Shown piece by piece: positions 1 to 24,518 of a DNA stretch of 24,518 bases (position 1 is its first letter; each line of letters opens with the position of its first letter). The notes beneath the pieces were generated by a model that was given only the letters and a program-made list of their open reading frames with translations, was not told where the DNA came from and ran no database searches. Location: positions 1-24,518 of IMG/VR virus record IMGVR_UViG_3300021225_000323; one strand, given 5' to 3'. This DNA is from a virus. The translations under genes and the position numbers were made by a program.

Positions 1-231
1 GACGCGTCGCAGGAATATATCGCCCAGCTGGATTCGGAAGTCAGGCGCCGCGATCCTCGGACGGGCAAGACGACATGGGTGATGCCGAAGGGGGTGAAGG
101 ATAACCACGCCTTGGACTGCGAATTGCTGGCCATGCTGGCGGCCGTCCGCTGGGGAATCGTCGGTCGGGAGGGTGTCGCCCAGCCGGCCGAGGGTGGGGA
201 CGTAAACAATCAACAAGCCGAGCAGAGTTAA
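1..231 (+). CDS. Terminase large subunit, C-terminal end (partial)
   Basis: The reading frame is open from the first base and gives 76 residues before TAA at 229-231. It is the tail of a larger gene that begins outside the window. The segment NHALDCELLAMLAA resembles the end of the GpA-type large terminase nuclease domain, where a conserved Asp sits in a similar H-x-x-D-C motif. The large terminase is the ATP-driven DNA packaging motor, which also cuts the concatemer. The last 20 or so residues are Gln/Asn-rich and probably disordered. The assignment also rests on position: a gpW-like gene and a lambda-type portal follow at once, as in lambda (A-W-B). The ATPase domain cannot be seen here. 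Confidence 0.75.
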   Translation, partial: DASQEYIAQLDSEVRRRDPRTGKTTWVMPKGVKDNHALDCELLAMLAAVRWGIVGREGVAQPAEGGDVNNQQAEQS

Positions 232-495
232 ATGGCTGCAACAGGCATCTTTATCGGCGCGGACGAGGACTGGCTGAAGGCCACGAAACAGAAGGCCATG
301 GATAAATACGCCACTGGCACGATCGTTATTTCGTACTCGGATTCCGGGTCCAGCGTCAGCCGTCAGGTGACGGCCAGCCCCAAGGACATCATCGCGGAAT
401 GCAACCACGCCCTCTGGGTGCTGGACCCCGTGACCTACGCAAACCTTGCCCGCCGTTCCGTTTTCGGCTCCAGCTATGACTCGCGCTCGCTCTAA
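232..495 (+). CDS. gpW-like head-tail connector (small head-joining protein)
   Basis: This 87-residue protein starts at the ATG directly after the terminase stop (TAA then ATG, no gap) and overlaps the portal start by 20 bases. Small proteins between terminase and portal in lambda-order phages are usually of the gpW family, which plug the packaged head before tail attachment. The C-terminal part, AECNHALWVLDPVTYANLARR, has the helical look of that family: a helix with regularly spaced hydrophobics, then a short basic tail. The middle is Ser-rich and beta-like (VISYSDSGSSVSRQVTAS), consistent with the small hairpin of gpW. I rely mainly on size and location; sequence similarity alone is weak. 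Confidence 0.6.
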   Translation: MAATGIFIGADEDWLKATKQKAMDKYATGTIVISYSDSGSSVSRQVTASPKDIIAECNHALWVLDPVTYANLARRSVFGSSYDSRSL

Positions 496-1942
496 GCCCA
501 AGACCAAAAAGGTCGAGGCATACACCGGAAATTACGAGGCGGCCTCGTTGACCGAGCGCCGAATCCAGTATTTCGGCACGGCGCCGAAGGACAACAAGCT
601 GGAGGTTACGAACGGCACGCGGATGACGCTCCTGCGTAAGTCTCGGTACGCCGAGAAGAATTACCCTGCGATGTCGCAGTACTCGCTGGACATGGTTACG
701 TACGTGGTCGGCGACGGCCTGATGCCGACGAGCCACGCGTTGAACCCTGACGTGGCCGAACAGCACGTGAAGTATTACCTGCGTAAGAAGCGCCGTCCTG
801 ACGTGACTGGCCGCTGGTCGTACACCGACGTGCAGGCAATCAAGATTCATACCTGGTCAATCGACGGCGAGGTGTTCGTCGTGAAGGTGCAGATGTCCGA
901 CGGCATCAAAGAACAGATCGTCGAGGGCCATCGGTGCGTTACCCCTGCCAAGCCGAAGCCCGGCGACAACTGGAACGACGGATTCCTGTATGGCGAGTAC
1001 GGCGAAATCATCGCATATAATTTCCGTCAGGACGACGGCACGGACGAGATGGTGCCCGCCGCACAGGTCCGACATATCTGCAAGGCCACGCGTGCGTCTG
1101 CAGGCCACGGTCTGCCGCCCTTGGCACAGGCCCTCAACACCATGCAGGACGCCGCCGAAATCGCCGAGATGGTGAAGACAGGCTTCAAGGACGTGTCGGA
1201 TATTCCGCGCGTCATCACGAAGGCTGGCGGCACGCTCGACGAGGCCACGGCCGGCGAAGTGACGGGCAAGCGTGGCAAGGCCGAGAAGCCCTATGCCGAC
1301 CTTTCGCGTCAGATGGGCGGAAAGCTGCTGACCTTGGACATCGGCGAGAAGCTGGAATATCCGGTCCCGAGCCAATCCACCGAGCTCTGGAATAACTTCA
1401 ACAACGCCCTGCAACGCGCGATGTGCGGCGGCGGTCTGCCATACGAATTCGTTTTCGACGCCACGAAGGCTGGTTCGGCCGCCGTCCGAATGAATCTCGG
1501 CAAGGCTGGCCGCTATGTCGGCGCCGTGCAGACGATGCTCATCGAGGATGACCTGGAGCCAGATTACCTTGAGGTGGTCGGCAAAGGCATCAAGGACAAG
1601 GAGATTCCCGACGACCCCAACTGGATGGAGGTCTCTTGGACCTGCCCGCCTGCCCCGTCAATCGACAATGGCCGTGACGCGTCGAACGATCGCGAAGACC
1701 TGAAGATGGCGCTCACGTCGTACACCGACCTGTACAAGACCCGCTCCAAGGACTTCCGAAAGGACGCCCGCCAGCAGGCCGCCGACTTGGCTTACCTGAC
1801 GGCGCTCGAAAAGGAATTCGGTCTGCCGGTCAATACCTTGGCCCAGCGTTATAACACCCTGCCATTCAATCCTGACCAGGTTAACGCCGCGACGACTCCG
1901 GCCTCCGAGCTCAACGATACCCAACCCATTCAACAGCCATGA
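476..1942 (+). CDS. Portal protein, lambda gpB family
   Basis: At 488 residues this matches the usual length of lambda-family portals. The portal forms the dodecameric ring at one capsid vertex through which DNA passes, and it docks the terminase and later the connector proteins. The N-terminus is basic (MTRARSKPKTKK); the body contains the segment MTYVVGDGLMP-type near residue 80 and SDIPRVITKAGG mid-protein; the C-terminal 100 residues are charged and helical, ending in a Pro/Gln-rich tail. I chose the ATG at 476, inside the end of the connector gene. An in-frame ATG at 446 would add ten residues (MPAVPFSAPA) and lengthen the overlap. The stop overlaps the protease start as ATGA. Confidence 0.85.
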   Translation: MTRARSKPKTKKVEAYTGNYEAASLTERRIQYFGTAPKDNKLEVTNGTRMTLLRKSRYAEKNYPAMSQYSLDMVTYVVGDGLMPTSHALNPDVAEQHVKYYLRKKRRPDVTGRWSYTDVQAIKIHTWSIDGEVFVVKVQMSDGIKEQIVEGHRCVTPAKPKPGDNWNDGFLYGEYGEIIAYNFRQDDGTDEMVPAAQVRHICKATRASAGHGLPPLAQALNTMQDAAEIAEMVKTGFKDVSDIPRVITKAGGTLDEATAGEVTGKRGKAEKPYADLSRQMGGKLLTLDIGEKLEYPVPSQSTELWNNFNNALQRAMCGGGLPYEFVFDATKAGSAAVRMNLGKAGRYVGAVQTMLIEDDLEPDYLEVVGKGIKDKEIPDDPNWMEVSWTCPPAPSIDNGRDASNDREDLKMALTSYTDLYKTRSKDFRKDARQQAADLAYLTALEKEFGLPVNTLAQRYNTLPFNPDQVNAATTPASELNDTQPIQQP

Positions 1943-2733
1943 AGTTTCTTTCCCCCGGTTTGAAGGGCCGCGAGCCCTTGATGATTGACCCGCACACCGC
2001 TCTGGACCTGTACCGCAAGGCCGACAACCTGAGCATGGTTGACAAGCTGGTGCAGATGGTAGCCGATCGTCCTGCGCCATCGAAGGCTGGGCGTATCGCC
2101 GTAATTCCCCTGATGGGTGTTATCGGCATGAACCTGAGCCCGCTGGAGAAGGCCCTTGGCGGCGTGGACCTTATCGATTTCCGCAAGGCATGGAAGGCCG
2201 CTGAGGCCGACCCTACCGTTTCCGAGATCTGGATGCTGGTCGATTCCCCTGGCGGTGCCGCTCGTGGCGTCGAAGAAACGGCGAACATGGTCCGCAACAC
2301 GGCCAAGCCGACCACGGCATTCTGCGACATGGCCTGTTCCGCAGGCTATTACGTCGCATCGGCTGCCGACCGCACCCTTGCCTCGCCTTCCGCAGTGATC
2401 GGTTCCATCGGCGTACGCGTCGTGGTCGAAGACTGGTCGAAGGCATACGAGAATGCTGGGGTTAAGATTATCTCCATTACCTCCGGCGACCTCAAGGGCG
2501 GTGCAGATGGCACCCCTGTGACGCAGGCCGAAATCGACGACCTGGTTGCCTACGCCGAAGAGCTTGGCGCCCAATTCCGTGCCGACGTCCGCAAGACGCG
2601 CACGAACGTGCCCGACGATGCGATGCGTGGTCAGGTGTTCACCGGCCGTAAGGCGGCTACGCTCGGCCTTATCACCGGGCTTTACGACACGCTGGAGGAT
2701 GCGCTTGCGTCCACCCGCAATTCGGCGGCCTAA
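1939..2733 (+). CDS. Capsid maturation protease, S49 (SppA/ClpP-like)
   Basis: This 264-residue protein belongs to the S49 serine peptidase family used by lambda-type phages (gpC) to process the prohead. Visible family motifs are the substrate-binding DSPGG segment (near residue 102), the nucleophile motif ACSAGYYVASAADR (near 131, with the conserved Ser before AGYY), and the following PSAVIGSIGV strand (near 151). The expected Lys partner of the catalytic dyad lies C-terminally; ISITSGDLKGG near residue 178 is the likely site. The N-terminus lacks a signal peptide, so it acts in the cytoplasm inside the prohead. Translation appears coupled to the portal by an ATGA overlap. Its probable substrates are the scaffold-like protein just downstream and the portal. 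Confidence 0.85.
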   Translation: MKFLSPGLKGREPLMIDPHTALDLYRKADNLSMVDKLVQMVADRPAPSKAGRIAVIPLMGVIGMNLSPLEKALGGVDLIDFRKAWKAAEADPTVSEIWMLVDSPGGAARGVEETANMVRNTAKPTTAFCDMACSAGYYVASAADRTLASPSAVIGSIGVRVVVEDWSKAYENAGVKIISITSGDLKGGADGTPVTQAEIDDLVAYAEELGAQFRADVRKTRTNVPDDAMRGQVFTGRKAATLGLITGLYDTLEDALASTRNSAA

Positions 2734-2736
2734 GTA

Positions 2737-3927
2737 ATGGCCATCAAGGTGCCATCGTACGTCAGCGACGCCGCGCAGCGTGGCCTTGACTGGCACCGTG
2801 ATGGCAAGTCTGGCGACGGAGTGACGGATAAGACGCTGGCCGAAGCCCGCGAGATGGCGTCCGGTACCGTGTCGGAAGACAAGCTACGGCGCATGGGGCC
2901 ATGGTTCCAGCGCCACCGTGGGGACATGGACGCCCCGAAGAACAAGCCCGACAACGAGGCATTCCCTGGAGCGGGTGCCGTTGCGTGGGCGTTATGGGGT
3001 GGCCCGACTTCGGGCGACATCATGCGGACCGCCGACTGGGCGGAAGCCAAGGTCAAGCAGCTCGACCGCGAACGCAAGGCCGCATCGGCCTCCGCTCGAC
3101 GGCTTACGTCCATGGCCGAGGACGAACAACTTTCTACCATGCCACGATTCATCACCGATATCGACGGGACCATTCTCGACGACAAACACCAGCCAATCCA
3201 GCCCGTGCTGGACTTCATCGACGAGAACGCCGAAGAGGTCGTCGTCCTGACGAACCGACCCGAATCCGAGCGTGCCAAGACCGAACAGGAATTGGAGGCC
3301 ATCGACTTGGATTACGAGGTTCTGATCATGAACGACACGGGCAAGCCCGCACCAGAATTCAAGGCCGAAGCGGTCAAGAAGATGCTCGATGCCGGCGAGC
3401 GTGTGGACCTGTTCATCGACAATGACCAGGACAATCGGGCGGCCGTGGAGGCTTTGGGCGTCGAGGTCATGGACCCGGCGGCTATCGTCAACAGTGAGTC
3501 CAAGGTTGAAGACATGAGCAAGACCACTCCTGAAGCCCTCGTCGCCCAGCTGAACGCCGACCTTTCGGCCATCACCGCTGAGCGTGATACCCTTTCTGCT
3601 TCCGCGAACACCGTTGGTGCCGAATTGGTAGCCATGAAGGAATCGTTCGCCACCCTTTCGGCTGAGCGCGACGCCCTCGCCCTCAAGGTCAAGGAGCTGG
3701 AAGCCGCCCAGGCTACCGCCTCCGCTAAGGCCGCCGAGATGGTCGCCGAGAAGGCCAGCGCATCCGCTGCCGCCGCACCGCTCAAGATTGCCTCTTCCGA
3801 GCCCGTCGCCGCCCTCACGGGCAAAGACCTGAAGGATGCCTATCTGGCCCTCTCCGGTAAGGAGCAGGCCGCGTTCTTCGCCAAGCATAAGGCTGAGCTC
3901 TACGCCATCCGCAAGGCTGGCCTCTAA
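2737..3927 (+). CDS. Three-part capsid-assembly protein: phage head-associated N-domain, HAD phosphatase domain, coiled-coil scaffold
   Basis: This 396-residue protein has three parts. Residues 1-115 (LDWHRDGKSGDGVTDKT, KLRRMGPWFQRHR, AVAWALWGG) resemble a small domain that I recall attached to phage head proteins. Residues about 135-255 form a HAD-fold phosphatase with its motifs intact: D141-I-D143-G-T, T172 in VVLTNRP, Lys candidates at 209-215, and the acidic FIDND at 226-230. Residues 260-396 are Ala/Glu/Lys-rich and strongly coiled-coil, ending in a short basic segment, typical of a scaffold tail that binds coat protein. The position between protease and major capsid gene matches lambda Nu3. 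An in-frame ATG at 3514 (MSKTTPEAL), preceded by AAGG, could release the scaffold part separately. The HAD substrate is unknown. Confidence 0.75.
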   Translation: MAIKVPSYVSDAAQRGLDWHRDGKSGDGVTDKTLAEAREMASGTVSEDKLRRMGPWFQRHRGDMDAPKNKPDNEAFPGAGAVAWALWGGPTSGDIMRTADWAEAKVKQLDRERKAASASARRLTSMAEDEQLSTMPRFITDIDGTILDDKHQPIQPVLDFIDENAEEVVVLTNRPESERAKTEQELEAIDLDYEVLIMNDTGKPAPEFKAEAVKKMLDAGERVDLFIDNDQDNRAAVEALGVEVMDPAAIVNSESKVEDMSKTTPEALVAQLNADLSAITAERDTLSASANTVGAELVAMKESFATLSAERDALALKVKELEAAQATASAKAAEMVAEKASASAAAAPLKIASSEPVAALTGKDLKDAYLALSGKEQAAFFAKHKAELYAIRKAGL

Positions 3928-3962
3928 AACACTTTCACCCCCAACACTCATAATTAAAACCT

Positions 3963-4817
3963 ATGGCTAATACGTTCGATGCCGCGCTGGTCGGCTCCAC
4001 CATCAGCAATAAGATGCTCACCGCCCTCGGCGCCCGCATGTCGGCCCTGAGCCTCTTCTCCACCAACTTCGCCGATGAGGTCAAGAAGCCCAAGGAGACC
4101 CTGCAGGTCGGTCTCGTCACGGCCGCTTCGACCACCGTCGTCAACCCGACCGACTTCTCCCAGATCGGTGGCGCGACTGTCGGCAAGACCACGGTCACTC
4201 TCGACCATATCTACCAGCCCTTCGGCTTGTCCAACGCGGACATCCAGAACGGCTTCAAGCTGGAGCAGCTTGTCCAGGCTAACGTCGATGCGTTCGCCGA
4301 CAAGATCTGGGCGCTCATCACCGCGAACATTACGACCGCCAATTATGGCGCCGCTGTTGCCACCGCTGCTGACTCTGCGTTCACCCCTGGTTCCGCTGAG
4401 ATGAAGGCTCTTTGGGCCGCCGTTTCCAAGAGCACCCGCAAGGGCCTCGTGACCAACTCCGGCATCTACGCCAACCTCATCCCGGTCAACACCACCTCGT
4501 TGGCCCTCGTCCCTGGCGCCTACGGTTTCGATAACGGCGTCCACTACGCTACCGCCTTCAACGGTCAGGCCAAGTTGGCCGCGTTCGCCTGCTCGCCTGA
4601 GGCCATCGCGATCGGTACCGCCAAGCCGGACTTCTCGCTCGTCCAGGACAAGTTCCTCGTGTCGGACTCCGTGACCATCGACAAGCTCGGTATCACGGTG
4701 TTCTACAACGTCTGGGCTGACCCGTCCACCCGTAACCTTATCGCCTCCATCGAAGTCATGTTCGGTTCGGCGAAGGGTATCACGAGCGGCACGATGGCCC
4801 TCGCCCTCAACCCCTAA
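3963..4817 (+). CDS. Major capsid protein (HK97-fold type)
   Basis: The 284-residue product is predicted to be the coat protein, from its place after protease and scaffold and from its composition: Ala/Thr/Val-rich, no Cys-rich or catalytic motif, and a helical N-terminus followed by mixed beta segments. Features include VQANVDAFADKIWALIT near residues 102-118, reminiscent of the spine helix of coat proteins, and a C-terminal FYNVWADPSTRNLIASIEVMFG segment in two adjoining parts. It has its own 35-base upstream gap, which is AT-richer than the surroundings (taattaaaacctATG) and lacks a Shine-Dalgarno site. An intrinsic terminator follows 21 bases after the stop, so coat mRNA probably ends there in part. 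Codons are strongly biased to C-ending forms, as expected for a highly expressed gene. Confidence 0.8.
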   Translation: MANTFDAALVGSTISNKMLTALGARMSALSLFSTNFADEVKKPKETLQVGLVTAASTTVVNPTDFSQIGGATVGKTTVTLDHIYQPFGLSNADIQNGFKLEQLVQANVDAFADKIWALITANITTANYGAAVATAADSAFTPGSAEMKALWAAVSKSTRKGLVTNSGIYANLIPVNTTSLALVPGAYGFDNGVHYATAFNGQAKLAAFACSPEAIAIGTAKPDFSLVQDKFLVSDSVTIDKLGITVFYNVWADPSTRNLIASIEVMFGSAKGITSGTMALALNP

Positions 4818-4838
4818 TCGGAAGAGGACGAACGAACG

Positions 4839-4867
4839 AAGCCCCCTTAACTGGGGGCTTTTTTTTT
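4839..4867 (+). terminator. Rho-independent terminator after the major capsid gene
   Basis: An 8-bp perfect stem (AAGCCCCC at 4839-4846 with GGGGGCTT at 4853-4860) encloses a 6-base loop and runs into nine T residues at 4859-4867. It stands between the major capsid gene and the first head-tail joining gene, within an otherwise co-directional late unit. It would cap most coat transcripts and lower expression of the joining and tail genes by partial read-through. Confidence 0.9.
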
Positions 4868-4876
4868 ACATAAAGT

Positions 4877-5254
4877 ATGAGCCTCTACGCTGAGTTTTTG
4901 CCTGATGCTAAGGAAATCATCGAAGACCTAGGGGTGCCCGGCCAGACGGCCGATGGCGGTCTGACGTTCCGCTGCATGATCAGCGACCCTATGACCTCGC
5001 AGGTTTTCGGCGAGGGAGGCTTTGCTGACAAGGTGGGGCACTCGGTACGGCTGGTGGCTGAAACGGCCGCTTGGAGCCTTCCAGACGGCTCCGTGGGGGC
5101 ATCTGGCCCGGTCATCGCCTCCAACGCCGTGGTCCCATCCCTAGCCTACGGCAAGAAGCTGGTCGTTAACGGCAAGGGCGTCCGCATCACCCAGGTGACT
5201 TATAAACGCACGTCGGCATGGGTGACTCTGCAGGTCATCGACGACGGCGCATGA
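4877..5254 (+). CDS. Head-tail joining / head-closure protein (gpFII position)
   Basis: This 125-residue protein sits directly after the coat gene and before a gpZ-like gene, the place of lambda gpFII. The C-terminal half is beta-rich with YGKKLVVNGKGVRITQVTYK, similar in form to small head-closure proteins in which a conserved strand-turn segment precedes the C-terminus. The N-terminal third is acidic and helical (EFLPDAKEIIEDLG). The start at 4877 lies nine bases past the terminator T-run, with no Shine-Dalgarno sequence. The stop overlaps the next gene as ATGA. Role assigned by order and size only. Confidence 0.55.
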   Translation: MSLYAEFLPDAKEIIEDLGVPGQTADGGLTFRCMISDPMTSQVFGEGGFADKVGHSVRLVAETAAWSLPDGSVGASGPVIASNAVVPSLAYGKKLVVNGKGVRITQVTYKRTSAWVTLQVIDDGA

Positions 5255-6231
5255 AGGTAAAAGCGGGCATCGTACCTAAGACCATGGCCGAGTTCCAGAC
5301 GGCCATGAACGAGCTATCGGCCATGTCCAGAGAGGCCATGGTGGATATCGGGCTGAAGCAGGCCCAGCTGATTTGCCGCGACATGATGGCGTTCACCCCG
5401 CCGATGGCTGCGGGGGGTGGTGGCGGCCTGACGTCCACAGGCCAGAAGGCCGGTAAGCGGGCGGTCGAGAAGGACATCCGCAAACTGTACGTGGCCATGG
5501 ACGGCAAGGGGACAGCCCCGGTATTTCTATTCCAGCAACGGCTGGCCATCGCCGTGAAGGCCGACAATAAGGCCGAATTCAACAAATTGATTCTCGGCCA
5601 GAACAATAAGGTTCTGAGCAAGCTATCCCCTGTCCTCCGCAAGATTTGCCAAGACTACGACCTAGATCGTGCGCTGCGTAAGGCTAAGAATTACCTAGCC
5701 AAGTCTAACCCACGCCGAAACGAATACGGCCTGCTGGGCTATACCAAGCAACTTAGGCCGTTGCACCAGGCTATGCTCGAAAAGACGGGAGGCCGTTTTA
5801 AGAAGAACGGCAAGCCCTTCAACCCCCTAGGGTCATGGACGAACGCCCAGATTGTACCCGACGAAGAGACCCTGATAGCCTATATAACGCAACGGCAGGC
5901 CCATGTAGGCCGTTTGAAGGCTGGGTGGTGGGATGCCCTCCAACTCATCCCGAACCCGTCTCCTAGGGGCAAGGAGATGGAATATGGCCGGGCCGGCGTC
6001 GGGGACTGGATTAAGGCCCAGTCATCCGGGCAAGGTCGTTTCTCTATGGCCAAGGGTACGAATACGGTCAGCATGACGGTGGCCAACATGATCGGCGACC
6101 TGAACAGCGTCAGCACGGACGCCAAAACAAAGAGCATTGTGCTTGGATTACGCACCGCGAACATCCAGCGCGACATCGAGAACCGAATCAAAAAGATGGT
6201 CGCACAGGCCAATAAGAAGAAAAGCACCTAA
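5251..6231 (+). CDS. Tail completion / minor tail protein (gpZ or HK97 gp10 position)
   Basis: The 326-residue product begins at the ATG overlapping the previous stop; a longer frame from 5218 would add eleven residues entirely within the preceding gene and is less likely. The N-terminal helix with AMNELSAMSREAMVDIGLK, followed by FTPPMAAGGGGGLTSTGQ, fits the HK97 gp10-like pattern of an amphipathic helix and a 'TP..tG' segment seen in tail-completion proteins. The protein is long for that family; the extra central part is basic and helical (residues 100-200) and the C-terminus is Lys-rich. It would help stabilise the tail terminator at the head-tail interface. Specific function is inferred from gene order. 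Confidence 0.5.
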   Translation: MKVKAGIVPKTMAEFQTAMNELSAMSREAMVDIGLKQAQLICRDMMAFTPPMAAGGGGGLTSTGQKAGKRAVEKDIRKLYVAMDGKGTAPVFLFQQRLAIAVKADNKAEFNKLILGQNNKVLSKLSPVLRKICQDYDLDRALRKAKNYLAKSNPRRNEYGLLGYTKQLRPLHQAMLEKTGGRFKKNGKPFNPLGSWTNAQIVPDEETLIAYITQRQAHVGRLKAGWWDALQLIPNPSPRGKEMEYGRAGVGDWIKAQSSGQGRFSMAKGTNTVSMTVANMIGDLNSVSTDAKTKSIVLGLRTANIQRDIENRIKKMVAQANKKKST

Positions 6232-6236
6232 CCTTT

Positions 6237-6686
6237 ATGGGCACCACCTCCGTACGTCATATCATTGAAGCTGGCCTCGTGGCCTTCCTGCAGGCCGAAC
6301 CGACGCTGGCCGGCGTGAACATCTACCCAGGGGATAGCACGGCCGTGGCCGTCCACCCAAAGGTGGTCGTTACCTGCGAGAGCGCGCGGACGCCAGCCCT
6401 GATGCCTGACGGCTTAGGCAATTACGATTGCTCGGTCCGGGTGGTCATCTCGGATAACGCCGACGACTTTACCCTGGCACAGCACCGCCAGCACGAGGCC
6501 AGCGTCTTGGCCACCCTAGCCAACGAGGCGGGCATCAAGGCCGCGTTTGCCGCCGCCTCGCCTGTGGATGCTTACATCTACATGGCTCGCCCAGGGGAAC
6601 CCCAGCAAGGCCATGACCCAGAGGGTAACTACTGGAACAGCGTCACGACGATGCTGATTCGGTGCGTGGTCAACCCCGGCCCTTAA
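6237..6686 (+). CDS. Tail terminator protein (gpU position)
   Basis: A 149-residue protein five bases after the gpZ-position gene and just before the tail-tube candidate, the usual place of the tail terminator that stops tube growth and joins the head. It has an amphipathic N-terminal helix (SVRHIIEAGLVAFLQAEP), then beta strands with HPKVVVTCESA and CSVRVVISDNADD, a helix rich in Ala (RQHEASVLATLANEAG) and a C-terminal strand (VTTMLIRCVVNPG). That alpha-beta-beta-alpha-beta order matches the tail terminator fold. No enzymatic motif is present. The leader 'cctaaccttt' before ATG has no Shine-Dalgarno sequence. Confidence 0.6.
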   Translation: MGTTSVRHIIEAGLVAFLQAEPTLAGVNIYPGDSTAVAVHPKVVVTCESARTPALMPDGLGNYDCSVRVVISDNADDFTLAQHRQHEASVLATLANEAGIKAAFAAASPVDAYIYMARPGEPQQGHDPEGNYWNSVTTMLIRCVVNPGP

Positions 6687-6711
6687 TCGTCAACTTGGCG
6701 GCCAATAGCAA

Positions 6712-7089
6712 ATGGCTGCTTCTATTATCGGCACGGTTGGCAAGCATGGCGTGCTCGGCACGGTTGCTAATCTCATCGTTACCTCTTACTCGGTTAAGAA
6801 GGGTTTTGAGCTCAAGAATCTCCTTAAGGACCAGCAAGGCATCACGATCGGCGTGCGTTACGACGGCAAGCAACGCGTGATGGACATCGAGGGTACCGTG
6901 CTTACCTCCGATATGCCGGAGCAAGGCGCCCCTATCACCTTTGCGATTCAGACCGATGTCAGCCCATCTTCCACCATTACCGGTTTTGTGGAGGATGTCA
7001 CGGAGTCTGGCCGTAACGGCGATTACGTGACGTTCAAGGCCACCGTCGCCCAATGGGATAGCATCGCGTCTTACACGCCTGTTCCTTGA
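6712..7089 (+). CDS. Tail tube protein candidate (gpV position)
   Basis: This 125-residue, beta-rich protein lies between the tail terminator and a tail-chaperone-like gene, where the major tail protein is expected. Strand-like segments include GVRYDGKQRVMDIEGTVL, PITFAIQTDVSP and GDYVTFKATVAQWDS, consistent with the small beta-sandwich tube fold. It is shorter than lambda gpV (about 246 residues) because it lacks the C-terminal Ig-like domain; similar short tube proteins occur in other phages. The gene starts after a 25-base gap and its TGA overlaps the next ATG (TGATG). Confidence 0.55.
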   Translation: MAASIIGTVGKHGVLGTVANLIVTSYSVKKGFELKNLLKDQQGITIGVRYDGKQRVMDIEGTVLTSDMPEQGAPITFAIQTDVSPSSTITGFVEDVTESGRNGDYVTFKATVAQWDSIASYTPVP

Positions 7090-7634
7090 TGGACGAACGG
7101 TTCCTACGCGCGTTTACCGACCCGGCCCAGACGAAGTTTCTGGGCCGTTTGGTTTCGCCTTTCTGCCTGCGTCACCGCGTCACTTTAGCCTCCCTTGGTT
7201 CCCCCTTTACCAAGGAGAACGGCGACTTCCGTCCGCTGGATCTGCTGGTGGCCGTCAAGGTGTGCGCCGGCGAGCCCATCGGCAAGCTGACGAACGCCGA
7301 GCTGGGCGAGATTATCGAGCTATCGGACAACCCCAAGAAGTTCATCGAAGGATGTATCGAGTTCAAGGGGTATATGCTGGAGGACAACCACCCGAAATTC
7401 TGGCGTAAGGAAGGCGGCCGGGCTGGTACCAACGGCGTGCCGTGGGTGCTGAATATCGTTTCGGCGCTTACCGCTGGTGGTGTCAGCCTGAAGGAAGCCT
7501 GGGACATGCCGGAGTGTCAGGCCATCTGGTTGGCTACGGCCTATGCCACCATGAAGGGCGCCGACCTAAAGGTGCTTACTTCCGAGGACGAATATATCCA
7601 GGCTAACTTCAACAAAATCCTTAACCGCAACTAA
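7089..7634 (+). CDS. Tail assembly chaperone-like protein (gpG position)
   Basis: The 181-residue protein sits between the tube candidate and the tape measure candidate, the invariant location of tail assembly chaperones, which coat the tape measure during assembly. It is mostly helical: LLVAVKVCAGEPIGKLTNAE and ALTAGGVSLKEAWDMPECQ are the clearest amphipathic stretches. There is no second overlapping chaperone frame, and I see no clear slippery heptamer near its 3' end, so the usual G/GT programmed frameshift may be absent. A TTG three bases earlier is also in frame, but ATG at 7089 gives a neat stop-start overlap. Confidence 0.5.
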   Translation: MDERFLRAFTDPAQTKFLGRLVSPFCLRHRVTLASLGSPFTKENGDFRPLDLLVAVKVCAGEPIGKLTNAELGEIIELSDNPKKFIEGCIEFKGYMLEDNHPKFWRKEGGRAGTNGVPWVLNIVSALTAGGVSLKEAWDMPECQAIWLATAYATMKGADLKVLTSEDEYIQANFNKILNRN

Positions 7635-7636
7635 CC

Positions 7637-8401
7637 ATGGCAAACGAAGTACAGGTGAACATCAACGCCGAGACGAACGTCCCGGAGGCCGCCGACAAAT
7701 CCAAGAAGGCCATGAGCTCCATGGAGATGGCCGTTACTGGCATCAACAAGAAGATGGAGAGCTTCGGCAAAGACCTGCTGCTTTCCTTCATCGCCCCGAT
7801 GGTCCTGCTGAATAAGGCCATCGATTACGTCTCGAACAAAATCGAAGAGAACCGCCAGAAGGCCAAGGAGGCGCTGGACTTCGCCGCCAAGGGCGAGTCC
7901 AAGGAATTGGACAGTGCGACCGTTCGGCGTGCTCGCGGCATGGTAGATCGCGCCAACGAAATCGAAGAGAAGGCCAAGGCAACCAAGGCTCGTGAGGTCG
8001 TGACGGAAGATTTCCTGCGTAATGCATCAGACCAGGACATGGAGCGGTTCTATAAACGGCTGGGGCCGGGCTCACGGCTGATGCTTTCCATGGCCACCTA
8101 TGAGAGCGCTTCCCGTGACAAGAGCGTGCAGAACGCCGTACGCGATATCGAGAACGTGAACGCCTTACGCGAAGAGCAGACTAAGACCACGCAGGCCAAG
8201 GGCATCGACGCGTTGGCCGTCCAGAACGCCGTCTTCGGCATGGGGACGAATCCCATCATCACTTCCATGCAGGAACAGCTCGACGCCCAGCGCGAGCAGA
8301 ACGAAACCCTGCGGCGAATCGAGGAACGCTTGCCCGCCCGCCAGGAGGACTATACGAAGGATACGGGTTCGACGTATAAGCCCAGCATCTCCTTCCGCTA
8401 A
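7637..8401 (+). CDS. Short tape-measure-like tail protein
   Basis: This 254-residue protein follows the chaperone-like gene by two bases. Its start, VQVNINAETNVPEAADKSKK, is typical of tape measure proteins, which open with a short strand and an amphipathic helix. A hydrophobic segment at residues 46-63 (DLLLSFIAPMVLLNKAIDYV) could be the membrane-interacting part. The rest is charged and alpha-helical with coiled-coil character up to the Pro-rich end. Tape measures set siphovirus tail length and help DNA enter the cell. At 254 residues it is far shorter than lambda gpH (853), implying a very short tail, or else a partial ruler. Leader is 'aactaaccATG', without Shine-Dalgarno. Confidence 0.55.
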   Translation: MANEVQVNINAETNVPEAADKSKKAMSSMEMAVTGINKKMESFGKDLLLSFIAPMVLLNKAIDYVSNKIEENRQKAKEALDFAAKGESKELDSATVRRARGMVDRANEIEEKAKATKAREVVTEDFLRNASDQDMERFYKRLGPGSRLMLSMATYESASRDKSVQNAVRDIENVNALREEQTKTTQAKGIDALAVQNAVFGMGTNPIITSMQEQLDAQREQNETLRRIEERLPARQEDYTKDTGSTYKPSISFR

Positions 8402-8410
8402 ACCACGACC

Positions 8411-9310
8411 ATGGCACTAATCACGATCGGCAACAACCACCAGACTGCGGTCCTGCAGGAAGGGTACACCATCGACGACGATTCGTACGGCCTGTTCACG
8501 GGCACCTGCGTATTTGAAATCGACGAGAGCAAGGTCGGCCCTGATTCAGAGTATATCCCGAACCCGGGCGACGAGCACCCAGATGCCCGTTATAACTTCA
8601 TGTTCGCCGACAAGCGCAAGCGGGTGTTCGGCAGCGGCAAGAAGGCCCGCGTATCCGTGACCTATGTCGGCGTTCTTACCCAGGCATCCTACGGTGAAGG
8701 GGTCGTTTATGTGACCTATCCGCAGGCCGCCGGCACGGAAGGCACGAGCACCGAGCCTATCGAGAACCACCCGCACTTCTGGAAGGAAGTCATGAGCGGA
8801 GATGATTTCGTGTTCGGTGGCGACCCGATCGCAGGCGTCGGCTCAGGTACGACCACGCCGACCATCGCCCCGAATTTCCCGGCCTCTACCCGCACCCTGC
8901 AGCCGAACGATAAGAACACGTATTATGTCGGCAACCATGGTTCGCACTTCATCGACGCCAAGGGTAGCAAGTTCGTCGGCTTCCTGGACCCGGCCTTCCC
9001 GAAGTTCTACGGCAAGAAGTCCTATCTCTCACGCGTCACGTCTTGGACTGGGGTCATCTACACCACGTCCACGGCGGTCATGAACGACATCCGCGACCGC
9101 AACCTGAGCACGATGACCACGAACCTAATCAACGGTATCCGCATCCTGCCTGATTACTACGGTGGCGTTTTCACTGCGGCCGATGGTAGCCCGCAGCTGT
9201 TGCTTACGAACGTGGCAACGGAACGCTTCTCGACCAAGGTCTATAAGATTACGTACACCATCCGGTATAACCAGGACGGATTCCCGACCGAGGTTTACGC
9301 CGTCCTATGA
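8411..9310 (+). CDS. Tail-tip structural protein, family not recognised
   Basis: A 299-residue, Gly/Thr/Tyr-rich, beta-type protein without signal peptide, membrane segment or catalytic motif. Segments such as KRVFGSGKKARVSVTYVG and TKVYKITYTIRYNQDGF look like long beta strands of virion proteins. Its place directly after the tape measure is where distal tail or baseplate hub proteins lie. The last strands are aromatic-rich. The stop overlaps the next start as ATGA, suggesting the two are made in similar amounts. I do not recognise the family. Confidence 0.55.
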   Translation: MALITIGNNHQTAVLQEGYTIDDDSYGLFTGTCVFEIDESKVGPDSEYIPNPGDEHPDARYNFMFADKRKRVFGSGKKARVSVTYVGVLTQASYGEGVVYVTYPQAAGTEGTSTEPIENHPHFWKEVMSGDDFVFGGDPIAGVGSGTTTPTIAPNFPASTRTLQPNDKNTYYVGNHGSHFIDAKGSKFVGFLDPAFPKFYGKKSYLSRVTSWTGVIYTTSTAVMNDIRDRNLSTMTTNLINGIRILPDYYGGVFTAADGSPQLLLTNVATERFSTKVYKITYTIRYNQDGFPTEVYAVL

Positions 9311-10209
9311 GCATCCAGCCCGGCATCGGTTACGACGTCATCTGCACTCCCGAAGGGGATTCGCTGGTAATCAACTTTCCCGACGATCTGGGCGGTGGAG
9401 GAAACGAGCAGTTCCGCGTGGCTCTGGGCGCCATTGCAGCGGTTGGAGAAACCCCAGCCAAGACCATCGTAAGGGTGGTCCGTGGCCGGGTGCTGTGCAG
9501 GCAAGGGACGAATATCCCTGTGCCGTTTCCGCACCAGATGAACGAGTATTCTGTCAATAAGTTCGCGGTCTATCCGACGGACAAGCTGACGACCGGAACG
9601 AACGCATCCAGCGAATGGGCATCGAACGACGGGTACGTGGAAATCAACAAATTCGTGGCGGCAGATGGCGAGACCCCCGCGAGCGGTTCCAATACCTGGG
9701 GCGTTTATCTGGTCCGCAATCAGTTTGAATCCGAGACCGGCACACCAGGTATGCCTTACCTTGCGGTGATGGCCTCCGGCTCTGACGCCGAAACCAAGAG
9801 CCGTCCGTGGTACCCTGAGCTGGACGGCGACACGATCGCGTGGAAGCACGTATTCATCTACAAGACGGTTACGGTTCCCATCCCGACGTCGCCTTATGAG
9901 GTTACTTTCAACGGCGAGGTGGGCCAAGACGACAAGCTGCAGAATTACAACTGCCAGCGGGTGAAGATTGCCACCCTGCAATACGACACCGAAACGAGCA
10001 CCTGGAGCATTACCCAGCACCTCATCGGGACGCTTACCCTGACGACTCAGGAGGTCCATAACGGCACGATTCGCTGGGATAACGACAGTGTGGACACCCC
10101 GCCGTGGGCGACGTGGCCCCTATACAGCAACAAGAACGACGACTGGAACGGCGCTTGGACTGGTTACACCAAGACGTTCAGCACCGCCACGGCCAACATT
10201 GGCGTGTAA
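9307..10209 (+). CDS. Tail-tip / baseplate structural protein, family not recognised
   Basis: This 300-residue protein starts inside the stop of the preceding tail gene. It is acidic, aromatic-rich and predicted beta-structured (PYEVTFNGEVGQDD, KHVFIYKTVTVPIPTSP), with many Trp and Tyr residues in the C-terminal third (WATWPLYSNKNDDWNGAW), which suggests carbohydrate or protein surface contact. Its equal size to the gene upstream and its place before the fibre genes point to a baseplate component that holds the fibre. There is no signal peptide and no known enzyme motif. Confidence 0.5.
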   Translation: MSIQPGIGYDVICTPEGDSLVINFPDDLGGGGNEQFRVALGAIAAVGETPAKTIVRVVRGRVLCRQGTNIPVPFPHQMNEYSVNKFAVYPTDKLTTGTNASSEWASNDGYVEINKFVAADGETPASGSNTWGVYLVRNQFESETGTPGMPYLAVMASGSDAETKSRPWYPELDGDTIAWKHVFIYKTVTVPIPTSPYEVTFNGEVGQDDKLQNYNCQRVKIATLQYDTETSTWSITQHLIGTLTLTTQEVHNGTIRWDNDSVDTPPWATWPLYSNKNDDWNGAWTGYTKTFSTATANIGV

Positions 10210-10233
10210 ACCATCAACCTAAACCCCAATAGT

Positions 10234-10548
10234 ATGGCAGACCCAGTTATCATCAGGCAGGGGCAAAGCGTGGTTTTCGATGGGGTATGGACCCCCGCTG
10301 TTGGCGGCCTTCCGAATCTCGCCGGCGTGACCGTCACCTGTGCCGTGAAGGACCACTGCGGAAACACGGTTTATGGCGTCGTTACGGTCGCCCCGAATAA
10401 CATCGATTTTACGGTATCCTTTACGAACGCCCAGACGGCCGCTTTCGCCCTAGGCGCCATGAATACCGACCTGAAGTTTGTCTATGGCGGCACGGTCGTA
10501 TTCAGCTCCAAGGGTCGCCTTGAGGTCGTCGATACCATCACCAAATAA
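10234..10548 (+). CDS. Small Ig-like/BppU-type structural protein upstream of the fibre
   Basis: The 104-residue product starts MADPVIIRQGQSVVFDGVW and ends with GTVVFSSKGRLEVVDTITK. It is almost all beta strand. The form 'I.qGqs..f.g.w....G....l.g.tv.c.vk' recalls the N-terminal Ig-like domains of baseplate upper proteins and of many phage fibre-adaptor proteins. It probably connects baseplate and fibre. It begins after a 24-base gap with a C/A-rich leader and abuts the fibre gene with no gap (TAA then ATG). Function inferred from fold impression and location. Confidence 0.5.
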   Translation: MADPVIIRQGQSVVFDGVWTPAVGGLPNLAGVTVTCAVKDHCGNTVYGVVTVAPNNIDFTVSFTNAQTAAFALGAMNTDLKFVYGGTVVFSSKGRLEVVDTITK

Positions 10549-13500
10549 ATGCAACTAGTAGCTTTTAGCCCTGGGACTGTAACTCTGACCCTGCGGCCAG
10601 AGGAAACGCCTGCATTCGACCTGACGGTTAATCCCGGTCCTGCGATCACGCTTTCGACCGAGAATCGCCAGCTCGTCCTTGAGGTCGGTTCGCCCGGTCC
10701 TGCGGCCTCCGTCACGGTCGGCACGACGACCACGCTCTCTCCCGGTTCTTCGGCCACGGTCACGAACGCTGGCACCTCTTTGGCGGCCATCCTTAACTTC
10801 GGCATTCCGCAGGGTATCCAAGGCGTCCAAGGGCCCGCTGGTCCTGCTGGTTCGTCGGGCATCGTCTATGCCACGGCGCCTCTGTCTTATAATGCCGTTA
10901 CCCAGACCATCAGCATCGACCTGTCGGCCTATGAGACCGTAGATCATGCAGCCGAGACCTATTACCCCGTAACCAACCCGGCAGGCTATCTGACGACTGC
11001 AGACCTATCGGACTACGCCACGCAGTCATGGGTGACGTCTCAGGGATATCTGACCGATGCCCCATCGAACGGTTACGGATATACGCGCAAGAATGGCGCA
11101 TGGTCCTATACGCCGAAATTCTATTCCGTGCAGGTCGGCGAATGGACTAACATCACGTCAGGACAGTACCTGGTCAACGATGGGTCGTTCGTCACGAACA
11201 TCACCGCAGGCGATATCATCCTTTCCGATATCGCTGGTTTGGGCATGCGCCTTACGAATACCGGCATCCTGTTCCCAGACGCGACGACGCAGACTACGGC
11301 TGGCATTTCTCCTGCCACGGCGGCCTCGACCTATTTCCCTATTCCGACTGGCACGGCCGCCCAGTATATTGCGGGTGACGGCTCGCTGATCACGTTCCCT
11401 ACCCTATCGTCTGCCGACAAGCTGACGGCCGTCGTCTCCAACCAGACCGGCGCCACGCTGACGGCTGGGACGGTGGTCTATATCAACGGTACGCATGGCA
11501 ACCTGCCGACGGTAGCCAAGGCACAGGCAAACTCTGAAGCCACGTCGTCTGGCACTTACGGACTAATCCAGGCTGACATCGCCAACAACGGAAGCGGCAA
11601 TATCGTGCTGGCAGGCGTCATCGAGAACCTGTCGCTGAATGCATATGCCGATGGGGACAAACTCTACCTAAGCCCTACGGTTGCCGGCGAATATACGACG
11701 ACTAAGCCTTCGGCACCTAACCATATGGTGTTCATCGGCGTGGTGACTCGCGCCCATCCGACGCTTGGCAAGATTCAGCTTCGCATAGCCAATGGCTTTG
11801 AGCTGGAAGAGCTCCATAATGTAGCCATCTCGGCGGTAGCTAACCTCGACCTGCTGGCTTATGAATCTTCCACCAGCCTGTGGAAGAATAAGAGCTTTGG
11901 CACGTTGGGCTTGCTGACCACCAGCGCGGCCGCGAGCACTTACGCCCCACTGGCCTCGCCCACGTTCACCGGCGATCCAAAGGCGCCGACCCCAGCCACC
12001 GGGGATAATGATACGTCGATTGCCACCACGGCATTCGTGAAGGCTCAAGGGTATATCACCTCTTCTGCCCTATCGCCTTACCTGCAATCGGCCACGGCAG
12101 CGAGCACCTATTATTTGCAGACGAACCCGGCTGGTTATATCACGTCCGCTGCGCTGTCAGGCTACGCCCTGCTTAACGGCTCTTCGGCTTTCTCCGTCAC
12201 CGGTGCCAGCATCAAATCTCTGGACGGCTCCGATAACTTCGCGGCTCTTGACCAGGGCGTGCTTAACTTCGGCAACGGCTCCACGCCTTCGGGCATCGTC
12301 ATTAATGGTTCGTCCATCACGTTTGCCGACAGCACGGTGCAGACCACGGCGGCGGTGGCTGGTGTTCCGGAGGCTCCGATTGACGGCACGACCTACGGCC
12401 GCCTTAACGGAACCTGGACTGCGGTCGGTGGTGGTGGTTCTGGCACGCTCACGTATTCCTCGCCGTACATCTACGACACGGCAACGTCATCGAACATCGC
12501 GACCATCAACCTCGGGTCGGGCACATTGACGGCAAGCACCATCAACGCAGCCAACGCCACGCTCAACGGGTCGGGCCTTACGCTCACGGCTTCCTCGGGT
12601 GCCAACATCACCTTTGCCAACGGCACCACGCAGGCCACGGCTGGAATGCTTGCCACCGATAACCTCTCTGGCTTGGCGAATACGGCAACGGCCCGCACGA
12701 ACCTCGGCCTCGGCACCATCGCCACCTTCAACGATGCGGCCTCCAACGGCACGACCTACGGACGCAAGGACGGGGCATGGGCGGCGATCTCCGGCGGTGG
12801 CGGTGGGACGGACATCCAGACGTTTGGATCGTCCACGACCAGCGGGACTTTCACTTGGACGAAGCCTGCCAATGCAAAATGGGTCGAGATTTACCTTGTC
12901 GGAGGTGGTGGTGGGGCTGGAAGTGGGGCGCGTCAAGCAACCACAGTAAGGCGTGGTGGTGGTGGTGGTGGTGGCGGTGGAGCGATTTTTTACGGACGAA
13001 TTGGTGCGGGGTTTCTTGCATCTACTGAGACGGTAGTCGTCGGTGCTGGTGGAGCTGGCGGTGCAGGCGCCACCTCAAACAGCTCAAATGGAAACGCTGG
13101 AACAGCTGGAGTAGATACAACCTTTGGACCTTATAAAGCGATCGGAGGAAACGCAGCAGGTGGAGGAACAGCCACGGCTGGTGGAACAAATGGCGCCAGT
13201 AGAACTTCTTTGTCGTTTTTCAGCACAGTCGCCATTGGTAATGGCAATGTTGGAGGGGTAGGTGCGGCCAACCCCGGAAATCCTCCAATCGCTTATATGC
13301 TCATTCCTGCTGGCGGTGCAGGCGGTGCGGGGGCCGAGGCCAGTCAAACTTTCGATATCAATGGTGCGGCCGGTGGTGGCTTCAGCGCCGCCGGGACAAC
13401 CTCCGGTATTAGAAACTCAGTCGCTGGAGGGGCTGGAGCAACAATTGCCGCAAACGCAACCGCCGGAACATCTTCGACAACTCAATACATTCAAGCCGGA

Positions 13501-13677
13501 ACAGGTGGCGGGTCTGGGCGATATAGTTCTGGCATTTCAAACGCCACGTTTAATGGTGGAAACGGCGGCTGGCCCGGTGGCGGTGGCGGTGGCGGCGGTG
13601 CGTCCGACAACGGCTTCACCTCTGGTGCTGGCGGCAACGGCGGCAACGGGTTCGCACTCATCATCACCTATTCCTAA
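10549..13677 (+). CDS. Tail fibre / receptor-binding protein with collagen-like stretch and glycine-rich tip
   Basis: The 1042-residue protein is the largest in the window. The N-terminus (about 1-80) is beta-rich and likely attaches to the tail. A short collagen-like GIQGVQGPAGPAGSSG lies near residue 86. The middle has fibre repeats of the forms 'FPDATTQTTAG', 'PTPATGDNDTSIATTAF' and 'TTYGRxxGAW', typical of trimeric fibres. From about residue 745 the sequence changes to TFTWTKPANAKWVEIYLVG, the entry of a glycine-rich C-terminal adhesin domain with many Gly runs, ending NGFALIITYS. Such polyglycine-rich tips bind the host receptor in other phages. The tip DNA (about 13000-13560) uses GGA, AGA and A-ending codons much more than the rest, suggesting exchange. 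Confidence 0.85.
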   Translation: MQLVAFSPGTVTLTLRPEETPAFDLTVNPGPAITLSTENRQLVLEVGSPGPAASVTVGTTTTLSPGSSATVTNAGTSLAAILNFGIPQGIQGVQGPAGPAGSSGIVYATAPLSYNAVTQTISIDLSAYETVDHAAETYYPVTNPAGYLTTADLSDYATQSWVTSQGYLTDAPSNGYGYTRKNGAWSYTPKFYSVQVGEWTNITSGQYLVNDGSFVTNITAGDIILSDIAGLGMRLTNTGILFPDATTQTTAGISPATAASTYFPIPTGTAAQYIAGDGSLITFPTLSSADKLTAVVSNQTGATLTAGTVVYINGTHGNLPTVAKAQANSEATSSGTYGLIQADIANNGSGNIVLAGVIENLSLNAYADGDKLYLSPTVAGEYTTTKPSAPNHMVFIGVVTRAHPTLGKIQLRIANGFELEELHNVAISAVANLDLLAYESSTSLWKNKSFGTLGLLTTSAAASTYAPLASPTFTGDPKAPTPATGDNDTSIATTAFVKAQGYITSSALSPYLQSATAASTYYLQTNPAGYITSAALSGYALLNGSSAFSVTGASIKSLDGSDNFAALDQGVLNFGNGSTPSGIVINGSSITFADSTVQTTAAVAGVPEAPIDGTTYGRLNGTWTAVGGGGSGTLTYSSPYIYDTATSSNIATINLGSGTLTASTINAANATLNGSGLTLTASSGANITFANGTTQATAGMLATDNLSGLANTATARTNLGLGTIATFNDAASNGTTYGRKDGAWAAISGGGGGTDIQTFGSSTTSGTFTWTKPANAKWVEIYLVGGGGGAGSGARQATTVRRGGGGGGGGGAIFYGRIGAGFLASTETVVVGAGGAGGAGATSNSSNGNAGTAGVDTTFGPYKAIGGNAAGGGTATAGGTNGASRTSLSFFSTVAIGNGNVGGVGAANPGNPPIAYMLIPAGGAGGAGAEASQTFDINGAAGGGFSAAGTTSGIRNSVAGGAGATIAANATAGTSSTTQYIQAGTGGGSGRYSSGISNATFNGGNGGWPGGGGGGGGASDNGFTSGAGGNGGNGFALIITYS
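12954..12974 (+). repeat. In-frame TGG/GGT triplet microsatellite in the fibre tip
   Basis: Seven consecutive TGG units, read in the fibre frame as Gly (GGT) codons, are followed by GGC-GGT-GGA to give nine glycines in a row. Loss or gain of units would change linker length without breaking the frame. Confidence 0.8.
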
Positions 13678-13682
13678 ACCCT

Positions 13683-13901
13683 ATGCCTTACACCGATCAC
13701 AACGGCCTCGTCTGGACCCGCTCCGACGACCTCCTTTCCATTACTTGCGAAGACGGACGCCAAGTCCTCGGCAACGCCGAGATGACGGACGAGTATCTCG
13801 TCTCCGTCGCCTATAAGGCCGAGACCCCCGTCAAGTCCGACGCGGAACGCATCGCGGAATTGGAAGCCCAGGTGCAGGCGCTGCTCTCAAAACTTTCCTG
13901 A
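13683..13901 (+). CDS. Small fibre-associated protein with C-terminal coiled coil
   Basis: A 72-residue protein five bases after the fibre stop. The N-terminal half (YTDHNGLVWTRSDDLLSIT) is beta-like and the C-terminal half is a short coiled coil (ERIAELEAQVQALLSKLS), a heptad pattern common at the ends of phage tail accessory proteins. It may be a fibre assembly helper or a second tip component. The stop overlaps the next start (TGATG). I do not recognise a named family. Confidence 0.5.
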   Translation: MPYTDHNGLVWTRSDDLLSITCEDGRQVLGNAEMTDEYLVSVAYKAETPVKSDAERIAELEAQVQALLSKLS

Positions 13902-14089
13902 TGAGCTCACCTACCATTCCCTACAACCTGGTCATCAAGGCCGGGCAGACCGTTGTCCTACATGACGGCGCTAAGATCGTCCTGCGAGCTGTGGCCGCTA
14001 AGGATACGCGGTACTTCACCGCGTGGCAGTCCATCATCGGCACGGAAGCCGAAGTTAACGCCAAGGTGACAGAGCTCAAACTTTCCTAA
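13901..14089 (+). CDS. Small hypothetical protein in the fibre region
   Basis: This 62-residue protein is coupled to the preceding gene by a TGATG overlap. It has two or three beta strands (NLVIKAGQTVVLHDGAKIVL) and a helical end (AEVNAKVTELKLS). Its last codons and the same DNA word AAACTTTCCT also end the gene upstream, which could mean common descent or a shared junction. No family recognised; probably virion-associated or a fibre helper. Confidence 0.45.
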   Translation: MSSPTIPYNLVIKAGQTVVLHDGAKIVLRAVAAKDTRYFTAWQSIIGTEAEVNAKVTELKLS

Positions 14090-14097
14090 ATACATAT

Positions 14098-14235
14098 ATG
14101 GCAATCCTACTCTCATTCCTCATCGGTGCACTGGTTGGTTTCATCGGCGGTGCTCTGGTGGTTCGTAAGCATTTCGACAAGCTGAAGGCCGCCGAAGGCA
14201 AAGCCGTTGACGTGCTTACCGCCCTTAAGAAGTAA
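14098..14235 (+). CDS. 45-residue single-pass membrane protein
   Basis: The frame ATG (14098-14100) to TAA (14233-14235) encodes 45 residues. Residues 3-22 form one hydrophobic Gly-rich segment (ILLSFLIGALVGFIGGALVV), followed by a basic cytoplasmic-type helix (RKHFDKLKAAEGK). This is the size and layout of small phage holin or holin-regulator proteins and of YtxH-type membrane proteins. It fills what would be a 156-base gap and leads the lysis cassette, ten bases before the spanin-like lipoprotein. The start follows 'taaatacatat', AT-rich and lacking Shine-Dalgarno. Coding is supported by size, spacing and codon bias, not by homology. Confidence 0.6.
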   Translation: MAILLSFLIGALVGFIGGALVVRKHFDKLKAAEGKAVDVLTALKK

Positions 14236-14245
14236 CCGAAGGCAA

Positions 14246-14989
14246 ATGCGTTCTGCGTTAATAACAATTTTCCTTATTAACGCGGCGCTGTTGGGCGGCT
14301 GCTCTGTAACCGATACGCAAGGCACCGGTACGGCTACCCCTCCGGTCAACGAGCTAGCCACGATCGGCAACCAAATCGACAAGGCCGACGCCCGAGTATC
14401 CGCAGGGGTGCAGGTGGCACGCAACGCCAATGCCCAGGGTAAGCCCGCCGTGGTCGAGCAAGAGCTGGCCGTGGTGGCCTCTTACCTGCCAGCCCCTGAT
14501 CCCCATAACTTGGCCTACATCTCAAACCGCGTGATGCGGAATGACCCTGCCGAATATAAGCGGGCCATGGAGGCTGGGGCCAAGCTGCTGGCCGTCATTG
14601 AAAAGGGCTGGGAGAAGGCTGAACAGGACGCCGCCAAAAACCAGAAGGCGCTGAAAGAGGCTAACGCCAAGGTGGTCGAGCTCACGGCCGAAGTGGAGCG
14701 GGTCAAAACAGAGGGTATCCGTAATGCCTTCACGGTGGCCGCTGGGGCTTGTTTCCTTGCCGCCCTAGGGTTGGCCATCCTTGGCCAGTATATCCGGGCT
14801 CTGGGGGCATTTGCGGTAGGCGGGGCCATCGGTGCCTTGCCTTACCTGTTCGCCAGCCCATGGTTCGTGCCAGGGGTAGCCATCGCCACTGGCCTATGCG
14901 CCATCCTCGCGGTGGCTTGGGTCATCTATTTTCGCATAATCCGAAAACCTACCCAGCCCGATGACCAAGCGCCGCCAGCAAATCCGTGA
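14246..14989 (+). CDS. Spanin-like lipoprotein with coiled coil and C-terminal membrane segments
   Basis: The 247-residue product starts MRSALITIFLINAALLGGC, a lipoprotein signal with lipobox LGG-Cys19 and Ser at +2, which favours outer-membrane sorting in model Gram-negatives. Residues 20-155 would be periplasmic, with a coiled coil at about 118-155. Residues about 160-231 hold three hydrophobic segments (160-180, 185-203, 207-231), ending in a short Pro-rich tail. Lipid anchor at one end and membrane anchor at the other is the plan of unimolecular spanins, which fuse the two membranes at lysis. Those usually have one transmembrane segment, so the match is partial. I chose ATG 14246, since an earlier frame start at 14207 would lose the signal peptide. 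Holin-like genes are nearby. Confidence 0.55.
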   Translation: MRSALITIFLINAALLGGCSVTDTQGTGTATPPVNELATIGNQIDKADARVSAGVQVARNANAQGKPAVVEQELAVVASYLPAPDPHNLAYISNRVMRNDPAEYKRAMEAGAKLLAVIEKGWEKAEQDAAKNQKALKEANAKVVELTAEVERVKTEGIRNAFTVAAGACFLAALGLAILGQYIRALGAFAVGGAIGALPYLFASPWFVPGVAIATGLCAILAVAWVIYFRIIRKPTQPDDQAPPANP

Positions 14990-15248
14990 GCCGGATATCA
15001 CCTTCCGCAAGCTAGGGAAGGCCAAGCCCACGCACCGATCCGGGTGCAAGACGCCGTTCGGCGTATGCTGGAAGGGTACAGGTAAGATTCATATCGACCC
15101 GCGCCAATCAGAGGAAGAGCTGCTGGACACGCTGGTGCACGAGCTGGTGCACGATGTACAGCCGTTCCTGACTGAAGACGCGGTGGATAACATCGGCATT
15201 TATATCTCCAAGGCTCTCTGGAAACAGGGATACCGCCGCATCCGATGA
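14961..15248 (+). CDS. Small HExxH zinc-peptidase-like protein (SprT/ImmA-type core)
   Basis: This 95-residue protein carries LVHELVHDVQPFL, with H60-E61-x-x-H64 as a zinc-binding catalytic motif in the middle of a helix. The acidic E72/D73 a short way after could be the third ligand. The layout, a basic N-terminus, a beta hairpin (FGVCWKGTGKIHIDP), then the HExxH helix, fits minimal SprT-like or ImmA/IrrE-like peptidases. It has no signal peptide, so a cytoplasmic target is likely. It overlaps the lipoprotein by 29 bases and the next gene by 4 (ATGA). Substrate unknown. Confidence 0.6.
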   Translation: MTKRRQQIREPDITFRKLGKAKPTHRSGCKTPFGVCWKGTGKIHIDPRQSEEELLDTLVHELVHDVQPFLTEDAVDNIGIYISKALWKQGYRRIR

Positions 15249-15964
15249 ACATCACCCAACCATGGAAGCGGTTCATGGCGGTCGGCTGCTCGCATGGCAT
15301 CTACGCCGACCCGCTGGCCACGGAGGCCGTGCTTAGGTTCCGCGAGCAGTACGCCCCGCATGAGATGATTCACCTGGGGGACTTCACGGACATGTCCCCT
15401 TTCATGGGCGGTTCCAATGGCGACGGCGAACCCCTTAAGCCCGACCTGCAGGGGGGCGTCGATTTCCTGAATCAACTGAGGTGCACCACGATTCTCTGCG
15501 GGAACCATGAGTACCGCCTGTGGCGCGACCGCAACAGCCATAACCAACTGAGAGCCCTTGCTGCCGAGACCTGTATAGAGGCCATCGAGACCACGGCGCT
15601 GAAGCTTCATGCCCGCCTGATTCCATATATCGGCGTGTTCCAGGCATACAAGCTGGGCGATTACCTGTTCACGCACGGCACGATCTACAACGAGAATTCC
15701 TGCCGCGATATGGCAGAGACCTATGGGAACGTAATCTTTGCCCATACCCATAAGGCCAGCATTCAGGCCGGACGCACGTTCAACCCTTCACGCGGCATCT
15801 CCGTGGGTACGCTGACCCGCAGGGGTGCTATGGAATATGCTAACACCCGTAAGAGCACCTTAGCCTGGTCACAGGGGTTCGTTTACGGAGAGTATTGCGA
15901 AACCTCGTTACAGCCTACACTACATATCCACGACGGCACCGAAACATGGAAACTCCCGAAGTAA
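15245..15964 (+). CDS. Calcineurin-like metallophosphoesterase
   Basis: A 239-residue protein with the core motifs of metal-dependent phosphoesterases: H17 in GCSHG, GDFTD (D46), the GNHE box at 86-89, H144 in LFTHGT, and AHTH at 166-169. The first motif, normally D-x-H, reads C15-S-H17 here, so one metal-ligand Asp is replaced. The rest of the active site seems intact, followed by a GISVGTL strand. Family members hydrolyse phosphomono- or diesters, including dinucleotides and RNA ends; the substrate here cannot be told. It is cytoplasmic, translationally coupled on both sides, and lies between a peptidase-like gene and a winged-helix gene. Confidence 0.75.
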   Translation: MNITQPWKRFMAVGCSHGIYADPLATEAVLRFREQYAPHEMIHLGDFTDMSPFMGGSNGDGEPLKPDLQGGVDFLNQLRCTTILCGNHEYRLWRDRNSHNQLRALAAETCIEAIETTALKLHARLIPYIGVFQAYKLGDYLFTHGTIYNENSCRDMAETYGNVIFAHTHKASIQAGRTFNPSRGISVGTLTRRGAMEYANTRKSTLAWSQGFVYGEYCETSLQPTLHIHDGTETWKLPK

Positions 15965-16188
15965 AAGCCCAGCGTCTCCTTGAGGCGTATTTCAACATGA
16001 AGCACAATCAGGAAGACCCGACGCCGGATGGGTATGTCAGCATCGACGAGCTGATGGCCGTTCACGGCTGTTGCCGGGCACAGGTGTTCCGCATGATGGG
16101 CAAGCTGGAGAAGCAGGGTAAGGTGCACCGCATCCAACTGCGTAAATTCCGAATCAACCGTATTCAGGTCGTGACCTATTTCAAGTGA
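15946..16188 (+). CDS. Small winged-helix DNA-binding protein
   Basis: The 80-residue protein has the segment YVSIDELMAVHGCCRAQV followed by FRMMGKLEKQGKVHRI and a basic end, the pattern of a winged helix: a recognition helix after a turn, then a beta wing. It may regulate late or lysis genes. The chosen start, ATG 15946, overlaps the phosphoesterase end by 19 bases; a longer frame from 15895 would add Arg/Thr-rich residues lying entirely in the upstream gene. The stop overlaps the next GTG start (GTGA). Confidence 0.55.
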   Translation: METPEVKAQRLLEAYFNMKHNQEDPTPDGYVSIDELMAVHGCCRAQVFRMMGKLEKQGKVHRIQLRKFRINRIQVVTYFK

Positions 16189-16562
16189 GCCCGCCCCCCG
16201 CCCCAGTCGATAACGAGCAGACGCAAGCCCTCGTCAAAGATGGCATCATCGCGTCGTCGCTGGGTGGGCTGGCCATGGCCGCTCGGCTCCTGCTCAGCAC
16301 CGAACCCGTTTCGGCCGGCTGGGTGGTTCGCCGGGTATCGGCCGCCGCGATCACGGCCGCTCTGGTCGGGTACGGAGTGCAGGACCATATCGCCAGCGTC
16401 GGCCTGCGTATGGCCGTGGTGGGGGCATGCGGGTACTGCGCGCCGGAGGCCACGGATTACCTGCTACGTTACGTGAAGGCACGCGGCGAGGCCGAGGTGG
16501 CCAAGGTAACTCCTAAATCCCATGGCAAAGCCAAGCCCAGCAAAGCCAAGCGTAAGCGCTGA
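16185..16562 (+). CDS. Holin-like membrane protein with basic C-tail
   Basis: This 125-residue protein starts at GTG overlapping the upstream stop. A Pro-rich N-terminus is followed by three hydrophobic segments (about 20-37, 50-67 and 70-88) and a strongly Lys-rich C-terminus (SHGKAKPSKAKRKR), the layout of a class I-type phage holin of the LydA-like group. Holins form the inner-membrane lesions that release or activate the endolysin at a set time. It partly overlaps the next membrane protein (41 bases), as holin and antiholin genes often do. The call rests on topology and location, not on a specific motif. Confidence 0.6.
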   Translation: MSPPPAPVDNEQTQALVKDGIIASSLGGLAMAARLLLSTEPVSAGWVVRRVSAAAITAALVGYGVQDHIASVGLRMAVVGACGYCAPEATDYLLRYVKARGEAEVAKVTPKSHGKAKPSKAKRKR

Positions 16563-16854
16563 GCGCAACCTGCTCTGGGCGGTGGCCATCATAACGCTGG
16601 CCTGCATCGTTACCGCCGGGTCGGTCGCCTATATCTCGGATTTCATCCTTGGTTCGTTCCAGGATACCAACGCGATGGTGATGCTGATAACGGACGCCGG
16701 CACGAAGTCGGACGACAAGAACCTCGAAAGAAACCTATCGTCTGCCACGATGGCCCTTAAGACCTGCAGGGATTTGGGGCTAGCGTTGGCCGTGGGCTGT
16801 TTTGGCGTAGGGGTGGCGGTACTGACCCGCCTCTGGCGTCAAAAGGCTTCCTAG
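16522..16854 (+). CDS. Second holin-like / antiholin candidate membrane protein
   Basis: The 110-residue product overlaps the Lys-rich end of the upstream holin-like gene. It has one hydrophobic segment at 18-41 (LLWAVAIITLACIVTAGSVA), a polar middle with KSDDKNLERN, and a second hydrophobic segment at 84-102 (GLALAVGCFGVGVAVL) before a basic end. Two-segment proteins of this size occur as class II holins or antiholins. It is the last + strand gene before the convergent - strand operon. Start ATG 16522 follows 'aaatccc', without Shine-Dalgarno. Confidence 0.55.
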   Translation: MAKPSPAKPSVSAERNLLWAVAIITLACIVTAGSVAYISDFILGSFQDTNAMVMLITDAGTKSDDKNLERNLSSATMALKTCRDLGLALAVGCFGVGVAVLTRLWRQKAS

Positions 16855-16869
16855 GCCAACGTAGGGGGC

Positions 16870-16897
16870 AAAAATAAAGCCACCCCGAAGGGTGGCT
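16870..16897 (-). terminator. Intrinsic terminator for - strand transcription, UUCG loop
   Basis: On the - strand an 8-bp perfect stem AGCCACCC/GGGTGGCT (16878-16897) closes on UUCG with a C-G closing pair, an unusually stable tetraloop, and is followed by UUUAUUUUU-like sequence (16870-16878). On the + strand the hairpin is followed by gtcgcc with no T tract, so it acts for the - strand operon that ends with the transglycosylase gene. Confidence 0.85.
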
Positions 16898-16954
16898 GTC
16901 GCCTGCTCCTACACCTAACCCAGTGCGCGGGCTCTCGCAAACCCAACAGGCGAC
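16898..16954 (-). ncRNA. Candidate structured RNA or 3'-UTR element (three-way junction)
   Basis: Read on the - strand, GUCGCCUG (16947-16954) pairs with CAGGCGAC (16898-16905) as an 8-bp closing stem. Inside lie a 6-bp hairpin GGGUUU/GAGCCC closed by a GCGA (GNRA) tetraloop (16929-16944) and a 4-bp hairpin CACU/GGUG (16912-16925). The terminator hairpin follows directly at 16897. GNRA and UUCG loops appear only in the - orientation, which supports that strand. A further small hairpin ACGC/GCGU (16953-16966) overlaps the 5' side of the closing stem and could compete with it. The RNA lies 38 bases past the transglycosylase stop. It may be a free small RNA or a 3'-end stabiliser; no known family recognised. 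Confidence 0.5.
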
Positions 16955-16992
16955 GCCGAAAAGCGTGGGCTGGGGCGTTATCCCGTCAAGCC

Positions 16993-17469
16993 CTACCGAT
17001 GGGTGAGGTTCGCAACTCGCTGGGCGTAGTCGGCTTTCGCGGCGGGGGCTAGCTGGGGGTTAAACCCTACCCGCTTGGCGCCGTTATAGCCCATACCCCA
17101 GATTAGGGCTATCTGGGCTGGGGTGGGGGTATGTATCCCTTCGGCCGTCAAACGGGCTCTGATGGCACGCAGGAGGGCCAAGGCCACCATATCCTGGGCG
17201 ACTGGGGAACGCCACTGGGTCAGCGAATAGGTCGGTCGGCCTTCGCGGGCTAGCTGAGCGTTGCCGTCAGCCCATGCATCCCGGTGAGTCTGGTACAGGC
17301 CGTATGCCTTGCCGCCGTCGCCACGCTGGGTACGGACGCCGCCTTCGACCTGACCGATCGCATGAAGCAACCGGGTATCGTCGTGCGCCTGGGCGGTGCA
17401 CCCAAGCAACATGAGGGCCAGAAATGGGAAAGGGTTACTCACGGCCAATGGATTTAAGATACGCGTCAC
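16993..17469 (-). CDS. Secreted lytic transglycosylase-like murein hydrolase (endolysin candidate)
   Basis: The 158-residue protein has an N-terminal signal with hydrophobic FPFLALMLLGC; Cys in LLGC could be a lipobox, while AQA a little later suits signal peptidase I. The mature part has SLT-like elements: IGQVEGG with the likely catalytic Glu, AYGLYQ matching the 'GLxQ' motif, MGYNGA matching the 'YNxG' motif, and ADYAQRV at the end. It would cleave peptidoglycan. It is last in the - strand operon, away from the holin-like genes on +. I used GTG 17469, which gives an Arg in the n-region; GTG 17442 is an alternative that overlaps the upstream stop more tightly. A role in DNA entry instead of lysis is possible. 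Confidence 0.65.
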   Translation of the reverse strand: MTRILNPLAVSNPFPFLALMLLGCTAQAHDDTRLLHAIGQVEGGVRTQRGDGGKAYGLYQTHRDAWADGNAQLAREGRPTYSLTQWRSPVAQDMVALALLRAIRARLTAEGIHTPTPAQIALIWGMGYNGAKRVGFNPQLAPAAKADYAQRVANLTHR

Positions 17470-17722
17470 GAATCTTACGCGTCTCGATAATCGACGTCGT
17501 ACCGTTCAGACGCACGTCCCCTTCGACCGTACGGATGACGATATAATACGACCGCATACGGGGGTGCTTGCGGATGTGGTGGTCCTTCAGCCGGCGCTTG
17601 GACGGTTTATTGCTCCAGCCTGGGCCGGGGCTGTCAGATCCACAGGCCAGAAGGGAGGTCAGGCGGTCGGGCGAGATGCGGAGATAGGCCGCGCGTTCCT
17701 GGATATCAGCGGGTAGGGTCAT
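17435..17722 (-). CDS. Hypothetical early protein, 95 aa
   Basis: No family recognised. The N-terminal part is helical (ADIQERAAYLRISPDRL), the middle is very basic (KPSKRRLKDHHIRKHPRMR), and the C-terminus has two or three beta strands then a helix (YYIVIRTVEGDVRLNGT, RKIRDAYLKS). The basic middle suggests nucleic-acid contact. It overlaps both neighbours by 17 and 35 bases and belongs to the dense - strand operon. Confidence 0.5.
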   Translation of the reverse strand: MTLPADIQERAAYLRISPDRLTSLLACGSDSPGPGWSNKPSKRRLKDHHIRKHPRMRSYYIVIRTVEGDVRLNGTTSIIETRKIRDAYLKSIGRE

Positions 17723-17897
17723 CGATTCGGTATGGTTCGGCCAGCGTCTTAGCCCTGACGGCCTTCATCATCTCGTCATAGGCGGCCTTCTTCGCGGCAT
17801 CCTCTCGGCGGGCATAATCAAACAACTGAGCCACCTGCCATTTGAGCCGGGCAACGTCGGCCTCTAGCTCGACGATGCGTTCGTGGTGGGTGTTCAT
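17706..17897 (-). CDS. Small coiled-coil protein, 63 aa
   Basis: The protein is nearly all helix, with a heptad-type coiled coil from ERIVELEADVARLKWQVAQL and a charged second half. No membrane segment or catalytic motif is present. Its start overlaps the upstream stop as ATGA. It is one of several short coiled-coil products in the operon. Function unknown. Confidence 0.5.
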   Translation of the reverse strand: MNTHHERIVELEADVARLKWQVAQLFDYARREDAAKKAAYDEMMKAVRAKTLAEPYRIDDPTR

Positions 17898-18175
17898 TTG
17901 TCGGTATATTTGCCGATATCATCTCGGCGTGGATGATGCATGCCAGGAACGCCGCCATATGGCAATTCGACCTGAACCACTCCGCAGGCGTTTTGGATTA
18001 GCTGACGGATCTTCTCGGGCGTCTCAAGTACAGTGCAGGATTCACCAGTAAAGGTTACATACGTGCGTGCAGCTACGCCATATTCGGCATCGTATCGGCG
18101 CATCATGACGATTGCCGAAGGATTCACCGTCACCTCTTGCTTCGTATATATGTCGGTCAGGATGATTAGGTTCAT
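17894..18175 (-). CDS. Small FlbD-like beta protein, 93 aa
   Basis: The chosen ATG lies six bases after the upstream stop and gives MNLIILTDIYTKQEVTVNPS; a longer frame from 18214 would add 13 residues within the upstream gene. The layout, 'tDiyTkqEvtVNPsaIv.mrr', then TYVTFTGESCTVLETPEKI, resembles FlbD-type proteins: a short strand, an 'N-P-x-x-I' turn, a second beta hairpin, and a C-terminal helix that carries 'E.pe.I..li'. Similar small domains occur in phage genomes with unknown roles. The C-terminal 25 residues are His/Pro-rich and likely disordered. The family link is tentative. Confidence 0.5.
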   Translation of the reverse strand: MNLIILTDIYTKQEVTVNPSAIVMMRRYDAEYGVAARTYVTFTGESCTVLETPEKIRQLIQNACGVVQVELPYGGVPGMHHPRRDDIGKYTDK

Positions 18176-18180
18176 GTCGC

Positions 18181-18606
18181 TCACGACTGCTTGCCATCCT
18201 TGGCGGCTTTCCAAGCATCAACCTCTGGGTGGTCGCTGTTCATATCCATCACGACATCCATCTGGTCAAGCAGTTGCACCATCGCATCCCCCGCCTTGCG
18301 GAGCCGCTCGACCTCGGCCTTAAATCGGTCAGCCTCGGCCTTTAAAGCAGCCACCTCCCTATCCCGGTTCTCCAGCTTCGCCTTCAGCTGCGCGATCGTG
18401 TTCTCGGCCTCGTCGTTTTCCTTCAGGGAAGCCTCCGCGTCGTACCGGGCATCATAGGTGGCCTGCGAGACCGCACGGCGCATGATGTCCTTCACCTCGG
18501 AATGCATCGCGGCCTTGAACGCGTCACGCTGGGATTCAGCCTGGTTGAGCAGCAGACGCAGTTTCGTGATCTCTTCCTGCGAAGGGTCGTAATCGGGGCG
18601 GCTCAT
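18181..18606 (-). CDS. Long coiled-coil protein, 141 aa
   Basis: The product is almost wholly alpha-helical with a long coiled coil (about residues 65-115, DEAENTIAQLKAKLENRDRE and AALKAEADRFKAEVERLRK). The N-terminal part (EEITKLRLLLNQAESQRDAF) is also helical. No enzymatic motif. It overlaps the upstream gene by four bases (ATGA). It may be a scaffold-like or host-interaction protein expressed early. No family recognised. Confidence 0.5.
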   Translation of the reverse strand: MSRPDYDPSQEEITKLRLLLNQAESQRDAFKAAMHSEVKDIMRRAVSQATYDARYDAEASLKENDEAENTIAQLKAKLENRDREVAALKAEADRFKAEVERLRKAGDAMVQLLDQMDVVMDMNSDHPEVDAWKAAKDGKQS

Positions 18607-18791
18607 CGCTTTTCCCCCTTCTCGGACTTGAGCACACGGGCCACGGCCTCGTTGAGCAGGTGATAACTATCCTGCAGGCTGGCGAATTCCTGCCGCAGTG
18701 CGCTGATGACGTCGCCACGCGATTCCGCGATGGCCTTCCAATCGTCTCGGTCCTTGCGGAGCGAGGCTAGGGTTTCTTTCTTTGGTTTCAT
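18603..18791 (-). CDS. Small coiled-coil protein, 62 aa
   Basis: A charged helical protein (TLASLRKDRDDWKAIAESRG, then VISALRQEFASLQDSYHLL). It is coupled to the longer coiled-coil protein downstream by an ATGA overlap, so the two may form one assembly. The start at 18791 follows a C-rich leader (ctaacccaccc). No family recognised. Confidence 0.5.
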   Translation of the reverse strand: MKPKKETLASLRKDRDDWKAIAESRGDVISALRQEFASLQDSYHLLNEAVARVLKSEKGEKR

Positions 18792-18798
18792 GGGTGGG

Positions 18799-19026
18799 TT
18801 AGGAAACAGTGCAGGTTACTTTGCCACGAGCCGACACGCTGGCCTTCACCGTGGCCAAGGGGAACGCCCCCTTGCAGTGCAGGACGGCCGCAGTCGTCAT
18901 GTCCTTGGCCAATGCCAGGGACAGATCCTTAAGCCTGTAATGGCGTTCGATGGTATTGGCCTCGGTCAGCATGTACCGGGTAGCGAACGTAACGTCGCGG
19001 TCCTTATCGGGTTGCTCTGAGCTCAT
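18799..19026 (-). CDS. Hypothetical early protein, 75 aa
   Basis: The ATG at 19026 gives MSSEQPDKDRDVTF; a frame start at 19068 is less likely because it lies in the upstream gene. Residues 10-40 look helical with a hydrophobic face, and the C-terminal 30 residues are beta-like (TVKASVSARGKVTCTVS). Two Cys are present. It overlaps the helix-turn-helix gene by 23 bases. Function unknown. Confidence 0.5.
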   Translation of the reverse strand: MSSEQPDKDRDVTFATRYMLTEANTIERHYRLKDLSLALAKDMTTAAVLHCKGAFPLATVKASVSARGKVTCTVS

Positions 19027-19201
19027 AGCGTTGAACCTCCTTCTGGGGGTAAAGGACGGCACGGCCAACCTTGATGTACTTAGGGCCCTTGCCGCGAGCC
19101 CGCCACGTGGCTAGCGTCGTCTTGGTTACGGCGCCCTTCCAGTGGCTCACGACATCCTCTTCCGTCATGAGCGGCCGCAAATCAGTAATCTTCTTGGCCA
19201 T
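19004..19201 (-). CDS. Excisionase/MerR-type helix-turn-helix protein, 65 aa
   Basis: The protein reads LMTEEDVVSHWKGAVTKTTL then WRARGKGPKYIKVGRAVLYP: the helix-turn-helix pattern of the excisionase family (helix, turn, recognition helix with 'TLxxWRxxGxGP', then the wing 'YIKVGRxVxY'). Such proteins act as recombination directionality factors or early regulators. It overlaps the recT stop by 20 bases, so its expression is tied to recombination. The start used is ATG 19201; longer frames run back within recT with low-complexity Arg/Pro content. An excisionase role would hint at a temperate phage, but no integrase is in the window. Confidence 0.7.
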   Translation of the reverse strand: MAKKITDLRPLMTEEDVVSHWKGAVTKTTLATWRARGKGPKYIKVGRAVLYPQKEVQRYELRATR

Positions 19202-20024
19202 CTTCCTGTGCCTCCGTCTTGGTGGTTTCGGTGGTTTCCACCATCTCGATGGCCTTAGCCTTGGCGATGCGCTGCGTGACGGTAGCCGCCACGGTCGGCT
19301 TAGGTTCGTCAAAGGCAAACTCGCGGCGCTGTTCCTTCTCGACGATCTCGGCCGCCTCATAGGACAGCGGGAGCCACTTCGTCAGGCGTCGGAACGCCGT
19401 CTTCTTGGCCATCTCGGCCCAGTCGGTATCCCAGGGCGTCTGCTTGCCGTGCTGCTTGGCGGCCTGCACCGAACGGGACCGGGCGGCGATGGCGTCCACC
19501 TCTTCGCGGCGCATGACCACGGACTGCGTGGAGCCGTCCTTCATGGTGGCCGTGGCGTACACCGCGTACACTTCGCCGGCGGCCGTGGAGTAATCCACCG
19601 AATGCTCGACGATGCGGCCGAGGTTCACCTTGAACACGTCACCCTTGCGAACGACGTCTGCATGGATCGTGCTGATATCGCCGGAGCGGCGAACCAGCAT
19701 CACCAGACCTTTGTAGTCCAGTTGAAGCTGTGCCTCGTCCTTATACGGGATGATATGGGCATGGCGGCCGTCGGGCTCGATGCCGAATTGCGCGCACTGC
19801 AGGACCACCGACGCGATGGATGCAGGGGTGCAGGCCATCAGCTTGGGGTTCTTGTTGAACGCCGTCAGCGTCACCCGCATGAAGCGGTCAGGCGTCAGGA
19901 AGCCGGGCAGAGCCTTGGCGGTCTGCTCGGTCAGGTACTTGGACGAGAGAAGTTCCCGAGCGGTCATGTCCTGGACGGGCTTCTCGGTGACGGCTACGGC
20001 CGTCGATTGGTTTGGCTTGGTCAT
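19182..20024 (-). CDS. recT: RecT-family single-strand annealing protein
   Basis: This 280-residue protein matches RecT: RFMRVTLTAFNKNPKLMACTP, then SIASVVLQCAQFGIEPDGRH, AHIIPYKDEAQLQLDYKGLV, and WAEMAKKTAFRRLTKWLPLS, all clear RecT signature segments in the usual order. RecT proteins anneal complementary single strands, working with a partner 5'-3' exonuclease, here encoded four bases upstream. The C-terminal 50 residues are Thr/Glu/Lys-rich and probably flexible. The N-terminus used is MTKPNQS at 20024; an earlier frame start at 20114 would lie within the upstream gene. It is cytoplasmic and acts in phage recombination, concatemer formation and repair. Confidence 0.93.
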   Translation of the reverse strand: MTKPNQSTAVAVTEKPVQDMTARELLSSKYLTEQTAKALPGFLTPDRFMRVTLTAFNKNPKLMACTPASIASVVLQCAQFGIEPDGRHAHIIPYKDEAQLQLDYKGLVMLVRRSGDISTIHADVVRKGDVFKVNLGRIVEHSVDYSTAAGEVYAVYATATMKDGSTQSVVMRREEVDAIAARSRSVQAAKQHGKQTPWDTDWAEMAKKTAFRRLTKWLPLSYEAAEIVEKEQRREFAFDEPKPTVAATVTQRIAKAKAIEMVETTETTKTEAQEDGQEDY

Positions 20025-20028
20025 GTTG

Positions 20029-20889
20029 TTAGGCGTTGAGGAAATGATAAGGGACGCGGAGGGGTTTGATGGAGGCCGATACCGCGTAAGGGTAAGCCGT
20101 GGCATCATGGCCACGCTCGGCCACCATGGCCTTATAATCTGCTAGGGCGGTGCGGTAACGCTTGCGGCCTTGCTCCATGACGTCGGCTTCGACGCTGTGG
20201 CACTGGATGTAGAATTTGCCACGCTCCCTGCCTTCGATGGCAATGAAGATGAACGCATCTGGACGCTTGCCGGTGACGGCCTCCACGCCGTCGCTGTACA
20301 TGGCGGCCTGCCGATCGTAGCCCATCCCAAGCGCCGCCTTGCCGAATTCGTACGGATCGCAATTAACGCACGTCTTGATGTCCAGCATGATGTTATCCGG
20401 GCGCCATGCGTCCGGCCTGCAGCGGAGTTCGATTTCCGTCACGGTGTCCTGCCAGAAGAACGACTGTTCGACCATGCCCAGCTCGGCGAGCAACGGACCG
20501 GCAATGGGGTCGGCTTGAATGCGCTCTTCCAGCGCCTGCAGGTTAACCTGGTCATCGGCTGAGATGACGCGGCGGCCTGCCACGGAGGCGTTGAAGTTAT
20601 CCCACCAGGCGATAGCGTCCAGCGTCTCTTGGCTGGGCTTCTTGGCGTTGCGTTGGCGGGCATCTGGCTTCTTGGGGGCGTCGTCGGGCTTCACCACGTA
20701 GCGGGCAGGCAACTGATCTGGCTCCAGCAAGAGGGTATGCACCAGCGTGCCCCATGCCATGGCGTCGGTTTCCTCGAAAGGCTCGTCCATCGTACGCGGG
20801 CAATCGATGAACCGCTTAAGGCGGCTGTTCGACATGGCCGGGTGCGCGTGGTACTCGGCGTTCGATAGGTTGGAAAGCAGGTCAGGCAT
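20029..20889 (-). CDS. RecE-like PD-(D/E)XK exonuclease (DUF3799 type)
   Basis: The 286-residue product starts with LSNAEYHAHPAMSNSRLKRF and GTLVHTLLLEP, the common N-terminal pattern of RecE-type phage nucleases. Motifs of the PD-(D/E)XK fold are visible: H51 in GTLVH, D160 in CRPDAW, D170-I-K172 in MLDIKT, and Y191-DRQAAMY, the 'QxxxY'-like motif. These enzymes degrade the 5' strand of duplex ends to expose 3' tails for the annealing protein. RecT lies four bases downstream, a typical exonuclease/annealase pair. Length suits the nuclease domain alone, without the long N-terminal part of E. coli RecE. It overlaps the upstream coiled-coil gene by 8 bases. Confidence 0.85.
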   Translation of the reverse strand: MPDLLSNLSNAEYHAHPAMSNSRLKRFIDCPRTMDEPFEETDAMAWGTLVHTLLLEPDQLPARYVVKPDDAPKKPDARQRNAKKPSQETLDAIAWWDNFNASVAGRRVISADDQVNLQALEERIQADPIAGPLLAELGMVEQSFFWQDTVTEIELRCRPDAWRPDNIMLDIKTCVNCDPYEFGKAALGMGYDRQAAMYSDGVEAVTGKRPDAFIFIAIEGRERGKFYIQCHSVEADVMEQGRKRYRTALADYKAMVAERGHDATAYPYAVSASIKPLRVPYHFLNA

Positions 20890-21139
20890 CTTTCTTAGGG
20901 GTGGTGGGCTTGGAAAGGATATGGCCCAATTCGGCGAGGACCATCGTCTGGTACTCAGCTGCGAGCAGTTGGGCTTTCAGCCTGGTGTTCTCGGCCTTGA
21001 GGCGTTCGGCCTCGGCGTTGGTTTGTTCGTTAAGTTCGTGCATGGCGTGCAGGTCGGCTTTCAGTCGATTCGCGTATGAGTGTGGTTTTAGGTAATATTC
21101 CAGCGGGAAGAGCCCTCGCTGGTGGTAAAATAGCCCCAT
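20882..21139 (-). CDS. Coiled-coil protein upstream of the exonuclease, 85 aa
   Basis: A helical protein with a Leu-zipper-like stretch (EAERLKAENTRLKAQLLAAE) and an aromatic-rich N-terminus (LFYHQRGLFPLEYYL). It overlaps the RecE-like gene by 8 bases. It may aid the recombination complex, but no family was recognised. The start at 21139 follows a short AT-rich gap that contains the upstream stop. Confidence 0.5.
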   Translation of the reverse strand: MGLFYHQRGLFPLEYYLKPHSYANRLKADLHAMHELNEQTNAEAERLKAENTRLKAQLLAAEYQTMVLAELGHILSKPTTPKKDA

Positions 21140-21149
21140 ATAAACAGTT

Positions 21150-21308
21150 TTATTGTTTATCCGTGGCCTTCAGAAGAAGGCGACCGATACGCAGAACCTT
21201 GCGGTACTGACGGCCGGAGAGCTTCAGGCGCTTGCGGATCGTGCGGGCAGGTGGACGGCCAAGGCGTTCGCACTCGGCAATCTTACGGCAGACGTCTTCG
21301 GGTTGCAT
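21150..21308 (-). CDS. Very small basic protein, 52 aa
   Basis: The ATG at 21308 gives MQPEDVCRKIAECERLGRPP then ARTIRKRLKLSGRQYRKVL; the last 35 residues are strongly Arg/Lys-rich and helical, with a possible helix-turn-helix (TIRKRLKLSGRQYRKVLRIG). DNA or RNA binding is plausible. An upstream in-frame ATG at 21362 would overlap the previous gene and add Pro-rich residues. No family recognised. Confidence 0.5.
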   Translation of the reverse strand: MQPEDVCRKIAECERLGRPPARTIRKRLKLSGRQYRKVLRIGRLLLKATDKQ

Positions 21309-21312
21309 GGGA

Positions 21313-21654
21313 TTACAGGCGGGGGGTTGCCTTACGGCTGTTGGCCTCAAACTCGGATTCATAGGCTACGACCTTCTCGGTCGTCTTGCCCCATGCTTCC
21401 CGGTATTCCACGACCATATCGAACATCGCCAGGTAATACTTGATGCGATGCTTGGCCCGCATAGGTGCGAAGTCGGCAGCCGTGGGGGCATATTCAAGGC
21501 GGGAAACCTTCAGTCGGTTTTCACCGTAAGAGATGCCGTATAGCTCGTAGCCGGCGCGCTGAAGGGACTTAAGGCGTTGGGTAATGATTACAGACCGGGC
21601 AGTGTCGATACGCTCGGCTTCCGTGATGGTAAGAACCTTGATGGTATTGCGCAT
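21313..21654 (-). CDS. Hypothetical early protein, 113 aa
   Basis: The product starts MRNTIKVLTITEAERIDTAR. It is mixed alpha/beta, with a helix-strand pattern (IITQRLKSLQRAGYELYGIS) and a basic C-terminus (FEANSRKATPRL). No catalytic motif or membrane segment. The start lies 4 bases after the 35-residue membrane peptide's stop; a longer frame start at 21756 would read through that peptide's DNA in another frame. Function unknown. Confidence 0.5.
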   Translation of the reverse strand: MRNTIKVLTITEAERIDTARSVIITQRLKSLQRAGYELYGISYGENRLKVSRLEYAPTAADFAPMRAKHRIKYYLAMFDMVVEYREAWGKTTEKVVAYESEFEANSRKATPRL

Positions 21655-21658
21655 GGAA

Positions 21659-21766
21659 TTACAGGCGGGGGTTATCGATGATTTCGAGCAGGCTGGGACC
21701 GCTGGCCAGCGCATAGATCGCGAAGGCCAAGGCGGCGCCGAGCAGGATGATGGCAAGGGTACGCAT
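21659..21766 (-). CDS. 35-residue single-pass membrane peptide
   Basis: The - strand frame ATG (21764-21766) to TAA (21659-21661) encodes MRTLAIILLGAALAFAIYAL and a further 15 residues ending DNPRL. Residues 4-21 are one hydrophobic segment with a basic N-terminus, so it is probably an inner-membrane peptide. It sits 4 bases from both neighbours, exactly filling the gap, which supports that it is a gene. No family recognised; small early membrane peptides in phages often alter host membrane functions. Confidence 0.55.
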   Translation of the reverse strand: MRTLAIILLGAALAFAIYALASGPSLLEIIDNPRL

Positions 21767-21770
21767 GGGA

Positions 21771-22070
21771 TTATTCGGCGTCGTCGTTATAGTTAAACTT
21801 CTCCTGAATCTTATCGGCAGGAGATTCGGGCTCGATACGGATACGATATGCCTTGCGAGGCACCGACAGGTGGAACGTGCCCAGGAGGCCGTCAGGCTTG
21901 ACCGTGAAACGGATGCCGACCTGCGTGCCAGACCAGCCGTTTTCCGTTACCTGCTGGGCGATGTAGGAGTAATTATTCTCGATAAGCTTCTGGACCTCGG
22001 CGGCCACGTTCGCGGCGACCTCCTTGGACTTGGACTCATTCTGAATCTGCTGCTTGGATTTTTTGGCCAT
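21771..22070 (-). CDS. Hypothetical early protein, 99 aa
   Basis: The N-terminal third is a Lys/Gln-rich helix (AKKSKQQIQNESKSKEVAAN), then a second helix (EVQKLIENNYSYIAQQV), followed by three beta strands (TQVGIRFTVKPDGLLGTFHL, KAYRIRIEPESP) and an acidic end. This alpha-alpha-beta form could be a small nucleic-acid or protein-binding domain, but no known family was recognised. Leader 'aacccaaacataccATG' has no Shine-Dalgarno. Confidence 0.5.
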   Translation of the reverse strand: MAKKSKQQIQNESKSKEVAANVAAEVQKLIENNYSYIAQQVTENGWSGTQVGIRFTVKPDGLLGTFHLSVPRKAYRIRIEPESPADKIQEKFNYNDDAE

Positions 22071-22096
22071 GGTATGTTTGGGTTGGGTAGGAAAGG

Positions 22097-22291
22097 TTAG
22101 GCGGCCTTGGGCTTGTTCTCGCGGCGACGGCCATCAAGGAATTTAATCCCTTGGCTGCGGGCGGCGATGGCGACGGAAGAGTAATTCAGTCCGGACTGCT
22201 GGACGAATTCCTTTAGCGTCATCTTGGTGTGGTCTGCTTTCTGGACGGCTTCCTTGATGGAGCCGAGCGGTGCGCGGTTATGGTGTTGCAT
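22097..22291 (-). CDS. Small helix-turn-helix-like protein, 64 aa
   Basis: The protein contains MTLKEFVQQSGLNYSSVAIA then ARSQGIKFLDGRRREN, the pattern of a helix-turn-helix in which 'SGLNYSSVAIAARSQGI' would be the turn and recognition helix; the C-terminus is basic. It is second in the operon from the promoter side and could be an early regulator. It has a C-rich leader and no Shine-Dalgarno. Call made from local pattern only. Confidence 0.5.
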   Translation of the reverse strand: MQHHNRAPLGSIKEAVQKADHTKMTLKEFVQQSGLNYSSVAIAARSQGIKFLDGRRRENKPKAA

Positions 22292-22293
22292 GG

Positions 22294-22569
22294 TTATCGG
22301 GTGGGAAGAGCGTTGGCGAGTGCGCGGGCTTGGGTGTCGTTTACGAACCCGCAGGCACGCAGGACCATAGCGGCCTTAAGCGCAATAGTTAGGGACACGT
22401 GGCGGTCCTCGGCATCCTCAAGGTCTTGCTGGTGCTCCTCATCACGGATCGGTTCAGCCGCGAGGTCGAACACGGCGGCTTCAGCTTCACGGACAGCCTC
22501 GAAAAGGGTCTCAAAAGTCGAGACGTCATGAACGGCGGCCAGCAGGTAATTATGGGTTAGGGTAGTCAT
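22294..22569 (-). CDS. First gene of the - strand operon, hypothetical acidic protein, 91 aa
   Basis: An acidic, helical protein (FEAVREAEAAVFDLAAEPIR, EEHQQDLEDAEDRHVSLTIA, then ALKAAMVLRACGF). There is no signal, membrane segment or known motif. Being the promoter-proximal gene of the early-type operon, it could be a host-takeover or inhibitor protein; small acidic DNA mimics occur in such places, but there is no direct evidence of that here. It ends two bases before the following gene starts. Confidence 0.5.
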   Translation of the reverse strand: MTTLTHNYLLAAVHDVSTFETLFEAVREAEAAVFDLAAEPIRDEEHQQDLEDAEDRHVSLTIALKAAMVLRACGFVNDTQARALANALPTR

Positions 22570-22657
22570 CGGGTTAGGATTAGTGCGAGGTGAATACCCT
22601 TTTCGATTAACCTCTTGCCGTCAAGCGAAAGTTGCGGAAAGTTGCGGAAACCTACAA
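22570..22657. promoter_or_regulatory. Divergent control region with tandem 10-bp repeat
   Basis: This 88-base gap separates the - strand operon from the + strand helicase/nuclease pair, so both should start here. It contains GTTGCGGAAA twice in tandem (22631-22650), preceded by a related partial copy (gcgaaa), one helical turn apart, which would place bound proteins on one DNA face. An inverted pair GAGGT (22587-22591) and ACCTC (22610-22614) and the short palindrome CTTG-ccgt-CAAG (22614-22625) lie nearer the - strand start. A TTGACG (- strand, 22619-22624) has no convincing -10 partner. Exact promoters cannot be assigned. Confidence 0.5.
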
Positions 22658-24031
22658 ATGACCCCTAAACTCCGCAAATATCAGGAAGAATCCATCGAGA
22701 AAGTACGCAACGCCCTCCGTGCCGGCCGACGCCGACCGCTCCTGGTACTGCCCACAGGCGGGGGTAAGACCGTCTGCTTTAGCCATATCACCGCAGGCGC
22801 CGCCGCCAAGGGTAAGCGCGTCATGATCCTCGTTCACCGTCAGGAATTGCTCAACCAATGCAGTCGGGCCCTCTCGTCGCTGGGCGTCCAGCATGGCGCC
22901 ATCAGCGCGCAGCGGACCGCCGACCCGACCCATCTCGTGCAGGTCGCCAGCGTCCAGACTCTCGTCCGTCGGTTCGACCGCGTGCAACCGCCTGATCTCA
23001 TCATCGCCGACGAGGCCCATCACGCCGTCGCGGGCTCCTGGGCCAAGGTAATCGCCCAATACCCGCAGGCCCGCGTGCTCGGCGTCACGGCCACGCCCTG
23101 CCGGCTGGACGGAAGCAACCTGGGCGACGTCTTCGACGAGCTCATAATCGGCCCGCAGGTCAGCGAGCTCATGGCCGATGGCTATCTGTGCCCGGTCAGC
23201 TACTACGCCCCCAATACCATTGACCTCGCGGGCGTTCACACCGTGGCGGGGGATTACAACCGCCGCGAGCTTAACGAACGCGTGGACCGACCGACGATCA
23301 CAGGCGATGCCATCGTGCAGTATCGACGCATCGCCGATGGCCTGCCGACGGCCGTATTCTGCACGTCCGTGGCCCATGCCCAGAACGTCTGCGCCCAGTA
23401 TGTCGCCGCAGGCTATCGTGCCCGCGTCCTTGAGGGTAGCATGTCCGACCGCGATAGAGCGGCCGCCGTCGATGACCTCGCCTGCGAGCGCATCAGCCAC
23501 CTCGTCACCGTCGATATCGTCTCGGAAGGCTTCGACCTGCCCGTGGTCACGGTCTGCCAGATGCTCCGGGCCACGCAATCGCTCGGCCTGTATCTCCAAC
23601 AGCTCGGCCGCGTCATGCGGATTCACCCAGGTAAGAAACGGGCCATCGTGCTGGACCACGTGGGCAACGTCGTACGCCATGGGTTCGCCGAAGACCATCG
23701 CGACTGGTCGCTGGAGGGCTCCATGCGCCGTGGCCGTGGGGCTAAGGACGCCGGGCCAAAGTACCGCCAATGCCCGCAGTGCTATGCCGTCCACCCGCCC
23801 GCTCCGGCCTGCCCGCAGTGCGGTTATGTCCACGCCATCGAGGACCGCACCCCTGACCAGGTTGCCGGAGAGCTGGAGGAATTGAAGGCCGACATGATGC
23901 GCCGCGATGCTCGACGCGAACAGGGACGCGCCCAAACGCTCGACGACCTGATAGCCGTCGGCCGGGCTCGTGGCATGAAAAACCCTTACGGCTGGGCAAG
24001 GCACGTTTTCCGTGCACGCTTGGCTAGGTGA
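22658..24031 (+). CDS. SF2 DNA/RNA helicase (DEAD/DEAH superfamily, ResIII-type) with C-terminal zinc ribbon
   Basis: The 457-residue product has the SF2 helicase motifs in order: Q-like RKYQEE near residue 6, Walker A PTGGGKT (32-38), VHRQEL (Ia), DEAH at 118-121, TATP (144-147), and in the second domain SEGFDLP and QLGRVMR (motif VI). After the core a Cys pair set CPQC...CPQC (about 369-388) suggests a zinc ribbon, followed by a basic helical tail. It could unwind phage DNA at replication forks. I chose ATG 22658; a frame from 22583 would add 25 residues that cross the repeat region. The stop overlaps the nuclease GTG start (GTGA), so the two are translated together. Confidence 0.88.
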   Translation: MTPKLRKYQEESIEKVRNALRAGRRRPLLVLPTGGGKTVCFSHITAGAAAKGKRVMILVHRQELLNQCSRALSSLGVQHGAISAQRTADPTHLVQVASVQTLVRRFDRVQPPDLIIADEAHHAVAGSWAKVIAQYPQARVLGVTATPCRLDGSNLGDVFDELIIGPQVSELMADGYLCPVSYYAPNTIDLAGVHTVAGDYNRRELNERVDRPTITGDAIVQYRRIADGLPTAVFCTSVAHAQNVCAQYVAAGYRARVLEGSMSDRDRAAAVDDLACERISHLVTVDIVSEGFDLPVVTVCQMLRATQSLGLYLQQLGRVMRIHPGKKRAIVLDHVGNVVRHGFAEDHRDWSLEGSMRRGRGAKDAGPKYRQCPQCYAVHPPAPACPQCGYVHAIEDRTPDQVAGELEELKADMMRRDARREQGRAQTLDDLIAVGRARGMKNPYGWARHVFRARLAR

Positions 24032-24363
24032 GGGAGAAGCACGTCCAATCGCGTATCATGCTGGCCATCGGCAAAAAGGCCCATGTCCGAGCATTCAGAA
24101 ACAACGTCGGCACAGGCTACACCATGGATGGCACGTTCATTCGCTACGGCCTGCACGTCGGCTCAGGCGACCTCATCGGATGGCGCACCGTGACCATTAC
24201 GCCCGATATGGTCGGGAAGCCCATCGCCCAATTCCTCAGCGTCGAAGTTAAGACCGCCAAGGGGACCGTGAGACCTGACCAGAAACAGTGGCTTAAGGTG
24301 GTCAACGACGCAGGCGGGCTCGCCGTCGTCGCTCGCGATCCAGAGGACGTGGTGGGGCTTTAA
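24028..24363 (+). CDS. VRR-NUC domain nuclease (PD-(D/E)XK)
   Basis: The 111-residue protein is a stand-alone VRR-NUC domain. Motifs visible are E3 at the start helix, FRNNVG, FIRYGLHVGSGDLIGW with the catalytic Asp D48, the E73-V-K75 pair in SVEVKT, the Q85 of RPDQKQWL, and the final GGLAVVARDPED. Such phage proteins are endonucleases thought to act on branched DNA such as Holliday junctions. It is translationally coupled to the SF2 helicase upstream, like many helicase/VRR-NUC pairs in phages. GTG start 24028 is set by the overlap. Its stop overlaps the end of the convergent - strand gene by four bases. Confidence 0.88.
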   Translation: MREKHVQSRIMLAIGKKAHVRAFRNNVGTGYTMDGTFIRYGLHVGSGDLIGWRTVTITPDMVGKPIAQFLSVEVKTAKGTVRPDQKQWLKVVNDAGGLAVVARDPEDVVGL

Positions 24364-24509
24364 TCTATCCGGTGTACGCCTTTAATTTTGGCGTACCAGA
24401 ATCCCTTGGCGTCTGGAAAGACCGACCATGACCACTCATCCATATTCCACTGACGGCCATCGTATTTGAACCCCTTCTCAAGCGGCAGGTTTTGGTCTAG
24501 CTTCTTCAT
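24360..24509 (-). CDS. Small aromatic-rich protein, 49 aa (possibly cut by the window edge)
   Basis: On the - strand an open frame runs from the window end to TAA at 24360-24362. The first ATG (24509) gives MKKLDQNLPLEKGFKYDGRQ followed by WNMDEWSWSVFPDAKGFWYA; the frame is also open up to 24518, so a longer gene is possible. It is rich in Trp, Phe and Tyr, with a Lys/Asp framework, and ends HRID. No family recognised. Codon use is like its neighbours and the stop meets the VRR-NUC stop with a 4-base overlap, which supports a real gene. Confidence 0.5.
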   Translation of the reverse strand: MKKLDQNLPLEKGFKYDGRQWNMDEWSWSVFPDAKGFWYAKIKGVHRID

Positions 24510-24518
24510 CGCCTTTTC

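Follow-up and report, generated by a model that had tools for sequence, protein, structure and literature searches.

The gap between the convergent genes

The window is the whole stretch of DNA analysed (24,518 nt, IMG/VR record IMGVR_UViG_3300021225_000323), and its portal, RecT and helicase genes identify it as a tailed phage. A rightward late block and a leftward early block meet in it, and their final genes face each other across a 138-nt gap. The features discussed below are as follows:

16522-16854, + strand: 110-aa membrane protein, holin-like by inspection only, final gene of the rightward late block
16855-16992, no strand: gap between the convergent genes, 138 nt
16870-16877, - strand: U-rich tract (UUAUUUUU) directly after the terminator hairpin
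16878-16897, - strand: predicted intrinsic terminator hairpin, 8-bp stem (16878-16885/16890-16897) with a cUUCGg loop
16898-16954, - strand: predicted two-hairpin element with one GCGA tetraloop, not conserved (from folding, z-scores and comparison with the related locus L003)
16953-16966, - strand: weak 5' hairpin, its three inner pairs forming beside the closing stem (from folding)
16993-17469, - strand: putative secreted endolysin (by inspection), final gene of the leftward early block

A first-pass annotation had called this gap the largest non-coding stretch, and it apparently is, the other large gaps in the window being about 90 nt and 59 nt. An apparent gap after 14089 is occupied by a 45-aa ORF (14098-14235). 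Small ORFs were sought in 16855-16992, and the only frames found were short GTG/TTG frames that run beyond the gap, none of them convincing. A tRNA search of the window returned none, and the endolysin ORF matched nothing in Pfam or PHROG.

The probable terminator hairpin and the fold upstream

Read on the - strand, the terminator is AGCCACCC-UUCG-GGGUGGCU-UUAUUUUU. Like intrinsic (Rho-independent) terminators, which combine a GC-rich stem of 5 or more pairs and a short stable loop with a direct U-rich tract at the end of an operon, it has a GC-rich stem (here 8 pairs), a UUCG loop and a tail with T in 6/8 positions directly after the hairpin. Its position fits as well: it follows the last gene of a transcription unit on its own strand, 95 nt past the stop codon of the endolysin ORF. 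There is no difference of substance from such a terminator; what is added is a second predicted fold directly upstream. This terminator-like - strand site has the best stem of its half-window, its hairpin has a z-score of -4.2 (0/1000 shuffles fold as well), and its pair probabilities are near 1 in all contexts tried, from 123 to 600 nt. A second good terminator lies elsewhere in the window, on the + strand at 4838-4861 (GAAGCCCCC-UUAACU-GGGGGCUUU and a following U run), in the gap 4818-4876 that separates two late genes.

The upstream fold is present much as the first-pass annotation described it. Folded between stop codon and U tract, the 3' UTR is predicted to form a closing stem, the GCGA hairpin and another hairpin, and then the terminator. 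The closing stem is a perfect 8-bp inverted repeat (16898-16905/16947-16954), or 10 bp counting U-G and U-A, and the GCGA hairpin reads GGGUUU-GCGA-GAGCCC on the - strand. The GNRA-type loop and the cUUCGg loop are both confined to the - orientation, as had been noted before.

The statistical standing of this element depends on how it is framed. Taken alone, 16898-16954 has a z-score of -3.4 (p about 0.002), for a stretch that was selected after the fact; its predicted stability exceeds that of 99.8% of its shuffles, and 0.26% of the window's 57-nt tiles fold equally well. The whole leader (16898-16992) folds no better than its shuffles (z -0.37, p 0.35). Repeats of 8 bp separated by 3-60 nt occur in 4% of those shuffles and in 3.4% of the window's 95-nt tiles. 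The closing stem also depends on context: its probability is 0.84-1.0 in the isolated 3' UTR, 0.78 with 108 nt of upstream mRNA added and 0.00 with at least 300 nt, while the terminator remains at 1.0.

The 5' hairpin had been proposed to overlap the closing stem and so form a switch. We considered competition between the two and rejected it: the overlap is confined to the two outer pairs (probability 0.09-0.16), and the other three, inner pairs (0.77-0.92) form together with the closing stem (0.84-1.0). The 5' hairpin is therefore not a competing switch.

The region had no match in Rfam at gathering thresholds and, up to E 10, only chance matches to eukaryotic families. No sigma-70-like promoter was found within 15500-18500, a weak criterion if the host's promoters depart from the sigma-70 consensus, but a result that lends a separate small RNA no support. 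A DNA search of the region among annotated phages found no match. An exact 16-mer from the border of element and terminator occurs in 21 IMG/VR contigs, 0 of them with the terminator next to it, as by chance. Among genome contigs, we found one Verrucomicrobiota MAG contig with a phosphoesterase gene and without an endolysin homologue; the MAG assignment of this related contig may be a binning accident.

Related phages at the same border

Homologues were collected from IMG/VR for both flanking genes (60 loci for the 16522-16854 protein, 52 for the endolysin). Where both genes could be placed within a single locus, they were nearly always on the same strand, and the convergent arrangement was found only in contig IMGVR_UViG_3300047297_000281 (L003/L059/L091). 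Two RecT searches yielded no additional syntenic junction. The window and this contig are collinear, with 76% identity over 14239-17389.

The two gaps are close in length (138 nt in the window, 137 nt at L003:3445-3581), and their sequences are 47-49% identical, with shuffled sequence giving 45 +/- 5%. Over the last 300 nt, the endolysin gene is 76% identical and the 16522-16854 gene 61%. Of the window's pairs, 3/10 in the closing stem and 3/11 in the hairpins can pair in L003. When the alignment is forced on a common 10-mer, gap identity rises to 56% (69/124), and this anchoring, which favours a match by design, maps 5 closing-stem and 8 hairpin pairs in L003. Depending on the alignment, 2-3 pairs are changed on both sides with pairing kept and 11-17 are broken or gapped, counts that come from two sequences only. 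The L003 gap folds differently, so the architecture expected of a new RNA family is not kept in this relative.

Only a terminator-like hairpin is retained in the same place. The strong L003 hairpin has a different sequence and begins about 99 nt past the stop codon (95 nt in the window). The U tract that goes with it is poor (CCAUUUGCC) and a simple terminator scan makes no call there; given that tract, conservation of termination itself is weak. What the two phages have in common is the gap's length and a hairpin at its end, while the two-hairpin element is not kept. The comparison is evidence against a conserved architecture, though not proof of absent function.

The 10-mer common to both gaps, GGGTTAGGTG, lies 12-14 nt before the terminator hairpin. 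By chance, 0.04 shared copies would be expected, and outside the 10-mer the two gaps cannot be aligned. The 10-mer is paired differently in the window fold and the L003 fold.

Other relatives, which have another gene order, carry different elements at this border. In seven loci (L022, L024, L048, L053, L056, L061 and L081), the homologue of the 16522-16854 gene is followed directly on its 3' side by a + strand terminator, and two lineages (L028/L109 and L051) have tRNA-like genes at the same border:

L022:1663-1716, L048:4567-4620, L053:5389-5441, + strand: terminator copies
L056:5359-5412, L061:5386-5441, L081:5717-5770, + strand: terminator copies
L028:5339-5435 (- strand), L109:7981-8077 (+ strand), L051 about 4635-4740 (- strand): tRNA-like genes, by Rfam tRNA (43 bits in L028)

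The + strand terminators share one build, AUAAYGG-stem-CUCU-RYC-small loop-GRY-stem-UCYUCYUUU. The outer stem of 9 bp covaries, the CUCU internal loop is constant, and the inner hairpin is small and often has a GNRA loop. Covariation was checked with the six distinct sequences from the seven loci: 97% of cells pair and 5 pairs are changed on both sides, whereas sliding the partner by one column lowers paired cells to 54-60% and double changes to zero. A model of this terminator (R1) finds one copy per locus, always at that slot. The window yields no good match to this model (11 bits at best vs 68-76), and the element has no Rfam match. Like the window's site, it is terminator-like and adjoins the homologue of the 16522-16854 gene; it differs in lying on the opposite strand and in having a CUCU internal loop and an inner hairpin with a GNRA or other small loop. 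It is a better supported structured element than 16898-16954, yet it is also a terminator.

In the tRNA-like genes the loop of the anticodon arm is very short (GCGCC-CUA-GGCGC; UCGCC-CAU-GGCGA), and the T arm is preceded by a hairpin insertion around CCGTGGCCACGG. Between L028 and L051, the stem enclosing this insertion shows compensatory changes. The window has neither the covarying + strand terminator nor a tRNA-like gene at the homologous slot.

Reading of the early-operon end

The analysis shows the anatomy, position and energetics of the site, along with the upstream fold's lack of conservation. The feature is very probably an ordinary intrinsic terminator that ends the leftward early transcript, preceded by a non-conserved 3' UTR fold, and we infer that it acts as a terminator in the host. 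RNA polymerase leaving the endolysin gene at 16993 would transcribe the 95-nt GC-rich 3' UTR, the cUUCGg hairpin (16897-16878) would form, and the U tract (16877-16870) would then release the transcript by Rho-independent termination. On the simplest account, the late block's facing orientation makes an intrinsic terminator necessary at the early block's end; termination there would stop early transcription from going antisense into the facing late genes. The upstream two-hairpin fold would be an incidental product of folding in a GC-rich UTR; at most it would stabilise the 3' end non-specifically.

The first-pass annotation had instead proposed a new structured RNA at this operon end. The terminator and a 3'-end role survive from that proposal; the new RNA is not well supported. 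A small RNA derived from the 3' UTR, or a selected stabiliser of the early mRNA's 3' end, composed of the two-hairpin element and the terminator, would account for the element's z-score of -3.4, its GNRA and UUCG loops, its stacking directly on the terminator and the closing stem's high probability in the isolated 3' UTR. We nevertheless consider it improbable, as the element is not conserved in L003, the closing stem falls to 0.78 and then 0.00 as upstream mRNA is added, no promoter-like site was found and Rfam offers only chance matches even at E 10. Less probable still is a regulator of the overlapping convergent transcripts (e.g., a bidirectional terminator or antisense switch): the gap is small, the genes converge and the terminator hairpin, a perfect inverted repeat, can form on both strands, but on the + strand it is followed by GUCGCCUG and has no U tract, making the terminator one-directional, and the coexistence of 5' hairpin and closing stem leaves no competitive switch.

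The lesson is that two stable tetraloops in a single-sequence fold next to a terminator are insufficient to claim a new RNA. There is a slim chance that a small RNA, stable and specific to this lineage, or an exonuclease-blocking 3' end arises from the - strand 3' UTR (16870-16966); if true, it would fine-tune the early-to-late transition in the phage. The practical gain is an annotated early-operon end in an uncultured phage, together with a comparison of what its relatives carry at the same module border.
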